From a virus: 59,151 nt of DNA. The notes beneath the pieces were generated by a model. It worked only from the letters and a program-made list of their open reading frames with translations. It was not told the DNA's origin and did no database searches. The stretch's first letter is position 1. Every line of letters begins with the position of its first letter. The position numbers were made by a program, and so were the translations under genes. Shown piece by piece: positions 1 to 59,151 of the stretch. The stretch spans positions 1 through 59,151 of IMG/VR virus record IMGVR_UViG_3300044999_000021; one strand, written 5' to 3'.

Positions 1-127
1 CCCCATGCCGGACACCGCGTCGAACAGGGCGTAGTCGTCTCCCCCGCCCCCACCGCCCCCGCTCATCACCAGCGCCGTCGATGTCGGGCTATCCACTGCC
101 AGGACGAAATACCCCGTGCCCGCTCCC
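1..127. repeat. 127-bp terminal direct repeat marking a circular assembly
   Basis: Bases 1-127 are identical to 59025-59151. The repeat lies inside one continuous reading frame on the minus strand, so it is best read as the overlap left when a circular (or circularly permuted) genome was assembled. The unique length is then 59,024 bp. An overlap of exactly 127 bases equals a common assembler k-mer size, which argues against a biological terminal repeat. Confidence 0.95.
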
Positions 128-462
128 ATGACCCAACTGCCGGCCTGCGATCCGCCTTCATCGCCAGCGGACAGGGCAGTGATCGCCATGCCGTCGCCGT
201 TGGCCAGCCACCAGGGCAGGTCTTTCGTCGCTTCGCCGTAGCCGCCTGCCGGAATCGTGCAATTGTTGGACACCACCAGCCGCCGCGGGTCCATGCTGTC
301 GGCTGTGGGTTGCTCGACAGACAGGATGCCGTTTGTGTCCATGCCGGTGATGAGCATGAGTGAATTCGGCGGCGCGTCCGATCCGTCCGTGTTGTGCACG
401 GGGAGCCAGCGGACGGGCAGCGCTACGCTGGAAGGCGAATATGGTCGGCGGAAATCGCTCAT
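1..462 (-). CDS. Tail-associated structural protein, N-terminal part (gene continues at 58680..59151)
   Basis: On the circle this is one 268-residue protein: it starts at ATG 462, reads down to base 1, and continues from 59024 to the stop at 58680. The start overlaps the stop of the upstream tail gene (ATGA), which supports translational coupling. The N-terminal part holds short hydrophobic beta-rich stretches and no recognisable catalytic motif. A run of seven glycines (about residues 138-144) separates it from the C-terminal domain. Position between a tail protein and a Cys-rich protein suggests a virion or tail-tip component; the family is not recognised. Confidence 0.75.
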   Translation of the reverse strand, partial: MSDFRRPYSPSSVALPVRWLPVHNTDGSDAPPNSLMLITGMDTNGILSVEQPTADSMDPRRLVVSNNCTIPAGGYGEATKDLPWWLANGDGMAITALSAGDEGGSQAGSWVMGAGTGYFVLAVDSPTSTALVMSGGGGGGGDDYALFDAVSGMG

Positions 463-2288
463 CCCTTATCGCCCTTCTCAAGACGACGCTGGGCAGCAAT
501 TACATCGTGTTGCCGTGTAGTGGAGTGAAGGTCGGCCTCTTCGCGAAGTCGCCGCCCCTGATAGTTCGGCAGGTAGACGCTATGTTCCGTGTTCACGCTG
601 ACTGTCGTCGCCGGCTTGTTCTTGTCGCCGGCGGCGAACTCAAACGACACCTGCTGAGTCGCGCCGTCGGGATAGGCCGAGAGAATGCCGCAATAGGTCC
701 GCGTGTCGGCCGCGTCCGGAACCAATTTGGCAATCTCCCCATTCAGGTAATACGTGGACCGCTTCTGCATCTTGTCGGTGTTCTCTGTGAAATCCGTTTC
801 GGTCACGTTCTCGCCGTCAACTTTGTAATTGAAGACGACCGTCGAAAGCAATTCTTCCTTCACAACGTAGGTGGTGAGATTCGACAGGCCGCCGGGAATC
901 GACCGCGAGAAATCCTTGCGGCGAAACTGCCAATTGCTCTTGGGCGCGAAGTGACAGGCGGTGAGCAGTTCCACTTCGGCAGGGAGATTCTTTTTGTTTG
1001 ACAAGATATAAGTCGGCTGCGCGAAGATGATGATGCCATGCTCGGCGTCGATCGAAAACGGCATGATTATTTCGGTCGAGGCGTTCGTGTCGGTTCCACT
1101 AAGGGAAGCCGGGTTCCTGATGCCGCACGCCAAAAATCGCGAGTGCTTGCCGAAGGCTTGCGCCGGCGCCGGCGAGTGCCGCTTTAGATCGTCCGTTGTG
1201 ACCTGGACTTGGTTGGGCAGCAGGTAGACTTGCTTGATATAATTGAATGAATCCACCATTTGGCCGGAAGCATTCGGGAACGCCATTCTGATCCCACCGC
1301 TCAGGCGGTTCGTGATTCGGTAGGCCCGGTACATCCATGCGCTGGCCAGCGCTTTAGCATCAAAATAAGTGCGGTTGCCCGGCAGATTCGGCAACCATCC
1401 TACCGGTGGCCAGCCAAACGCCCCGACAGTCGTCCAGTCCGGCCCGGGGGCTCCCGGCGGAATCGGTGCATAGCTCACATCGTTCGCTGGCCGGAACGAT
1501 CCGTCGAATTCCGGCATGACCCACTCGCAAATGAATCGACGCTGATAGCGAATGTGCGCCGACCGCACGGTAATCTTGCTCGGCACCGGCTTCGGAGTCA
1601 GACTCGGCGCGTCAAACAGGAACGGGCCGTCCGGCAACGGAAGGCCGACGCCTTCCTTGCAAATGAAAACCGCGTTGGAGTCTTTGCGGTAGACGATGCG
1701 GCAGCCGTACCGCTCGACAAGAGCCTGAAGAGCGCGGGCCGGTACTTCGGAATCCCACTCGACCGACGGATACGACTTCGGGTCGATCGCGCTCACGTCG
1801 AACCGGGCAACGCCCATCGCCTTCAAACACCGCTTGCACAAATCCTGAGCGTTGACCGCCGTCTCGGGGCGAATCGGCAGTTCTTCGGGTGGAATCGGCA
1901 CCTGCGTGAAGTTCTGGTTTCCGAAGTTTGCTTGCGTGGCAAACGTGACCAGCGGAACGGTATTCAGGTACTCAGCCGGGACGTTGAACCGTCCGGAAAT
2001 CTGACCGCCGCTCCAAGTCCAGCGGTTGTCCTCAATCAGAATCGTCAGCGTCGGCCCTTGGCCGCTCCCGCCCGCAGCCGAGACGTTCGCAACTCGGCAA
2101 GCGGGCCAAACGATGGTATTCGACCCGTCGCTGAACGACAGGTCGCCGGTCGGCGCAATCGTGCCGACGTTGACCGCTGAAATGGTGATCGTCGCACGGC
2201 CGGGCATGATGCCCTGCGAATCGACCGCCTGCGCTGACAGGTAGTCGCCGGGTCCGATGCCAGGGTAAATGACGCTGCCGATGAGCAT
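459..2288 (-). CDS. Putative tail hub/baseplate-type protein, 609 aa
   Basis: A large protein in the tail operon with beta-rich N-terminal and central regions. Around residues 150-215 it has two Cys (CKRC) and a stretch with a helix followed by strands ending in a lysine-containing turn, which loosely recalls phage hub proteins of the late-control/gp44 type. It starts 1 bp after the stop of the 2290-3513 gene and ends in an ATGA overlap with the next gene. Structural role is inferred from size and position; the hub assignment is tentative. Confidence 0.6.
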   Translation of the reverse strand: MLIGSVIYPGIGPGDYLSAQAVDSQGIMPGRATITISAVNVGTIAPTGDLSFSDGSNTIVWPACRVANVSAAGGSGQGPTLTILIEDNRWTWSGGQISGRFNVPAEYLNTVPLVTFATQANFGNQNFTQVPIPPEELPIRPETAVNAQDLCKRCLKAMGVARFDVSAIDPKSYPSVEWDSEVPARALQALVERYGCRIVYRKDSNAVFICKEGVGLPLPDGPFLFDAPSLTPKPVPSKITVRSAHIRYQRRFICEWVMPEFDGSFRPANDVSYAPIPPGAPGPDWTTVGAFGWPPVGWLPNLPGNRTYFDAKALASAWMYRAYRITNRLSGGIRMAFPNASGQMVDSFNYIKQVYLLPNQVQVTTDDLKRHSPAPAQAFGKHSRFLACGIRNPASLSGTDTNASTEIIMPFSIDAEHGIIIFAQPTYILSNKKNLPAEVELLTACHFAPKSNWQFRRKDFSRSIPGGLSNLTTYVVKEELLSTVVFNYKVDGENVTETDFTENTDKMQKRSTYYLNGEIAKLVPDAADTRTYCGILSAYPDGATQQVSFEFAAGDKNKPATTVSVNTEHSVYLPNYQGRRLREEADLHSTTRQHDVIAAQRRLEKGDKG

Positions 2289-2289
2289 G

Positions 2290-3513
2290 TTAGGTGATGG
2301 TCACAGTCCGCCCGGTGCCGATCGCCAGCGTGACGCCCGTAATGTCCGCGTCCGGCAGGATCACGCCGTTGGTGAACGTGCAGGTGTGGTACGGGTCGAA
2401 CAATTGGCCGCCTTCGTACAACGTGCAGTTCGTCACCGTCCGGCTCCGCAAGTCCTCGCGGAACGACGCCAAGCCGTTGCCGCCGACGTTCAGAGTCGTG
2501 ATCGTGCCCGTGGACTGGTAGGACAGTGAGCCGCCGTAGATCGTCGCTGTCGTGACCGCTCCCGAGCCGGTGATGGTCAGAACCCCGCCGTATCCGAGAA
2601 TCGTCGTCACTGCCGCCGCGAGCGCAACCGTGCCCCCGGACCAGTCAAGAGTGGTGAGTGTCAGGCCGACTCCGGCGACAACCGAGCTTGTGGCATTCGC
2701 CCCGGCTGCGATCCGCAGAGTCGTGACCGTGGACGTTTCCCCGGGCTGGTAGGCAACGCCCACCGCCCCATTGTTGACGTTCAGGCTGGTGATCGATGAA
2801 CCGGTAAGCGTGACAATCTGCTCGCCGCTCTGCGCCGTCCCGGTGGCATTGATGTTGAACGTGGTGGCCGTGCTGCCCGCGGCGAGCTTGATCCGCGTCG
2901 GCGCCCCGCCCACGTTGAACGTCGTCGCCCCGAGTTGCAGGTACTGGCCCCGCCACTCGGCGTATCCCTTGGTGTTCTGCGGCGGCAGGCCGATGGAGAA
3001 GGCCGAGTCCACGTTGTTGCCGACCGTGAACGTCGTCGGCAGGATGGTATGCGCGTCGAGGGCGTAAAGGATCGGCGGCAGGTTCGGCCCGTCCGCGATC
3101 ACGTTGTCCGTGCTGGCCGGCAGACTCCCCGTGGACCAGTTGGCCGTATTCGACCAATAGTTCGGCCCCGTGCCGCTCGTGACCGTTGCTGTGACGAACG
3201 TCGGGGATCCCGACCCGCCGGCTGCGGTCGCAAAGCTGATGTTCGCCCCGTTGGCCGGCCCGGTGACCGTGATGACCGCCCCGAGGACGCTGTAGGTCGA
3301 TTCCTGGAACTCCGGTTCCGGGCTCGCCTGGAGCAACGCCAGCACTCCCGCCGCGGCATCGCTCGCGCTGGTGGTCGTGGCCGTGAATACGACCGTCTTG
3401 CCGTTGGCATTTGTAACCGTGAAAGTGCTACCGCTCGCAACAGTGCCGCCGCACGTTAGGCTCAAGACGACAGGGACGGCCTGGGCAGTTCCCAACCAAA
3501 TTGGCGTTGCCAC
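2290..3513 (-). CDS. Beta-solenoid-like tail or virion surface protein, 407 aa
   Basis: The sequence is rich in Thr, Ser, Gly, Val and Ala with regularly spaced short strands (many TTLN/TTFN-type segments between residues 190 and 360), as in right-handed beta-helix or immunoglobulin-like phage structural proteins. The first 15 residues match the style of tail proteins that begin with an MATxxW motif. The frame opens at GTG 3513. A better Shine-Dalgarno (GGGGAG) lies in front of an ATG at 3526 that is out of frame with the long ORF, so the true start is uncertain. A structured leader element lies upstream at 3563-3610. Confidence 0.65.
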   Translation of the reverse strand: MATPIWLGTAQAVPVVLSLTCGGTVASGSTFTVTNANGKTVVFTATTTSASDAAAGVLALLQASPEPEFQESTYSVLGAVITVTGPANGANISFATAAGGSGSPTFVTATVTSGTGPNYWSNTANWSTGSLPASTDNVIADGPNLPPILYALDAHTILPTTFTVGNNVDSAFSIGLPPQNTKGYAEWRGQYLQLGATTFNVGGAPTRIKLAAGSTATTFNINATGTAQSGEQIVTLTGSSITSLNVNNGAVGVAYQPGETSTVTTLRIAAGANATSSVVAGVGLTLTTLDWSGGTVALAAAVTTILGYGGVLTITGSGAVTTATIYGGSLSYQSTGTITTLNVGGNGLASFREDLRSRTVTNCTLYEGGQLFDPYHTCTFTNGVILPDADITGVTLAIGTGRTVTIT

Positions 3514-3562
3514 GAATCACGCTCATGCCGCTCTCCCCAGAGCGTTCCCCCGGTTCGCGTTC

Positions 3563-3610
3563 GTGACTGGACGGCGGAGGAATTGCCGTCCGGGTTGCAA
3601 ACCCTGTCAC
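3563..3610 (-). promoter_or_regulatory. Three-way-junction leader element E1 upstream of the 2290-3513 gene
   Basis: On the minus strand a 5-bp outer stem (GTGAC with GTCAC, plus-strand 563-567 and 606-610 of this kb) encloses two hairpins. One has GGGTT/AACCC arms (3592-3604); the other has GGACGGC/GCCGTCC arms (3569-3591). One unpaired A flanks the pair of hairpins on each side in the RNA. It starts 20 nt after the methyltransferase stop and ends 49 nt before GTG 3513. The core is shared with 12319-12364 while the outer stem differs but still pairs. Function is unknown. Confidence 0.6.
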
Positions 3611-3630
3611 TGTAAAACGGAATCCTTAAC

Positions 3631-4707
3631 TCATCCGGCCAATGCAGCCGACGCCACCTTGGCACGGTCGCGGTCGATTTCCACGCCGAGAAACCGACGG
3701 CCGATCTTCTTGGCCGCGACCAGTGTTGTTCCGGACCCAGCCATCGGGTCAAGGACGATGCCGCCCTTTGGGCAAAGCAACTCGATCAGATTGGCCGCCT
3801 CCATTTGGCCTTGAGCCCAATCGTGCTTTTCCTTATCGCCTGGCTCTGACCGAATCCAGTCGATCAGGTACTCGCCGCGATAGGTTCCTTTGACGAACCA
3901 TAAGAGCGGCTTCCATGCGACATCGACCCTGACACCGTGCATCCGCCGCAGACCGCCGGAATGCCGAAGGGCAAGCATCCAGTGGTATCGAAGGTCGGTC
4001 ATTTGCTGGAAGATCGACGGCAGGGCGTATTGCCCGGCATAGCAAATCAAGCTGCCTCCCTCGACTAGAACGCGAGCGGCGAGTTTGGATATGTCGCCAT
4101 AGAGCGGGATCGATTCCTTGTCGTAGGGCGGGTCGGTGAAGATGAGGTCTACGCTGGCGTCGGGAAGGTCATCCAAGACCTTGCGGAAGTCGCCACACCG
4201 AACGCCGTCCACGAGTTTCACTTTCGAGGCAGCGGCGGATCGGAGCTTTTGATGGTTCTTCTTCTTGGCACTGCTGGTAGCCTTGCTGACCAGCTCCTTT
4301 GATGAGACAGGCTGCCCCTTGGCTTTTCGATCTGCCAGCACGAACTCGAATTCGTCTTCGGGTATTCCTGCGATCCGTTCGCACCGGTGAGCGGCTTGCG
4401 GAGTTAGGCCGGCGGTTTTAAGGGTGACAGCTTTCAAACTTCCGCTAGGTGGAAGTTTGAAAGCCCCGTTCTTTCCAGTCCCATGACCTTTCTCCAGCGC
4501 CGAAGAGATTTCCCCAATGCGCCGCTGTGCCCTCACCTTGATCTCGGCAGCCCACGTTTCAAGTTCATGGTCGTTCGCCTGTCGGCCGTAGGCCCGTAGC
4601 GCCTCGGCCTTGTCGCGGATGGCTTTGGCTTCGTCAACCTTGCTGCACCGGTCGAGCGATCGGCGGGCTTCTTCGTATCGGACCAAAACTCCGTTTCCGA
4701 TTGTCAC
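3631..4707 (-). CDS. DNA methyltransferase, amino-methylating, DPPY type (358 aa)
   Basis: Expected to transfer a methyl group from S-adenosylmethionine to adenine N6 or cytosine N4 in DNA. The catalytic motif DPPY is at residues 192-195 and the SAM-binding motif DPMAGSGTT at 320-328; this order (catalytic before SAM site) is the beta-class arrangement. Residues 1-90 form a helical domain often fused to phage methyltransferases, followed by a basic linker. Its ATG overlaps the stop of the GHKL ATPase gene (ATGA), so the two are probably translated together. The pair interrupts a run of tail genes, which suggests a cargo cassette for host interaction rather than a virion part. No cognate nuclease is visible next to it. 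Confidence 0.88.
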   Translation of the reverse strand: MTIGNGVLVRYEEARRSLDRCSKVDEAKAIRDKAEALRAYGRQANDHELETWAAEIKVRAQRRIGEISSALEKGHGTGKNGAFKLPPSGSLKAVTLKTAGLTPQAAHRCERIAGIPEDEFEFVLADRKAKGQPVSSKELVSKATSSAKKKNHQKLRSAAASKVKLVDGVRCGDFRKVLDDLPDASVDLIFTDPPYDKESIPLYGDISKLAARVLVEGGSLICYAGQYALPSIFQQMTDLRYHWMLALRHSGGLRRMHGVRVDVAWKPLLWFVKGTYRGEYLIDWIRSEPGDKEKHDWAQGQMEAANLIELLCPKGGIVLDPMAGSGTTLVAAKKIGRRFLGVEIDRDRAKVASAALAG

Positions 4708-6566
4708 AGAATGTTCTCCATCTTGGTCGATTGGAGCTTCTGGCGGATTTTATGCCGGGCCTTCTCCATAGACTCCGGCGACGTCAAGTTCGTCGTCAAT
4801 GACCCGATGCTCAGGGCATCGTCAAAGTCCTTGTCCGTGAACTCCGGCCGGCCTCGATTCAGCCATGCCTGGATGACGAACTGGCCGGCCCGGACGCAGT
4901 ATTCCTCATCGAAGTGCCGCTTGGCCAGCGCCCGCACGTCGGCGTCCGCTCCCACGTCCTGATAGCAGGATTCCAAGCCTTCGACGTAACGGAAGTAGGC
5001 GGGGTTCAAGAGGACGGTGTTCTCTTCCTTGCGGTAGACGGCCGCCTTGCCGTTCATCTCTTCCAAGATGGCCGGGTCGTCGGTGAAGTCTACGACTGGA
5101 ATGCCGATGGACCGGGAGGGGAGTTTCTTGCCCGAAGCCGGTGGCCTCTGCGGCGTGGGCGTAGCCGAATCTTCGCGAGGCTTGGGATTGGGGTTCGGCG
5201 TCCCGTACCGACGTTTCTGCTCGCTGCCCTCGTGGCCGTTGTTTGCCGGATCGACGCTCGACCGCTCGTCAGCCGCTGCCTTCAGTTCTTCCAAGAACGC
5301 CTTCAGTCGTTCCATCACCCCTTTGTTGTTAGTTTGGCTGAGCGCCTGTTGCTCGACATATTCCACCAACCATTCCGGCCGGCTGATCCGCACCAACTCG
5401 GCGAACACCTCGACGCGCACGGGTTGATTGTCGCCATCGCGATCGATGACCTGATCTCGGTAATCGTTGTTTTTGATCGGGCAGTCGTCAGGAAGAAGAA
5501 TCTGCACTACGACGTTGGCACTGCCGAACGTCAGTCCGAACGGGCCAGCGATTCTGACCCACGACGTGTGGATGTCGTAGCACTCGTTCCGCCAAACGAG
5601 ACAGATATGATCGCCGCGGCTGCCCACTCCGTAAGCGTCCATCGTCCGCGCCCGCGAATGACCCAATTTGTCTCGGTTGTATTCGCCTTGCAGTTTGCAG
5701 TATCGAATCGTGATCGGCCCGAACGCCGGATGGACTGCCGGCACGTCCTCCATGCGAGCGCCGCCCTTGCCCGACTTGGCAAAGGACATCGTCAAGTCTT
5801 CCAGGCCGCTGGCAGCGCGTGGCTCGCGAGAACCAGTGGTGGCGAATGCCCCGCGAACGGTAATGCCTGGACCGAACCGATAGAACCGCGTGTTGATGAG
5901 TTGCATGAGCCAGTTCGTGGAGGCCATGCCGGGAATAAGCTTATGTACGGTGTCATGGTCGGCCGACTTGCCAAGGATGACGACTTCCGTCCAATCCACG
6001 TCGAGCGGGCGATCTCGCCGACCAGAGAAGTCATCTGTCACATCGATGACTTCTTCCCACGTCCCGTCGATATAGGTGCGACGCTTGACGTAGACCGGAT
6101 GATCGAATCCCGCTTGGTGTTCAGCGGCAAGAGTGATCTGCGAAACGCGGCCAAGGTGGCAGGAGCGGTAGACCATGCCGAAGGGACTCACTTTCAGACC
6201 GCTCACTTTGGCCCCTTGGCCAAAGTTCTGGTCGATGCCGAGTTGCTTGCCCGTGCTGGCCAAGTCCATCAGGCGGGACAGGTCTTCACCAGACATCCCG
6301 GGGCCTTCGTTGAACAGGCCGAGCTTCGGGACATCACCAACCGATTCCGTGAACCATTTGACCGTACCCGCCGGACTAACGCCGAGAGCGGCGTCTTCGG
6401 CGTTTTTGAGAAGTTCACGAATCACTGTCATACTGGGACAGTTTTCGATGAACTTGTGAATGAAGAACGGCTGATTTCGGAACTGAATGGGTTCGTTTCG
6501 AGTCGCAGTAGCCACGAGTTTTGCTCCGGTGCGGCATTGTGATTGGCTGGGCAGATTGTACCCCAT
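4704..6566 (-). CDS. GHKL-type (Hsp90/MORC-like) ATPase, 620 aa
   Basis: The N-terminal third carries the ATP-binding fold of the gyrase/Hsp90/histidine kinase/MutL group. The N-box ELLKNAEDA is at residues 51-59, a G1-box-like FNEGPGMS at 85-92, and a G2-box-like NFGQGAK at 114-120. The usual Asp of the G1 box (DNGxGM) is Asn here. The middle is a mixed alpha/beta region, then a low-complexity Pro/Lys linker near residue 470, then a helical C-terminal domain. The start chosen is ATG 6566, 14 bp after the upstream tail gene; the frame stays open further upstream but there reads antisense-like Arg-rich sequence from another gene. Coupled by ATGA to the methyltransferase. A role in DNA restriction, anti-restriction or genome handling is possible; none is shown. 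Confidence 0.75.
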   Translation of the reverse strand: MGYNLPSQSQCRTGAKLVATATRNEPIQFRNQPFFIHKFIENCPSMTVIRELLKNAEDAALGVSPAGTVKWFTESVGDVPKLGLFNEGPGMSGEDLSRLMDLASTGKQLGIDQNFGQGAKVSGLKVSPFGMVYRSCHLGRVSQITLAAEHQAGFDHPVYVKRRTYIDGTWEEVIDVTDDFSGRRDRPLDVDWTEVVILGKSADHDTVHKLIPGMASTNWLMQLINTRFYRFGPGITVRGAFATTGSREPRAASGLEDLTMSFAKSGKGGARMEDVPAVHPAFGPITIRYCKLQGEYNRDKLGHSRARTMDAYGVGSRGDHICLVWRNECYDIHTSWVRIAGPFGLTFGSANVVVQILLPDDCPIKNNDYRDQVIDRDGDNQPVRVEVFAELVRISRPEWLVEYVEQQALSQTNNKGVMERLKAFLEELKAAADERSSVDPANNGHEGSEQKRRYGTPNPNPKPREDSATPTPQRPPASGKKLPSRSIGIPVVDFTDDPAILEEMNGKAAVYRKEENTVLLNPAYFRYVEGLESCYQDVGADADVRALAKRHFDEEYCVRAGQFVIQAWLNRGRPEFTDKDFDDALSIGSLTTNLTSPESMEKARHKIRQKLQSTKMENIL

Positions 6567-6580
6567 CGCCGCTCGGTCGC

Positions 6581-7297
6581 CTACCTCCAAGAATTCGGCA
6601 AGCCGCCGAGCGATCCAACCGCGCCCATCGTGTACGCCCACTCGACCCGGCATTCCCACTTCTTCGCACCGACCCGCTTCACCGACCTCTTGAACGTCGG
6701 CGCCATGAGCAGCGACGACTTGAACAGAGGCCCTGGGGGTGTGGCGTAGCTCACTGGTGTCAGGCCCTGCGTCACCGCGTAGCCTTGCTGAATCAGACGA
6801 TTCGGAGTCTGCCCGTACAACTGCACGGGGATGGGGGCGGCGTTGGCAGGCAACTGGAAGTCGATCACGGGGCCGGAACCGGACGATTCCACCGTTTCGA
6901 GGAAGTCGAGCAGGACAGGGCCGGTGCCGATCGGGTATGTGGCCTGGACCGTGAAATTGAAGTCGCGGTAGGTCGCGAACTGAGCGCCCTTGTACGACGG
7001 GTAATTGACCCCGCCGAGACAACGGGTTCCCGTCGTGCTGCCGGCGTTCAAGAGCCGCTGGGCAATCGACCCGTCGTTCGCGATCAGGACCAAATCTTGG
7101 TTGTTGATCGTCAAGGCATTTTCGAGAGCAGAACATTTTGCCACAATCTGCGCCGGCGTCCCGGTCCACTGGCCCTCGACGGACATCATCACTTCGGTTT
7201 CGTAGACCTGATTGGCCGCGTTCTCCGTGCCGCGTTTGGCAACGGTCCACCCGGCGCCGTTGGCCTCCAAGAACGCATTCCCCCAGCGTATCTGCAT
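6581..7297 (-). CDS. Tail protein of distal-tail type, 238 aa
   Basis: A compact protein of about 240 residues, rich in strands and aromatic residues, starting MQIRWGNAF. It lies between the tape measure side and the large tail proteins, the usual place of a distal-tail or tail-tip component in siphovirus-like operons. Its stop is 14 bp before the GHKL ATPase start. No enzyme motifs are visible. Assignment rests on position and general composition. Confidence 0.6.
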   Translation of the reverse strand: MQIRWGNAFLEANGAGWTVAKRGTENAANQVYETEVMMSVEGQWTGTPAQIVAKCSALENALTINNQDLVLIANDGSIAQRLLNAGSTTGTRCLGGVNYPSYKGAQFATYRDFNFTVQATYPIGTGPVLLDFLETVESSGSGPVIDFQLPANAAPIPVQLYGQTPNRLIQQGYAVTQGLTPVSYATPPGPLFKSSLLMAPTFKRSVKRVGAKKWECRVEWAYTMGAVGSLGGLPNSWR

Positions 7298-7361
7298 TGG
7301 TTCGCTCCGCCTTCACTGGCGTCAACCTCTTCAGGATGCTAAAACGGTCCCATCGGGACGG

Positions 7362-7427
7362 CCGGAGTAATTAACCGGCTTGAGCCTGTCCGGCGCCGCC
7401 GCATGTTCCTCGGCTCGCCGGACAGGC
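7362..7427. repeat. Inverted repeats between divergent genes
   Basis: A perfect 12-bp inverted repeat (7384-7395 GCCTGTCCGGCG, 7416-7427) with a 20-nt loop sits next to a smaller one (GCCGG/CCGGC, 7362-7366 and 7376-7380) in the 154-bp gap between the leftward gene starting at 7297 and the rightward gene starting at 7452. It could be an operator pair or an RNA hairpin; no T-run follows on either strand, so a simple terminator is unlikely. Confidence 0.5.
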
Positions 7428-7451
7428 ATTGCCCGACAAGGAACACAACCG

Positions 7452-7733
7452 ATGAGCGATACCGTGACCTACTACCAACTGCGCGGCTTCAGCACGATCC
7501 GCATCCAATGCAACCACGCCGACTGCTACGCGGTCAGCGAACTTCCGATCGAAAAGGTGGAAGCGGCGATGAAGAAAACAAACGCCTGCTGCCCAATATG
7601 CGGCAAGCCGTTCACGAAGCCATCCGTAGACGGCGGCGCGGACGTGGTCTCGGCCTTGGCCAAGATCATCATGGCGCTCAACGGATTGGCAGAGCATGTC
7701 GCCATCGATCTTCCCGTTCGGATCGACGCATAA
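7452..7733 (+). CDS. Small Cys-rich zinc-ribbon-like protein, 93 aa
   Basis: Starts at ATG 7452 with AAGGAA 8 nt upstream. It has a QCNHADC segment near residue 17 and a CCPIC segment near residue 44, spacing suited to one zinc site, followed by a hydrophobic helix and a short tail. It lies on the strand opposite to the surrounding tail genes and pairs with the next gene (7939-8796) as a two-gene island. Function is unknown; a regulator or lysogenic cargo gene are both possible. Confidence 0.65.
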   Translation: MSDTVTYYQLRGFSTIRIQCNHADCYAVSELPIEKVEAAMKKTNACCPICGKPFTKPSVDGGADVVSALAKIIMALNGLAEHVAIDLPVRIDA

Positions 7734-7743
7734 CCGCGCCGCC

Positions 7744-7792
7744 GGGGCCGAGCATTCGCGTTTTCCAGTCATAATTCGCATGCTCGGTCCCC
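7744..7792 (+). terminator. Possible hairpin terminator after the 7452 gene
   Basis: Seven perfect pairs (CGAGCAT 7749-7755 with ATGCTCG 7780-7786) are extended by GGGG (7744-7747) with CCCC (7789-7792) after a small internal loop. It begins 10 bp after the stop codon. There is no clear T-run, so termination is only suggested. The rest of 7793-7938 holds another small hairpin (GCCGC/GCGGC) and ends in a good ribosome binding site for the next gene. Confidence 0.4.
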
Positions 7793-7938
7793 CCATTTCC
7801 CCGTCCAATCTTCCGGTTATGCCGCCTTTGCGGCCCCATCTATACCGGCGTTCCCTAGCCATTTCGCGCCCGTTCGCTTGCAATGCCCAAATCAGCGAAT
7901 TAGGCTGATCCCAGCTGAAAAACACTCCGGAGGTTCCG

Positions 7939-8796
7939 ATGATTCAGGTCACCTGCCCGGTCTGCTCCAAGCGCGGCCGCGTTCCGGATGAGGCGGCGGG
8001 GCGGTCGGTGCGGTGTTCCAAGTGCGCGGCGGAAATGCGGGTGCCGTTCGACAACGCCCGCGAATATCCCGTTGCGGCGGCTCCGATCATCTCGCCGCGC
8101 GTCGCCGCGACTGCAACGTACCGACCGACTTCGAGTGCGCCCAAGCGTTCCAAAATTCGATTTGTTATTGGAGCAATTATTTTTGTCGCACTGGCCGGAT
8201 TGTCCGCAGCGAGTTTCCTTGTTCCGGGAATACTTGGCCGTGGAAAAGAAACGAAGCAAGTAGCTAACACGCTGCCAGTTCGCCGGATAAACTCCAAGTT
8301 CAACGACCTCTACACAAAGGCCGATAAAGCCTATACATCGCTCGACGCGGACCTCGCCATGTCCTATGCAGATTCGGCTCTGCTTGCTGCCGAAACTGAC
8401 CGAGAAAAGGCCAGCGTTATAGCTCTCATGGCCTATTGCTGCTCCATTAAGGGCCACCACTCTACCGCCGCCGATTACTGGACAATGGCAATACGTTTGG
8501 AGCCAGAGGACTTCGGCCATCGCCTTGCTCGGTGCAAATGTCGATTTCAAGTTGCTAAAGAACGCAGCCTTGACACGGTTCGCCTTTGGATTCAAGTCGT
8601 TGACGACTCTCAGGACCTTGTGCGAAGAAACGACAAATGCGCGGAAGCGTGGATGATGCTGGGCGAAGCCCAGTGGTGCATATTTCAAAAGGACGCGGCA
8701 GAACAAGCAATCAGGAAATCCCTTTCGCTGGACCCGTCCAGGGAATCGAAATTGAAGGCACATGATCTTTTCCCTGACGCTTTCCCGCTTCCGTGA
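7939..8796 (+). CDS. Zinc-ribbon, single-span, TPR-type membrane protein (285 aa)
   Basis: The first 35 residues form a treble-clef-like zinc ribbon with CPVC (about residues 6-9) and CSKC (about 27-30), a form common in planctomycete membrane proteins. A basic stretch precedes one transmembrane segment at about 75-95. The rest is helical and resembles tetratricopeptide repeats (residues 130-280). Start ATG 7939 follows CCGGAGG at good distance. It converges on the tape measure gene with a 12-bp gap. It is probably host-derived cargo expressed from its own promoter on the plus strand; a membrane-associated scaffold role is inferred. Confidence 0.75.
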   Translation: MIQVTCPVCSKRGRVPDEAAGRSVRCSKCAAEMRVPFDNAREYPVAAAPIISPRVAATATYRPTSSAPKRSKIRFVIGAIIFVALAGLSAASFLVPGILGRGKETKQVANTLPVRRINSKFNDLYTKADKAYTSLDADLAMSYADSALLAAETDREKASVIALMAYCCSIKGHHSTAADYWTMAIRLEPEDFGHRLARCKCRFQVAKERSLDTVRLWIQVVDDSQDLVRRNDKCAEAWMMLGEAQWCIFQKDAAEQAIRKSLSLDPSRESKLKAHDLFPDAFPLP

Positions 8797-8808
8797 ATCC
8801 CGTTACGA

Positions 8809-10560
8809 TCAGTTGTTCTTGCCCATCAGAATCTGATCGTTCACCTGCCGCTTGATCTCGCGTTTCACTTCATCCAGGCTCAGCTTGATCGCCTCTGTGA
8901 CCGCTTCGCCGACGCCGACCGCAAAATCCTTGGCTGCTGCGGCCTGCTTCTGATCCGAAGCCGCTCCCTGCTCGGCCCGCAGTTTGCGAACCTCGTCATC
9001 CTGCTCAGCCAGCGGTTTCCGAATCTGGTCGCGCATTCCCGGCGGAGCTAGTTCGGCGAGTGCGTCGCGGACCGGCTGGCCGATCTGGTCGCCACGCCGC
9101 TTTATCATCGGATTGAGAATTTCCGCCGCGCCGGGGATGGACTGGGCGCGGGCAATCAACTCGGGCGGCAATGCTCCGATGCCGTGCTGCCCGATCAGCC
9201 GCAGAATTTGGGCGTCCTCCATCGCCTGCGCCGGCGTTCCTGCGCCGTACTGAAGGGCACGGCCTTCCGCTCCCTGAGCGATCTGCCCCTTTACGGCTAG
9301 TAGGGCTTGCGCGTGGCCAAGTTCCGCTCTGGCAAGATCGACGCGCTTCTGTTCGATGTCTGCGATTTGCTTTTGACTCAGGGCAAGCTGTTCGCCAAGT
9401 TGTTTGCTCTTTTCAAGAGCCAGCCCTTGCGCCCCACTTGCATTGCCTGTCGCTTCGGTTCCCGCATTGGTAATTCGACCGCCGAAGTTTTGGAACCGAC
9501 CAAAAAACTGGCCTCGCAAATCATCGCGAGCCTTTTGCGCCCGGTCGGCGGCGGTTTGCAGAGTATCCGCATCGGTCCCTTGGACCGACACACCTGGACG
9601 CATTCCTCTGATTTGGCCAAGCGTAGCCGCATGTTCCCGTTCGCGCACCGCAAGTTGCTCGCGGGCGGCGTTGACCTGCGATGCGGACTGGTCAGCTGCC
9701 TCGGTCAGGCCACCGTAGGCTTCCCGGTAGCTGCTCAACCTACCCGGTGTCAGGCTTGCCGCGTAGGCCGCCGATGCGTTTGCTGTGGCTGTCGCATCGC
9801 CGGAGTGGATTGTGGCACCGTAAATCGTCTGTGCCAGTTGCGCGCGGCCCGCGGACTCGGCACGGACAGCCTGCATTTGCCGACCTAGGACTGTCAGGCC
9901 AGCGGAAGTCATCGCTGCAATGGCCGGTATTCCGGACAGAGCATAGCCCGCGTCGCCGATGCTCTTGACAAACCCGCCGAGAATTGGAATCCCTTCGAGA
10001 AGATGCTTCCCAAACAGACTTGCCGCTTCATTGGCAGATACACCGCCGCCGCTGCTCATGGCCCGCTGAGCCGCTAGGTCGCCGATTTCTCCAGCCGCAG
10101 AGCCGGCCGACGTAACCACCTTGCCAGCGGCGTAGGCGGCCCCGATGAGCGGAGCGGCCCGCATCGCCATGCCCGCGACACCGCCGAACGACCCGGCTTG
10201 CCGAGCATACCACGGCAACGACGCCTGACGCCGCTCCTCGATTTCTCGCCGTGCCTGTTCAATCTGCCGCGACTGCTCGGCTCCCTGAATTTGCCGGCGA
10301 GCTTGCAGGTGCGGATCGAACGGCAACGGCGGCGGCTCCGGGCGAAGCTGCCGCATCTGCTGCTTGATCGCCCGCTCTTTATCGACGGCCTCCAGCCGCT
10401 TCTGCGCCTCGGCGAGCGCGTCGAATTCCTTTTGCGTTCCCTTGGCAGCGGCCCCGGCCTCGCGGGTGCCGGCGGCCAGGTCCTTCATGGCCTTCGCGCC
10501 GTCGGACGTTTTTACCTTCAGGTCTAAAACGACTTCGGTATTTTGGGTCTGATCCGACAT
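8809..10560 (-). CDS. Tape measure protein, 583 aa
   Basis: A long helical protein with heptad-rich N-terminal coiled coil (residues 1-125), a central hydrophobic Gly/Ala-rich region (about 125-245) and further coiled coil, placed directly after the tail assembly chaperones. This is the standard architecture of siphovirus tape measure proteins, which set tail length and pass into the host during DNA entry. At about 1.5 angstrom per residue the tail would be near 87 nm, short for the group. The C-terminal tail is rich in Lys and Glu. Confidence 0.85.
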   Translation of the reverse strand: MSDQTQNTEVVLDLKVKTSDGAKAMKDLAAGTREAGAAAKGTQKEFDALAEAQKRLEAVDKERAIKQQMRQLRPEPPPLPFDPHLQARRQIQGAEQSRQIEQARREIEERRQASLPWYARQAGSFGGVAGMAMRAAPLIGAAYAAGKVVTSAGSAAGEIGDLAAQRAMSSGGGVSANEAASLFGKHLLEGIPILGGFVKSIGDAGYALSGIPAIAAMTSAGLTVLGRQMQAVRAESAGRAQLAQTIYGATIHSGDATATANASAAYAASLTPGRLSSYREAYGGLTEAADQSASQVNAAREQLAVREREHAATLGQIRGMRPGVSVQGTDADTLQTAADRAQKARDDLRGQFFGRFQNFGGRITNAGTEATGNASGAQGLALEKSKQLGEQLALSQKQIADIEQKRVDLARAELGHAQALLAVKGQIAQGAEGRALQYGAGTPAQAMEDAQILRLIGQHGIGALPPELIARAQSIPGAAEILNPMIKRRGDQIGQPVRDALAELAPPGMRDQIRKPLAEQDDEVRKLRAEQGAASDQKQAAAAKDFAVGVGEAVTEAIKLSLDEVKREIKRQVNDQILMGKNN

Positions 10561-10561
10561 G

Positions 10562-10981
10562 TCACTGGTCCTTTCGTCTCAGCATCCGTCCCAACGTCAC
10601 CAGACCCTCGGTCGCGCTCTGCCGTTCAACGATGTCCTCGACCTCGCGAATGATCGCCGCGTGTCTCCGCACCAGCGGATCGGCCACCTCCGGAACCTGC
10701 CAGCCCACCGCTCGGCATTCGCGGTAGTGCATCCAACACTCCCGGTTCCGTTCGTCCAGTTCCACCGCCGATGCCGGGATGGGCGGTTCTCCCGGCGGTA
10801 CTTTCGGGCAACGGTCGCATGGCGTCGGACCCCTTCGTTTCATCCGGTCGGCCGGGTCGGTTGACGACGACGGCTTGTGGACGCAAACTCCGGTCGGCTC
10901 ATACTGAAATTCGATGCACTCGGCACAACTCAGAGCGGCCGTGGCTGGATGAGCCAATTCCAGCCAAATGCCGCGGGCTAG
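10562..10981 (-). CDS. Tail assembly chaperone, frameshift extension (gpT-like), 139 aa
   Basis: This frame is entered from the upstream chaperone gene by a -1 ribosomal frameshift at AAAAAAC (plus-strand 10981-10987). After the slip the reading continues without a stop into this region, giving a fusion of about 258 residues. As an independent gene it would need a TTG at 10957 and has no convincing start. It contains six Cys in CxxC-like spacing in its first 60 residues. Position just before the tape measure gene matches lambda gpGT, whose T domain bridges tape measure and tail tube. Confidence 0.75.
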   Translation of the reverse strand, partial: LARGIWLELAHPATAALSCAECIEFQYEPTGVCVHKPSSSTDPADRMKRRGPTPCDRCPKVPPGEPPIPASAVELDERNRECWMHYRECRAVGWQVPEVADPLVRRHAAIIREVEDIVERQSATEGLVTLGRMLRRKDQ

Positions 10982-11337
10982 TTTTTTCCCGCACCCACGC
11001 TCGGCCCTTGATAGCCGAGGATGCGGTTGACAATTCCGTGCCAGAGGTTCGCATGGAGCTTCTTCAACGTCTCGGCGGTCAGCACCACCGGCTCGCCGAC
11101 AACCTCTTTGCCGGCCGCATCCACGTCGATCGGAGTGAAGGTCTGGTTCTCGACATGGCTGATAATCAGCTTCACCGCCGCCTCATCAGCCTTGGCCTCT
11201 GGCGTGGCTTGAAACGCCCGCGTCTCAGGACCGGTGCACGGCCGGTAGGTGAACCGCAAGGCCGGGTGAAGGCCAGCAACAGCCGGGATGGTGTCGGTGA
11301 AAGCGTAGCCGTCGGTAACAAACATCGAAACGGACAT
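10978..11337 (-). CDS. Tail assembly chaperone (gpG-like), 119 aa
   Basis: A small protein between the tail tube and tape measure genes, starting at ATG 11337 with GGAGA 7 nt upstream. Its last sense codons are GGA AAA AAC followed by TAG. A AAA AAC is a classical slippery heptamer, so a fraction of ribosomes should slip back one base and read through into 10562-10981. This is the conserved arrangement of tail chaperones in long-tailed phages. The family is not recognised by sequence; the assignment is by position plus slippery site. Confidence 0.8.
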   Translation of the reverse strand: MSVSMFVTDGYAFTDTIPAVAGLHPALRFTYRPCTGPETRAFQATPEAKADEAAVKLIISHVENQTFTPIDVDAAGKEVVGEPVVLTAETLKKLHANLWHGIVNRILGYQGPSVGAGKN

Positions 11338-11354
11338 CGAATAGTCTCCGTGAA

Positions 11355-12272
11355 TCAAGAGGTTGCCAAAGTAACCGCCAATTCGTCGCCGGCTGCGGTC
11401 GTTCCCCGGGCTGATCCGGACAACGCCAGCATGATCTCTTCTCGGCTGGACGCGGTCGGCGTCGGGTCCTCGAATTGCACCAGCGGCATCGAGAATGTCA
11501 GGACGTAAACGCCGTTCGTGTAGACCGCTGTGACGGGGACGCCGCCTTGGCTCAATGCGTAAGCCGCTGCGGCGTCGCCGTAGGGAAGGCTGGCCGACAC
11601 GGCAATACGCCGGTCGGTCGCCTGAATGGTTTGCAGGTCTTGAGTGTTGAAGTACCGCCCGGCATCGACGGCGTTGTCGAGCGTGATCGTGAAGTCCTTG
11701 CACTGGTAGATCGTGCTGTTGATTGTCAGCACCAATTCATGGTGCATCCAGGGATTCGTCGTCTTGTCCAGCGTGAACGACGGGAAGCTGCTGCCGGCAG
11801 TCGTGCTGTCCTCGGAACTGAGCCCGGACCCGACCGCGCCGAGCAAGTCCAGGTCAGCCGCGAGCGGAGCGCCTTGAGACGAACTAATCCGAGCGCTGCC
11901 CACGCCGACAACGGGATATTTGAAGATTTTGCCGGCACCCGTCGGGCTCAGGCCGCGCAGCACCCAATATGCCTGCATCAGGAGATTTTCAGCTTGCGGG
12001 TAACTGGTTCCGCTGGGAGTGCCGCCGAGAATCCACGGCAGCAACGTCTCCCATTCGATGGCCGTTGGTTGGCAGGACAGCGGACCACCCACCGGGCGGA
12101 TTCCCGGCACGGCCCGGTTAGCCCAGCGGGTTCGCGTTCCGGCGAGCGCGTTCGTGTCCACGAGCGGGCGCTGGCGCTTGAGGTTCTCGGAAACGAAGTC
12201 CATCGCCGTGCCCGGGGTGCCGTTGGCAGCGCCCAAGAGCAGCTTGGCAGTCACGCCCATTGATCCGGCCAT
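11355..12272 (-). CDS. Major tail (tube) protein, 305 aa
   Basis: A 305-residue protein rich in Thr, Ser, Gly and aliphatic residues, placed between the tail terminator-like gene and the tail chaperones, the usual place of the tube subunit. Sequence such as TITLDNAVDAGRYF near residue 195 fits the beta-sandwich tube fold. Start ATG 12272; a structured leader element ends 46 nt upstream. The protein is expected in many copies in the virion. Confidence 0.8.
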   Translation of the reverse strand: MAGSMGVTAKLLLGAANGTPGTAMDFVSENLKRQRPLVDTNALAGTRTRWANRAVPGIRPVGGPLSCQPTAIEWETLLPWILGGTPSGTSYPQAENLLMQAYWVLRGLSPTGAGKIFKYPVVGVGSARISSSQGAPLAADLDLLGAVGSGLSSEDSTTAGSSFPSFTLDKTTNPWMHHELVLTINSTIYQCKDFTITLDNAVDAGRYFNTQDLQTIQATDRRIAVSASLPYGDAAAAYALSQGGVPVTAVYTNGVYVLTFSMPLVQFEDPTPTASSREEIMLALSGSARGTTAAGDELAVTLATS

Positions 12273-12318
12273 GTCTCACCATCGATCACCCTCCCCCGGG
12301 TGTCTTCCGTGTTTCACA

Positions 12319-12364
12319 GCGGCAGGACGGCGGAAGATGCCGTCCGGGTTGCAAGCCCTGCCGC
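12319..12364 (-). promoter_or_regulatory. Three-way-junction leader element E2 upstream of the tail tube gene
   Basis: On the minus strand a 6-bp outer stem (GCGGCA with TGCCGC; plus-strand 12359-12364 and 12319-12324) encloses a GGG/CCC hairpin with loop CTTGCAA (12346-12358) and a GGACGGC/GCCGTCC hairpin (12325-12345), with no unpaired junction bases. It begins 5 nt after the upstream stop and ends 46 nt before the tail tube start. Its two hairpins match E1 (3563-3610) closely, but the outer stem has different bases that still pair. Confidence 0.65.
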
Positions 12365-12369
12365 GATTT

Positions 12370-13149
12370 CTACGCTCCGAATCCCCGCGCCTCCCGGCAA
12401 ACGAACCGCATCAGAAACGCCGAGCCGGTGACCGCTAACAGTCCAAGTTTACCCGATACCGTAACGGCGTCCGGTTCAATTCGGCATGTCATGACCTCGG
12501 GGACGCCCGGCAACAACTGCTCCCGGAACGATCGTAGCAGGCCCTGCCGGTTCTTGTGCCGCCGCTTGTCGATCGCCTGCCGGTCCGCTGGCGTCTCGGG
12601 TTCGCGGTCCAGCAGGGTCACCATGACCGGATAGCCGCGGTCGTCCCGCTGGTTCGTGCCGCCGATCTCCGATTCGCTCTTGCCGAAGATGCTCAGCACC
12701 ACGCACGGGAACTGCACGGCGCTCAGGTCTTCATATTCCTTGACATACACCTGCGCGATTCCAGGGAGGGCCAGCAGTTTGATCCGGGCTTGTGTGGCGT
12801 CGAATATCCTATCGTGCAGGCAGTCCAGCCCGCTCGTCGCCACAGCATAGACCGGCATCGAAAACGAGCATACGCCCCCGGACGTTTGCGACACGGCCCA
12901 CCAAAGGTAGAACCCGTTCGGCGTCGCTACCGAAACGCTTCCGCTGGAGACAAGGCTGGCAACCTGATGCCAGGGCAGGTTGATCCCCATCGCGCCTGTC
13001 CCGACAACCGCCTGCTGTGGAACGCCTCCCGATAACGAACTGCGGTAGACGATCGTGCTGGTCGCTGTTGGGTCGATTGTCAACGCAACCGTGTTGCCGC
13101 TGCCATTGGCGTTGTCCTGCACGGTGAGAACCGGGGAGGCAATGCTCAT
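12370..13149 (-). CDS. Tail terminator-like protein with extra N-terminal beta domain (259 aa)
   Basis: Residues 1-105 are Ser/Thr/Val-rich and look like an immunoglobulin-like or fibronectin-like module. Residues 110-259 carry the alpha/beta pattern and position expected for a tail-completion/terminator protein, located between the gpG-like virion morphogenesis protein and the tail tube. Its start overlaps the upstream stop (ATGA). The extra N-terminal domain could project from the neck of the virion; this is an inference. Confidence 0.6.
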   Translation of the reverse strand: MSIASPVLTVQDNANGSGNTVALTIDPTATSTIVYRSSLSGGVPQQAVVGTGAMGINLPWHQVASLVSSGSVSVATPNGFYLWWAVSQTSGGVCSFSMPVYAVATSGLDCLHDRIFDATQARIKLLALPGIAQVYVKEYEDLSAVQFPCVVLSIFGKSESEIGGTNQRDDRGYPVMVTLLDREPETPADRQAIDKRRHKNRQGLLRSFREQLLPGVPEVMTCRIEPDAVTVSGKLGLLAVTGSAFLMRFVCREARGFGA

Positions 13150-13619
13150 CGGGTCAGTCCCGTCTCCTGACCAAAGATCTTCCCGGCCAACGTTGCCAGA
13201 TTGCGCCGAAGTTTTTCGCTGAAGCCGACGAACGGCCGGGCAACCATGAACTTCGTGCCGTCCTGATGGAAGTGGGCGTAGGCCAAATTCGTTCCCAGCG
13301 TCAGACCGTCCTGCGTCGTCCGCTGAACGTGTCCTTGCCCGCTGGTGAGGCTGGCAAGCAGTAGCCCGGTATCACGCAGCGGCTGCTGAGTCCCTGCCCC
13401 CTTGGCCTTTCGGTCCCGCTTGCGTCGCCGTGGATGCTTTAGCGGAGCGAACGGCGTCCCATCCGGAGACTTGCTGTCATCAATGCCGCGTTTCAACTCC
13501 GAGGAGCAGAGAATCGCCGCCGCACTTAGGAACTTCGGCACGGCCCCGGGCATGGCGTTTGCGCCCGCCTCCAGTTGGTCGGCCATTTCGTCCAGAGATA
13601 TGCTTTTCCCGAATCCCAC
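13146..13619 (-). CDS. Phage virion morphogenesis protein (Mu gpG/tail completion family), 157 aa
   Basis: The sequence has the family pattern: an LRDTGLLLASLT segment near residue 80, then a YAHFHQDGT segment and an ARPFVGFSE segment near residue 128. These proteins act at head-tail joining or tail completion. Length is typical. It sits between the head-tail connector and the terminator-like gene, consistent with this role, and overlaps the following gene by 4 bp. Confidence 0.8.
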   Translation of the reverse strand: MGFGKSISLDEMADQLEAGANAMPGAVPKFLSAAAILCSSELKRGIDDSKSPDGTPFAPLKHPRRRKRDRKAKGAGTQQPLRDTGLLLASLTSGQGHVQRTTQDGLTLGTNLAYAHFHQDGTKFMVARPFVGFSEKLRRNLATLAGKIFGQETGLTR

Positions 13620-13622
13620 GGG

Positions 13623-14045
13623 TCACCAGCGGGTGTTGAGGCTGAAGATGTCGCCACAGTTGCGGATCGGCCCGAACCCGACCCTCTGCTGCCCGTTCTG
13701 GACGTTCTGCAACGCGCCTGCGACCGTGAAGCTGACCGTCTTCAGTTCCTTGCGGCGGTCGTACTTCAACGGCCAAACATCGCCCGTTTCGGTGTTCACC
13801 TGATCGATCATGAGCCAGTAGATCGCCAAGTCCCGATTGAACTCGACAGCCCGGTCCCAAAGGTCGATCTGACTCTTGAGGAATCCCCGCTCCTGCATGA
13901 TGGTGAGGATGTCCCCGTACCCGCGGGCGTTGGCCACAGTGACCCCGTCGGACGTGCCCGGTGGCAGTTCCGACGCGTTGGTGTTCTTCATCAGAACGAC
14001 CGTCAGGTATGCCAGAATGTCAACGTCGCTGAGGTAGGTTGGCAT
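13623..14045 (-). CDS. Head-tail connector/adaptor-like protein, 140 aa
   Basis: A 140-residue mostly helical protein beginning with a short segment (YLSDVDILAYLT) typical of small phage head-completion or adaptor proteins that cap the portal. It lies between the capsid block and the virion morphogenesis protein, which is the usual place. No family was recognised with certainty. Confidence 0.6.
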   Translation of the reverse strand: MPTYLSDVDILAYLTVVLMKNTNASELPPGTSDGVTVANARGYGDILTIMQERGFLKSQIDLWDRAVEFNRDLAIYWLMIDQVNTETGDVWPLKYDRRKELKTVSFTVAGALQNVQNGQQRVGFGPIRNCGDIFSLNTRW

Positions 14046-14048
14046 GGG

Positions 14049-14312
14049 TCACTTCATGGATGGGCCGACCATCTTTTTCCGCTGGTTCTCTACCCTGCGA
14101 GCTTCCGCCTTCTCGGCATCCGCACGGTGGGCCATCGTCCGCAACATGCCGTCTTCAAGCGTCCCCTCTACGGGGACTGGATCAGGCTTCACTGCCAGCG
14201 GGTGGTTTGGCACGGGCAGCCCGCAGACGGAGCAGCAAATCACTTCGCCCTTCGTGCAGAGTTGGGCGCGGCATTGCTCGCACTGGCCCAGTCGGTTCAT
14301 CGTGTCCGGCAT
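14049..14312 (-). CDS. Small zinc-finger-like protein, 87 aa
   Basis: Contains CEQC (about residue 11), another Cys, and CCSVC near residue 28, then a long charged helix. The Cys spacing suits one structural zinc site. It lies within the head-tail joining genes and is separated by only 3 bp from the next gene. Function is unknown. Confidence 0.6.
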   Translation of the reverse strand: MPDTMNRLGQCEQCRAQLCTKGEVICCSVCGLPVPNHPLAVKPDPVPVEGTLEDGMLRTMAHRADAEKAEARRVENQRKKMVGPSMK

Positions 14313-14321
14313 AGCGTCCTC

Positions 14322-14546
14322 CTAGATGTTTTGCTGGCAGATGCGGGCCAACACGCCCTGAACTCCGCCGACAAATGGCAGGTTGTTGGCGACAAGTCGC
14401 TCGTATTCCTCGTGAAAACCCCTGCTGTGGCGAGCGCACAAAAACCCCGGCCTGCTGACGCAATAGCACTCGCCTCGAGCGTCCATTTCATCAAGCTGTC
14501 GCATTTTCGCGACCTGCGGATGCTCTATGATGGGCAGATCATTCAT
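14322..14546 (-). CDS. Small protein of unknown function, 74 aa
   Basis: Starts at ATG 14546 with GGGGA 7 nt upstream. It has an ECYC motif and two further Cys in the middle (a possible metal site) and a C-terminal amphipathic segment. It is the first gene after the terminator that follows the capsid gene, so it either has its own promoter or relies on read-through. Confidence 0.6.
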   Translation of the reverse strand: MNDLPIIEHPQVAKMRQLDEMDARGECYCVSRPGFLCARHSRGFHEEYERLVANNLPFVGGVQGVLARICQQNI

Positions 14547-14560
14547 CGTCGCATCCCCGG

Positions 14561-14595
14561 AAAAGAAAACGGCCCGGCCAGCATTGGCCAGGCCG
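14561..14595 (-). terminator. Rho-independent terminator after the major capsid gene
   Basis: On the minus strand an 11-bp stem with one G-U pair (plus-strand 14585-14595 and 14570-14580, loop of four) is followed directly by TTTTCTTTT (14561-14569). It starts 32 bp after the capsid gene stop. This would isolate the very strong capsid transcript from the genes downstream. Confidence 0.8.
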
Positions 14596-14626
14596 CAAGG
14601 TAACGTGAATCCACTCACCCGCCGCG

Positions 14627-15634
14627 TTAGTTCATGAAAGCGGAGGGGATGAACTTCGCCCACTTCTTGTACAAGTTCGGGTTGCTGATCGTCTGGGCCG
14701 TTCCGCTGCCCGGCGTTGCCCCCGAACCCTGACCACCCGGAACATACGTCGCGATGTTCTCCAGGCCCAACGCCTGCGCGGCGATCCGCTCCAGCTTGGT
14801 CGAGCCGACCAGGATCATGTTCGTGTCGTTGAACTCCGCCTGCTCGTGGATGTACTCGCCGTCCTCGCTGACAATCGCCTTCGGCAGCGTGAACGTCCGT
14901 AGCGCGTCGCTGATCGTCTGGAGGCCGACCTGGAAGTCCAGCACGGTCGGCAGGTTCGTCCACTCAAACAGGACGGCATCCCACCAGTAACCGAACGCGG
15001 CTTGGCCTTCCAAGTCGATCCAGTAGTGGATTTCCTTGGCTTCATAGGCCAAGTCCGATCCGGAGTTGTCGCGGAACTGAGCCGGCTTGCGGTCCTGCCA
15101 CAACAGCGGCTTGAGCGCTCCGCCGGTGTACATGGCTGCGAGACGGTAAACGAGTCCGTCGCTGTTGCCGTTGCCGGTCCCGGCGTAGAGGTTGTTGCCC
15201 GCGCCGATCGAATGGCTGCCGGCGAAGAAGTTCGATCCGTCGAAGCAAGCCGCGCTCTTCCCGGTGGCCAGCGTCTTGATGACAAACCGGCCGGGGAACA
15301 ACTTGGCCCGCATCGCCAGTTCGCGCGGCTTCAACTTGTAGCCGCCCGTCTGGTCGTCCTCGATGTCGCGCATCAGGACGCTGAAGGCCGCGTCGAATTC
15401 CTTGTTCTCGACCGTGTACTTGACAGTCGAGAGCTTTCCGAATCGCCGGTGGCCGGAGTATGCGGCCAGACCGGGAGCGGGGGACATCCAGGTGTAGTTT
15501 TCGATCCGAGCGGTACTCGGAATGACCTGGGTGAACTGTTCCCACGGCGCGGGTTCGGCGGTCGGCGCATAGGCGACCTCGAACTCATTCCGCATCGCGA
15601 CGGTGAAAATCTGGACCTGTGAGTCAATGGACAT
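14627..15634 (-). CDS. Major capsid protein, Mu gpT-like (335 aa)
   Basis: The N-terminal half has the pattern of Mu-like major head subunits: an ENYTWMSPAPGL segment near residue 45, then YTVENKEFDAAFSV, then a DIEDDQTGGY segment near residue 92, and a GSNFFAGSH segment near residue 133. Length is usual for the family. It follows the protease/scaffold and decoration genes as in Mu and is followed by a terminator. Start ATG 15634 lies 45 nt after leader element E3. It builds the icosahedral shell. Confidence 0.88.
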   Translation of the reverse strand: MSIDSQVQIFTVAMRNEFEVAYAPTAEPAPWEQFTQVIPSTARIENYTWMSPAPGLAAYSGHRRFGKLSTVKYTVENKEFDAAFSVLMRDIEDDQTGGYKLKPRELAMRAKLFPGRFVIKTLATGKSAACFDGSNFFAGSHSIGAGNNLYAGTGNGNSDGLVYRLAAMYTGGALKPLLWQDRKPAQFRDNSGSDLAYEAKEIHYWIDLEGQAAFGYWWDAVLFEWTNLPTVLDFQVGLQTISDALRTFTLPKAIVSEDGEYIHEQAEFNDTNMILVGSTKLERIAAQALGLENIATYVPGGQGSGATPGSGTAQTISNPNLYKKWAKFIPSAFMN

Positions 15635-15679
15635 TCATCACCGTCTCGCCCCCGCCCCAGGGGGTCCCCGTTTGTCTCA

Positions 15680-15727
15680 GGCGGCTGATTGGTCGGGGAT
15701 GACCAATCGGGGTGCCCCCCTGCCGCC
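15680..15727 (-). promoter_or_regulatory. Three-way-junction leader element E3 upstream of the major capsid gene
   Basis: On the minus strand a 6-bp outer stem (GGCGGC with GCCGCC; plus-strand 15722-15727 and 15680-15685) encloses a GGGG/CCCC hairpin (15709-15720) and a GATTGGTC/GACCAATC hairpin (15687-15708). One unpaired A lies on each side, as in E1. Primary sequence differs from E1 and E2 but order, sizes and distance to the start codon (45 nt) are the same. Confidence 0.6.
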
Positions 15728-15740
15728 CTTTTTCGTGGCC

Positions 15741-15932
15741 TTACGCCGCGCCGTTCAACTCCGCATTGACTTCCCGTCCCCGGGCTTCGTCACTGGCCGC
15801 CTGCTCCGCTTCGAGGAGCATGTACCGCACGACCTGAAGCGCGCCGTCGCACCGGTTCAACTGCGCTAGAACACCGGCCCGCTCGTTTTCGAGCATGGCA
15901 ATTTTTGCTTTAAGATCGCCGATGGTCAGCAT
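15741..15932 (-). CDS. Small coiled-coil protein, 63 aa
   Basis: Starts at ATG 15932, overlapping the stop of the upstream gene (TAATG). Most of it is one long helix with heptad-like leucines and an NRCDG turn. It sits between the decoration/fibre protein and the capsid protein. A small head accessory or chaperone is likely by position; the family is unknown. Confidence 0.6.
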   Translation of the reverse strand: MLTIGDLKAKIAMLENERAGVLAQLNRCDGALQVVRYMLLEAEQAASDEARGREVNAELNGAA

Positions 15933-17614
15933 TAGCTCGCCGCTCCCTTGATGACAGCGAAGTTGATGACGATGGCCTCGCTCAGCGTTCCGGCCGAAAG
16001 GTTGGTCACCGAAATCTGGCACGACCCCGCTGCCACCGTGTCAACGATGACTGCGTAGGTGCCCCCTGTGGCCGCCCCTGACTTGATTGAGACGACCACA
16101 GTATCGGTCGCTGCGATGGCCGAGTCGGTCAGCGTGAACGAGACGCGGGTCAGCGTTGTCAACGCCGCGTTGTTCATCGTGATCGCGCCGGTGACATTGT
16201 TGAGCGTCACACCGGTTGATTTGTTGGTCGCCTGGGTGACAGCGCCACCGGCCCCGGTTGCATAGCCCACGCCGCCGGTAGGCGACGTGCTTTTGACCGA
16301 GGTGCCAAAGGCAACCGCGGTGGCGTTCGTGCCGCCGATCGTGATGGTTCCACCCGTGCCGCCGGCTGCCGCCCCGCAGTCGATTGTGATGGAACCAGCC
16401 GTGCCGGTTCCACCAGCGGACGCACCGGAAGCGATTGTGACAGCGCCGCCCGTGCCGGTGCCGGTCGCAACGCCGCCGGTGACCTGCGCGGCCCCGCCGG
16501 AACCGTTGGTCGAAAGCGATGCCCCGCCGACAATCTTGGAAACGCCGCCGTTGCCGGTCGCACCAGCGCCGGATGCTCCACCGGTCAGGCCGGCGATGGC
16601 CCCCGCAGCCGTTCCGTTGCCGGCCCCGGCTGCGAGCGTCAGCGCTCCGGCTGTCGCATTGCCGTTCGTGCCTGCTCCCCCTGTGATTGTGACCGCCGCT
16701 CCGGACCCGGAAGTCGCCCCGCCGGCACCGCCGGTGATTGTCACAGCACCGCCGGTGCCAGTCGTTCCGCCGGCACCGCCGACCAGAGACGACGCCCCGC
16801 CAGCGGCCGAGCCTTGCCCGGCCCCGCCCGTAAGGCTGACAAGACCGCCGGCCGCATTGCCGGCCGTTCCCGCACCGCCGGCCATGACGACAGTTCCGCC
16901 CGCTCCGGACGCTGAACCACCGATGCCGCCGGTGACCGTAACCCCACCGCCGGTGTTGCCTGTTCCAGTGGCTGCGACACCGCCGATTTTCGTGACTTCC
17001 GACCCGTCGGTCGTCGTGAACGTCATATAGACGTTCGTGCCCTGCTGAATGACCAGCGCCGACGCTTCGTTGTCGGGGATGGCGATGTTGTTTTGGCCAG
17101 TCGTGCCGGCGAATGTCAGCGTGTTGTTCGCGATGGCCAGCGCCTGCGCGCCCGGTACCCATGCCGGGATGATCTCGACCATCGTTCCGGTCGTTCCGGT
17201 TGTCACTGTGAGGATGACCTTGGACACCCAGCCGACCAGAATCGAATTGGTGACACCGGCCACATAGGCGACATGGCTGTCGTCCAAAGCGTAGACCGCC
17301 TTGCCCTCATCCCCAGCGGTCGCAAGGGCGATCGGCATGGTGAACTTGAGCGGCTGATCGACCTCGACCAACTTGTCGCCGAGAACGTCGGTCGTTGCGA
17401 CAGTGACTTTGTCGCCGGTCGAGCTGCCGACCATGATGCCGGTGAATGTCAGGCCCGCAGTGTCGCCCGCCTTCACAGCGTTGCCCGACGCATTCAGGGC
17501 GATCATCGACCCGATGTAATAAGTCGCGTTCGTGCCGACATCGATTCGCCGGTAGTCTTTGGTCTGGGTGTATGGGACCGTTGTGGACCCGACGCCAGCG
17601 GTAGCATTCGCCAT
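15932..17614 (-). CDS. Head decoration protein fused to a polyglycine-rich fibre region (560 aa)
   Basis: Residues 1-130 look like a capsid decoration domain (small beta-rich module, with a DKVTVATTD segment) in the usual place before the major capsid gene. Residues about 215-450 are almost only Gly, Ala, Thr, Ser and Val with GGA/TGG spacing of about 6-10 residues, compatible with a polyglycine-II or triple-bundle fibre. Residues 470-560 form a different beta-rich C-terminal domain. Antisense frames look open because of the simple composition. It probably projects from the head surface and may bind host or environmental polymers; this is inferred. Confidence 0.65.
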   Translation of the reverse strand: MANATAGVGSTTVPYTQTKDYRRIDVGTNATYYIGSMIALNASGNAVKAGDTAGLTFTGIMVGSSTGDKVTVATTDVLGDKLVEVDQPLKFTMPIALATAGDEGKAVYALDDSHVAYVAGVTNSILVGWVSKVILTVTTGTTGTMVEIIPAWVPGAQALAIANNTLTFAGTTGQNNIAIPDNEASALVIQQGTNVYMTFTTTDGSEVTKIGGVAATGTGNTGGGVTVTGGIGGSASGAGGTVVMAGGAGTAGNAAGGLVSLTGGAGQGSAAGGASSLVGGAGGTTGTGGAVTITGGAGGATSGSGAAVTITGGAGTNGNATAGALTLAAGAGNGTAAGAIAGLTGGASGAGATGNGGVSKIVGGASLSTNGSGGAAQVTGGVATGTGTGGAVTIASGASAGGTGTAGSITIDCGAAAGGTGGTITIGGTNATAVAFGTSVKSTSPTGGVGYATGAGGAVTQATNKSTGVTLNNVTGAITMNNAALTTLTRVSFTLTDSAIAATDTVVVSIKSGAATGGTYAVIVDTVAAGSCQISVTNLSAGTLSEAIVINFAVIKGAAS

Positions 17615-17650
17615 GATTCAACTCTCCAGTGAACTCGTTCCCGCCGGCCC

Positions 17651-19156
17651 TTACGCCACACCCGCACCGAGGTAGTCTTCCGCCCGCGTGTCCGGCATGC
17701 GCTTCTTGAGCGCCCGGAACCCGGCGACCAGCTTCTCCTCGTCCAGGCCCTGCTTCTTGTAGTTTTCGGCGAAGCTGTGGTAGTGCTGCTTGACTCGGTT
17801 CTCTTCGTGGTCCGCAGCGGCAGAGCCGCTCTTGCCGTTCGCCAGCCGTTCGCTGAAGTGCAGCAGGTTCGGGCCGCTGGTGATGATCGCCTTGAGCTTG
17901 TCGAGGGCAGTCACCTGCTTGCCGTCGCTGAACTTGTGGACCTTGACTGCGTCCAGTTCCATCGCGACTTCGATCAGGCCGGCGTCGATCCACGCGGGGA
18001 GCAACTTGCCGGCCTTGACCTGCGATTCACAGAACACTTGGAAGCCGGCTTTCTTCTCGTCGGCGACTCGGTCGCCGCTGATCTTGTCGAGCGCGGCGAG
18101 TCGTTTTTCGAGCGCCTCGGCCCAGGCGTTCATGGCAACGATCTGTTGTTCGCTGTACTTGACCATGTGTGTGACACTCGTGGGCTGGGCCATGTTTTGC
18201 TGTGACACCGCCGGATTGCTCGGGGCCAGCCCGGTCGCAGTAGGCGCGACTGGGACGGCCGAAGTGTTGTCCGCGTAAGTGTGCTTGCTCGGGTGGTAGT
18301 CGCCTTCCGGGTCCTTGGCGTTGATCGCTGCGAGTTGCCCGGCTTGGTTCTTGCCCCGTAGTTCGTTCGACCCGTCCATTTGGGTTGAGGCGGGTTCGGC
18401 CGGAGTGTCGGGAGCCTGGCTGCTCAACACCCGCAGCATCTCGGCCAATTCATCGTCGTCCATGCCCTCGGTCACCGAAGGATCAACGCCGTAGTCGCTG
18501 AGCATTTCGAGCATGTCGGCCCGGCTGATCCCCTCAGGAGCGCCCGCCGCGTCCTCGGGCGCGTCGGCAAACTTCTTCATGCCGCCCTGAGTTTTGGGTG
18601 TGCAGTCGGCGAATTTCTTGTACTTCTTGGCCATCGTTGCACACTCCGAAAACCGGATGACTCGCGTGTGTTCCAGCGGCCGGACTGTCACGCCCCGAAA
18701 CCGCAACGGCCGTCGGGCGACATTGACCACTCCGGCCGACTCGCCGAAGTGCTGAACCTCGGGGTCCGGCATCTCGCCGAGATTCTTGATCTGCGGCAAC
18801 TCCCCGCCCAGCAGGGCCACCCGCCGCAAGACCGGCCCCTTGGCCTTCTCCAACCCGTCCGGCGGCTCGTCGTAAATCTCGGCCGACCGATCGACGTAAT
18901 GCTTTCCAGCTATCAGGGCTGCCAACCAGCCGGGCACGTTGGTGGCATCCACGGTCAGGTAAGTGACCGGCTGCCCTGTCTCGTCCTTGGCCTCTTCGGT
19001 TCGGACGTTCTCGATCGATCCGAAGGACGGCTCGCCGCTGTTCTGTGTCCCGGTCGCCGGCAACCCGTCGGCATAGGTCTGCTTCTCTTCGTGGCCGATC
19101 ACCAGCGGCGGCCGGACTAGGTCCTTGAACTCGCCGTGATTCCTGGCCATGTCCAC
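17651..19156 (-). CDS. Mu gpI-like prohead protease with C-terminal scaffold (501 aa as called)
   Basis: Residues 60-130 have the Mu I-protein pattern: a VDATNVPGWLA segment, SAEIYDEPPDG, then VALLGGELPQIK. The central part is acidic and low complexity and the C-terminal 200 residues are helical, as expected for a protease fused to its scaffold. It processes and shapes the prohead. The start is uncertain: GTG 19156 lacks a good ribosome site and would cut into the domain, because the frame stays open upstream and encodes a family-like segment (RLNGLRVFAAG at 19227-19195) with no ATG, GTG or TTG. Confidence 0.8.
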   Translation of the reverse strand: MDMARNHGEFKDLVRPPLVIGHEEKQTYADGLPATGTQNSGEPSFGSIENVRTEEAKDETGQPVTYLTVDATNVPGWLAALIAGKHYVDRSAEIYDEPPDGLEKAKGPVLRRVALLGGELPQIKNLGEMPDPEVQHFGESAGVVNVARRPLRFRGVTVRPLEHTRVIRFSECATMAKKYKKFADCTPKTQGGMKKFADAPEDAAGAPEGISRADMLEMLSDYGVDPSVTEGMDDDELAEMLRVLSSQAPDTPAEPASTQMDGSNELRGKNQAGQLAAINAKDPEGDYHPSKHTYADNTSAVPVAPTATGLAPSNPAVSQQNMAQPTSVTHMVKYSEQQIVAMNAWAEALEKRLAALDKISGDRVADEKKAGFQVFCESQVKAGKLLPAWIDAGLIEVAMELDAVKVHKFSDGKQVTALDKLKAIITSGPNLLHFSERLANGKSGSAAADHEENRVKQHYHSFAENYKKQGLDEEKLVAGFRALKKRMPDTRAEDYLGAGVA

Positions 19157-19280
19157 AAGGTCTTGGCGCGTCCACTGGACGCCGCGCGCTTTGCCAGCGG
19201 CAAAGACGCGCAGGCCGTTGAGCCGGTAGAGCTTCGCTGTGAGCTTTTGGGGTTTCGGTGGTGGCTGAGTCGCGACAATT

Positions 19281-19315
19281 AAAAACGCCCCGGCAGCTAT
19301 GAAGCTGCGCGGGGC
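19281..19315 (-). terminator. Rho-independent terminator upstream of the protease gene
   Basis: On the minus strand GCCCC/GGGGC and GCAGCT/AGCTGC stems with a 4-nt loop are followed by GTTTTT (T-run at 19281-19285). It lies between the small genes at 19.5-20 kb and the protease/scaffold gene, so the latter probably needs its own promoter or antitermination. Confidence 0.75.
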
Positions 19316-19332
19316 ATCAAGTCGCGCGAGTG

Positions 19333-19461
19333 ACCGGACCGGTCTGCCGATGTTCTATGCGGCTAGTCTGATAGTTTTGACATGCGGGCGAAAGGGATGC
19401 GCTGACGCTAATTGCGAGCGGGGAGGGGTTTCGGTGCGGAGTTGGCCGAGTTTGCGGGGTT
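19333..19461. repeat. Intergenic module with two motifs shared with 24394-24485
   Basis: The palindrome-like 12-mer ACCGGACCGGTC (19333-19344) and a 24-bp sequence (19438-19461) both recur in the same order in the gap upstream of the small terminase gene (24394-24405 and 24462-24485). Spacing differs (93 versus 56 bp). Both sites lie between late genes. They might be late regulatory sites or relics of an inserted sequence. The remainder of the 476-bp gap 19157-19632 holds the terminator at 19281 and the short ORF at 19507. Confidence 0.55.
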
Positions 19462-19506
19462 AGGAGTTGCCGCGTTGCCAGACTGGTGGCCCGTCGTGGC
19501 GTGGGA

Positions 19507-19611
19507 TCATCTCCCAAGGGCCGTCGTCAAGTGGTCGATTCGCGATTGTGCCGGCAGGTTGTCGGCCGGGGCGGCGATGATGGCTTGCAGGAAGGCGGCA
19601 CGGTCGGTCAT
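19507..19611 (-). pseudogene. Short ORF resembling the start of a TIGR02996 (planctomycete) domain
   Basis: ATG 19611 opens a 34-codon frame whose first 20 residues (MTDRAAFLQAIIAAPADNLP) match the characteristic N-terminal helix and turn of TIGR02996-domain proteins, a family expanded in Gemmata-like planctomycetes. The expected next motif (RLVYADWL-type) is missing. Either a truncated relic of a host-type gene or a very short real gene. No good ribosome site precedes it. Confidence 0.45.
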
Positions 19612-19632
19612 GCCCTGAATTGTATCAGCCAC

Positions 19633-19830
19633 CTACCCTGGTTTCGAGTGGCTCGGCCGCCATATCGTCTCCGTCTGGCAGTGCGCGCAGGTGATGAGCA
19701 TTCGCCGCTCCACGATCGCGTTTCCGAGACGCAGCTTGCCCGGGCTGAGATAGAGGCCCAGCGGGCGGTTGCAGGCCGGGCATTGCAACACGGGGACTTC
19801 GGGCGGCGGGGTGAGGTTGGCAGGGGTCAT
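19633..19830 (-). CDS. Com-like zinc finger protein, 65 aa
   Basis: Two CxxC knuckles (CPAC near residue 14 and CAHC near 45) separated by a strand-rich loop and followed by a short polar tail, as in Mu-like Com proteins. Com of Mu is an RNA-binding activator of mom translation; no mom gene is visible here, and a general zinc ribbon is possible. The gene follows the small membrane protein with a 4-bp overlap and lies in the Mu-like head block. Confidence 0.55.
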   Translation of the reverse strand: MTPANLTPPPEVPVLQCPACNRPLGLYLSPGKLRLGNAIVERRMLITCAHCQTETIWRPSHSKPG

Positions 19831-20048
19831 TCGCGGATCATGCTCCCGACGAATGTGGCTGCCACACCCATAACCGCTGCTACGATCGAGTTTGTCAGTT
19901 CGGGCCAAAACTCCAACCACAAGCGAACGTCGGTCATGTCGGGATGGCGAAGCTTGAGAATGCCGATATTGATTCCGGCCAAGAACACGAGAGCGAATCC
20001 GGCATAGGAAACGGTGTAACCGAGCGTCTGTCGGCGATGGTCGGTCAT
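19827..20048 (-). CDS. Small two-span membrane protein, 73 aa
   Basis: Starts at ATG 20048 overlapping the portal stop (ATGA). Two hydrophobic segments (about residues 10-30 and 50-68) are separated by a short polar loop. Size and topology would suit a holin or small inner-membrane protein, but it lies among head genes, so function is open. Confidence 0.6.
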   Translation of the reverse strand: MTDHRRQTLGYTVSYAGFALVFLAGINIGILKLRHPDMTDVRLWLEFWPELTNSIVAAVMGVAATFVGSMIRE

Positions 20049-22486
20049 GTCTCTCCCCCTGGCATCCGCCGCGGCGGAGCGTCGAAGATGGTCATGCCGC
20101 CTTCGTCGCCGAACGTGCTGACCTTCTCGCCCTTGGCTTGAAGCTCGGCCCACTCAAAATCCGCGATCGGAGCGGAAGTGCAGCGATCGTTATAGCCGTC
20201 GAATTTTCCCTTTACGGAATCCCGGACTTCGGCAAATGTCACCGAGGACGGGTAGTATTTGTTGAAGTGGACCGCATGGCTGGCGCGTTCCCGTCCATCG
20301 CTGATGCCGAGATACTTCCAGACTGGGAATAACTCCCGCATACCCTTTGTGGCCAACTCGCGGGAGGTGCCGGAGTTGTAGGAGTCCATCATGTTCGTGC
20401 GGAACACCATTTCGCTGTACTGCGGGTTGCCTTCGCTCACTCCCGCATTGTCGAGTATTTTCGCGATCGTCCTCGGACCGCGAGCCACTTCCCCCGACTC
20501 CAGCGCCTCGCTGATCGCGTTCTGCACCCGAGTCAACAACTCCTCATCCGTCCCCTTGGCCAGCGTGAAGGCCGCCCGCTCGTGCAGCGTCCCGAAACGG
20601 TCCGCCTGGACGCCCAGACGGGGGAACAGCCGGCGGAAGTAATCCAGGGCCTTGCGCGGCGAGAGCGGCTGAATCGGCGTCGTGTCATCGAATGCGGAGA
20701 ACGGCGTCGGGTCCTCGGCGAACATCTTCACGCCCGACCTGACCTTGTCGGCTCGTTCCTGAATCCGCGACCGGCCCAATAGGTCGGCTGTGGAATTGCA
20801 GGCCGCGAGCGCATCGGCCAGTCCTAGCCGTTCGTCGGCGGTGAACAGCGTCTTGACCTTCAACGGATGCGGTGACTTGAGCAGCCGCTTGACCGCATCC
20901 CGGGCGATCTCGCCGAGTGCCCGCGTTCCGAGGCGGACACTGTTGGCGAGCAACTTCGCTGCGGCGGCCCCGTCATGTCCGGCTAAGGCCACGTCGCCAC
21001 GGGTAGCCGGCGTCACGCCGGCCCCGGCTTTTGGGTCCGGTGGCTCCGCGTAGTCGTCCGCGTCGTCAAACTGCGACTCCTCATCCGTCTCCCCGAGGTT
21101 CGGCCGCGTCTCGTGATCGTCGTCGGCCTGGCTGCCGGCCGGGGGAATCATCCCGTTTCCGTTGCTGTGGCCGTTGGTGCTGAACAGGCCGTCGAGTGGC
21201 GAACCGCCCCCGCCGGCACTGGTAGCCGCCGGCTCCGGCTTGAGCGTGTCCGTCTGGTCCTCCGGCCGCTGGCGTCGGTATCGCCCGTAGGTGGCCTTCC
21301 TGCTCAGCGGCAGGCCCATTTGCAGTAGGCCCGCGTCGATCTCCAGGCTCGCCTTCAACTCCGTGTCGTTGATTCCCCCGATGGTCACCAGCGGGTAGCC
21401 GGCCCCGACCATGTTCAAGTCAACCAAGTCCGGCACCAGTTGCTCGTTGATCGCCCCTTCCAGCAGCGAGCAGGTGTACCACACCGGCAGTTCGCTCTGA
21501 TCCCGGTGGACCTGAGTTGCCGCACGAGCGCCAGTGACGTTGCCTTCCAGGCTTTGCAGCGTGGCGAAGCTGATGCCCAGCGTGACCTCATGCATTAGGT
21601 CCTTGATCGTGGCCGAGTAGTCGGACGTGCCGAGATTGGCGATCGACATGGCCTCGATCTGGGCGCTCTCGGGAATGCTGATCCAAGTCCCTTGCTTGAC
21701 CTGCGACAAGGCGGCGTCGAGCGGAGGCTTGTCGGTCGCCGCATCGCCATACTTCCCCACAAGAAACGGGCTGCCCCACTTCTCCAGGCCGATCATCCGC
21801 AGTTTTTCCGCCGTGTCGATCATCCAGTAGGCCCGATACGCGGCCCGCAAATCGCTGGTGCCGACGCTCGCCCCATAGAGCGGCATGTGCTGGATGTAAA
21901 CGAAATTGCTGATCGGAAAGAACTCGTTTGCCAGCAAGATCGCCGTAATGCCGCCGAGGTTCCGGTACTGGTCCTCCATCAGCCGGTAGATGTCAGGGTC
22001 CTTGGCCTTCAACGCTGCGAGTCCGACGTTGCTGCGGTATTCGCCGTGTTCGGTGTAGCCCCAGACCTTTTCGGCGATGCTGAAGCCTTCCAGGCAAGCC
22101 GGGAAGACGGTGTTCTCCACAAGGCCCCTGAGTCCGCCGCAGGAGTGCAGCAGCGCCCACCGGACCCAGCCGGCTACCTTCTTAGCTCGCGGTCCATCCC
22201 CGTCGGGCTGCACGTCCAGGTCGAGCGATGCGACGTTCCACAGTTTCGAGAACAGCGCCGATTTAACCGTGCTGTCGCGGAGCATCCACCGATAAGACTT
22301 GCGGATCAACTCCGTCTCTTGGGTGTAGGAGTCCAAGTAGGGCAGGAACCAGAATTGGCCGGCGACGCCGTGGAGGGACGCCTTGACCTTCTCGCGGCCG
22401 AGCATCCATGCTGGTCGGCGGTCGCGGCTCAGCTTGTTGCCGATCCACGGTGCGCCTTTGTCACGGAGCCATTGGAGGACGCCCAC
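20045..22486 (-). CDS. Portal protein (Mu gp29/DUF935-like) fused to gpF-like head morphogenesis domain, 813 aa
   Basis: Residues 1-430 match the DUF935-type portal of Mu-like phages: an RWMLRDSTVKSALFSK segment near residue 66, an ACLEGFSIAEKVWGY segment near 130, and KWGSPFLVGKYG near 240. A low-complexity linker (about 430-520) leads to a C-terminal region of the gpF/minor head type with an FRTNMMDSYNSGTSRE segment near residue 700 and a CTSAPIADF segment near 770. In Mu these are two genes (portal and gpF); here they are one polypeptide. It forms the ring through which DNA is packaged. Confidence 0.85.
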   Translation of the reverse strand: MGVLQWLRDKGAPWIGNKLSRDRRPAWMLGREKVKASLHGVAGQFWFLPYLDSYTQETELIRKSYRWMLRDSTVKSALFSKLWNVASLDLDVQPDGDGPRAKKVAGWVRWALLHSCGGLRGLVENTVFPACLEGFSIAEKVWGYTEHGEYRSNVGLAALKAKDPDIYRLMEDQYRNLGGITAILLANEFFPISNFVYIQHMPLYGASVGTSDLRAAYRAYWMIDTAEKLRMIGLEKWGSPFLVGKYGDAATDKPPLDAALSQVKQGTWISIPESAQIEAMSIANLGTSDYSATIKDLMHEVTLGISFATLQSLEGNVTGARAATQVHRDQSELPVWYTCSLLEGAINEQLVPDLVDLNMVGAGYPLVTIGGINDTELKASLEIDAGLLQMGLPLSRKATYGRYRRQRPEDQTDTLKPEPAATSAGGGGSPLDGLFSTNGHSNGNGMIPPAGSQADDDHETRPNLGETDEESQFDDADDYAEPPDPKAGAGVTPATRGDVALAGHDGAAAAKLLANSVRLGTRALGEIARDAVKRLLKSPHPLKVKTLFTADERLGLADALAACNSTADLLGRSRIQERADKVRSGVKMFAEDPTPFSAFDDTTPIQPLSPRKALDYFRRLFPRLGVQADRFGTLHERAAFTLAKGTDEELLTRVQNAISEALESGEVARGPRTIAKILDNAGVSEGNPQYSEMVFRTNMMDSYNSGTSRELATKGMRELFPVWKYLGISDGRERASHAVHFNKYYPSSVTFAEVRDSVKGKFDGYNDRCTSAPIADFEWAELQAKGEKVSTFGDEGGMTIFDAPPRRMPGGET

Positions 22487-22497
22487 AAATCACCCTC

Positions 22498-23133
22498 TCA
22501 GAACTGCGGGAAGGACATTGCCGGGGCTGCCGTAAACGCCTTCGACCAATCGCTCACATTGCTCCGCTCGCCGAACCAGCAGGCCATCGCGACAGCCAAC
22601 ACCAAGTCGTCGTGAAGCCCCTCGCGCCAGACGCCGAACGTCTCGTTGGCTGACGCGGTGATCTTCACCCGGAAGTTCGTCAGTTCCTTGCGGAGAATCG
22701 CCGCGTCGGGCAACTTCGGCGCGACGATCAGCCGGCGAGTCTGGAGCAACGCCTGGAGAACGCCGACCAGTTCCTTTTTCGGCACCTTCCAACCGTCCGC
22801 ATCTTGCGTGGCCATTGACCCGGCGGTGATCGTCACCGGCTTGAGCCTCGCCTTGAGACTCCGGCTGCGGAAGATGTCCACCACTGCCCGGCCGACGCCC
22901 GTTTGATCGACGGCCAGCGGCCAGCCCGGAAGCTTGGCAGCCAAGGCTTCGTCCACCTCCCGGACGATGTCCGGGTAACTCGTGCCGAGTGGCCATCGCT
23001 TCAGGTGACGTACCGCGTGCTGCCATACGGACGATCCCGGGCGGAACGGATGCGGAACCCGTGTCAACTCGACAACGGCGAATGCTGTCAAGTCGCTCGC
23101 CTGCCCCAAGTCCAATCCGCTGACGAACGGCAC
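22498..23133 (-). CDS. Large terminase, nuclease domain (211 aa)
   Basis: RNase H-like nuclease half of a large terminase. Likely metal-binding acidic residues are Asp8 (SGLDLG), Asp76 (AVDQTGVG) and Asp175/Asp176 (GLHDDLV), in the usual order. The ORF starts at GTG 23133 with GAGGG 8 nt upstream, inside the end of the ATPase ORF and in the -1 frame relative to it. It cuts packaged DNA. It could be translated separately or joined to the ATPase by a frameshift; no strong slippery heptamer is visible in the overlap. Confidence 0.85.
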   Translation of the reverse strand: MPFVSGLDLGQASDLTAFAVVELTRVPHPFRPGSSVWQHAVRHLKRWPLGTSYPDIVREVDEALAAKLPGWPLAVDQTGVGRAVVDIFRSRSLKARLKPVTITAGSMATQDADGWKVPKKELVGVLQALLQTRRLIVAPKLPDAAILRKELTNFRVKITASANETFGVWREGLHDDLVLAVAMACWFGERSNVSDWSKAFTAAPAMSFPQF

Positions 23134-23951
23134 TCGCCCGGCCCTCGAAACAGCGGCTCGACCTCATCCACGAACATCGCCGCAATGTCCGACCCGGAGA
23201 ACACGGCACCTTCAGCGTCCTCGAATGAGCAGAAATACTCTTGCAGATACCACCGCTCACCCATCGCCAGCCGCTCTTCGGCAAGGAACTCCGGTGTGAT
23301 GCGGGAACACTGGTCGGCCTTCACTTCCCACCGTCGCCAGTGCTGATCCGGGGAAGACCACGCCTCCCAGAACCAACCGCGTTTACCGAAGGGCGTTGTC
23401 AGTGCCAGCAGTTCACCGCCGCTCACTGCGAGCATCGGCCGGACGGCCTTGTACAGCCCGTCCGATATGCGAGAGGCTTCGTCCAGGATCAGCAACCGGA
23501 CTCCCGCGTAGGTCCGGATACCCTCTTCGTTGTCCGGCAGGCTGATGATCCGGCTGCCGTTCGCCAACTCCAGGTCGTGCATCGTCTCCTTGACGATGCG
23601 GACTTTTCGATCCAGTTGCCGGTACAGCCGGACGACTTTATCCCGGAAGAACTCGCCCGATTGCCGCAACGTCGGCGACAGAATCAAGGTGAGCGAATCC
23701 GGCTCCTCCAAGGCAATCTTGACCGCGTTCGCTCCGGCCGCGAACGACTTGCCCGCCTGCCGACTGCACAACACCAGCTTGCGGGCCACATCCTCAGTGA
23801 ATACTTCCGACTGCCACGGGTCGGGATGAATCGCCGCCCGGACCAGCAGAGAGTCGAAACTATCCGGCGGCGTCCGGCGGCGAAGTTGCTGTTCCTTCAA
23901 GAGCAGCAATCTTTGCCTCAGTTTCCTCGATTCGGCGATTGAGCTCGGCAT
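23088..23951 (-). CDS. Large terminase, ATPase domain (287 aa)
   Basis: Packaging motor ATPase. The Walker A-type motif SRQAGKS is at residues 63-69, Walker B LLILDEAS at 153-160, and the coupling motif TTPFG at 185-189. The ORF stops at 23088 just where the nuclease half would begin, and that half lies in another frame. It overlaps the small terminase gene by 92 bp if it starts at ATG 23951; a start a few codons later (TTG) is possible. The split is either real or caused by a single-base error. Confidence 0.88.
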   Translation of the reverse strand: MPSSIAESRKLRQRLLLLKEQQLRRRTPPDSFDSLLVRAAIHPDPWQSEVFTEDVARKLVLCSRQAGKSFAAGANAVKIALEEPDSLTLILSPTLRQSGEFFRDKVVRLYRQLDRKVRIVKETMHDLELANGSRIISLPDNEEGIRTYAGVRLLILDEASRISDGLYKAVRPMLAVSGGELLALTTPFGKRGWFWEAWSSPDQHWRRWEVKADQCSRITPEFLAEERLAMGERWYLQEYFCSFEDAEGAVFSGSDIAAMFVDEVEPLFRGPGECRSSADWTWGRRAT

Positions 23952-24378
23952 CGGTCAGGCTGTCAATCTCAAGGTCGATCTTGCCCGCATGTTCAACCTT
24001 CACGTTGTCGCGGAACTTTTCCGGCCGATGCGCCTTCAGCAGGAAGATCAACAGCGTGTCGCTATAGTCCTGAACCTCTCCGACACGGGCTCCGCCCTGA
24101 AACACCGGCCGCACAACTCCCTCTTTCGCCCGCCGCCGGGCTTCTAGCTCAAGGTCGTCGCAAGCGTCGTCAATCGCGGCGGCCATAGCCGCGGCGAACA
24201 TTACATCGTTGTCACGGCGGAGATAGACGGTTGACCGGCTGACCTTGGCGGCCTTGCACGCGGCGTAGATGTTCGCCGACTCGGCGAGACTGATGAGGAA
24301 ACGGGGACCCCAATCAGGCGAAGTCCGTTTTTGCGGCTTCCCTTTTTTAGGTGTCCGATTTGTCCGGTTGTTTGCCAC
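23860..24378 (-). CDS. Small terminase subunit, 172 aa
   Basis: Contains a helix-turn-helix at about residues 38-58 (IYAACKAAKVSRSTVYLRR), a central region with a DNA-binding-protein-like RPVFQGG segment, and a C-terminal coiled coil, the usual plan of phage small terminases that recognise the packaging site. It directly precedes the large terminase. Mu-like phages have a similar gene in this place. Confidence 0.8.
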   Translation of the reverse strand: MANNRTNRTPKKGKPQKRTSPDWGPRFLISLAESANIYAACKAAKVSRSTVYLRRDNDVMFAAAMAAAIDDACDDLELEARRRAKEGVVRPVFQGGARVGEVQDYSDTLLIFLLKAHRPEKFRDNVKVEHAGKIDLEIDSLTDAELNRRIEETEAKIAALEGTATSPPDAAG

Positions 24379-24393
24379 ACTGACGTTTACGCT

Positions 24394-24485
24394 ACCGGAC
24401 CGGTCCTATCGGGCAGCGCACGAACAGGCACGGCCGGCCCCTTATGTCCGGGGTCGGCCGTGGAGTTGGCCGAGTTTGCGGGGTT
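24394..24485. repeat. Second copy of the shared intergenic module, with a strong hairpin
   Basis: Contains ACCGGACCGGTC (24394-24405) and the 24-bp repeat (24462-24485) also found at 19333-19461. Between them lies a hairpin with CACGGCCG (24429-24436) and CGGCCGTG (24455-24462) arms plus an inner GGGG/CCCC pair. No T-run follows. It occupies the gap between the ParB-like and small terminase genes, so it may control the packaging genes. A possible 26-codon ORF at 24492-24572 was too weak to call. Confidence 0.5.
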
Positions 24486-24541
24486 GTGTTGCTACTTGCC
24501 TTCGATTACCTTAGCCAGACGCTCCAGTGCCAACGGCTGCG

Positions 24542-25285
24542 TCAGGCCGGCATCAAAGCGGCGGCGATCCATTCGCTGACCATGTCCAATCCGCGGCGGA
24601 AATGCGGGTCCTCTTCCGGGATGCGTTCCAGGCAGTTGATCGCCTGGACGGCATGGACGACCCCCACCGGGCGCGGCGTGGTCTTCTTCGGGTCCGGAGG
24701 TTCGCTTTCGAGCGGCAGGCCGGCAGCATAGGCCCGCTGGTCATCTGCCGTGTGCGACGTGAGCAAGGCCGCCGTGCTGACGGCCATGCGTCCTTGATCG
24801 ACTGCCTGAACGACCTCGGGGACCGCTTCGGCAATGACCTTATTCGCCAGGTCGATCATCTTGCCGCTGACTCCGACGGCGGCCCCGGCGGCGTCACGTG
24901 CCTTCCCGGCGTCCTGTGGTGGTAAATTTGCCACCACAGAATTCAACGGCTTTCGCTTCTGCCGCTCTTTCGCTTGTTTCTTGAACAACTCTGCGGCACG
25001 CGCCCCGACCATCGCCCACTGTGATGTCGTCAAATGCCGGCGATGCAGATTCAGGGAGAGGACGTAAGCGACCGGGTCATCCACTTTCACGGCTTTGAAT
25101 CGCGGCTCGACTCCGGCTTTGATGCACGCGAGCAACCGTCGGCGGCCGTCGAGCACTTTGCTGTCGAGCAATTCGATCGGCACGAGCAGCCCATGCTTTT
25201 TCACATCGGCGGCCAGTTCGTCAATGCGTCCCTCATCAAGAGGGAAAATACCCGCCGCTTCGTGGATCGGCATTTCCTTGGCCAT
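24542..25285 (-). CDS. ParB/Srx-fold protein, 247 aa
   Basis: The first 90 residues show the ParB N-terminal pattern: an HGLLVPIELLDSKVLDGRRR segment (residues 31-50) where ParB has its nucleotide-binding loop, then an LNLHRRHLTT segment shared with the second ParB-like protein at 34212. A helix-turn-helix-like region and an acidic C-terminal part follow. It lies between a regulator and the terminase. It could bind DNA to mark packaging or segregation sites, or regulate late genes. Confidence 0.7.
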   Translation of the reverse strand: MAKEMPIHEAAGIFPLDEGRIDELAADVKKHGLLVPIELLDSKVLDGRRRLLACIKAGVEPRFKAVKVDDPVAYVLSLNLHRRHLTTSQWAMVGARAAELFKKQAKERQKRKPLNSVVANLPPQDAGKARDAAGAAVGVSGKMIDLANKVIAEAVPEVVQAVDQGRMAVSTAALLTSHTADDQRAYAAGLPLESEPPDPKKTTPRPVGVVHAVQAINCLERIPEEDPHFRRGLDMVSEWIAAALMPA

Positions 25286-25293
25286 TCATGCCC

Positions 25294-25911
25294 CTAGCCG
25301 GCCAAGATCGCCGAAAGTGCAGACAGGTCCAATGGCCGCGGCATCACGATTTGACAGCCGGACGCCTTCCAAGGTCCTATCGAGGCGTCATCCTCAGTCG
25401 GCACAACAACGATCCGACGAACACCTTGGACCCGCCGAAGTTGCTCTGCCACGCCGAGCGTCTCCGTGCGCCCGATCGCGTTGGCGTCGAGCATGGCGGC
25501 GTCATTCGGACCGAGAGCGGCCCCGAAGTAACCCGCTTGCGCTGCGCTGTCCGCGAACCGTAGGGCAACTTCGGGTATGGCGACCGCAAGGCTGTTTCTT
25601 TCATCCTCAGAGAGCCCGGCGACCAGAGCAGCGACCGGGGGGCCGCATGTCAACTCGGCGGGCACACGCGATCCGTTCGACCGGCAGAACGCCACCACGG
25701 CTGACGACGGAATGCGGCGTTGTTGAATACCTTCGCCTGACGGAGGGAGCCGGAACGCTCCGGGGAGGCCGCCTTGATCCACGGTCCGGGCGATGTATCG
25801 AGCGCTGACGCCCAGCAATTCGGCGACTTGTTCGACCGTGAGTGTTCGCGGAAGCCGGCCAGACCTGGAGCGGACGGTCACAGACGCACCTCCTTGGCTC
25901 GTTGCAATCAT
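25294..25911 (-). CDS. HTH (excisionase/MerR-type) regulator with receiver-like C-terminus, 205 aa
   Basis: Residues 22-80 contain a winged-helix excisionase-type fold (LTVEQVAELLGVSARYIART, then a wing with QRRIPSSAV). Residues 105-205 look like a degenerate receiver or Rossmann-like domain with alternating strands and helices ending in a PLDLSALSAIL segment, as in planctomycete HTH-receiver proteins. It is the second gene of the leftward transcript, just before ParB-like and terminase genes, so it may switch on packaging and late genes. Confidence 0.65.
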   Translation of the reverse strand: MIATSQGGASVTVRSRSGRLPRTLTVEQVAELLGVSARYIARTVDQGGLPGAFRLPPSGEGIQQRRIPSSAVVAFCRSNGSRVPAELTCGPPVAALVAGLSEDERNSLAVAIPEVALRFADSAAQAGYFGAALGPNDAAMLDANAIGRTETLGVAEQLRRVQGVRRIVVVPTEDDASIGPWKASGCQIVMPRPLDLSALSAILAG

Positions 25912-25920
25912 CGTATCACC

Positions 25921-26124
25921 CTATTTCGCTGATTTCTCGACGGAAAGGGAACTGGGTGCGTGATCGCTGCCGAGTCCGATGAGGTCCATGAAGCAATGTT
26001 GCTGCATTAGGGCCGACGAGTAATTGTCGCCCGGCGCTCCGATCAGGTGATGGGGAACGGCGTAATCGAGCGCTAACAGCCGGCACGATTGAGGACCGTC
26101 AATGCGGATGATGGGATCAGCCAT
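25921..26124 (-). CDS. Small protein of unknown function, 67 aa
   Basis: The frame from ATG 26124 has plausible composition with two hydrophobic patches and several His and Cys, and ends 10 bp before the regulator. It would be the first gene of the leftward late transcript. No family is recognised and the ribosome site is weak, so it could be non-coding leader. Confidence 0.45.
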   Translation of the reverse strand: MADPIIRIDGPQSCRLLALDYAVPHHLIGAPGDNYSSALMQQHCFMDLIGLGSDHAPSSLSVEKSAK

Positions 26125-26169
26125 ACCGTCGAATCTTACCGACCCCACGGGGGAAGGGCAATCACGGAT

Positions 26170-26221
26170 CAGAACTTCTGCTCAGACACTGGACGCATTC
26201 TAGGCGATGCGTTAGGATATG
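26170..26221. promoter_or_regulatory. Divergent control region with palindromes
   Basis: The 94-bp gap between the leftward late genes and the rightward early genes has an 11-bp palindrome (CAGAA C TTCTG, 26170-26180). It also holds the left copy of a 15-bp inverted repeat (ATGCGTTAGGATATG, 26207-26221) that runs into the start codon of the excisionase-like gene. The right copy is at 26458-26472. This looks like the main genetic switch. Confidence 0.55.
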
Positions 26222-26407
26222 TCGATGTCGCGCACTCCAAAGCTACTGACCACCACAGAAGCCGGCCTCAAGGTCGGCGTCTCTCCGTCCCGTATCCGGC
26301 AGTTCATCGCCGACGGGCGGCTCACGGCGGTCAAGCTCGGCCGGGACAATTTCATCGATTCCGCCCAATTAGGCCGACTTGTCCGGCGGAAATACGTCAA
26401 AAAATAG
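26219..26407 (+). CDS. Excisionase-like HTH protein, 62 aa
   Basis: A helix-turn-helix of the excisionase type: TTTEAGLKVGVSPSRIRQFI (about residues 11-30) followed by a short wing ending AQLGRLVRR. Length is typical for Xis or for small phage repressors. It is the first early gene. Its start codon lies inside the left arm of the 15-bp inverted repeat and the right arm lies 51 bp after its stop, so autoregulation is likely. The start could also be ATG 26225. Confidence 0.7.
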   Translation: MSMSRTPKLLTTTEAGLKVGVSPSRIRQFIADGRLTAVKLGRDNFIDSAQLGRLVRRKYVKK

Positions 26408-26454
26408 GCCGAAAGGCGGCCCAAAAGAAATCTCGATAAAATGGAAAACTGACC

Positions 26455-26484
26455 TTGCATATCCTAACGCATAGAGTAGGATAT
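26455..26484 (+). promoter_or_regulatory. Putative early promoter with operator in the spacer
   Basis: TTGCAT (26455-26460), a 16-nt spacer and TAGGAT (26477-26482) resemble a sigma-70 promoter directed rightwards. The right arm of the 15-bp inverted repeat (CATATCCTAACGCAT, 26458-26472) occupies the spacer, and TAGGATAT at the -10 repeats part of the same motif, so a bound protein would block transcription. Confidence 0.45.
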
Positions 26485-26549
26485 AGGTGTAGAGAGTGCA
26501 ACGCGGCCCACGTCGGGCCGGGCACCAGTGGACGCAAGGGGATCGGATT

Positions 26550-26735
26550 ATGGCGACTGTAACGAAAATCGACTACGCGAAGCCAATCTTGCGGAAGCAG
26601 AGTACCGACCTGGGCGAACCGGTCGCGCTGCGGAATGCGACGGACGACGAGATCGCCGCGAGCAAGGCGAGCGAGGCGAGCGGGCAGGACGGCTATATCG
26701 ACGTGGACGGCGTGACGTGCTACGTCGAGGACTGA
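26550..26735 (+). CDS. Small acidic protein, 61 aa
   Basis: Start ATG 26550 preceded by AAGGGG. The product is polar and acidic with a C-terminal VDGVTCYVED segment. It is the first gene downstream of the putative operator-controlled promoter. No family is recognised. Confidence 0.6.
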   Translation: MATVTKIDYAKPILRKQSTDLGEPVALRNATDDEIAASKASEASGQDGYIDVDGVTCYVED

Positions 26736-26809
26736 CCCCCTGATGATGGCTCCGGGCGCGGGGCCGAAACGCCGCAAGGCGTCGGGGTCGCAAATGGTGG
26801 AGGTCATCC

Positions 26810-27163
26810 ATGTCGGGGAGACGGCTGGAATTGGCTGGCACGGTGAATGGCCAACTGACCGTCATCGAGCCGGTGTACATTCACGGCGTCCGCGGGTGGG
26901 TCTGCCAGTGCATCTGCGGCCGGAAGTGCGCCTACACGACCGGGGAAATACGGGGCGGAGTGAAATCGTGCGGGTGCATCCATGACGTAGGGATGCACGA
27001 GGCGAACCGACGCAACCAGCGGGGCCGATATGAGAGATACAGGCGGCTGCGTGAAGGTGGAATGACGCCGACCGAAATCGCCCGTCTCTGCGGCGTGTCG
27101 GATGCGGCGGTGCACCAGACACTCCGGTATCGCCCCAAGGCCCCGCGACTCCCAGCAGATTGA
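26810..27163 (+). CDS. Zinc-finger/HTH protein of phage type, 117 aa
   Basis: The N-terminal half has the common phage pattern G-LTVIEP, then WVCQCICG and an SCGC segment: four to five Cys forming a zinc ribbon. The C-terminal half carries an HTH (MTPTEIARLCGVSDAAVHQT, about residues 85-104). GGAGG lies at good distance from ATG 26810. A DNA-binding regulator is likely. Confidence 0.65.
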   Translation: MSGRRLELAGTVNGQLTVIEPVYIHGVRGWVCQCICGRKCAYTTGEIRGGVKSCGCIHDVGMHEANRRNQRGRYERYRRLREGGMTPTEIARLCGVSDAAVHQTLRYRPKAPRLPAD

Positions 27164-27250
27164 CCAGCCCCCGGTCGCCCCGCGTGGGGCGGCCCCTGGA
27201 CGCGGGCGACGAGAGTAGGGATCGGCCACACTACGAGGGAGGGACGGACG

Positions 27251-27622
27251 ATGCAGGACAACGAATTGGCCGGCGACAACGACTCGCAGGACTGGTGCGA
27301 ATGCGACGGCTGCGGCGCCAGGATCGCGGAGCCGGGGCATCCAGACCTGATCGTGATCGACGACCAGCGGCTGTGCCCGGCCTGCGCGGTCGGCCCGTCG
27401 TGCATCGTCTGCCGACGGCGGATGACCGCCGCCGAATTCGAGGCCGAGCGCGTGGCCCTGGGGCTGCCGCTGGGCTGCCCGCCCGTGTGCCAGTTGGACT
27501 GCCTCTATGCGGCCGAGCGGATGGCGGACGACCACCCGGACCTGGCGGCGGCGAGGGCGGCGCTGCTCGCTCACGGCGTCGATCTGGCCGCTCTGACTAC
27601 CAGGCCGATGGTCGCGTGGTGA
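27251..27622 (+). CDS. Cys-rich zinc-binding protein, 123 aa
   Basis: Contains about a dozen Cys in pairs (CECDGC, CPAC, CIVC, CQLDC), suited to two zinc-binding knuckles in the first 85 residues, then an Ala-rich helix. It belongs to the early run of small genes. The function is unknown; such proteins are often host-takeover or DNA-binding factors. Confidence 0.6.
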   Translation: MQDNELAGDNDSQDWCECDGCGARIAEPGHPDLIVIDDQRLCPACAVGPSCIVCRRRMTAAEFEAERVALGLPLGCPPVCQLDCLYAAERMADDHPDLAAARAALLAHGVDLAALTTRPMVAW

Positions 27623-27642
27623 CACTCACGGAGACACGACTC

Positions 27643-27849
27643 ATGACAGTGCCGACGACCTTGGAAGCCCGGTGCGATTCGGATCAGTCCATCTATGTCG
27701 CCTGGATCGACACCCAATCGATCTACAGCGAGGACGGCGGCAAATCGTGGGTGAATTACGACGGCAAGGCGCCACCGCCGGAATTCTCCGGCGCGACGAT
27801 CCGCATGGCCGACGGGCCGAATGAGGGAGAGACGACGACGCTCCCTTGA
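27643..27849 (+). CDS. Small protein of unknown function, 68 aa
   Basis: Start ATG 27643 with GGAG 9 nt upstream; an upstream GTG at 27619 that overlaps the previous stop is an alternative. It contains two YxxDGG-like turns and no motif that I recognise. Confidence 0.5.
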   Translation: MTVPTTLEARCDSDQSIYVAWIDTQSIYSEDGGKSWVNYDGKAPPPEFSGATIRMADGPNEGETTTLP

Positions 27850-27883
27850 CACCGGCCGCTTAGCTGCACCGAGGAGAACTGCG

Positions 27884-28111
27884 ATGCCGGTCAGGCAGGA
27901 GCGATCTGAGGACGGCCGGTACGACTACGGCGACATGGATCGCGTCTGCGTCTGCGGCCATACGCTCGGGGATCATGCCGGCGGGCCGAATCCGAAACGG
28001 TGCCTCGCGCATGCCAACGGCAGTGTCCCCAGGACCGATGCGGACCCGGACTGCCAGTGCGAGAAGTTCCGGCCAAAGCGGACAAAAGCGAAGCGACGAA
28101 ATAATTCCTGA
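27884..28111 (+). CDS. Small Cys/His protein, 75 aa
   Basis: Start ATG 27884 with GAGGAG upstream. A CVCGHTLGDH segment and a CQCEKF segment suggest a small zinc-binding fold often seen in phage and actinobacterial proteins. A basic C-terminal tail follows. Function is unknown. Confidence 0.6.
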   Translation: MPVRQERSEDGRYDYGDMDRVCVCGHTLGDHAGGPNPKRCLAHANGSVPRTDADPDCQCEKFRPKRTKAKRRNNS

Positions 28112-28131
28112 CGCCGAACTGGGAGACGACA

Positions 28132-28362
28132 ATGACGACGCGACAAATGATCGACGCGATTCAACCGCAGACTGAGCAAGCATTCCGCCGCGGCGCAGCC
28201 ACTCTGACCGTGGCCCGCGACGAATACCGGTGTCTGCGATTCCGCCAAGGCGGCAAATACGAGGACTGGTACGAGACGACGGCTGACGCTCTGGTCCGGC
28301 AAATGGAATCCAAGGCTACCGAGCTTGGGGCGTGGGAGCCAGAACTAGCCGCCGCGAAATAA
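28132..28362 (+). CDS. Small protein of unknown function, 76 aa
   Basis: Start ATG 28132 with GGGAG upstream. A mixed polar helix-strand-helix protein. It is the last plus-strand gene before the structured region and attP. Confidence 0.55.
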   Translation: MTTRQMIDAIQPQTEQAFRRGAATLTVARDEYRCLRFRQGGKYEDWYETTADALVRQMESKATELGAWEPELAAAK

Positions 28363-28370
28363 TTCCGCAA

Positions 28371-28398
28371 CGGCCCTTGCAACCTCGATTGCGGGCCG
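28371..28398 (+). terminator. Hairpin after the 28132 gene
   Basis: CGGCCC and GCAA on one side pair with TTGC and GGGCCG on the other around a 6-nt loop, with a 2-nt bulge. It begins 9 bp after the stop. No T-run follows, so it may be part of the larger structured region at 28419-28506 rather than a terminator. Confidence 0.45.
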
Positions 28399-28418
28399 GT
28401 AGAGTGTGACGCAGACGA

Positions 28419-28506
28419 AAGCCCCGCGAAGGCCCAAGACACGAAAACTTGCCGTCGCCCCATCGGAGACATCTCCTCAACCTTCGCGGGCTTGAGGGGC
28501 GACGGC
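28419..28506 (+). ncRNA. Pseudoknot-capable structured element next to attP
   Basis: Two long complementary pairs interleave. Arm a (28419-28432) pairs with a' (28481-28493), 13 bp with one bulged C. Arm b (28451-28461, GCCGTCGCCCC) pairs perfectly with b' (28496-28506), 11 bp. The order a-b-a'-b' is a pseudoknot topology, with loops of 18, 19 and 2 nt; the middle loop has its own GGAG/CTCC hairpin. ATTTT follows b', so the b-b' hairpin alone could also act as a terminator. There is no convincing gene in 28363-28582. It could be a small RNA, a regulatory switch or integrase-related DNA sites. Confidence 0.5.
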
Positions 28507-28582
28507 ATTTTGCGCACGGTGACGACGATGACCCACAATGACGCATATTCCGAAAAGGGTTGGAGTCAAAACGACCTTCGCG

Positions 28583-28624
28583 CTCACACGGTAGGGGTCA
28601 CTGGTTCGAGTCCAGTAGCGCCCA
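28583..28624 (+). other. attP: 3' part of a tRNA gene (probably tRNA-Val)
   Basis: From the anticodon loop onward the sequence reads as a tRNA: anticodon CAC, a stem strand GGTAG, a variable loop, a T arm ACTGG TTCGAGT CCAGT (28600-28616), and an acceptor strand AGCGCCC plus discriminator A (28617-28624). The 5' half of a tRNA is absent upstream. It ends 2 bp from the integrase stop codon. Such fragments are the usual attachment cores of tyrosine integrases that restore the host tRNA gene on integration. Confidence 0.8.
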
Positions 28625-28626
28625 GT

Positions 28627-29601
28627 TCACTTCTTCGGCACTCCCAATTCGGCCGCGGCGCGCATCGCGTCGATAGCACCTTCCGACCGGTGCCAATAAA
28701 ATCGTTCGGTCACGGCCGTTGTGCTGTGGCCGGCTTGCTCGGCAACGAGCTTGATCGGTGCGCCGGCCTCAATCATCGCGGACAGGGCACGGTGACGAAC
28801 GCCGTGGAGGCTGGCCTTCACGTCGATACCGTGCCGTTTCTTGAGTCTGCGAAGCTGGTAGGACAGGACGCCGGGACGCCACGGGCCGCCGCGGGTGTTC
28901 CGGAAGATGAAATTTGTCGGTGCGATCATCCCAAGGCTTGGCACTACCGGCGCAAGGGAATCTGTTTGGTCCGTGGCTGCCAATGCCCCGAGTATTGCGC
29001 GAAGAACAGCAACCGCTTCGGTGACCAACGCGACCACCTTCGGCCGGCCGGTGAATCGCCGGCTCTTATGTCTTTCGATAGTCCAAATTCCCCGCTCCAA
29101 ATCCATATCGCCCCACGTTGCCTGACACAATTCCCCCGTCCGGCAGCCGGTCAGCCGAAGGAATCGCAACACTGCCTCGAATTGCTTGCTCGACACCCGC
29201 TCAAGCTGAGCCAGGGCGTCGTCGGGCATTTCTGCTCGCCGCTCATGTTCGGCGTATTGGACGTTCACGAAGGGGTTGCGGGCGATCCTCTCCTGACGGA
29301 ACGCCCAGTTGAAGGCCGCGCGGATGCCGTTGGCTTTTGCTCGGCGAGTGCTGATGGACCGCCACTCAGGATGGGCTTCAACGAAGTCCGTCAAGTGGAA
29401 CGGCTTCAAGTCGGCGACGACCACGCCACCACAAGCGGCGACGAACAGGCCAAAAGTGTATTCGCGGTCGGCTTTGGCAGCCGGACCGTGGACGCCCTCG
29501 GCGGCGCAATGACGCCGGTACAAGGCCACGACGTCCTTGACGGTCAACTGTGGTACGCGCCCCGTGTCCTGGTCGGGACGGAACAAACGAAGTGTGGCCA
29601 A
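28627..29601 (-). CDS. int: Tyrosine integrase, 324 aa
   Basis: Site-specific recombinase for integration into a host tRNA gene. The catalytic residues are Arg154 (TGCRTGEL), Lys179, His266 and Arg269 (LHGVRH), His292 (GHSTTAV) and Tyr302 (nucleophile in ERFYWH). The N-terminal 115 residues form the SAM-like core-binding domain. It has no clear AP2-type arm-binding domain. The start appears to be TTG 29601; an earlier start is possible because the frame stays open upstream. It lies on the strand opposite to the early genes, adjacent to attP. Confidence 0.9.
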   Translation of the reverse strand: MATLRLFRPDQDTGRVPQLTVKDVVALYRRHCAAEGVHGPAAKADREYTFGLFVAACGGVVVADLKPFHLTDFVEAHPEWRSISTRRAKANGIRAAFNWAFRQERIARNPFVNVQYAEHERRAEMPDDALAQLERVSSKQFEAVLRFLRLTGCRTGELCQATWGDMDLERGIWTIERHKSRRFTGRPKVVALVTEAVAVLRAILGALAATDQTDSLAPVVPSLGMIAPTNFIFRNTRGGPWRPGVLSYQLRRLKKRHGIDVKASLHGVRHRALSAMIEAGAPIKLVAEQAGHSTTAVTERFYWHRSEGAIDAMRAAAELGVPKK

Positions 29602-29608
29602 CGGGGAG

Positions 29609-29638
29609 AGCCTCGGCCAACAAGCACGGAGGCTTTTT
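29609..29638 (+). terminator. Rightward terminator upstream of int
   Basis: AGCCTC (29609-29614) and GAGGCT (29629-29634) form a stem followed by a T-run (to 29638) on the plus strand. It would stop transcription passing antisense through int from the early region or host side. Confidence 0.65.
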
Positions 29639-29639
29639 C

Positions 29640-29673
29640 GCCCGTCACCGGTGCGTTGCCGGTGGCGGGCTTT
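29640..29673 (+). terminator. Second rightward terminator upstream of int
   Basis: GCCCG-CACCGG and CCGGTG-CGGGC arms (29640-29651 and 29659-29670) with one mismatch and a 7-nt loop are followed by TTT. It directly follows the previous terminator, giving a tandem pair. The remaining 29674-29875 holds a GC-rich hairpin (AGCCGGC/GCCGGCT) and the ribosome site of the next gene. Confidence 0.6.
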
Positions 29674-29875
29674 CCCAACCTCCGGAATCGAATCGTTTTT
29701 ATCAACCCGCCATCCTCGCGCGCGGAATCCTGGCTGTCCATTCCGAACAGTTTGGATTGTGAAGATTTTGCCGATTATGAGGGCGAAAGACGCCAGCTGA
29801 AACGGACCAACCCCCAGCCGGCTGCGTTCGCGCGGATGCGGCCGGCTCCCCTCTCACCCTGAAAGGAACACGACG

Positions 29876-30487
29876 ATGGCCAAAACATGGATCGAAGGCG
29901 CGAACGGCAACCGCTGCTCCGTGGAGCTTTTCGGCAGCGAATTACTCGCGCGGGAAGCCCTCGAAACACTCATTAACTGCTCGCGCTGCTCGGACTGCTC
30001 GGGCTGCTCGCGCTGCTCGGACTGCTCGGGCTGCTCGGACTGCTCGGACTGCTCGGGCTGCTCGGACTGCTCGCGCTGCTCGGACTGCTCGGGCTGCTCG
30101 GGCTGCTCGGACTGCTCGGACTGCTCGGACTGCTCGGGCTGCTCGCGCTGCTCGGGCTGCTCGGGCTGCTCGGGCATGGCTCCTGTCAAAATCAACCGCG
30201 AAATCCCCGTCATCCCGGACATCCACAAGCGGCTCCTGGAAGCCGTCACCGCCCCGCAGCACAAGCTGAGCATGAGCGATTGGCACACCTGCGAAACGAC
30301 GCATTGCCGCGCCGGGTGGGTGGTTCATCTGGCCGGGAAGGCCGGGTACGAACTCGAAAAGCAAACTTCGGCCTTGTTCGCCGCCCAGCAAATCTACAAG
30401 GCCAGCGGCTATGAGATTTCGCCGGTCCGATTCTTTGACGACAACGAGGCGGCGATGGCCGACATGAAGCGGCTCGCCGGCGCTTGA
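29876..30487 (+). CDS. Protein with 22 Cys-Ser-X repeats and a conserved phage C-terminal domain, 203 aa
   Basis: Start ATG 29876 with AAAGGA 8 nt upstream. Residues 1-34 form a short N-terminal domain. Residues 35-100 are 22 uninterrupted tripeptides Cys-Ser-[Asp/Gly/Arg]. Residues 101-203 form a separate domain with a WHTCETTHCRAGWVVHLAG segment near residue 138 and a YKASGYEISPVRFFDD segment near 178; similar C-terminal domains occur in other phages. The repeat may fold as a Cys-lined solenoid or bind metal. Function is unknown. Confidence 0.75.
   Translation: MAKTWIEGANGNRCSVELFGSELLAREALETLINCSRCSDCSGCSRCSDCSGCSDCSDCSGCSDCSRCSDCSGCSGCSDCSDCSDCSGCSRCSGCSGCSGMAPVKINREIPVIPDIHKRLLEAVTAPQHKLSMSDWHTCETTHCRAGWVVHLAGKAGYELEKQTSALFAAQQIYKASGYEISPVRFFDDNEAAMADMKRLAGA
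29978..30175 (+). repeat. 22 tandem copies of a 9-bp coding repeat
   Basis: Each unit is TGC TCG plus GAC, GGC or CGC, so only two base positions vary. The uniform codon use points to recent expansion by slippage or recombination, and unit loss or gain would keep the frame. This is not a CRISPR array: there are no spacers. Confidence 0.9.
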
Positions 30488-30535
30488 CGCTGCGGACATT
30501 GTTAGCCCAACCCCGGACCGCGAAAGGACAGAGAC

Positions 30536-31009
30536 ATGACAACCGACGATGACTGCGACGCGACCTACTTCCTGCAAATCCAATTCGGCACCGAGTGGTA
30601 CAGCGTCGGTGTTTACCCGACGCGCGACGACGCCCATTGGGCTGCGGCCCAATGGCGGATGCGGTTCGGACGCCCCCAGCATGAGGGCGATCCATTTAGG
30701 GTCACAGAGGACGCTTGCCATCCGGTGGGCGAGAAGGACGACAAGACCCGGCCGCCGGTCCGCGAGCCGGAAGCCGACGAGTCGGAAACTCTTACCGACA
30801 AGGAAATGCTAACGGCGTGCAAACTGGCCGTTGCGGTTGTGGAGCGAGCCGACCCAACCGTGTCCGAGATCATGGCTGAGGCCCGCCAGAGCGACCGCAG
30901 CGACGGGAAGCAGGACGCGATTGACGAGCAGGACGGCTATGGAGACCGCGCGGAAACGTCCATCCCCTATCCGAGCCATGCGCCGGACGGCAGCCCGATT
31001 CCCTACTGA
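30536..31009 (+). CDS. Acidic protein of unknown function, 157 aa
   Basis: The first 60 residues form a compact strand-rich domain (YFLQIQFGTEWYSVGVYPT), followed by a long acidic, low-complexity region. Start ATG 30536 with AAAGGAC upstream. No family is recognised. Confidence 0.6.
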   Translation: MTTDDDCDATYFLQIQFGTEWYSVGVYPTRDDAHWAAAQWRMRFGRPQHEGDPFRVTEDACHPVGEKDDKTRPPVREPEADESETLTDKEMLTACKLAVAVVERADPTVSEIMAEARQSDRSDGKQDAIDEQDGYGDRAETSIPYPSHAPDGSPIPY

Positions 31010-31023
31010 GGAGAGCGATCCCG

Positions 31024-31425
31024 ATGGACCAACCGCCAATCGACATACCCGATCATCCTGACGACGACGAACGCTGCCCCGAATGTGGCAACGTGATGAC
31101 TCAAGATTGGGAGGGCGACCCCGACGTGATCGGTGGCACCCGCGAGTTGTCGGTCTGCTCCAAATGCCCCGTCGTAATCGCTGCCGACCAGTGGCACGAA
31201 GACTTTCTGAAAGAGATTGTTCGTTCATCGGACCCGGAACTAATAGTCTCGGTTCCCGTCGCAACGCTCAAAAAACTCGCCGGCGCTTGTCACGCCGCCG
31301 CTCAATGGTACGGCGCGGGACGGGTAATGAACGAACCCGGCGCGGGGCCAATGGCCAAGGAAATGATTGACCTGCTCGGTGAAGTCGAAGACCTGATTCT
31401 CAATGCCCAAGGACGCCAGCGATGA
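31024..31425 (+). CDS. Zinc-ribbon protein with a WYGAGR-type C-terminal domain, 133 aa
   Basis: CPEC near residue 18 and CSKC near 45 form a zinc ribbon. The C-terminal 50 residues (AAAQWYGAGRVMNEPGAGP segment) are paralogous to the C-terminus of the 33634 gene. Start ATG 31024 after GGAGAG. Function is unknown. Confidence 0.6.
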   Translation: MDQPPIDIPDHPDDDERCPECGNVMTQDWEGDPDVIGGTRELSVCSKCPVVIAADQWHEDFLKEIVRSSDPELIVSVPVATLKKLAGACHAAAQWYGAGRVMNEPGAGPMAKEMIDLLGEVEDLILNAQGRQR

Positions 31426-31583
31426 AACGTAAACCGCGCCGACCGCTTTCGGAGGAACTGGCTTTCATCCTCTGGCTCGGCGACAAGTTGCGAAAGTGCG
31501 GTCCAGCCGGGCAGCGGATCGCTGGTGACATTCTGACGTACCTATTAGCGCACGGAAACCTGCCGAGGGAGGACCACCCATGA
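31422..31583 (+). CDS. Small basic protein, 53 aa
   Basis: An ATGA overlap joins its start to the upstream stop and another joins its stop to the next start, which supports that this short frame is real. The product begins MKRKPRRP and has one amphipathic helix. Function is unknown. Confidence 0.6.
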   Translation: MKRKPRRPLSEELAFILWLGDKLRKCGPAGQRIAGDILTYLLAHGNLPREDHP

Positions 31584-31906
31584 CCCGCACCCGCAAATGG
31601 TCCCGCGTCCCCGGCACCACGGTCATCGATTACGACTCCGGGGAGGAGTGTACCCCGCTCTGCTTCCGTGACTTGGACGTCCAAGGACTGGTGATCGAGT
31701 GGGAGTCCAGCGGCGAATACGATCCCGGCCGGCGATGGGGCGATCCGCCTGAACCACCGGAAGGCTGGGAGGAGCGCCGCATCACCACGATGACGGCCGT
31801 GTTCCGCGGCGGCGCGACGATGACGCCCAGCAAGGCCGACCGCGAAGAACTGGAATCGATGTATCAGGGGCGGATCGACCACCAGGAGTTTGACCCGACG
31901 GACTGA
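31580..31906 (+). CDS. Protein of unknown function, 108 aa
   Basis: Mixed strand and acidic content, with a WESSGEYDPGRRWGDPPEPP segment in the middle. Coupled by ATGA to the previous gene. It precedes the branched terminator at 31942. No family is recognised. Confidence 0.55.
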   Translation: MTRTRKWSRVPGTTVIDYDSGEECTPLCFRDLDVQGLVIEWESSGEYDPGRRWGDPPEPPEGWEERRITTMTAVFRGGATMTPSKADREELESMYQGRIDHQEFDPTD

Positions 31907-31941
31907 ATCAGGCCCACGGGAGCGCATCCCCGTGTGGCCGG

Positions 31942-32007
31942 CCGGTGGAGCGCGGGTGGCCGGACCAACCCGCAGCGGCCTGAAAAGCCGCCACTCCACC
32001 GGTTTTT
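31942..32007 (+). terminator. Branched (three-way-junction) terminator or structured RNA
   Basis: An outer 9-bp perfect stem (CCGGTGGAG 31942-31950 with CTCCACCGG 31994-32002) encloses two perfect hairpins, GCGGGT/ACCCGC (31952-31973) and GCGGC/GCCGC (31975-31991), and is followed by TTTTT (32003-32007). It lies 36 bp after a stop codon. It could end the first early transcript; the branched form is unusual for a terminator. Confidence 0.6.
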
Positions 32008-32108
32008 ACCACCTACGCAACCAGAACCCCGCTGACGGAGCGGGCCGTGTGCGAGTCGCGGGTCGGTGGCTTGACCCTGAACGCCTTACCGGAGCTAACG
32101 ACGATGAC

Positions 32109-32150
32109 TGCGACCGACGGCGTAGAGAGGATCATTCCCTCTCGGTCGCA
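32109..32150 (+). promoter_or_regulatory. Hairpin in the leader of the recombinase gene
   Basis: A perfect 9-bp stem (TGCGACCGA 32109-32117 with TCGGTCGCA 32142-32150) encloses a smaller GAGG/CCTC stem. It ends 24 nt before the CCGGAGG ribosome site of the 32187 gene, so it probably lies in its mRNA leader and may affect stability or translation. Confidence 0.45.
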
Positions 32151-32186
32151 CTGATTCAACCATCACTCCCTAACCGGAGGCATTCC

Positions 32187-33131
32187 ATGCCAGCAGTTGC
32201 AGACGCACCAAGACGACGGGTCGCAAAAGCGGAACCAGCACCCGAACGCATCATCGCGCTCGTCGCCGGCGAGTCGGGCACGGGGAAATCCTTCTTCGTC
32301 GCCTCGCTCCCCAACGCCCTCATCATCGACACCGACATCGGCGGCGGTCTGCGCTACGCCGACCGCATGATTGAGGCCAACCAGTCCCAGCGCGTCGGGC
32401 CAGGGGTCGCGGACCCGGACTTCGACATCACGATCAGCGAATACCCAGAACTGCTCGACTTCCTCACACGGATGGACCGGACGCATCAGATCGACAAGTA
32501 CACGACGCTCGTCATCGACCATCTCACGACGCTCCAGGACAACGCCGTGGACCGGCACAATCCGAAGATGGACCGCGACTTCGGTCGCTCGGGAGAAATG
32601 GGCACGAAGGAGTGGAAGAAGATTCGCGAATTCTGCCGCAACAAAGACTTCAACCTCGTCACCATCGCGCACCTGAAGGGCAAGTGGGCGCAAGACAAGG
32701 AAGTCGGCAAACAGGCCGCCGGACCCAAGGAAGTCATCGGCGACATGGACATCGCCGTTTACCTCCAGCGCAACGCCTCGGGCGGCTATCCGTCGAATGG
32801 TCAAGTCGTGAAGTGGCGGCGGCTCCCGTCCGACGAACGCGGACCGGTGCCGAGCATGTTCCCGTTCACGTTCGACAATTTCCTCAAGATCGACGGAACG
32901 AATGCCTTCACCCGCGGCCGTGAGCCGGTGGCACTCGCCAGCGCCGAGCAAGTCGCCGAAGTCACAAAGTTGTTGGAAGTGGCCAAGGTGGACGAGAAGG
33001 AAATTACCAAGTGGTTCAAAGCGGCTGGAGCCGAGTCATGGGCCGAGTTTCCGGCTCCCCGAATTGACAGCGCCATCAAGTACATCCGCAATCTCATTCA
33101 CACGGCCGCGAACGGCCAGAAAGCGAGCTAG
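32187..33131 (+). CDS. RecA-like AAA ATPase, Sak4/AAA_24-type recombinase (314 aa)
   Basis: The Walker A motif GESGTGKS is at residues 28-35 and a Walker B-like TTLVIDH near 106-112. The size, compact single domain and the SSB-like gene that follows fit Sak4-type single-strand annealing or recombination ATPases of phages (AAA_24 group). Start ATG 32187 after CCGGAGG; the frame is open further upstream but that part covers the leader hairpins. It probably loads or anneals single-stranded DNA during replication and repair. Confidence 0.75.
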   Translation: MPAVADAPRRRVAKAEPAPERIIALVAGESGTGKSFFVASLPNALIIDTDIGGGLRYADRMIEANQSQRVGPGVADPDFDITISEYPELLDFLTRMDRTHQIDKYTTLVIDHLTTLQDNAVDRHNPKMDRDFGRSGEMGTKEWKKIREFCRNKDFNLVTIAHLKGKWAQDKEVGKQAAGPKEVIGDMDIAVYLQRNASGGYPSNGQVVKWRRLPSDERGPVPSMFPFTFDNFLKIDGTNAFTRGREPVALASAEQVAEVTKLLEVAKVDEKEITKWFKAAGAESWAEFPAPRIDSAIKYIRNLIHTAANGQKAS

Positions 33132-33133
33132 TC

Positions 33134-33574
33134 ATGGCTTGGGATTACGATCCGAAAGAAGCCGTCCAAGTCCTGCCTGAGGGCGAGTATGACGGCGAAC
33201 TGACCACCGTAGAGGAAAAGGTCAGCGCCAAGGGAAACCCCATGCTGGTCCTGACGTGGGCCGTCACAATGCCCGACCGAGTTCACCGCATCCTCGAATA
33301 CGTCGTGCGCCCGTCGGGAATCTGGAAGTACAAGATGATCGCCGTCGCTCTCGGGGAGGAACGAGCATTCGACCATAACACTTTCGACATTCACCAGCAT
33401 GTCGGGAAGTTTTGCCGGCTCGCGGTCGGCATCCAGAAGCAGGACAACTACCCCGAGAAAAACGTCATCGGTCAATATGATGCGGCCAGTTTCGATCCGG
33501 GCAATGAACCAATTCCAGTGGCGGGGCGCGAAGCCGCGTTCGACGCCAGCGGCAACTCGGATATCCCGTTCTGA
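33134..33574 (+). CDS. Single-stranded-DNA-binding-like protein, 146 aa
   Basis: A strand-rich protein of SSB size beginning MAWDYDPKEAVQVLPEGEYD, as in DUF669-type phage proteins that accompany AAA_24 ATPases. It ends in SGNSDIPF, the acidic tip with a C-terminal Phe used by SSBs to recruit partner proteins. It starts 2 bp after the recombinase stop, so the two are co-expressed. Confidence 0.75.
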   Translation: MAWDYDPKEAVQVLPEGEYDGELTTVEEKVSAKGNPMLVLTWAVTMPDRVHRILEYVVRPSGIWKYKMIAVALGEERAFDHNTFDIHQHVGKFCRLAVGIQKQDNYPEKNVIGQYDAASFDPGNEPIPVAGREAAFDASGNSDIPF

Positions 33575-33633
33575 TTAATCGCTGGGGTCGAGGCGAATTG
33601 GTTCGCCCCGACCCCAGCCCTGGAGGTTGCGTG

Positions 33634-33876
33634 ATGGACGACCCCTGCCGAAATTGCGGACTGTTTCACGTCTGCGCCGATCCATGCCTAAACGCCGCGC
33701 CCGGCCCGACGGTCGCCGTGCCGGTGGACGTGATCCGCTCATGCATCCAGGCCGCCAAAGCCGCCGCCTTCTGGTACGGCGCTGGCCGTGGCCTGAACGA
33801 ACCGGGAGCCGGCCCCAATGCCGCCGCAATGGTGCGACTGCGGGCCGGCCTTGAAACGCTCTTGCTGACCCTCTGA
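33634..33876 (+). CDS. Small zinc-binding protein paralogous to the 31024 product, 80 aa
   Basis: CRNCGLFHVC at the N-terminus forms a short zinc knuckle. The C-terminal part (AAAFWYGAGRGLNEPGAGP segment) matches the C-terminus of the 31024 gene. Start ATG 33634 after TGGAGG. Function is unknown. Confidence 0.6.
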   Translation: MDDPCRNCGLFHVCADPCLNAAPGPTVAVPVDVIRSCIQAAKAAAFWYGAGRGLNEPGAGPNAAAMVRLRAGLETLLLTL

Positions 33877-33895
33877 TACACAAGGAGCCGACCCA

Positions 33896-34150
33896 ATGGC
33901 ATGCCCGACATGCGGAAACGAAAAGATGCACAACGTCGCGGCTCCTGTGGCCGACGTTCGCTAGTGTCCTGTCTGCGGAACGGTTCTGCAAATGGATGGT
34001 GAAATCGTGTTTCATGGCGACACTACCGAGTTGGTTGAGCGATGTCGCCACTTCCAGGCCGAATCGAATCGTTATCCGGCTGACCACAAGACGGACATTT
34101 GGCACCGGCTGCGCATGCCCGAAGCAATTAACCTGCCCGCCGCCCGCTGA
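33896..34150 (+). pseudogene. Zinc-ribbon gene interrupted by an in-frame TAG, 85 codons
   Basis: From ATG 33896 the frame encodes CPTCG, then stops at TAG (33962-33964). In the same frame it continues with CPVCGTVLQMDGEIV and a further 55 sensible residues to a TGA at 34148-34150. Related phage zinc-ribbon proteins usually have Trp just before the second CPxCG, so TGG to TAG is the simplest explanation. TAG is used as a normal stop elsewhere in this genome, so general recoding is unlikely. Confidence 0.6.
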
Positions 34151-34211
34151 CGATTTGAGCCGCAAGCCCCAGCGGCACGGATTGAGTCAATGCCCCCACG
34201 GGCAATGGAGG

Positions 34212-35057
34212 ATGACACCCGAGATGAAGCCGCACCCGTTCGCCGAAGAATACCCGTCCGTCTCGGCTGAGAAGCTGACCGAGATTACGGACAACATGCG
34301 CGAGCATGGATACGACCGCCGCTTTCCAACGGTGGTCTATCGCAACATGATTCTGGACGGCCGCACCCGCGAGAAGGCGGCGAAGGCGGCGGGGATTAAA
34401 CCGAAGCGCATCACGTTCAAGGGGACCGTTGACCAGGCCCACCAATTCGTTGAGACGGCCAACCTCCATCGGCGGCATCTAACGACGACTGAGCAAGAGG
34501 AACGGAAGCAAGCCCGCGTCGGCCGGGTTGTCGAAGCGCGGCAGGAAGGCCAGAGCATTCGCGCTATTGCCGAGGCCGAGGAAGTCAGCACGGCGACGGT
34601 TCAACGCGACTTGGAAACCGCGCACTGTGACGGGGGGGTCACAGTGACACCCTTGGACGGCAAGGTCACCGGCAAGGATGGCCGCCAGCAGCCCGCCACG
34701 AAGCCCGATCGCCGCTGTCACAACTGCATCCGCAAATACCCCGACGGCGGACATACGAAGGGCTGCGAAGGCTGCGCTGCTGAGCGGTCGGCGGCCAAAT
34801 CTGGGCGCACCGAACCCGGCACTCACACGCCCCGCCCGTCGTCCGGCAAAGGCCAGGGCGGCAAGGCCGCTTTCGACTGGCGACCGCTCCGCGACGGCTA
34901 CGGCCAACTCATGCGGCAGGTGGACACATTCGCCAAACTCTATGGCGTGAGAGACTCCGGCGAAGCCGAACGGCTCCGCGACGATTTGGTTGCATGGAAA
35001 AAGAAGTTCGAGGAATGGGCCGCCACAACTTCAAGGATGCCGGTACCGGCGCACTGA
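34212..35057 (+). CDS. ParB/Srx-fold protein with HTH, 281 aa
   Basis: A ParB N-terminal-like domain (ITDNMREHG segment, then YRNMILDGRTREKAA and ANLHRRHLTT) is followed by an HTH (SIRAIAEAEEVSTATVQRDL near residue 120). A zinc-binding-like CHNC...CEGC segment lies near 175 and a C-terminal coiled coil ends the protein. GGAGG lies so close to ATG 34212 that ATG 34224 may be the true start. It may bind DNA for replication or partition. It shares motifs with the late ParB-like protein at 24542. Confidence 0.65.
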   Translation: MTPEMKPHPFAEEYPSVSAEKLTEITDNMREHGYDRRFPTVVYRNMILDGRTREKAAKAAGIKPKRITFKGTVDQAHQFVETANLHRRHLTTTEQEERKQARVGRVVEARQEGQSIRAIAEAEEVSTATVQRDLETAHCDGGVTVTPLDGKVTGKDGRQQPATKPDRRCHNCIRKYPDGGHTKGCEGCAAERSAAKSGRTEPGTHTPRPSSGKGQGGKAAFDWRPLRDGYGQLMRQVDTFAKLYGVRDSGEAERLRDDLVAWKKKFEEWAATTSRMPVPAH

Positions 35058-35058
35058 C

Positions 35059-36732
35059 ATGGACCGTTGGCCTCACCAATTGCGCGGGCTCGCCGCGTTC
35101 CTGGACTGCTACGATCGCGGCGTTCGGCGAGTCTGCCTAACGTCCCCGACCGGCGGCGGCAAGACCGTCATCATCGAAGACGTGATCCGCGCCGTGGTCG
35201 GACTGCGCCGCAAGGTGGCCGTCTACTCCAGCCGCAAAATCCTTGTCTCGCAACTCATCGATAGCCTCACCGCAGCCCGCATTCCGTTCGGCGTTCGCGC
35301 CGCAGGACATGACCATGAACTCGATGAGCCGGTGCAAATCTGCTCAATGCAAACCGAGGTGTCCCGCGTCCTGAAACGCGGCCAGTGGAGCCTCCACGCC
35401 GCCGGCCCGGGCGACCTTGCGATTGTGGACGAGGGCCACTTGCACACGACCGGTCAGGCCCTCATCATCCGTCGGCGGCATACCGACGGCGGGGCGTTCA
35501 CTCTGGACGTGACGGCTACCCCGCTCGGGATGGGTGACGTTTGTGATGACTTGATCGTCGCCGGCACGAACTCGGAACTCCGCCAGTGCGGAGCGTTGGT
35601 TCTCGCGCATCACTTCGCGCCCGATGAGCCGGACATGGCGGCGCTCAAGGCGCTGAAGTCGAAGCCGGCCGACGGTGAGGATTTGAGCGACACGCAACAA
35701 CAGAAAATCATGGGCAAGGTGGTGGACGGCGAGCCGACGCCTAACCTTGTCGCGCTGCACGGTCGAATCTGGAAACACTACCAACGGCTGAACGCCGACC
35801 GCCGGCCGTCGATCTTGTTCGCTCCCGGCGTCAACGAATCAATCTGGTTCGCCCAGCAGTTCACGGCCAAGGGCGTTCGGGCCGCGCATATCGACGGCGA
35901 GCATATTTGGATCGACGGGGAGTTGCACCGCAAGACGGACGACCTCTGGCAGGAGCTTCTCAATGAAAGCCGAACAGGACGTATCGGTGTATTGTGTAAC
36001 CGCTTTGTCTTGCGGGAAGGCGTTAATGCTCCGTGGCTTGCCCACGGAATTTTCGCCACCATCTTCGGAAGTGTGCAGAGCTATTTACAGGCAGGCGGCC
36101 GACTTCTGCGAGCTTCGCTTGGTCTGGAGTCGGTCAACTTCCAGGACCACGGCGGCAACTTCTGGCGGCATGGCTCCCTCAATATCGACCGAGCCTGGAT
36201 GCTCAACGACACCGCCAGCAGCGTCTATCACCGCCGAGCCGATCGGATAAGGGCCAAGAAAGAATCCCCGCCGGTGGTCTGCCCCGAATGCTCGCGGGTG
36301 ATGGCTCGCCGCGTTTGTTTGTGTGGCTACGAATTCCCGCCGAACAAAGTGCCGCGGGCCGTGGTCACAACCGATGGCGAATTAAAGCACACGACGGCCG
36401 ACTACTTTCCCGCCCGCAGGCGCAGCACGTTCACTGACGGCCCCGCAGTCGGCGCGTGGATCATCACTTGGAAGCGGGCTTGCTCGATCAAATGGAACGC
36501 GACGTTCCGTCAGGCCGAAGCCGACTACGCCCGCAACAACAAGGGGTTTTATCCGAGTCAGACTTGGCCATTGTTCCCGATCGACATGGACCGGGACTAT
36601 TACCGGCGCGTGTTAGACGTGCCGGTCGATCGACTGCGAGGCGACCCGGATTTGCTGGCTAGGATGCGGGTCTATCAGGAAGCTCAACTCGCCAAATTAA
36701 CAGAAGTCGCCCTTTTCCCCCAAGGAGTATGA
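35059..36732 (+). CDS. SF2 DNA/RNA helicase, 557 aa
   Basis: Superfamily 2 helicase: Walker A SPTGGGKT at residues 29-36, a DEGH motif II at 124-127, VTATP (motif III) at 151-155, and a QAGGRLLRA motif VI in the second RecA domain. A zinc ribbon follows (CPEC and CLCGY, near residue 410). It starts 1 bp after the ParB-like stop. It probably unwinds DNA during replication initiation or recombination. Confidence 0.85.
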   Translation: MDRWPHQLRGLAAFLDCYDRGVRRVCLTSPTGGGKTVIIEDVIRAVVGLRRKVAVYSSRKILVSQLIDSLTAARIPFGVRAAGHDHELDEPVQICSMQTEVSRVLKRGQWSLHAAGPGDLAIVDEGHLHTTGQALIIRRRHTDGGAFTLDVTATPLGMGDVCDDLIVAGTNSELRQCGALVLAHHFAPDEPDMAALKALKSKPADGEDLSDTQQQKIMGKVVDGEPTPNLVALHGRIWKHYQRLNADRRPSILFAPGVNESIWFAQQFTAKGVRAAHIDGEHIWIDGELHRKTDDLWQELLNESRTGRIGVLCNRFVLREGVNAPWLAHGIFATIFGSVQSYLQAGGRLLRASLGLESVNFQDHGGNFWRHGSLNIDRAWMLNDTASSVYHRRADRIRAKKESPPVVCPECSRVMARRVCLCGYEFPPNKVPRAVVTTDGELKHTTADYFPARRRSTFTDGPAVGAWIITWKRACSIKWNATFRQAEADYARNNKGFYPSQTWPLFPIDMDRDYYRRVLDVPVDRLRGDPDLLARMRVYQEAQLAKLTEVALFPQGV

Positions 36733-36735
36733 CCC

Positions 36736-37077
36736 GTGGCAAAGACGAAGAAAGCCCCGAAGAAGGCCGCCCCGAAGAAGCGGGCACCGAGGCTCAAGCA
36801 ACAACACCTGGAGGGCATGGAGCCGCCGCGCATCCCGACCCTGGATAGCGCCATCGAGCGCTATTGCGACGCGATGCACGAACGTCTCCCGCTCACCCAA
36901 GCTGAGAAGGAAGCCAAGGACGAGTTGATCGCGCAGATTCACAAGCATCACGCCGAGCTTGGCGGCGCGACCAAGTACACCTCGCCGGACGGATACGAAG
37001 TGAACTTCACCGACGTTACCCAGGTGAAGGTCAAGATGGCCAAGAGCGACCCCGAATCAAACGGGGAGGCCGAGTAA
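36736..37077 (+). CDS. Basic/acidic protein of unknown function, 113 aa
   Basis: Starts at GTG 36736 with AAGGAG 8 nt upstream. The N-terminus is rich in Lys and Pro, then a helical domain follows with a YTSPDGYEVNFTDV segment. The stop overlaps the next ATG. Possibly a nucleic-acid-binding accessory protein. Confidence 0.6.
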   Translation: MAKTKKAPKKAAPKKRAPRLKQQHLEGMEPPRIPTLDSAIERYCDAMHERLPLTQAEKEAKDELIAQIHKHHAELGGATKYTSPDGYEVNFTDVTQVKVKMAKSDPESNGEAE

Positions 37078-37319
37078 TGCTCGCCGACATGCTCCGCCAG
37101 GGCGACCTCGCCTTTAACCGTGGCTGCGACACCCGCATTGCCGGGAAGTCGCAGCGCTACAACCCGTACTGCTCCGTCACCCAGGGCTGGCTCCGGCAAC
37201 TCTGGAAAGCCGGCTGGGATGAGGCGCACGAGAACTGGGGCAAATACGTCCAGGGGCCGGTCGTTCCTTTACCGCCCGTGGCGAAGGATAAGAACTTCCG
37301 ACGGCAGCCCGTGGAGTGA
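37077..37319 (+). CDS. Small protein with ribosome-modulation-factor-like spacing, 80 aa
   Basis: Contains a RYNPYC segment and a GWLRQLWKAGWDEAHENW segment, recalling the short RMF-type proteins common in phages. Starts directly at the previous stop (TAATG). Function is unknown. Confidence 0.55.
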   Translation: MLADMLRQGDLAFNRGCDTRIAGKSQRYNPYCSVTQGWLRQLWKAGWDEAHENWGKYVQGPVVPLPPVAKDKNFRRQPVE

Positions 37320-37326
37320 CTACCGA

Positions 37327-37599
37327 ATGGATGCAATCGAAACCGCATGGGGACCAGTACCGATGGACGAATCGAAGTGTCCCGAATGCCAGGCCGATCT
37401 GATCTGGGCCAAAGCCGAGAGCGGTTCCCGAATCGCCCTCGACGCCCAACCGCGATCGGACGGCAAGATCGTGAACCGCAACGGCGCGGCCGTGTACCTG
37501 AGTCGTGACCTGTTCACCGAAGTCGATGAGGCCCGATACGTCGCTCATGCGGCGACCTGTCCCAAACGGGCGTCGTGGCGGCGGAGCAAGCCCAAGTAG
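37327..37599 (+). CDS. Zinc-ribbon-like protein, 90 aa
   Basis: A common phage type with CPECQADLIWAKAESGSRI near residue 18 and IALDAQPRSDGK. Probably one structural zinc. Function is unknown. Confidence 0.6.
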   Translation: MDAIETAWGPVPMDESKCPECQADLIWAKAESGSRIALDAQPRSDGKIVNRNGAAVYLSRDLFTEVDEARYVAHAATCPKRASWRRSKPK

Positions 37600-37610
37600 A
37601 GGACCTACCG

Positions 37611-38471
37611 ATGCCGACGAAACGAGTTGTTGGATTCTCCGGCGGGATCGATTCCCAAGCGACGGCGCTATGGGTGCGCCGCCGCTATCCGGCGGAAGAC
37701 ATCATCATGTTGAACTGCGATGCCGGTGGCAATGAAGACCCGATTACCACCGAGTTCATCAATGAATACTCGGCAACGGTTTTTCCGCTCACGGTGGTCC
37801 CCTCTCTAATCGTGGATATGTGCGGGCGCGAGGCAGGAGCGATCCCCGCGATGGGGCTGAAGCCTGACGACCCGCTGTCGTTCGACCTCATGGCGTTGCT
37901 GAAGGGAAGATTCCCTTCAGCAACGCGACAATTCTGCACTGAACACCTGAAACTCGCCCCGCAAGCCCGCTGGTCGAAAGAGAACCTTGTTGGCAAAGGG
38001 ATCGACTTTGAGCGATACGTCGGCGTTCGGCAAGACGAAAGCCGACGGCGCAAGGACACCCCAGCAACAAGGCACGACGACTATTTCGATTGTCTAATCC
38101 ACTACCCACTCCGGCTGTGGTCCAAGCAGCGGTGTTTCGATTACGTCCAGAAAGCCGGCGAGAAGATCAACCCGCTATACACGATGGGTTTCAACCGCGT
38201 CGGCTGCGCCCCGTGCATCAACAGCACTAAGGGCGACGTTCGCGAATGGAACGCTCGCCGGCCGGAAATGATCGACAAGATTCGCGGCTGGGAAAAACGG
38301 GTCGGACGCACGTTCTTTGCCCCATGCGTCCCCGGCATGGAGATGAACTTCATTGACGACGTTGTGGCCTGGAGCAAGACCGAACGCGGCGGGACGCGGC
38401 TGAGCCTTCCCTACGTCGAAGCCGACGCGGCGGCGGGAACCTGCGTCAGCAAGTACGGCCTTTGTGAGTAG
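37611..38471 (+). CDS. PAPS reductase-superfamily ATP pyrophosphatase, 286 aa
   Basis: The PP-loop SGGIDS at residues 10-15 activates a substrate with ATP. A GCAPC motif near residue 202 may bind metal or carry sulfur. Family members reduce PAPS or modify nucleotides; phage versions are common but mostly uncharacterised. Start ATG 37611 after AGAGGA. No partner gene for DNA phosphorothioation or queuosine synthesis is visible nearby, so the substrate is unknown. Confidence 0.8.
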   Translation: MPTKRVVGFSGGIDSQATALWVRRRYPAEDIIMLNCDAGGNEDPITTEFINEYSATVFPLTVVPSLIVDMCGREAGAIPAMGLKPDDPLSFDLMALLKGRFPSATRQFCTEHLKLAPQARWSKENLVGKGIDFERYVGVRQDESRRRKDTPATRHDDYFDCLIHYPLRLWSKQRCFDYVQKAGEKINPLYTMGFNRVGCAPCINSTKGDVREWNARRPEMIDKIRGWEKRVGRTFFAPCVPGMEMNFIDDVVAWSKTERGGTRLSLPYVEADAAAGTCVSKYGLCE

Positions 38472-38529
38472 GAACCGTGCCCCCGGAGCCGGTTCAGGCC
38501 GGCCTGTTTGAGTAGAGGACGTGAGACGC

Positions 38530-38835
38530 ATGGACCGCACCGAATTCATCAACGCCTACCGCGACGAATTGCTCGGCATGGTCGCCGATGCCGCCATGCA
38601 GGCGCGGAGCGGCTCCGAGTTGGCCGTTTGGCTGCGTCAGCGAAACGGCTGGATTCACCATAAGCTCGGCGAGATTTACGACCGGCTCCGCGACGAAATG
38701 CCGTCACGGGAAGCGTTGGTTTCCCCGAGCGATCGGGCGCGGATTGCGGTTGCGCCCAGAGGATATGTTCGCCCTGATCCACCCAAACCGGCCCTTAACG
38801 GGACGGTCACCAACAAGAGGACGTCAGGCCCATGA
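38530..38835 (+). CDS. Protein of unknown function, 101 aa
   Basis: Start ATG 38530 with GAGGA 10 nt upstream. A helical N-terminal half with basic residues and a Pro-rich C-terminus. The stop overlaps the next start. Function is unknown. Confidence 0.55.
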   Translation: MDRTEFINAYRDELLGMVADAAMQARSGSELAVWLRQRNGWIHHKLGEIYDRLRDEMPSREALVSPSDRARIAVAPRGYVRPDPPKPALNGTVTNKRTSGP

Positions 38836-39023
38836 GCGAAGCGACAACCGAAACCACACGGCGACGGAATCCCGAAACCGTAGCGATGGACCAGATCGAC
38901 CGCATCCTCACCGGCCTGGGGGATGAGAACGCCGAACTGCGCGTGATGGCCTGGGTGATGACCAGCCGGTTCCCGCAGTGCAAGTTCACGATGGACAGCA
39001 ACCCCGACGCGCCCAAGGAGTAG
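38832..39023 (+). CDS. Small protein of unknown function, 63 aa
   Basis: ATGA-coupled to the previous gene. A polar N-terminus and one amphipathic helix. No family is recognised. Confidence 0.55.
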   Translation: MSEATTETTRRRNPETVAMDQIDRILTGLGDENAELRVMAWVMTSRFPQCKFTMDSNPDAPKE

Positions 39024-39028
39024 ATGCC

Positions 39029-39124
39029 GTGAGTGAAGCAATGTTCTGGGGCTTCATGCTCTCTTGGATGGCCACGAATTTCTTGCTTGTCCGAATCGTC
39101 TGGGCACTCGAAGCGAAAAAGTAA
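39029..39124 (+). CDS. Tiny single-span membrane peptide, 31 aa
   Basis: GTG 39029 with AAGGAG 8 nt upstream opens a 31-codon frame with one hydrophobic helix (FWGFMLSWMATNFLLVRIVW) and a basic end. Small membrane peptides of this kind in early regions often interfere with host membrane proteins; this is speculative. Confidence 0.5.
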   Translation: MSEAMFWGFMLSWMATNFLLVRIVWALEAKK

Positions 39125-39132
39125 CCGAGTCG

Positions 39133-39159
39133 CCCCGGTCCGGACTTGTCCGGCCGGGG
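39133..39159. repeat. Near-perfect inverted repeat
   Basis: A 12-bp stem with one bulged T (arms 39133-39145 and 39148-39159) and a 2-nt loop sits in the 53-bp gap between the membrane peptide and the 39178 gene. It could be an operator or an RNA stem. Confidence 0.4.
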
Positions 39160-39177
39160 AGGGGAGGGACGGGGGAT

Positions 39178-39444
39178 ATGACGCCTTGCAAACACGAAAA
39201 CTTCGACTGCTTTTGCAATGTCGCCCGCATCGAGGACATCGGCCGTTTCAGCGTTGACGTGACCGTGAAGTGCATGGACTGCGGGACGCCGTTCAAGTTT
39301 CTCGGCCTGCCGCTGGGCCTCGACTTGAATGGGGCTTGCGTCAATTTCGACGGCACCGAGGCCCGGTTGGCGATAGCGCCGAAGGGCGAAGCGATTCCAC
39401 CGATTCACGGCGTTGAAGGTTTTACGGTGAGGGCGAAACCGTGA
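39178..39444 (+). CDS. Phage small protein with Cys-rich N-terminus, 88 aa
   Basis: The N-terminus has CKHENFDCFCNVARI, then a CMDCGTPFKFLGLPLG segment. This pattern occurs in many phage small proteins. A GA-rich ribosome site precedes ATG 39178. Function is unknown. Confidence 0.6.
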   Translation: MTPCKHENFDCFCNVARIEDIGRFSVDVTVKCMDCGTPFKFLGLPLGLDLNGACVNFDGTEARLAIAPKGEAIPPIHGVEGFTVRAKP

Positions 39445-39677
39445 GTTTCCGCTACCTGGACGACAACGAAGGCTTCCGGTTCGCCATCGGCAAACGAGTG
39501 AAGGCCATGCGCAAAGAACACGGCCTTTCCCTGGACACGCTGGCGGCGAACACAGACATGAGCAAAGCCGGCATCTGGCAGATTGAACGCGGGCGGAGCG
39601 AGCCAGGAGCGGCCACGTTGTTGCGGCTTTCCATCGCGTTGCGTTGCACGATTGACTACCTCGTTAAAGGAGACTGA
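39441..39677 (+). CDS. XRE-family HTH regulator, 78 aa
   Basis: A complete Cro/CI-type helix-turn-helix: VKAMRKEHGLSLDTLAANTD then MSKAGIWQIERGRSEP (about residues 20-58). Starts at GTG 39441 overlapping the previous stop. Probably a repressor or activator of early transcription; no matching operator was identified nearby. Confidence 0.75.
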   Translation: MSFRYLDDNEGFRFAIGKRVKAMRKEHGLSLDTLAANTDMSKAGIWQIERGRSEPGAATLLRLSIALRCTIDYLVKGD

Positions 39678-39679
39678 CC

Positions 39680-39874
39680 ATGCACCCAGCCATTGCGCAC
39701 GTCCTGAAATTCTTCGCCTACGAACACCTGCCGGAGAAGCTGAAGGCGGTTTCGCTACCGTTCGCGGTTCTGGCGCACCAGGTCGCCGAACGCGCCCCCG
39801 ACAATCAGGAGACGACGGTTGCCCTGCGGAAGTTGCTCGAATCCAAGGACGCGGCCGTACGCGCGGCCCTGTGA
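39680..39874 (+). CDS. Acb2/Tad1-hairpin-like small protein, candidate anti-CBASS (64 aa)
   Basis: The sequence has the pattern of the Acb2-type hairpin family: an FFAYEHLPEKLKAVS segment, a central helix, then ETTVALRKLLESKDAAVRA near the end. Acb2 proteins form small helical multimers that sequester cyclic oligonucleotide signals and block CBASS (and in some cases Thoeris) defence. Length is in the family range. The assignment is by remembered family pattern only. It follows an XRE regulator by 2 bp. Confidence 0.6.
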   Translation: MHPAIAHVLKFFAYEHLPEKLKAVSLPFAVLAHQVAERAPDNQETTVALRKLLESKDAAVRAAL

Positions 39875-39888
39875 TCGGAGGTGATCCA

Positions 39889-40248
39889 GTGAAATGGTCC
39901 GACCCCGCGACAGTCCGACGATTCAAAGGACCGGGACGATGCGAACGCTGCCACCGGTACACCGAATACCGCGATCCTCACCATACGTTCGTCAAGAAGG
40001 GCATGGGCGGGACACCGATCGACGTGTCGCTCAACTTGGCGGGGGTCTGCCGCATTTGTCACGGCATCGTTGAGACGAACCACGCCGAGAACCACGCCCT
40101 GCAACGGAAGATCATCCGCCGCGAGTATCCCGAACCTCGGGGGCGACCGAAACGGAAGTCGGTGCTGGCGTGGATTCAACTGATTTGGCGGATGCCGAAC
40201 GGTTCGCCGTTACCCGAGATGCCGTGGAGGGCACATGCCGAAGTCTGA
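39889..40248 (+). CDS. HNH-type nuclease, 119 aa
   Basis: CERC near residue 15, then YRDPHHTF and an LAGVCRICH segment near 60 match the zinc-bound HNH nuclease pattern of phages. Starts at GTG 39889 with GGAGG 7 nt upstream. It could act in recombination or homing; it lies among early genes, not next to terminase. Confidence 0.65.
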   Translation: MKWSDPATVRRFKGPGRCERCHRYTEYRDPHHTFVKKGMGGTPIDVSLNLAGVCRICHGIVETNHAENHALQRKIIRREYPEPRGRPKRKSVLAWIQLIWRMPNGSPLPEMPWRAHAEV

Positions 40249-40564
40249 CGTAATCACGATCAGTGGGACCGCCGGCGAATGCAGCACTTACAGAGTCACG
40301 CCAATTGAAGGCGTCCAGGACATTTCCGGGCCAGCGTACACGGTTCAGAGACTGGAGGACAACGGCGAGCCAATGAAGGACTTCTGCTACACCGTGGCGA
40401 ATACCGAGTACGGGTTGACCTGCACCTGCGGGTCGATGGCGTGGAAGCGGCAGAACGATCCGACGGTTTGCAAGCACGTCTCGCGTCTTTGGGCGTTAGG
40501 ATATTTCCCTCGAATCAAGTTTCCCCCCGGAGTGAAGTTTCCTGACCCCAAGGAGCCATCATGA
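40235..40564 (+). CDS. SWIM-type zinc finger protein, 109 aa
   Basis: A CTCGSMAW segment followed by CKHVSRLWALGYF near residue 78 fits the SWIM CxC...CxH motif. Probably binds nucleic acid or protein. A copy of the 12-bp motif GCGTTAGGATAT lies inside this gene (40493-40504). Confidence 0.6.
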   Translation: MPKSDVITISGTAGECSTYRVTPIEGVQDISGPAYTVQRLEDNGEPMKDFCYTVANTEYGLTCTCGSMAWKRQNDPTVCKHVSRLWALGYFPRIKFPPGVKFPDPKEPS

Positions 40565-41067
40565 CAACCCCACCGGCCGCAACGTGGCCCACGCTGGATG
40601 ATGAACGCGAATTGCTGCGGACCACCGGCCGCCGGCATCAAGCCAGAACCCGCTCTCTCATACACCGAATCCGCGAGCTTGAAGCCGAGAACAAACGGCT
40701 CCGCGACGAAGTGTGTAACGCCGAGCTTGGCGGCGAAATCCTCGATGAGATCGGCCGACTGCTCGGCGAGTTCCCGTGCCAGTGCCCAGGAGGCAACCAC
40801 GGCCACGGAAGTACGCCGCCGATGTTTTACCCGGAGTTGATCGCCTGTGTCGTCAGGAAGGCTTCAGAGTCGGCCGCCCCGCCGCGGACCAAGGCCCAGG
40901 TGGAGCGAGCGGTAGAAAAGTTGTTCTCGCTAGGACCAGTCAGCTACACGATCATTGGTCGATTGGTGTTGGTCGATCAACGCGGCGAGCAAGTACAGGG
41001 CACCGAATGCCGTTATCTCGCCGACGTCGTCCACCTGCTCTGTTCGGAACTCGGAATTAAGGAGTGA
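40561..41067 (+). CDS. Coiled-coil protein with Cys-rich middle, 168 aa
   Basis: A long helix with RIRELEAENKRLRDE near residue 36, then CQCPGGNHGHG, then a mixed alpha/beta C-terminus. ATGA-coupled to the previous gene. Function is unknown. Confidence 0.6.
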   Translation: MTTPPAATWPTLDDERELLRTTGRRHQARTRSLIHRIRELEAENKRLRDEVCNAELGGEILDEIGRLLGEFPCQCPGGNHGHGSTPPMFYPELIACVVRKASESAAPPRTKAQVERAVEKLFSLGPVSYTIIGRLVLVDQRGEQVQGTECRYLADVVHLLCSELGIKE

Positions 41068-41072
41068 CTGCG

Positions 41073-41330
41073 ATGGGACAGTACCGAAAACGCCCGGTTG
41101 TGATCGAGGCCATCCAATTCACGGGCATGGTAAGCGGTCATTATCTGACGCGAGAACTGGCCCTGTTTCTCGCCGAAGTCGTGACTTCGGAAAAGGCCGG
41201 CGGCATCATCATTCACACCTTGGAAGGTGAGATGCGGGCCGACCCCGGCGATTGGATCATCAAGGGCGTGAAGGGCGAATTTTACCCGTGCAAGCCGGAC
41301 ATCTTCGCCGCGACCTACGAACCGGTTTAG
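41073..41330 (+). CDS. Common phage small protein, 85 aa
   Basis: Matches a widespread phage type that starts MGQYRKRPVVIEAIQF and has IHTLEGEMRADPGDWIIKGV and YPCKPDIFAATYEPV. Start ATG 41073 after AAGGAG. Function is unknown. Confidence 0.65.
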   Translation: MGQYRKRPVVIEAIQFTGMVSGHYLTRELALFLAEVVTSEKAGGIIIHTLEGEMRADPGDWIIKGVKGEFYPCKPDIFAATYEPV

Positions 41331-41363
41331 GAGTAACCCCGTGGCATCATCCCGGAGCGAACC

Positions 41364-41786
41364 GTGAGCAAGCGCGGCGACGCATTATCGGCCGACGCCA
41401 TTGAGCGCTACACCCAGCTTGCGCTGGAGCGGGGCGGAGTCGTCGTCGGACACAAGCGATTCGATGCCCCCACGCCGGTCGAGGAAGTCGATGAGGACAC
41501 AGCCGAAAAGGAATTCCAACAGTGGGTCACGGACCGGGCTGACGAGAACAAGTGGCAATGGCACCACCAGACGAATAGTCGGCGGTCCAAGTCCGGCTGG
41601 CTCGATTTGACGCTGTGGCATGAGGTCCGCCGATTGCTGTTGTTCCGTGAAGTGAAAACCGAGACGGGGATCGTGAGCGCCGCGCAGGCATCCATGATCG
41701 ATTCATTGACGGCGGCTGGCTTAGATGCCGGAGTATGGCGGCCGTCGATGCAAGTGGAAATCGTCCGCATTCTGTCCGTTCCCTGA
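41364..41786 (+). CDS. VRR-NUC-type nuclease, 140 aa
   Basis: A VRR-NUC pattern: AEKEFQQWVTDRADENKW, then QTNSRRSKSGWLDLTLW near residue 76, and LLLFREVKTETG near 92, giving the D-ExK catalytic set (Asp, then Glu-x-Lys). Such nucleases cut branched DNA. Starts at GTG 41364. Confidence 0.7.
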   Translation: MSKRGDALSADAIERYTQLALERGGVVVGHKRFDAPTPVEEVDEDTAEKEFQQWVTDRADENKWQWHHQTNSRRSKSGWLDLTLWHEVRRLLLFREVKTETGIVSAAQASMIDSLTAAGLDAGVWRPSMQVEIVRILSVP

Positions 41787-41801
41787 ACCCGTGGAGGCAC
41801 G

Positions 41802-41999
41802 ATGAGCAAGCCGAAACTGTACGTTCTGACGTGGGACACCGAAAAACAGGCATTCACGCCGCAGCAGGGCGTCCGCCGCGGGCCTTACACGCTCTTTGGA
41901 ATCCGCAAGGCGCTGCGAAAGCTCCAGGCGATGGGCTATCCATGCGACCGGAACGACCCAGCTGTCTTGGTCTGTGATTATTCCGCCAGAAGAGCTTAG
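41802..41999 (+). CDS. Small protein of unknown function, 65 aa
   Basis: Start ATG 41802. A strand-rich N-terminus (LYVLTWDTEK) and a basic helical end. No family is recognised. Confidence 0.5.
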   Translation: MSKPKLYVLTWDTEKQAFTPQQGVRRGPYTLFGIRKALRKLQAMGYPCDRNDPAVLVCDYSARRA

Positions 42000-42292
42000 G
42001 AGTAACCCATGAGTGGGCACCCCGATTGAACCGAAATAGCGGCCTTATTTGCCGCACTCCGAAGTTGCCGGCGGGTACGACCGGCGACGGCCCTGCCGCA
42101 AGAATCCTCGCAAGGGAGTGTTTGGCCAGCGATGGCCACCACGGCAGTAAGCCGGGCATCCGCGACTGCGGACCCTCCGAACGGTTCCTAGCCTCCATTT
42201 GTCATGGGGGTCAGGGGGCATCGTAAAGCGGCCGCGTGCGCAGCGAGCGGCACACGCGGCAGTTTGAAATACACTTCGATGGGGAGGAGAGA
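42000..42292 (+). other. 293-bp stretch without a clear gene
   Basis: An ATG at 42009 with AGGAG upstream runs into TGA after six codons. A TTG-started frame at 42026-42226 has sensible composition but no ribosome site. Another frame shows a CRKNPRKGVFGQRWPP segment between two stops. A perfect 8-bp hairpin (42231-42238 and 42253-42260) precedes the next gene. It may be a decayed gene. Confidence 0.4.
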
Positions 42293-42538
42293 ATGTACCG
42301 TCCTGGCCGTCAACGAGCCATCAAGGAAAAGCACTGGGCGGGACTCACCGGGAAGCCTGTTCCCGTCAATAAGACCGCGATGGCGACAATGCACTCCAAC
42401 GTCCGCGAGGCGTACCTGAACGGAGCCGGCCTGTATGCTTTCAACCTGATGCTCGACTTGGAGCGGGCGTTGGACGACGAGAATCCGGTGAACCGGGACT
42501 TCGAGGAACGATACCGGAAGTTGTGCCGGCAAAAGTGA
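42293..42538 (+). CDS. Small protein of unknown function, 81 aa
   Basis: Start ATG 42293 with GGAGGAGA upstream. A basic N-terminus and a long helix near residues 35-70. Function is unknown. Confidence 0.55.
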   Translation: MYRPGRQRAIKEKHWAGLTGKPVPVNKTAMATMHSNVREAYLNGAGLYAFNLMLDLERALDDENPVNRDFEERYRKLCRQK

Positions 42539-42589
42539 ACCCCAGAGTGGCGCGGCCCACTGGCGGCGACCTCTCCCGGAGACTCCCCT

Positions 42590-42910
42590 ATGACCCGACC
42601 AACGACCGAGAACGAAGTGGATGCGGCATATGAGCGGCGACAGCGTATTGCAACCGGCGAATCCGACGAATCGGTCTACGGCCATCACTCTGACTGTCTA
42701 GTGACCAATGCCGTGATCGTCGGGCGCAGGATGCGAGACGACACCGACCTAATTGCCGATGCCTACACCGCTCTCCGCGAGCGGCATGATCGGCTGGTGC
42801 GGGTCTGCCGGGACTTCGCTGACAAGGCCCGATTCTACCCGTCGGAGTGGCACGAATCAGGTGTTGTCGCCGCCCTCGCGGCCGAACCCCAGGAGCAAGC
42901 CAAGCCATGA
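42590..42910 (+). CDS. Protein of unknown function, 106 aa
   Basis: Mostly helical. Its overlap with the next gene (ATGA) places it in the run of coupled early genes. No family is recognised. Confidence 0.55.
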   Translation: MTRPTTENEVDAAYERRQRIATGESDESVYGHHSDCLVTNAVIVGRRMRDDTDLIADAYTALRERHDRLVRVCRDFADKARFYPSEWHESGVVAALAAEPQEQAKP

Positions 42911-43140
42911 GCGACGCAGACCGATTCCGCGAACTGCTGGCCGCTCTGCCGCCTCAGGTCGCGGGCGATTACAAGATGATCGAAGTCCGCGAAGGCACGG
43001 CCGCCCGGTGGCTAGCGCTGCTGGAGGCGGTGAAGGCGAAGCGTCGCAGCCCGAACCATCCGCCACTGTGTGTCTGTGGCGTGTGCGAGGACTTCGACAA
43101 TGCGATCAAGGCCCTGGAGGCCCCATGTCCGACGAACTGA
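42907..43140 (+). CDS. Small Cys-containing protein, 77 aa
   Basis: ATGA-coupled to the previous gene. A CVCGVCEDF segment near residue 55 suggests a zinc site. Function is unknown. Confidence 0.55.
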   Translation: MSDADRFRELLAALPPQVAGDYKMIEVREGTAARWLALLEAVKAKRRSPNHPPLCVCGVCEDFDNAIKALEAPCPTN

Positions 43141-43502
43141 GCCGAGACGCCGTGCTGGCATGGCTGCAAGACATCATCAGCATCAATGACGCAGCGGTTG
43201 CCGTCGAGGAACTCTGCGGCAACGATGAGAGCGTGAAGGTCTTCAACCGCCAGCAAGCCGCTAACGCCCGTGCCGCCGCGGCCATGCTCTCGTCCGAATC
43301 CACCCCAGACGCCGAGGTGCGACGGCTGGAGCGCGACCGGTTGCTGGTGGCCGTTGGCAAGGAAGGATTCAACGTCATCAAAGAGGTCGCCATTTTAGCC
43401 GCCGACTTCGACAGAGCGGCCGCGCTGCGAGACTATCACTATGCCGTGGACGCCGCCATCCGTCGTCTCGCCGCCCAGCCGGACGCAAAGGAGAAACCGT
43501 GA
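43125..43502 (+). CDS. Protein of unknown function, 125 aa
   Basis: Start ATG 43125 lies inside the end of the previous gene and is preceded by GGAGG. Helical and rich in Ala. The stop overlaps the next start (GTGA). Confidence 0.55.
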   Translation: MSDELSRDAVLAWLQDIISINDAAVAVEELCGNDESVKVFNRQQAANARAAAAMLSSESTPDAEVRRLERDRLLVAVGKEGFNVIKEVAILAADFDRAAALRDYHYAVDAAIRRLAAQPDAKEKP

Positions 43503-43897
43503 CAACCGTGATTTCAGTCCGTGGCCTCGACCGCGACATTCTGCTGGCCGACATGGACTTTGTGTATGTTGGGCGAGCGGTATTCCGCCCCCAGCACTGG
43601 AAAGCGTCTGTCTGGGGCAACCCGTTCAAGGTCGGCATGAAGCGGAGCGTGGCTGTCGTTATTCTCGCGGACGACATCGACAATAGTGTCCGCGCGCCAC
43701 ACCTGGATGCCGCCTTGGCGTGTTTGTTTTACCGGGCGTGGATTTTAAAGTCGCCCGCTCATATCGAGCGGCTTCCCGAACTTCGCGGCAAGCGGCTTGG
43801 CTGCTGGTGTTGCAACTGGTCGCCGGGCGAACCGAAGATCGCTTGTCATGCCGTGATCCTCGCAAAGCTGGCGGACGCAAAGGAGGCAGGTCGATGA
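43499..43897 (+). CDS. DUF4326-family protein, 132 aa
   Basis: Matches DUF4326: a DFVYVGRAVF segment near residue 20, WGNPFKVG near 41, and a C-terminal LRGKRLGCWCCNW...CHAVILAKL. The function of the family is unknown. Starts at GTG 43499. Confidence 0.75.
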   Translation: MTTVISVRGLDRDILLADMDFVYVGRAVFRPQHWKASVWGNPFKVGMKRSVAVVILADDIDNSVRAPHLDAALACLFYRAWILKSPAHIERLPELRGKRLGCWCCNWSPGEPKIACHAVILAKLADAKEAGR

Positions 43898-44041
43898 AAA
43901 CGCCAACTGTTGCAGAAATCTCCGCCGGGCTTGATGCGATGCTGACGCGGGACCGGCAATTACATTGCGATTGAGAACGGCCACGACATGCGGAAGACGC
44001 TTGAGACTATCCGCGACCGCTGCCTTTTCGCAGGAGAGTGA
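43894..44041 (+). pseudogene. Frameshifted small gene
   Basis: The frame from ATG 43894 codes MKTPTVAEISAGLDAMLTRD and then stops after six more codons at 43974. Dropping one C near 43953 gives a sensible continuation (GNYIAIENGHDMRKTLETIR and so on) to TGA at 44039-44041. Either a decayed gene, a sequencing error, or a short real peptide. Confidence 0.45.
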
Positions 44042-44045
44042 TGCG

Positions 44046-44252
44046 ATGCGGCGTCATTGGGAATGGGAACCAGCTTGGGCAATCGTCCGGGTTGGATTGG
44101 CTGAGCAAGTGACAATTGCCGAAATAATGCGGGATGCTGCTCAGGCGAAACGAGAACTTAGGCGGTTGAACGCTCTTTCCATACCCGGCGTCCGTTATTT
44201 TTGTAGGTATACTCGACTCAAGAAAAAGTCGCCGATCATTTTAGGAGCCTGA
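44046..44252 (+). CDS. Small basic protein, 68 aa
   Basis: Start ATG 44046 with AGGAG 9 nt upstream. A helix-rich product with a very basic end. Function is unknown. Confidence 0.5.
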   Translation: MRRHWEWEPAWAIVRVGLAEQVTIAEIMRDAAQAKRELRRLNALSIPGVRYFCRYTRLKKKSPIILGA

Positions 44253-44256
44253 CCCA

Positions 44257-44523
44257 ATGGATCTTGAGTCGCTGGCCCGGGACCTGCGGGCGTGGATGCT
44301 TCGCGGCGATCCTGAAATGGCCGACTGGAGCGTTGCCGACGATGTGTCGAAGATGTTCTGGCTCGCCGTCGCCCGCCGCTCGATCGAGTTACAAGCCGAA
44401 CGGGATACGGCTATCGCGAGTCGGTGCCAGAACATCATCAATACCGTGCCGGGGATGTCATTTGCCGCCGACGAGGCCCAAGCCATCCTCGTCCTGCTCG
44501 CCACAAAGGAACCGACCCAATGA
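44257..44523 (+). CDS. Small helical protein, 88 aa
   Basis: Start ATG 44257 preceded by AGGAG. Helical and acidic. ATGA-coupled to the next gene. Function is unknown. Confidence 0.55.
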   Translation: MDLESLARDLRAWMLRGDPEMADWSVADDVSKMFWLAVARRSIELQAERDTAIASRCQNIINTVPGMSFAADEAQAILVLLATKEPTQ

Positions 44524-44681
44524 AGCCGCCGCCTGGTCTATGCCGTTGGTGCGGACGTTTGCACGTCGGCAAATGCCCGCGAGTGAAGTCGATCGAATAC
44601 CTGGATGACGGCAAAACCGTTAAGAAGGTGGAGTTTTTCGAACCTTCCAAACCACCAACGCCAAAGGGGTTCGCCCAATGA
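44520..44681 (+). CDS. Small zinc-knuckle protein, 53 aa
   Basis: A CRWCGRLHVGKC segment near residue 8 suits a zinc site, followed by a strand pair. Coupled on both sides by ATGA overlaps. A common phage type of unknown function. Confidence 0.6.
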   Translation: MKPPPGLCRWCGRLHVGKCPRVKSIEYLDDGKTVKKVEFFEPSKPPTPKGFAQ

Positions 44682-44986
44682 CCCTCTCGTCCGTAGACCT
44701 GGACAGGCTGGAAGCCGCCGCTACGCATCCCGAGCGTCACGTCTGGGGAGTCATGTTATCCGACGAACTGCTTTCCCTTATCTCCGCCGCGCGCATCCGC
44801 GAGCAACTGCTGGCCGTGTTGGAGGCTGCGGGGCCATTTGCGGAGTGGGCGGCGCGCCCAAAATGCACCGCCTTGCCTGAACAGTGGCGTATCAGCGATC
44901 TTGATGGTTCGCCTTATGGCGCCGATCTTCGCGTTCTTGCCACTGCCGTCGAATCCGCCCGTGCCGCCCTTAAAGGAGGATCATGA
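44678..44986 (+). CDS. Protein of unknown function, 102 aa
   Basis: ATGA-coupled to the previous gene; helical with an Ala-rich end. Its last codons contain the GGAGG used by the next gene. No family is recognised. Confidence 0.55.
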   Translation: MTLSSVDLDRLEAAATHPERHVWGVMLSDELLSLISAARIREQLLAVLEAAGPFAEWAARPKCTALPEQWRISDLDGSPYGADLRVLATAVESARAALKGGS

Positions 44987-45300
44987 TGCACACACCGGAA
45001 AAGTTGCACCTTGGAATCGACGGGCACATTTACGCCTATGAGACAGGCGGCGAGTTGATCGCTGAGGTGACCCATGGAAAGGGCGATAAATCAGTCAAGG
45101 GAAAGCACGGACTGATGCTTGTCAGGCGCTGGAACACCTATGACGCTCTGGTGGCGGCGCTGGAGCAGATCGCCAACCACGCCACGGCAGACGATCCGTG
45201 CTGGAAGCATGACTATAGCGGCGACTGTCGGCAGCATCTGCAAAGCATCGCCCGTGCCGCCCTCGCCGTCGCCAAGCCCGCACCCAAGGAGACGCCATGA
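44986..45300 (+). CDS. Protein of unknown function, 104 aa
   Basis: Two adjacent ATGs (44983 and 44986) follow GGAGG; the second has the better spacing. The product has an N-terminal strand domain and a C-terminal helix. Coupled by ATGA to the next gene. Function is unknown. Confidence 0.55.
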   Translation: MHTPEKLHLGIDGHIYAYETGGELIAEVTHGKGDKSVKGKHGLMLVRRWNTYDALVAALEQIANHATADDPCWKHDYSGDCRQHLQSIARAALAVAKPAPKETP

Positions 45301-45656
45301 GCAACCTAAGAAGCGACTGCCTGGATTTGGTCAAGGACCGTGAGGCCGGCGACGTTTGGAGGTCGCATATCGAGCGTCTCTGCCACCAAATCGACTTGTT
45401 GGAGAAATCTTGGCAGGGATCGAACCGGCGATTGGCGTCGATTCGAGAGACTCTGGAAACGGCAGTCTGCACCGTAGAGCCGGACAAGGGCGTTATCTTG
45501 CTCTCGGATCACGGTTCCACGCACACGGAAATCATCAACGGCAAGACGTTCGCCAACGTCTATGACCATCAGTATTTCTCGCCACTCGGCGATGCCCTAA
45601 TTGCGGCATGGGAGAAAGCCAAAACAGTTGGATGCCCCATTGAGGAGACGCCATGA
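45297..45656 (+). CDS. Protein of unknown function, 119 aa
   Basis: Coupled by ATGA on both sides. Mixed content with a central coiled region and acidic end. No family is recognised. Confidence 0.55.
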   Translation: MSNLRSDCLDLVKDREAGDVWRSHIERLCHQIDLLEKSWQGSNRRLASIRETLETAVCTVEPDKGVILLSDHGSTHTEIINGKTFANVYDHQYFSPLGDALIAAWEKAKTVGCPIEETP

Positions 45657-46213
45657 CGCCGAACGAGATTGAAGCGGGATTGCGGGAATGGGCCGCAGAG
45701 TGGAAACGTGATGCTGACGTCACACTCGTCACAAACCCAGCCGAGTGGCACAAGGCCGTTGGTCCATACAGGCTGCTCATAGAGGCCGCCGACCACATCG
45801 CCGCCACGCAGCCGCCGACCACAGGCGGCAGTCCACGCTGTTCATGCGGCCAACCTGATGACGCCAGCCTCGTCCACCGATACGGCAATCCCTGTTTTGT
45901 CCGCGACCCCGAATTGTGCGCATCAGAGCAGCCGCCGGCCACGGGGTGGAGGGATGACGGGGAACCGGTGACGGAGGAATGGCTGCGAAGCGTGGCAGAC
46001 GACTCCCGTGATTTAGATTTCCGGTTCGGGAAACTTGGCCAGACTATATGGATCGAATGCCGCGGAACCGCTCTGTCGCTGCCAGAACGCCGTTGGTATT
46101 TTGGAAATCACCCGATGCCGACACGAGGACATGTTCGCCGTCTGCTCGCCGCTCTCGGCATCTCGCCGCTCAGCGATCCGTCAGCCACGGGTGGGAGCGG
46201 ATCAGCCGGTTAG
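45653..46213 (+). CDS. Protein of unknown function, 186 aa
   Basis: The last early gene. Residues 60-90 contain a CSCGQPDDASLVHRYGNPC segment (possible zinc site). The C-terminus is Gly/Ser-rich. It converges with the leftward tail genes and overlaps their last gene by 12 bp. Confidence 0.55.
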   Translation: MTPNEIEAGLREWAAEWKRDADVTLVTNPAEWHKAVGPYRLLIEAADHIAATQPPTTGGSPRCSCGQPDDASLVHRYGNPCFVRDPELCASEQPPATGWRDDGEPVTEEWLRSVADDSRDLDFRFGKLGQTIWIECRGTALSLPERRWYFGNHPMPTRGHVRRLLAALGISPLSDPSATGGSGSAG

Positions 46214-46525
46214 GGCCGGCTTGGTGTCGTCCTTGATGACCCACTTGAACTTCGCCAGCGTGGCCATGTTGTTCAGGTCGATCCGCTTCCAGACGAAGAA
46301 GTAATCTCCCGCCGGCAATGACTCGGTGAACCCCGATGCGAATGTCAGGTTGACCTGCAACGGTCCAATTACGGTGAACGTGGGCACACACGCGACCGGG
46401 TTGTTGTGGGAGTCGGTGAAGCTCTGCAATTGGTGTGTCCACCCGGTCATGTCCACGATGCTGGTGCCTGGGAACGTGGCCGAGTCGCCCATCGAACATT
46501 GGTCAGCTTGAAGATTCTGCTTCAC
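46202..46525 (-). CDS. Small virion-type beta protein, 107 aa
   Basis: A strand-rich product with LTFASGFTESLPAGDYFFVW near residue 60, typical of small tail-fibre-associated domains. It ends the leftward block. Function is inferred from position. Confidence 0.5.
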   Translation of the reverse strand: MKQNLQADQCSMGDSATFPGTSIVDMTGWTHQLQSFTDSHNNPVACVPTFTVIGPLQVNLTFASGFTESLPAGDYFFVWKRIDLNNMATLAKFKWVIKDDTKPALTG

Positions 46526-46526
46526 G

Positions 46527-46757
46527 TCATCGCTCCGACAATTTAACGGGCATCACGTTTTTCGCGTCCAGCTTGACCGGCATGATGTTCTTTGGGTCCA
46601 AGTCAATCGGCATCACGTTATAGGCGCAGAGACGGACCGGCAGCATGACGGCTCGGCCTGGGGGCGGCGCTTTTCCCCATGACAAGTCAAAGGGAGTGCT
46701 GAGCAGCCATGCCCGCAGCTTCGTCAGCCCGGTCCCTGGAATGCTGAATAGTCGCAT
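46527..46757 (-). CDS. Small protein with a 10-residue tandem repeat, 76 aa
   Basis: The C-terminal half holds about three and a half copies of a 10-residue unit with NVMP[IV]-L-D/K pattern; the DNA repeat unit is 30 bp. It overlaps the end of the large fibre gene by 1 bp. Perhaps a short fibre or tail accessory protein. Confidence 0.55.
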   Translation of the reverse strand: MRLFSIPGTGLTKLRAWLLSTPFDLSWGKAPPPGRAVMLPVRLCAYNVMPIDLDPKNIMPVKLDAKNVMPVKLSER

Positions 46758-49516
46758 CAGCTAAACGGCCCCTGAGTTTGGGTTGTCCCGTCGTCCGAGA
46801 CAGTGGACGAGCTATTGGGCGTCGTCCCGTCATCCTTGAACAGCGTCCACGTCGTGGCGGTCAGGGTGGCTTTCTTGTAGAGCCTTCGCCAGATGCCGAC
46901 GATCATCTTCGCCAGCGTCGTCTGAGATGCCGGTGCGCCGGGGTCGGTCACGGCGATGGCGTCCAGGCCGGTCGCCGACAGGGCCACGCCCGATGCCGCT
47001 GTGATGTTCGTCCGGCTCGCCAGCGTAGCTCCCGGGTCGTGGCCGGCGAGCGTGGCAAGGGCCGTCGTCAACGTGCTGCTGAGCCGGGAGAGCAGCGTTG
47101 TCGTCCCCGCGGCGTCGTTCTGGATGTAGCTGCCGAGAACGTCCGTGCCCGGGCCAGCGAAACGCTTAAGCAGGTACGACTGGATCAAGGCGTCGGTGCC
47201 ATCGGCTACCGTGTCAGATTCCACGATGAGCAGGGCCGCCAGATTGTTGCCGGCGTCCATCGGTGTGCCGATCTGGTCAAACTGCGGCGCCCCGACGACA
47301 TTGCTCAAGTCCAGGTCAATCCCGCTCAACCCAGACCCAGTGAACTTGCCGTCGTTCGACGATACAGTGAGGTTGATCTGTCGCCACCGCGCCAGGATCA
47401 GATTCGAGCCGATGTAAGTTGCGGCCTGCGGGTCATCGTCGCCAATATGGAAGGCTACCAAGTTCGCGTTTGTGATCCCCATCGCTCCGGACCCGCCGGA
47501 GTGATTGAGGACGTACCAATTTGAGTTTGGGACCCGCGTACCGACGGCATAGATCGTGAATGACTGCATGTCGGGAATGTCGATCGCGCCGCTCATGGAG
47601 TAGGAGTTGCTGCCGCTGAACAGTACGCGGCCCGAACTGTCCACGGTTGGCGGCGGGCTGCCGACTCCGCTGAGCGTGATGCCGCCGGCCTTGACCGTCG
47701 CTCCCTCGATCCAGAGGGCCAAGTCCGCGCCAAGGCTGGCCGGCGTCCAGGGGTTCAGGACTGCGCTGGATTCAATCGCCGCATAGGCGTCTCCGGTCTG
47801 TGGCGTGTTCCCAGTGTATGTCGCGATCGTGTCCGCTGTCGTTAGCCCTTGGATAGCCTTGACCGCCGTCACCGGCGACGTGCTGACATTGTTGATCGCC
47901 CCCACGTCCACGGCCGCAATCCCCACGATCGTATAAACCGAAGTCGCGTCGGGCGTCGTGTTCCAATTGGGTGTCACAGCGGCAACCCGCGTGGCGCCGG
48001 TGTACGCCGTGATCCGCCGGGGAGCCTGTCCCGTTCCGGTCCCCGAGTAGATGCGGACCCAGCAATCGACGTAGAAGCTGTTGGTCGCGGACTCGGCCGA
48101 GTTCAGCTTGATCGAAGATGACGTGCTGCCGGTCTGCGCGAGGTTGCCAGACGTGACAATCAGCCCCGTTTGGAGGGAGTTCAGGAGTATGTAGAGGACG
48201 CTCAGGCCATGCGTCCCGTCGATCGTTTGCGCATACGCATCCCCCGTCTGCGGCGTATTGCCGGTATAGGTCGTCACCGTATCCGTCAGCACGACTTCGC
48301 TGATCTTGCCACCAGCCGTGATGCCCAGCACCGCGAAGTTCGCCGGCACGTTGGCGGCCAACAGCGGCGTCGTCGGGATGGCGGCGACCGAGGTAATCAA
48401 TTCGTCCGTGTCGGCGTTGATCTCTGTCGCCAGCGAGCCGACGTCGGCCCCCGTCTGCAACGTGCCTCCGAGATACTTCGCGCTGACATTGAGGACGTTG
48501 TTGCTGTCGAGCGTCACTGCCGTGCCGAGAGCCTTGCCGATGTCTACCCGGCCGCTTGCATCGATCGACTGCGCGGCAAAGTTGGTCGGAAACGCCTGCA
48601 CGTTGACGTATCCGCAGAGGATGCGGTCCGTCTTAGTGGTGGATGTGACAAGCCCGGTGGCGCTGAACCGGATGCGCACTAGCCCGAGATTGCCTCCGGT
48701 GCCCGTATGGGCGCTGGTCAACTCCCAATCCTGTGTCCCGTTCATCGTGCCTGTGATGCCGACCACCGATCCGATTTGGTCCCACGCCGAATTGCCCCAG
48801 TTGTAGGCGTAGGCTTTGACAGTGTTCGCCACGCCGACGACGTAGCCGATCCAGTTGACGCCGACTCCAGTTTGGCCGGTCGATCCAAGAGAAAACTGAT
48901 AGTAGAAATCCACCGTCCCGGCCGTGTCCGTCACAGAATCATAGACGCCGTCGAGAGTCGCCGTGTTTGCGAATCCGCCAGTGTCGCTGCCCGTCGTGTA
49001 GGTCGCGCTGGCCGCTGTCGCATTGAGCGCCGCTGTCGTGACACCGATGTTAGTGACAGCGGCATAAAGATCGCCGCCGGATTGGTTGACCGCCCCAACG
49101 GTTTTGACATTCACGTCCGGCGTTCCGGCCACGCCCGGGGTCAGCCACGCCGTGCCGAGAAGCTGGCGAACGTCCACCTGCGGATAAGAAACGTCAACGA
49201 CCTCACAAAGAACGTGTTTGCCGGATGCTTCGCCAATGATCTTCACCTTCCCGGCGCTGGACCACATAGCATCCGGGCAATCCAGGCGATACCCGCCACC
49301 AGACAATTCCTTGACGCCACCGGCCGAAAATGCGGTGGTAATCGTGGATAAGTCCGTTAGCGACGGAAACGCGACGGCGGCATTGGCCCCGGCTATCCAG
49401 TAGGTGAGGCTAGGGAACGTCGCAGCAACCAAGCTAGTCACAGGAAGTCCGCTGTCGTCAACAATCTGGACGAATACGGATTTAGACGTGACGCCAGGCG
49501 CATAAATAATGCTCAT
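46757..49516 (-). CDS. Large tail fibre/receptor-binding protein with inserted LamG-like domain, 919 aa
   Basis: Strand-rich throughout. The N-terminus (residues 1-110) is a small virion-attachment-like module. The segment TYTGNTPQTGDAYA occurs twice in the middle, marking an internal duplication. Residues about 600-780 look like a concanavalin/LamG-like domain (ADLALWIEGATVK at the start). The C-terminus is an intertwined fibre-tip-like region. It is probably the main host-recognition fibre. Confidence 0.7.
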   Translation of the reverse strand: MSIIYAPGVTSKSVFVQIVDDSGLPVTSLVAATFPSLTYWIAGANAAVAFPSLTDLSTITTAFSAGGVKELSGGGYRLDCPDAMWSSAGKVKIIGEASGKHVLCEVVDVSYPQVDVRQLLGTAWLTPGVAGTPDVNVKTVGAVNQSGGDLYAAVTNIGVTTAALNATAASATYTTGSDTGGFANTATLDGVYDSVTDTAGTVDFYYQFSLGSTGQTGVGVNWIGYVVGVANTVKAYAYNWGNSAWDQIGSVVGITGTMNGTQDWELTSAHTGTGGNLGLVRIRFSATGLVTSTTKTDRILCGYVNVQAFPTNFAAQSIDASGRVDIGKALGTAVTLDSNNVLNVSAKYLGGTLQTGADVGSLATEINADTDELITSVAAIPTTPLLAANVPANFAVLGITAGGKISEVVLTDTVTTYTGNTPQTGDAYAQTIDGTHGLSVLYILLNSLQTGLIVTSGNLAQTGSTSSSIKLNSAESATNSFYVDCWVRIYSGTGTGQAPRRITAYTGATRVAAVTPNWNTTPDATSVYTIVGIAAVDVGAINNVSTSPVTAVKAIQGLTTADTIATYTGNTPQTGDAYAAIESSAVLNPWTPASLGADLALWIEGATVKAGGITLSGVGSPPPTVDSSGRVLFSGSNSYSMSGAIDIPDMQSFTIYAVGTRVPNSNWYVLNHSGGSGAMGITNANLVAFHIGDDDPQAATYIGSNLILARWRQINLTVSSNDGKFTGSGLSGIDLDLSNVVGAPQFDQIGTPMDAGNNLAALLIVESDTVADGTDALIQSYLLKRFAGPGTDVLGSYIQNDAAGTTTLLSRLSSTLTTALATLAGHDPGATLASRTNITAASGVALSATGLDAIAVTDPGAPASQTTLAKMIVGIWRRLYKKATLTATTWTLFKDDGTTPNSSSTVSDDGTTQTQGPFS

Positions 49517-50331
49517 GCCGCGGCCCTCCGTCGTTTCATCAGGAGGCCGCCGGTCCTAGCCGGGACGAACCACGTCCGCGTGCTGATCCACCGGAGCGGG
49601 CTGTCGGGGACGCGGTAGCCGATATTGGACAGCCTGAAGTCCAGGGCGGCGAGAGTCGCGGTGATGCCCATGCCCATCCACAGAACGGCATCGGCACACG
49701 ACCCGGGCCACGCGAAAGCGCCGAACGCAACGCCAAAATTGCCGATGGCGACCCCGCCAGTCGTGAAATTGCTCGCGTCGGCCGACGGTCCGCCGGCCAA
49801 GACGCCGTCCACGAAAAGATAAATCTGTCCGTTTATGCGAGTGCCCAGCAATCGGTGCCATTTTCCATCGGCGATGGCTGGACCGTTCACGCTCGTGCTG
49901 CCCGAGGTGAACTCCGCTGCAGTGGATTCTCCGAGCCACCAACTGGTGCCCGAAGTGCTGCTCCCCATCGCGACCTGAGTGCCCGATGTGGTGACCTTGG
50001 CCGTGACAGCAACAGCATAGTCACCAGTTCCGGGGACGGCCAAGATTGACGATAAGTCAACATAGCTGGATGCGGAGCCGGCGAAGGCAAGCGAGCTCCC
50101 TTGTGCATTCGGCCCAGCTCCCCACATCGGAGTGCCCGGCGCAACTCCGACGATGGTGCCGTGCTGCCGGCCGCAGAGATTTAGCAATCGTGTGCCAGCG
50201 GCCGGGATGTCGGGCGACATGAATCCCCAAAAAACCCGCTTGCCGCGCGGATTCGCATTCAACGGGTGATCCCAATCAACGGCCCCGTCAGCCGCGACCG
50301 CGTTGTATCGAGTGTCGGAATGAGGATGCAT
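49513..50331 (-). CDS. LamG/concanavalin-like virion protein, 272 aa
   Basis: A beta-sandwich pattern with YVDLSSILAVPGTGDYAVAV near residue 92, GKWHRLLGTRINGQIYLFV near 160 and a DAVLWMG segment. These lectin-like domains bind carbohydrates on fibres. It overlaps the large fibre gene by 4 bp and is probably a partner in host recognition. Confidence 0.65.
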   Translation of the reverse strand: MHPHSDTRYNAVAADGAVDWDHPLNANPRGKRVFWGFMSPDIPAAGTRLLNLCGRQHGTIVGVAPGTPMWGAGPNAQGSSLAFAGSASSYVDLSSILAVPGTGDYAVAVTAKVTTSGTQVAMGSSTSGTSWWLGESTAAEFTSGSTSVNGPAIADGKWHRLLGTRINGQIYLFVDGVLAGGPSADASNFTTGGVAIGNFGVAFGAFAWPGSCADAVLWMGMGITATLAALDFRLSNIGYRVPDSPLRWISTRTWFVPARTGGLLMKRRRAAA

Positions 50332-50333
50332 CG

Positions 50334-50942
50334 TTAGACCGCCGTGTCGCTGGCGTGGACTTCCGCATCGATCGCCATGACTACCGTCTGCCCGCTGTTG
50401 TTGATCGGCGTGATTTCATAGACGGCCCCGCCGGGCAGCAGTATAGCACCGCAGTCCGCTCCATTCGTCACCACGTCGCTCGCGTTGTGCGTCACAAGGA
50501 ACCCGCTGCCCCGATCAATCGTGATCGTCGCTGAGGTCAGATCGTCAATGCCGAAGAATTCGCAGCGCGCCGCCGCAAGCTGGGCGCAACAAATCTGCTG
50601 GGCCGCGAATCCGGTTCCGCTGGCAAGGACCATAGTCGTCGCCGCTGCCGCCCCGCCGCTGCTGACCGTCGTCGCGTTGACTGCCGCTGTGGACGAAATG
50701 AAGTCGTACGGGTTGGCCGGGAACCCATTTAACGTCGTGTTCATCTGCCGGCGAATCGAAATGTAAGCGGCACGGGTCAGCGCCGTTGCCACGTTTCGGC
50801 CGATGCGGCAGTAGAGGTAGGCGTACTGCTTAACGGTTAAATCGAGCGTCAGCATTGAACCGGGCGTCGTGAACGAGGCCATCGAAGTTGGCGCAAGCGG
50901 CTGACTAAACGTCGGGATTGTCGGTGTAATTACAGTCGCCAC
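50334..50942 (-). CDS. Virion protein of unknown type, 202 aa
   Basis: A helical segment near residues 30-70 and a beta-rich remainder with several Ala/Thr/Gly-rich strands. Probably starts at GTG 50942 after GAGGGGGAG. It is the first gene after a terminator. Structural role inferred from position. Confidence 0.55.
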   Translation of the reverse strand: MATVITPTIPTFSQPLAPTSMASFTTPGSMLTLDLTVKQYAYLYCRIGRNVATALTRAAYISIRRQMNTTLNGFPANPYDFISSTAAVNATTVSSGGAAAATTMVLASGTGFAAQQICCAQLAAARCEFFGIDDLTSATITIDRGSGFLVTHNASDVVTNGADCGAILLPGGAVYEITPINNSGQTVVMAIDAEVHASDTAV

Positions 50943-50973
50943 TCGCTCTCCCCCTCACTGTGCCGCCGGCATG

Positions 50974-51011
50974 AAAAAGCCCCGGGCCGCCGCTCCTGCA
51001 TTGGCCCGGGG
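50974..51011 (-). terminator. Rho-independent terminator before the fibre genes
   Basis: A 9-bp perfect stem (CCCCGGGCC and GGCCCGGGG; plus-strand 50980-50988 and 51003-51011) is followed on the minus strand by CTTTTT (50974-50978). It ends the transcript of the 51077 gene and others upstream. Confidence 0.8.
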
Positions 51012-51076
51012 TGTCCAAAGGCTTCTGCTCACCGAACCTTTTGACCCTCGAACGCAGAGCAGGGCGAACAACGACG

Positions 51077-51466
51077 CTATCCGCCGCAGGACGAGCATGA
51101 GCCAGACCCGCCGCGGCGAGAGGCCCGGCGTTCGCGGATGCGGTCCCCCAAGTGCCAGCGGTCGCCCGACGACGAATATGCTGCGGAGGTATAAGTCTCG
51201 CCCTGGACCGCGTTACAGCCCGTCATCCCGCATTGGCCCGACGTACACGCGCCCCCGGCCGTGCAGGTGCCAGTGGGGCACGGACAGGCCGTAGCCGTGG
51301 GGGAAGTCGGGATCGGGGTGGCGTCCTGGACCCAGACCATTTGGCAAGAGCGGCCGTGGCACTGGCGCTCGAGGTGGTAAGTCGGAGCGGCCTTCGGTGG
51401 ATCGGCCGCGAACGCCGCGGAACCGAGGAACAGGCCCACTACCAGGGCCGCGAGAATGTAACGCAT
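51077..51466 (-). CDS. Secreted Cys-rich protein with signal peptide, 129 aa
   Basis: Starts at ATG 51466 with AAAGGAGT upstream. A signal peptide (residues 1-22, cleavage after AFA) is followed by a Cys-rich region with CHGRSC, CPCPTGTC and CGMTGC. The C-terminus is basic with a final CSSCGG. Similar secreted proteins are common in planctomycetes. It may act at the host surface. Confidence 0.65.
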   Translation of the reverse strand: MRYILAALVVGLFLGSAAFAADPPKAAPTYHLERQCHGRSCQMVWVQDATPIPTSPTATACPCPTGTCTAGGACTSGQCGMTGCNAVQGETYTSAAYSSSGDRWHLGDRIRERRASRRGGSGSCSSCGG

Positions 51467-51505
51467 GAGAAGACTCCTTTGAAACACTGGGCGAGAGAAT
51501 CAGGG

Positions 51506-51670
51506 CTATCGTGGGCTGCCGTCGCTGTTCGGCGTGGCGTACCGGTTGATCGCCTTTTCGATGCGCTCCACGGCGCGGTCAAAATGGTTGCAAGACGCCG
51601 CATACAGTGCAGCCAACCCAAGCGCGATGATGGCCAACAGCAGATTCGTCATGCTGCGTTCTTTTTCCAC
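51506..51670 (-). CDS. Small single-span membrane protein, 54 aa
   Basis: GTG 51670 with GGAGG 7 nt upstream (or ATG 51652) opens a frame with one transmembrane helix (LLLAIIALGLAALYAAS) and a helical tail with charged residues (AVERIEKAINR). It follows the stop of the 51675 gene by 4 bp. A spanin-like or holin-like role is possible. Confidence 0.55.
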   Translation of the reverse strand: MEKERSMTNLLLAIIALGLAALYAASCNHFDRAVERIEKAINRYATPNSDGSPR

Positions 51671-51674
51671 CGGC

Positions 51675-51818
51675 TCACCTCCCGAACATCACGATCAACG
51701 CCGCAGAGAGCAGCAAAATCAGGAACGCGAGGAACGCCATGTCGTTGACACCGCCAGCGCCCTTCATTTCGCGGCGCGGTTCAGCGGTCAATCTGGGGTC
51801 AGGAATGTCGCTTCGCAT
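51675..51818 (-). CDS. Small single-span membrane protein, 47 aa
   Basis: Start ATG 51818 with GAGG 7 nt upstream. A polar N-terminal part is followed by a C-terminal transmembrane helix (MAFLAFLILLLSAALIVMF). Part of a group of tiny membrane proteins that may include holins. Confidence 0.5.
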   Translation of the reverse strand: MRSDIPDPRLTAEPRREMKGAGGVNDMAFLAFLILLLSAALIVMFGR

Positions 51819-51876
51819 CTCGTCACCTCACGAACATCACCATCAACACCGCCGCGACGCCAGCGGTCGAAACGAC

Positions 51877-52335
51877 TCAGGGGTCGGTGGTTTTAATCAG
51901 CCGGCCAGAACCACGGCAGACGGGGCATGTATTGCGGTCCATACCCGCGCCTTTGCAGCAGACGCACACGGCCCATTCGTGTGTGCTTCCCTCTAGTTTG
52001 CCCGCACCTTTGCAGCATGTGCATGTGCTGGTTACTCGGCCGCCGCCGCCGCATTCGTGGCATTGGACGGTCGCCACGCCAGCCAACGGTGGCTCTGGCG
52101 ATTCGGTCCGCAGCCCGCACCCCATCGTCATCATCATCACAACCGCGATCACGCCAGCGGCCAGAACCGCGTACCCGGCGATGCGCCAGGATGGAGACGC
52201 GGGCCGGTCTCCCTGCTCCGGGTCACTGGCGAAAAATCCGTGCGGGTCGGCGAACGGCTTTGGCTCATCGCCGCGGATGAAGGCCAAGGCCCGGTCCACC
52301 TCTCCGTCGTCTTCATTGACCGACCGGTAATCCAT
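51877..52335 (-). CDS. Membrane protein with DnaJ-like CxxCxGxG repeats, 152 aa
   Basis: A transmembrane segment at about residues 50-72 is followed by three CxxC-type repeats (CHECGGGGR, CTCCKGAGK, CVCCKGAGM) and a CPVCRGSGR, as in the zinc-binding domain of DnaJ. The N-terminal J domain and C-terminal chaperone domain are missing. It would face the outside or periplasm if the signal-anchor orientation is N-in. Function is unknown. Confidence 0.65.
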   Translation of the reverse strand: MDYRSVNEDDGEVDRALAFIRGDEPKPFADPHGFFASDPEQGDRPASPSWRIAGYAVLAAGVIAVVMMMTMGCGLRTESPEPPLAGVATVQCHECGGGGRVTSTCTCCKGAGKLEGSTHEWAVCVCCKGAGMDRNTCPVCRGSGRLIKTTDP

Positions 52336-52363
52336 CGCCGTGTCCTCCGTGGGTCGAATCAGT

Positions 52364-52528
52364 TCACCACATCCCGACGTATCCGGGAGGCAGGTGAATC
52401 GTTTGCACCAGCGTCATTTCGGGGCCGTCCCCAAGCTTGACATGGACAGTCTTGCAGCCGTCCGGGTGGGTGCAAATGACAGTCGCCTTCGTGATCGGTT
52501 CCAAGTTGTCGAGTGGCTTGGCGTCCAT
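52364..52528 (-). CDS. Small soluble protein, 54 aa
   Basis: ATG 52528 with GGAGG 7 nt upstream. A small strand-rich protein with CTHPDGC. No family is recognised. Confidence 0.55.
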   Translation of the reverse strand: MDAKPLDNLEPITKATVICTHPDGCKTVHVKLGDGPEMTLVQTIHLPPGYVGMW

Positions 52529-52543
52529 CAGTTGTCCTCCGCG

Positions 52544-52645
52544 TCAGTCCAGGTCCGCCGGTCGCGTGATCCACCACCAAGCAACCACGCCGAACCCGGC
52601 GACGAACATTGCAGCACCGATCCAAAAGCGGGGGTTCGTCAGCAT
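52544..52645 (-). CDS. Tiny membrane peptide, 33 aa
   Basis: ATG 52645 overlaps the stop of the upstream gene. It has one transmembrane helix (FWIGAAMFVAGFGVVAWWW) with charged flanks. Could be part of a holin system. Confidence 0.5.
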   Translation of the reverse strand: MLTNPRFWIGAAMFVAGFGVVAWWWITRPADLD

Positions 52646-52917
52646 GTCACCACCCACCGCAGCGCCGCCAGAGCGATCATGCCGCCCATGTAGCCGGCGA
52701 AGTCGGACAGTGAACCACCCCATCCGAGTTCATCCCGTTCAATGAGCCAGTCGAATCCGTATTCTTTTGCCGTGGCGAATCCGACCGTGGCAGCGAGCGG
52801 TACCCACTCCGGCCAGCCGATCAGCCAGCAGACCAAGCCGATGACCCAACTTCCAAGCACGTGACAGGTGGCGAACCCGACGTTCGCGCTTGGCGTCCAG
52901 ATTGGCTCGGCCTTCAT
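52639..52917 (-). CDS. Membrane protein, 92 aa, holin-like
   Basis: Start ATG 52917 overlaps the upstream stop (ATGA). Two or three hydrophobic segments with many Trp (VIGLVCWLIGWPEWVPL) and a re-entrant-like end. Size and position in the cluster with the C1 protease fit a holin, but this is inferred. Confidence 0.6.
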   Translation of the reverse strand: MKAEPIWTPSANVGFATCHVLGSWVIGLVCWLIGWPEWVPLAATVGFATAKEYGFDWLIERDELGWGGSLSDFAGYMGGMIALAALRWVVTC

Positions 52918-53081
52918 AGGAACTCCCGCCACTTGATCGGCTGCTTGATAGGCTGCGATTCCACTGGCAGCGTCTGAGCGTTCTTTTCCCTGTTTGGTCC
53001 GCAGTCACTTTTGCCGCAATACTTGTAACCGGCGGCAATTGGCCGCTTGCAGGTGCGACAGCAGTTTTCGGGCTGATCCAT
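52914..53081 (-). CDS. Small zinc-ribbon protein, 55 aa
   Basis: CCRTC and YCGKSDC segments form a likely zinc site in the first 30 residues; the tail is polar. Both ends overlap neighbours (TGATG and ATGA). Function is unknown. Confidence 0.6.
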   Translation of the reverse strand: MDQPENCCRTCKRPIAAGYKYCGKSDCGPNREKNAQTLPVESQPIKQPIKWREFL

Positions 53082-53260
53082 CACAACTCCGAAGTGGCTA
53101 AAGCACCCCGACTCTTTGCGTCGGCGTGTTCGCGATCAGCCGCTTGGTTGATTTCATCTAGGCCGATGTTCAGCAAGAAGTCGGGGTCGGACTGCGCGTA
53201 AAACGCATCCATGCCGCCCCAGATTTTCCAAGTGTCGTCTTTCCAAATCGTGATCGCCAT
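53081..53260 (-). CDS. Small protein of unknown function, 59 aa
   Basis: Start ATG 53260 with GGAG upstream. Starts MAITIWKDDTWKIW, then a helix. Overlaps the next start. No family is recognised. Confidence 0.55.
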   Translation of the reverse strand: MAITIWKDDTWKIWGGMDAFYAQSDPDFLLNIGLDEINQAADREHADAKSRGALATSEL

Positions 53261-53277
53261 GATTCAACTCCAAAGTG

Positions 53278-53306
53278 GGGGCCGGTCGTGCGAGACGACC
53301 GGCCCC
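53278..53306 (-). other. Strong hairpin between genes
   Basis: A perfect 12-bp stem with a 5-nt loop (arms 53278-53289 and 53295-53306) lies in the 55-bp gap between two late genes, just upstream of the ribosome site of the 53260 gene. No T-run follows on the minus strand. It could stabilise mRNA or weaken translation. Confidence 0.5.
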
Positions 53307-53315
53307 GGGGAACGA

Positions 53316-53873
53316 TTACCTGATGGTGGGCACACCGAACGACACGGCCAATCCCGTGACGGGCCCCGTGCCTGAGGTGCAGGGAATCACGATCGTGAAC
53401 GGCCCGACGCTTCCATCCGTCCAAGTGGCTACGGCGGTCACGTTGGCTGTGCCCGCCGTCAGCGCGTGGCACTTGTCCGTCATCCCGACGGGGGGATCGA
53501 CAGTCAGCACGGCGGGCGCGTCGGACACCGGAACCGGCGTCAACGTCGCGACAGCGGAAATGTCCGCGGCAGTCCCGTCGGCGTATTGGCCCTGGATCGT
53601 GAACGACCCGTCTTCGTTGTCAAGCAGGACGTAATTCGGAACCGGGGTACCGGCCTTGTGCGGCACGGCCAGCTTCTTGAGGGCGGACTTCTTCAGCAGC
53701 TTGATACTCGGCATAGGAACTCCTTCGGGGCGAATGGTCGGTGGATTCTCGGTGACTCCGAGGCCAACCACCTTCGGCTTCGGGGGGCAGAGACAGGCGA
53801 GCAGTCGCTCAAACTGGCACTCGTCCAGTTTGAGCGTGATTGTCAGATCGACAGCATGAGACAGGATGAACAT
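53316..53873 (-). CDS. Beta-rich protein with an internal start, 185 aa (132 aa from the internal start)
   Basis: The frame from ATG 53873 runs 185 residues. An internal ATG at 53714 has a strong ribosome site (GAAGGAG) and a leader sequence duplicated from the 54120 gene, so the real protein may be the 132-residue C-terminal part, an immunoglobulin-like domain (VTAVATWTDGSVGPFTIV near the end). The N-terminal 53 residues (CLCPPKPK) could be a separate small gene that lost its stop. Confidence 0.55.
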   Translation of the reverse strand: MFILSHAVDLTITLKLDECQFERLLACLCPPKPKVVGLGVTENPPTIRPEGVPMPSIKLLKKSALKKLAVPHKAGTPVPNYVLLDNEDGSFTIQGQYADGTAADISAVATLTPVPVSDAPAVLTVDPPVGMTDKCHALTAGTANVTAVATWTDGSVGPFTIVIPCTSGTGPVTGLAVSFGVPTIR

Positions 53874-53880
53874 GGGTGCC

Positions 53881-54120
53881 TCAAGGCGTCGGTGGGGCCG
53901 GGGGAACGGGCGTCGGATTAAGGAAGGACAGCAGGAACGCCAAAAGCTGCGGGCCGTACTTCATGACAAGAGCCAGCAAGCCAGCCCAATTGAACGTCCC
54001 CATGCCGGCGGTCGCCATCTTTTCGTTGTGGCACTCCAGAGCGCAAATCGCGACTTCGGGGACGCCGGCGGCGAGAAGCTGGAGGCGGGTGCTTGGATCA
54101 CAGCAACATTCCACTTTCAT
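53881..54120 (-). CDS. Small membrane-associated protein, 79 aa
   Basis: Start ATG 54120 after AAGGAGT. A Cys-rich N-terminus (VECCCDPSTR), then a hydrophobic helix (LLALVMKYGPQLLAFLLSFL) and a Pro-rich end. It follows the C1 protease gene. Perhaps a holin or anchor; not shown. Confidence 0.55.
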   Translation of the reverse strand: MKVECCCDPSTRLQLLAAGVPEVAICALECHNEKMATAGMGTFNWAGLLALVMKYGPQLLAFLLSFLNPTPVPPAPPTP

Positions 54121-54152
54121 CAGTAACTCCTTGGGGCGAATGGTTCGGGGGT

Positions 54153-55376
54153 TCAATACGCGAGCATGTAACGGTGACGGAAAAATCCCTGCCGAGTCCG
54201 TACCCACGCTGGCTGCACGTCACCCGGCGGCATCGGCAGGTAGACACCGCTGGACGGCGGCGGCAACTGCGGCCGGATGAGCTTGTCGAGCGCATCCCAT
54301 TGGGCTTGCGTCGGAAGGCCGCTCGCCGGCGGCACGGGCGCCGGAGGAGGCGTCGGCGGAATCGGTGGCACTGGCGGGACTGGAGCGGGCGGCGGCGGCA
54401 CAGCCCCGGCCGTCATCCAGATTGCTTCGGTGCCCCACGAATACGATCCGTAGGCGATCCAGAACGTGCCGTTCGGCCCACCCCAGGAATCGCCCCATTG
54501 GTTCATCCCAAGGAACGCGCCTTTGGAGTCGTCCCAGCCGATGCATAGCACTGCGTGATCGACGCTGTTCCCGCGGCCGGACATGACCTGCGGCCACTGG
54601 TAGTTGTCGCAGCCGCTGGCGTCGAACGCGACCGAGATCGGCCCATACTGGGCCATGCAGTTCTTGATGTCCTGATCGCTCGCCGGCCCCTGCTGCTGGG
54701 AGGGAGTGCAGAACCCATAGTCGCCGATCTTGTAGACCGCCATTCCGCTGATCGGCTTCAGTCGGCCAGGGCCCCCCTGATACGGTCCGTAGTCGCTGGT
54801 GAGCGGCGCGCCCTTGTTCTTCATCCAGTCGATGACTTGCGCCTCGTCGCCGCCGCCGCAGCCGCCTTCAAATGCGCCGCTGTCCAGCCCGTACTGCGAC
54901 GACAGGCGGCCCTTCGAGGCGTCCAGCGGCAGGACTCCGGCCTTGACGAGCGCCATGGAGCAGCCGTCGAACGAACTGACCCCGAAGCAGTCGCCGCATT
55001 GCTTTTGATCGTCGGTCGGCAGCACGTTCCCGAACGCGGTCCGACAATCGAACGACGCCTGAGTGGCTTTGGGCAGATGGCCGATGCGGTGCCCGTGGCG
55101 CTTGAACGACTCGTCATGGAGAGCCTTGCGGACTGCCTCCGGGGCTGGCTTGTGGCCGCGGGGATGTTTCGCCGGAATCTGCACCGGGGCGAGCTTGAGG
55201 TTCTGGACGTTCAGCGGCGGCAGGTTGACGCCGCAGTCGCACGGGGCGGCATTCAGCGTGGCAGGAACCAGAATGTTCTGCGGCGGCTCCGGCTGCGCCG
55301 GCGTCGGCAGGGAAGCCGTCAGGCCGGCCAATCCGGCGGCGAACATCAACAGCGCGGCTTTCACTTTCCACTTCAT
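54153..55376 (-). CDS. Secreted papain-family (C1A) cysteine peptidase, 407 aa
   Basis: A signal peptide (about residues 1-26) is followed by a pro-like region. The mature C1 fold has Gln124 (oxyanion), Cys130 in QCGDCFG, His274 in VDHAVLCIGW and Asn292 in MNQWGDSWG, so the catalytic triad is complete. The usual Trp after the active Cys is Phe. The domain ends near residue 324, followed by a Pro-rich linker and a basic C-terminal tail. Such peptidases are common in planctomycetes and rare in phages. With small membrane proteins next to it and no peptidoglycan hydrolase visible, it is a candidate lysis or cell-envelope enzyme. Confidence 0.85.
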   Translation of the reverse strand: MKWKVKAALLMFAAGLAGLTASLPTPAQPEPPQNILVPATLNAAPCDCGVNLPPLNVQNLKLAPVQIPAKHPRGHKPAPEAVRKALHDESFKRHGHRIGHLPKATQASFDCRTAFGNVLPTDDQKQCGDCFGVSSFDGCSMALVKAGVLPLDASKGRLSSQYGLDSGAFEGGCGGGDEAQVIDWMKNKGAPLTSDYGPYQGGPGRLKPISGMAVYKIGDYGFCTPSQQQGPASDQDIKNCMAQYGPISVAFDASGCDNYQWPQVMSGRGNSVDHAVLCIGWDDSKGAFLGMNQWGDSWGGPNGTFWIAYGSYSWGTEAIWMTAGAVPPPPAPVPPVPPIPPTPPPAPVPPASGLPTQAQWDALDKLIRPQLPPPSSGVYLPMPPGDVQPAWVRTRQGFFRHRYMLAY

Positions 55377-55388
55377 GAGGCAACTCCT

Positions 55389-55598
55389 TTACATGCTGGC
55401 CACTAAGCGGATGGCGAAGATGACCATGAAGGCCACCACGACGATCCAAAAGCACTGCTTGACCCAATCGGGGATGGCCACGCCGAACTTGTTCAGCGCG
55501 ACGAACATCAGCGCGATGACGGCGGCGATCATGACAATCACGATGCATAGTTCGGTGATCGACCACGACCGAACGACGAGCAGATCGGCGAGCATCAT
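55389..55598 (-). CDS. Holin-like membrane protein, 69 aa
   Basis: Two strong transmembrane segments (IVIVMIAAVIALMFVAL and CFWIVVVAFMVIFAI) with a short hairpin loop, starting at one of two adjacent ATGs (55598 or 55595). It is directly upstream of the secreted peptidase in the transcript. Size and topology fit a class II holin. Confidence 0.65.
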   Translation of the reverse strand: MMLADLLVVRSWSITELCIVIVMIAAVIALMFVALNKFGVAIPDWVKQCFWIVVVAFMVIFAIRLVASM

Positions 55599-55948
55599 GG
55601 ACCCCCTTGCGTTTCCGGCCGCTTGGCTTCCGGGCTCCCGGGAGCCGGCAGTGTGCCGTTGAGTGCTTTGATCGCTTCCTGCTTCTGCGCGGGGGGCCCG
55701 GCGAATCCGTCAATGGCAGTCCGGGCGACAACGCCGATGGCCTGCTTGTTGTCGTCGGCCTTGGCTGTCGCCTTGTCGGCCTTGACGTAGGCGAGCAAGG
55801 CAATCACGATCGGCCCGAGGAACGCGCCGACCTCGGCGACCGTCGTCACTTGGTCGGCCATTGGGACGCCAGCAACCCGCATCCCAAACACGCCGATCGT
55901 GAAGACGATGCCGATGGCTGTCAGGACATAGACCGCGGCAGCTTGCAT
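55595..55948 (-). CDS. Membrane protein, 117 aa
   Basis: Start ATG 55948 overlaps the upstream stop (TGATG). Two transmembrane segments in the first 75 residues, then a Lys/Ala-rich helical tail. Another holin or antiholin-like candidate; overlaps the next start. Confidence 0.6.
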   Translation of the reverse strand: MQAAAVYVLTAIGIVFTIGVFGMRVAGVPMADQVTTVAEVGAFLGPIVIALLAYVKADKATAKADDNKQAIGVVARTAIDGFAGPPAQKQEAIKALNGTLPAPGSPEAKRPETQGGP

Positions 55949-56346
55949 CAGTCTTCCTCCGCCATGCCGCCTTCGAGCTTGTACTTGCCGAGCATCACGC
56001 CCTTCATCCACTTCATGTCCGTCATCATGACCTGCTGGCCTTGGCTGTTCTGATGGAACGATTGATGGAGATAGTCCTCCATTTTCTCGAACCTCTTCGC
56101 GACCTCTTCGGTGCTTTTGTCCGAGCGGCGCTTCAACTCCTCCATGTCGCGCTCCATGCGTTCAAGCCGCGAGTCCATTTGCGAATGCGTGACGTATTGC
56201 GATCCTTCGGCCACTGGAGGCGGGAGCGGGAAGTGCGACAGGTAAATTTGCCGGCACAGCCAGTATCCCGCCAAGACGAACAGGGCGATCACCAGCCAAC
56301 CGTCCAGTCCCGCAGGGGCAGTCACGGGGAATCCGTCGGCCAGCAT
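55948..56346 (-). CDS. Single-span protein with coiled coil (spanin- or XhlA-like), 132 aa
   Basis: One transmembrane segment (LVIALFVLAGYWLC, residues 18-31) is followed by a long charged coiled coil (residues 55-95) and a basic end. This plan resembles inner-membrane spanins or hemolysin XhlA-like lysis proteins. It is in the same operon as the holin-like genes. Confidence 0.6.
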   Translation of the reverse strand: MLADGFPVTAPAGLDGWLVIALFVLAGYWLCRQIYLSHFPLPPPVAEGSQYVTHSQMDSRLERMERDMEELKRRSDKSTEEVAKRFEKMEDYLHQSFHQNSQGQQVMMTDMKWMKGVMLGKYKLEGGMAEED

Positions 56347-56358
56347 CTCGGCTCCTTC

Positions 56359-56742
56359 CTAAAGCGACCGCGATTCGATCGCCAGCTTCGCCTCCAGCAG
56401 CCCTCTCCGCCGCTCCTGCTCATCCCGGCCCGTGCAGAGCAACGCCTTGTTGGCGATCGCTGCGGCGTTCTGGCCTCTCTCCGTCTCCGCTCCGTCATGC
56501 CGCAAGCCGATGGCCATGACTTCCAGACGACCTTGCAACTTCCGGCGGGACTCGTGGCTGACGTCGCCGCATTCCTCCATCAGGATTCGGGCGATGGCCG
56601 CTTTCGTGGCTGGGCAATTCGTCATCGGTAGCGCATCCGCGTTTGGGGCAACGGACGGAGGCGCAGTCGTGCCGCAGATGAGGTTTGGCCATGCGCTGTG
56701 GTGATTGTTTGGGCCATGATCGCTCGGGTGGTGACTTGTCAC
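56359..56742 (-). CDS. Helical protein of unknown function, 88-127 aa
   Basis: The conserved part begins at ATG 56625 (88 residues, helical with two Cys). A GTG at 56742 would add 39 residues of weak, His-rich sequence. Neither start has a clear ribosome site. A 16-bp direct repeat (56752-56767 and 56777-56792) lies just upstream. Confidence 0.5.
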   Translation of the reverse strand: MTSHHPSDHGPNNHHSAWPNLICGTTAPPSVAPNADALPMTNCPATKAAIARILMEECGDVSHESRRKLQGRLEVMAIGLRHDGAETERGQNAAAIANKALLCTGRDEQERRRGLLEAKLAIESRSL

Positions 56743-56809
56743 CTGATCCGAGCGTCCGGGTCGTGCCGCGTGCGCGGCGTCCGGGTCGTGCCCTTGATTG
56801 CGACGTATC

Positions 56810-57004
56810 TTAACCGATTTCGGGGGGCACCGGCAAGCCCTTAAGTTTCGTCGTCAACACCGCCGCGTGTTTCATGTCCCTTAGAACACCGTCATTGATC
56901 CACACTTTCAGGTCAATCTCGGCCGTCACCCCGTGCTTGCGAGTGTCGCGAAGGTAACGCACCAGTATTTGGACGGGGACTTCCTCCCCCGGGAGCAATT
57001 CCAT
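56810..57004 (-). CDS. Small protein of unknown function, 64 aa
   Basis: ATG 57004 with GGAGG 6 nt upstream. A strand-helix-strand product. It follows the Cys-rich gene. No family is recognised. Confidence 0.6.
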   Translation of the reverse strand: MELLPGEEVPVQILVRYLRDTRKHGVTAEIDLKVWINDGVLRDMKHAAVLTTKLKGLPVPPEIG

Positions 57005-57020
57005 TTTAATCCTCCATGTC

Positions 57021-58676
57021 TCAGAGGGCCTTGTGTGATTCTAGTATAGACAGCCGTTCGCGTTCCATATCGATCGCCTGCCGGATGATGAACTCGTAGA
57101 CGTTCAGCGTCGGGTCGCCGGTCAGGTCACGCGCCTGCGCCTCCAACTCGGTGAGCCGATCGGCGTATCCGAGCTTCACGGCGTTCTCGCGGAGTTGGCA
57201 GGCGAACTTGGACAGGTTCTGCTCGACCCCTTCCGGCGTGGCGTTGTCCAATTGGGTTTTCAGGGAGGCGCACCCGCAGCCGCCGGACGACTTGCCGCCG
57301 GCTTCTTCAATCAGCTTCTCCAGGGCGGTTCCTATGCCGCCTTTCTCGCGAAACGGGAGCCGGGGCGAGAACCCGATGCTGACCGTCTTCTCGCCGGCTA
57401 ACCTCCGGTCGATCGACGCCGCATATCCCGGCGTATAGGCGACCGAGTGGCAGAACTGGCAATCGTCGCGGCGGGGAAAATGTCGGCACGGACTGAATGG
57501 GCGGGCGCCCGTCGCCCCGGTGGCAGCCAGCGCGTCTGCGAGTTCGACGCCGTTGGACAGCAGCACCCAGGCTCGGTGCATGACCGCCTCTTCAGGCGTG
57601 GCCGGGCAGTGCCAGTCGATGTAGTCGCCGGCGCTGCCGGTCTGGCAACTCTGGTAACTGCCGTCCAGATTCAACGTCACGCAGGCGTTGACGCGAAAGA
57701 CGAAATTACCGAAGTTCTTCTGGTCCGGCGGGCAGTCGTAGGGGTTACATCCTTGCAAATCGTCCTGGACGCTGCATCCGTTGCAGAACGTGAAGCGGTA
57801 GTCACGCCCTAGGAGGCAGATACCGCAGTACCCTACACAACTTGGATCGTTGTTGGAGTAAGGATCGCCGGCGCAGGTGTCGGGGTTGGGAACTATCGGC
57901 ACCCAACACGACGAATCGTTGCCGAGAGGGCTGGAGCAGCAATCCACCAACGCCACGCATCGTGTGCTGATAGCGACACACTGCAAAGAGCAGGCCGGGC
58001 AAGCTGCCCTGCAACAGACGCACCCCGATGCCACAGTGCCGGCCGGGCACGGCGGCGGAGCGCTGTTGTGATAGGTGCCTCCGGTCTGGAGGACGCAATC
58101 GGCGTCGTAGTAGTACCAAGTGCAATCCGAGAATCCGTCATCTCCGACCGGTCCGCAATCGCAAGCTTTGGCCAGCAGGTTGATGTTCGCGCGAAAAAGC
58201 TGAAAGCTCGATTGCAGCCACCCAGCCCGTGGATTTCGCGTGTCGAGATGCTCGCAGTTGAACACTCCCGGAAATCCGGGGGCCGCGAGGCTGCACAGCA
58301 ACTGCGCCCCGCCGACGAACGGCCCGCAATCGGGAATCGTGTAGCCGGTCAGGTCGGGCCGCCAAATGTACTCCGTTCCGCAAAGGTACGTCGTCCAGAT
58401 CGTGCAGTGCAGCGGGTCGGTGACAATGTCGGCGCAGTGCTTGGCAGCGACGTACTGCGGGTCGGACGGGTCGAGAGCGTCAACGCGGGTCGCCGTGGAC
58501 GAGAACACCCCGCTGTCCTGCGCCTCCGGGCACGACCCGGCGGTGACAACGGTGAAGTCCATGTGCGCGGGGTAGTACCACGACCTCCCGTCGGAGGCCA
58601 TGCAGTGGAACGCCATGCAGCAGAACGTGAACGGATTCGCCGGGAACGTCTGCGTGAAGAACGATGAACACGCCAC
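57021..58676 (-). CDS. Very Cys-rich structural protein, 551 aa with about 43 Cys
   Basis: Starts at GTG 58676 with GAGGG 7 nt upstream. Residues 1-400 contain almost all of the Cys in irregular spacing with many aromatic residues, as in disulfide-stabilised surface proteins. Residues 430-551 are helical with a GGCGC linker. It lies between the join-spanning tail protein and the lysis-like cluster. It is probably a virion protein, perhaps a tip or fibre matched to a harsh extracellular setting; this is inferred. Confidence 0.65.
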   Translation of the reverse strand: MACSSFFTQTFPANPFTFCCMAFHCMASDGRSWYYPAHMDFTVVTAGSCPEAQDSGVFSSTATRVDALDPSDPQYVAAKHCADIVTDPLHCTIWTTYLCGTEYIWRPDLTGYTIPDCGPFVGGAQLLCSLAAPGFPGVFNCEHLDTRNPRAGWLQSSFQLFRANINLLAKACDCGPVGDDGFSDCTWYYYDADCVLQTGGTYHNSAPPPCPAGTVASGCVCCRAACPACSLQCVAISTRCVALVDCCSSPLGNDSSCWVPIVPNPDTCAGDPYSNNDPSCVGYCGICLLGRDYRFTFCNGCSVQDDLQGCNPYDCPPDQKNFGNFVFRVNACVTLNLDGSYQSCQTGSAGDYIDWHCPATPEEAVMHRAWVLLSNGVELADALAATGATGARPFSPCRHFPRRDDCQFCHSVAYTPGYAASIDRRLAGEKTVSIGFSPRLPFREKGGIGTALEKLIEEAGGKSSGGCGCASLKTQLDNATPEGVEQNLSKFACQLRENAVKLGYADRLTELEAQARDLTGDPTLNVYEFIIRQAIDMERERLSILESHKAL

Positions 58677-58679
58677 GGA

Positions 58680-59151
58680 TCAGCCCTCGTTGTCCGTGGC
58701 CGGTCCGGTTGCCGCGCAGTCCACCCGCCAAGCCCAGCCGGCTTCCGTAGTGAAGAACACCCGCCGCAGACCGTGGGTGCCGGTGCCGTCGGTCGGGTTG
58801 TAGGACAAGCCGGTGTACTTGACCTTGTGAACTGAATTGCCGTCGAGCTTGAACGGGGTACCAGGGGAAGTGTCATTGTAGATGATGGGGTTGTACACTC
58901 CGAAAACCCAGATAGCTTCGGTGAATTGGAGTCCCTGATTCGACCCTCCGGCCGTGTTCCAGCCGTTCCAGAGCTTGCACGAATAGAAGCAGACGCTGTT
59001 CGTCAGGTCGCTGAAATACGGCGTCCCCATGCCGGACACCGCGTCGAACAGGGCGTAGTCGTCTCCCCCGCCCCCACCGCCCCCGCTCATCACCAGCGCC
59101 GTCGATGTCGGGCTATCCACTGCCAGGACGAAATACCCCGTGCCCGCTCCC
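58680..59151 (-). CDS. C-terminal part of the join-spanning tail protein (with 1..462)
   Basis: The 3' part of the 268-residue protein that begins at 462. After the poly-Gly linker it has a compact domain of about 110 residues with YNPIIYNDTSPGTPFKLDG and a C-terminal TEAGWAWRVDC. It ends 3 bp before the Cys-rich gene start. Bases 59025-59151 repeat 1-127. Confidence 0.75.
   Translation of the reverse strand, partial: GAGTGYFVLAVDSPTSTALVMSGGGGGGGDDYALFDAVSGMGTPYFSDLTNSVCFYSCKLWNGWNTAGGSNQGLQFTEAIWVFGVYNPIIYNDTSPGTPFKLDGNSVHKVKYTGLSYNPTDGTGTHGLRRVFFTTEAGWAWRVDCAATGPATDNEG

Follow-up and report, generated by a model that had tools for sequence, protein, structure and literature searches.

What occupies the gap in front of the major capsid gene of this phage, and what could it do there? 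The window, that is, the whole stretch analyzed, comprises 59,151 nucleotides of an IMG/VR virus record. Reading along its minus strand, the genes for the portal and the head protease are followed by a gene of 560 aa and a small ORF, then by element E3 and a major capsid gene of the Mu gpT type; a gene for the tail tube comes farther on. E3 lies on the same strand and takes up most of the interval from the stop codon (15741) to the capsid ATG (15634). The first-pass annotation had described E3 as a three-way junction with an outer stem, a small hairpin, a long hairpin and a single A, and this junction (helices P1–P3) is indeed contained in the minimum-energy fold of positions 15632–15745, minus strand. 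The parts of E3 and the gene that follows are:

15722–15728, minus strand: 5′ strand of P1, GGGCGGC, with the junction A next to it at 15721
15709–15720, minus strand: hairpin P2, GGGG(GGCA)CCCC, from the minimum-energy fold and the composite descriptor
15687–15708, minus strand: hairpin P3, GATTGGTC(ATCCCC)GACCAATC, whose loop is the putative switch strand
15680–15685, minus strand: 3′ strand of P1, GCCGCC, with a junction A at 15686
15665–15670, minus strand: 3′ strand of PK1, CGGGGA, complementary to the P3 loop AUCCCC and 8 nt beyond P1
15649–15664, minus strand: hairpin P4, CCCCC(TGGGGC)GGGGG, directly after PK1 and with the PK1 strand repeated in its loop
14627–15634, minus strand: major capsid gene, Mu-like gpT (PF10124), with its ATG 14 nt after P4

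E3 is a real element and is bigger than the three-way junction alone, because PK1 and P4 belong to it too. These two parts, as well as the relationship to int-alpA RNA, had been missed in the first reading. The folding energy of E3 is unremarkable (z = -0.98, 29 of 200 shuffles being equally good) and was dropped as evidence. The case for E3 therefore rests on its composite structure (P1–P3 with PK1 and P4, score -76.9) and on its occurrence in relatives.

Upstream of E3, the small minus-strand ORF (15741–15934) that follows the 560-aa gene apparently starts in an overlapping TAATG, which suggests translational coupling at this point. Elsewhere in the window there are an exact 24-nt direct repeat, GGAGTTGGCCGAGTTTGCGGGGTT, at 19438–19461 and 24462–24485 (5 kb apart), and an inverted repeat with arms of 25 nt (26197–26221 and 26458–26482), which are 84% complementary and 236 nt apart.

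A plus-strand reading of E3 has a comparable folding energy but shows no composite structure before any start codon, and was rejected. In this direction (15680–15733) the E3 helix ends and CTTTTT follows, as in a terminator, while the neighboring genes are on the minus strand. A transcriptional role of the element (pausing, antitermination or termination) could draw on this T-run, but the gene strand has none. Conservation, covariation and spacing from the start codon argue instead for an RNA linked to translation starts, and a transcriptional role, or an origin as chance inverted repeats, is highly improbable.

Two sister elements are located in the same phage:

12287–12364, minus strand: E2, with P1-P2-P3, PK1 GGAAGA (12303–12308) and P4 CACCC(GGGGGA)GGGTG (12287–12302)
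11355–12272, minus strand: tail tube gene behind E2, Phage_tube_2 (PF18906)
3529–3610, minus strand: E1, with P1-P2-P3, PK1 GGGGGAA (3545–3551) and P4 CGCTCT(GGGG)AGAGCG (3529–3544)
2290–3513, minus strand: gene behind E1, with a GTG start 15 nt after P4

The common plan proposed for the three elements stands as far as their parts are concerned. In detail, E1 and E3 have the junction bases A / none / A, whereas E2 lacks an unpaired junction A, its P1 being closed by A-U, and its P2 has only 3 bp and a 7-nt loop. Similarly, the equal distance to the start codon holds for E3 and E2 (14 nt from P4) and is off by one for E1 (15 nt). The sequence of E3 is unlike the others, as had been noted; an 89%-identical stretch is common to E1 and E2 and has no counterpart in E3. 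As regards the genes behind the elements, the capsid and tail tube assignments were correct, but the gene behind E1, which had been called structural, has no Pfam or PHROGs match. A DNA methyltransferase gene precedes E1.

The capsid site was compared among eight distinct IMG/VR relatives, and seven of them (L005, L006, L007, L009, L010, L014 and L142) carry the element at the same place, with different sequences and compensating changes. L142 was retrieved after the descriptor had been fixed and is thus an independent case, with the element before its capsid gene at a score of -62.5. The capsid relative L013 has no element at the site, and neither has L147, which is much more remote (29% identical). 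The cultured gpT phages Mu, JBD30, Mx4, Salinibacter, Thiobacimonas and RC1 showed no element upstream of gpT. The capsid regions of L007 and L008, which come from two metagenome records (3300050505 and 3300007076), are near-identical. In searches at the sequence level, blastn of E3 against phage records gave no match, and the exact pattern GGGNTTGCAACCCGGACGGC occurs twice in the viral and genome collections, both times without the surrounding element.

The first-pass annotation had named absence from close relatives as a point that would speak against the elements. The capsid site resists it, but homologues of the E1 and E2 genes are present in G005 and G006 without the element. Protein searches of viral contigs found no relatives of these two genes. 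This lineage has probably acquired the module at additional genes, or else G005 and G006 have lost it. A conserved leader element of the capsid and tail-tube mRNAs is supported.

A descriptor composed of P1, P2, P3, PK1 and P4, with the P4 loop pairing to the P3 loop, was run on both strands of nine phage records. It was compared at 547 start positions of ORFs 200 aa or longer, and only the sites upstream of the capsid genes and of the E1 and E2 genes scored -67 or lower, with the next best at -58.4, a ranking that is not independent of these elements since the descriptor was designed on them. At each of nine sites, including E1–E3, none of 400 dinucleotide shuffles matched the observed composite score. 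When strands were swapped between the nine phage elements, pairing fell from 100% to 45% in P1, 37% in P3 and 46% in P4. The fit of each P3 loop to its own PK1 was equalled by none of 20000 permutations. The fit to its own P4 loop was equalled by 86 of 20000, a modest signal, as every loop is rich in C and every partner in G. Accordingly, the fold is kept in the nine elements while the sequence of the helices drifts. The structure of the element and its position before start codons are well supported, and chance inverted repeats are largely refuted.

A fold that is kept despite such drift might be a binding site, recognized by a protein of the phage or mobile element or by a trans RNA, for instance in an autoregulation of capsid translation. 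It would suit this proposal that a single phage has the element three times, in front of genes with products that might be kept in balance. Against it, E3 is unlike E1 and E2 in both its loops and its helices, the junction differs from that of int-alpA, and the sampled downstream proteins are diverse. Such a binding site would be quite unlikely.

The relationship of E1–E3 to known RNA families was examined in Rfam. The Mu-gpT-DE RNA (RF03012) is named in PMC7657543, and its name links it to gpT capsid genes; it gave no match at E≤10 around E3, nor at E≤5 in four relatives. The int-alpA RNA (RF02996, gathering cut-off 35.8 bits), which is typed “Gene; sRNA” in Rfam, matches the capsid-leader element of L010 with 43.1 bits, the only capsid-site relative above the cut-off. 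The element of L009 stays under it with 27.6 bits, and E1–E3 have no match to this model. Our own model from 55 sequences gives 32.8 bits for L142, which is outside the training set, and does not detect E1–E3. Helices P1–P3 covary in 55 int-alpA-type RNAs (score 0.680 vs. 0.209 when shuffled).

E1–E3 share with int-alpA the P1-P2-P3 three-way junction, a strand farther downstream that complements the P3 loop, and a P4 bearing a second copy of that strand, followed by a start codon. They differ in their longer P4, which is farther from the start codon, and in their gene context, with the tail tube gene following E2 and the capsid gene following E3, whereas the int-alpA genes stand behind integrases. 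The conserved int-alpA junction UA ... GAAA ... CUG is absent from E1–E3, while UA and GAAA are kept in L010, L142 and L009. A hammerhead-like reading of the GAAA junction was dropped, as E1–E3 have no GAAA. At the capsid gene, L010, L142, L009, L007, L005, L006 and the window form a series from canonical to compact, with the same gene and similar spacing. Based on this series, E1–E3 are read as a compact relative of int-alpA and not as members of the family.

In the literature searched, no paper describing a function of int-alpA was found. Of 398 Pseudomonadota genomes that were sampled, 50 have a match to RF02996 above the cut-off. In 76 of 88 bacterial loci a start codon (ATG in 71) is placed 14–33 nt behind the model, and most elements start shortly after the stop of the upstream ORF, which is an integrase gene in all five cases tested. 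With a start codon just behind and a stop codon just before, int-alpA occupies the 5′ UTR of the gene that follows, a cis position read from the loci of this analysis, and there is little room for a promoter.

Several genomes contain up to six int-alpA elements. In one locus (L124, G027:C33) three matches fall within 2.5 kb, two of which have lost the pseudoknot strand and appear to be decayed. Directly behind these RNAs the genes vary widely; Pfam gave no match for four of the five that were scanned and an RNase_T exonuclease domain for the fifth. A blastn search of two int-alpA loci against E. coli genomes gave no match.

In 75 distinct bacterial loci, covariation links the P3 loop to PK1 (z = 14.8) and to the Shine-Dalgarno zone (z = 8.9), and PK1 and the Shine-Dalgarno zone resemble each other in sequence (z = 10.7), although these permutation scores are inflated by the relatedness of the loci. 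PK1 and the second copy track each other through GAAGG, GAAAGG, GAGG, CAGGA and GGGA. The second copy is centered in a hairpin loop in 56 of 63 cases, and the spacer hairpins are stronger than shuffled ones (-8.0 vs. -5.3, sd 0.24). The copy ends a median of 7 nt before the start codon, and its pairing with the P3 loop is equal in strength to that of PK1 (-10.7 and -10.5). The anatomy of E3 points first to translation control, as PK1 has a second copy near the start codon, which in the bacterial relatives is at the position of the Shine-Dalgarno.

One loop with two near-identical partners of equal strength, one of them at the ribosome site, suggests a translational switch. We consider E1–E3 to be intercistronic, cis-acting switches of translation in the 5′ UTR, a compact variant of the int-alpA architecture, with a probability of about 0.58. 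The three-way junction would present the pyrimidine-rich P3 loop to two alternative partners, PK1 and the near-copy in the P4 loop. In the ON state PK1 would be formed, leaving P4 and the ribosome site free; in the OFF state pairing of the P3 loop with P4 would occlude the landing zone of the ribosome. Two inputs may set the choice, namely the co-transcriptional order, in which PK1 emerges ahead of P4, and ribosomes that finish the upstream gene 5–20 nt before P1. The P4 copy of E1–E3 is separated from the start codon by about 20 nt, too far for it to be the Shine-Dalgarno itself, and what closing would block is therefore the 30S landing zone and not the Shine-Dalgarno. By this distance the switch reading appears weaker for E1–E3 than for the int-alpA loci. 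The alternation of the two pairings in vivo, the identity of the ON state, the trigger and a bacterial-like working of the compact phage form are what we infer from these arrangements.

In E1, E2 and E3, respectively, PK1 (-12.8, -11.0 and -14.5) is stronger than the pairing of the P3 loop with P4 (-8.6, -8.3 and -11.2). This would fit a constitutive enhancer or insulator of translation, in which PK1 and P4 would hold upstream structure away from the ribosome site and provide a standby site without switching, and capsid and tail-tube genes do need high expression. However, the equal strength of the partners in the int-alpA loci suggests a balance and not one locked state. We regard the enhancer as a serious rival, though on the unlikely side. 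The duplicated PK1 strand could also have another purpose, e.g., to offer two sites to one trans-acting partner.

The first-pass annotation had proposed that the elements protect or process the mRNAs. In flaviviral xrRNAs the P3 loop pairs downstream. These RNAs comprise helices P1–P4 and pseudoknots in about 70–80 nt (PMC7385498), and E1–E3 have the same plan of three-way junction, loop pseudoknot and following hairpin, at the level of secondary structure only. A knotted fold might block a 5′-3′ exonuclease of the RNase J type, or be an endonuclease site, and yield stable monocistronic capsid and tail-tube mRNAs. The elements lie within operons and immediately precede genes whose products are required in high copy number, with little room for a promoter. 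On the other hand, E1–E3 have no Rfam match and are placed in phage 5′ UTRs between genes, with the pseudoknot strand duplicated in P4. Protection leaves this repeat and its covariation unexplained, as well as the Shine-Dalgarno spacing of the int-alpA copy, and the genes that int-alpA precedes are also many and varied, without any indication that they have to be highly expressed. A role in protection or processing is thus unlikely.

The proposed switch has partial parallels in other leaders. In the preQ1-II and SAM-II riboswitches a loop-downstream pseudoknot forms near the ribosome site. E1–E3 also have such a pseudoknot, but a conserved ligand-binding core was not encountered, the junction varying among E1–E3 and their relatives, and the architecture precedes varied genes. 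In the Helicobacter aapA3 mRNA, successive anti-SD structures form around one Shine-Dalgarno in an order set by transcription (PMC6733600). Competing, transcription-ordered pairings around one Shine-Dalgarno would be common to both, whereas aapA3 has several anti-SDs for one SD and here one loop, within a three-way junction, has two SD-like partners.

It is an even bet that the int-alpA RNAs and the capsid-leader variants belong together in a single superfamily of bistable switches that control translation in cis. In each of them one loop would pair either with a decoy strand or with the near-duplicate of that strand beside the ribosome's landing site, and phages would have placed this module before structural genes, above all the capsid gene. 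The orphan Rfam class int-alpA gains a candidate cis role, together with a compact variant that the current RF02996 model misses. For the phage, this offers a possible answer to how the output of capsid and tail-tube protein may be tuned from genes inside an operon.
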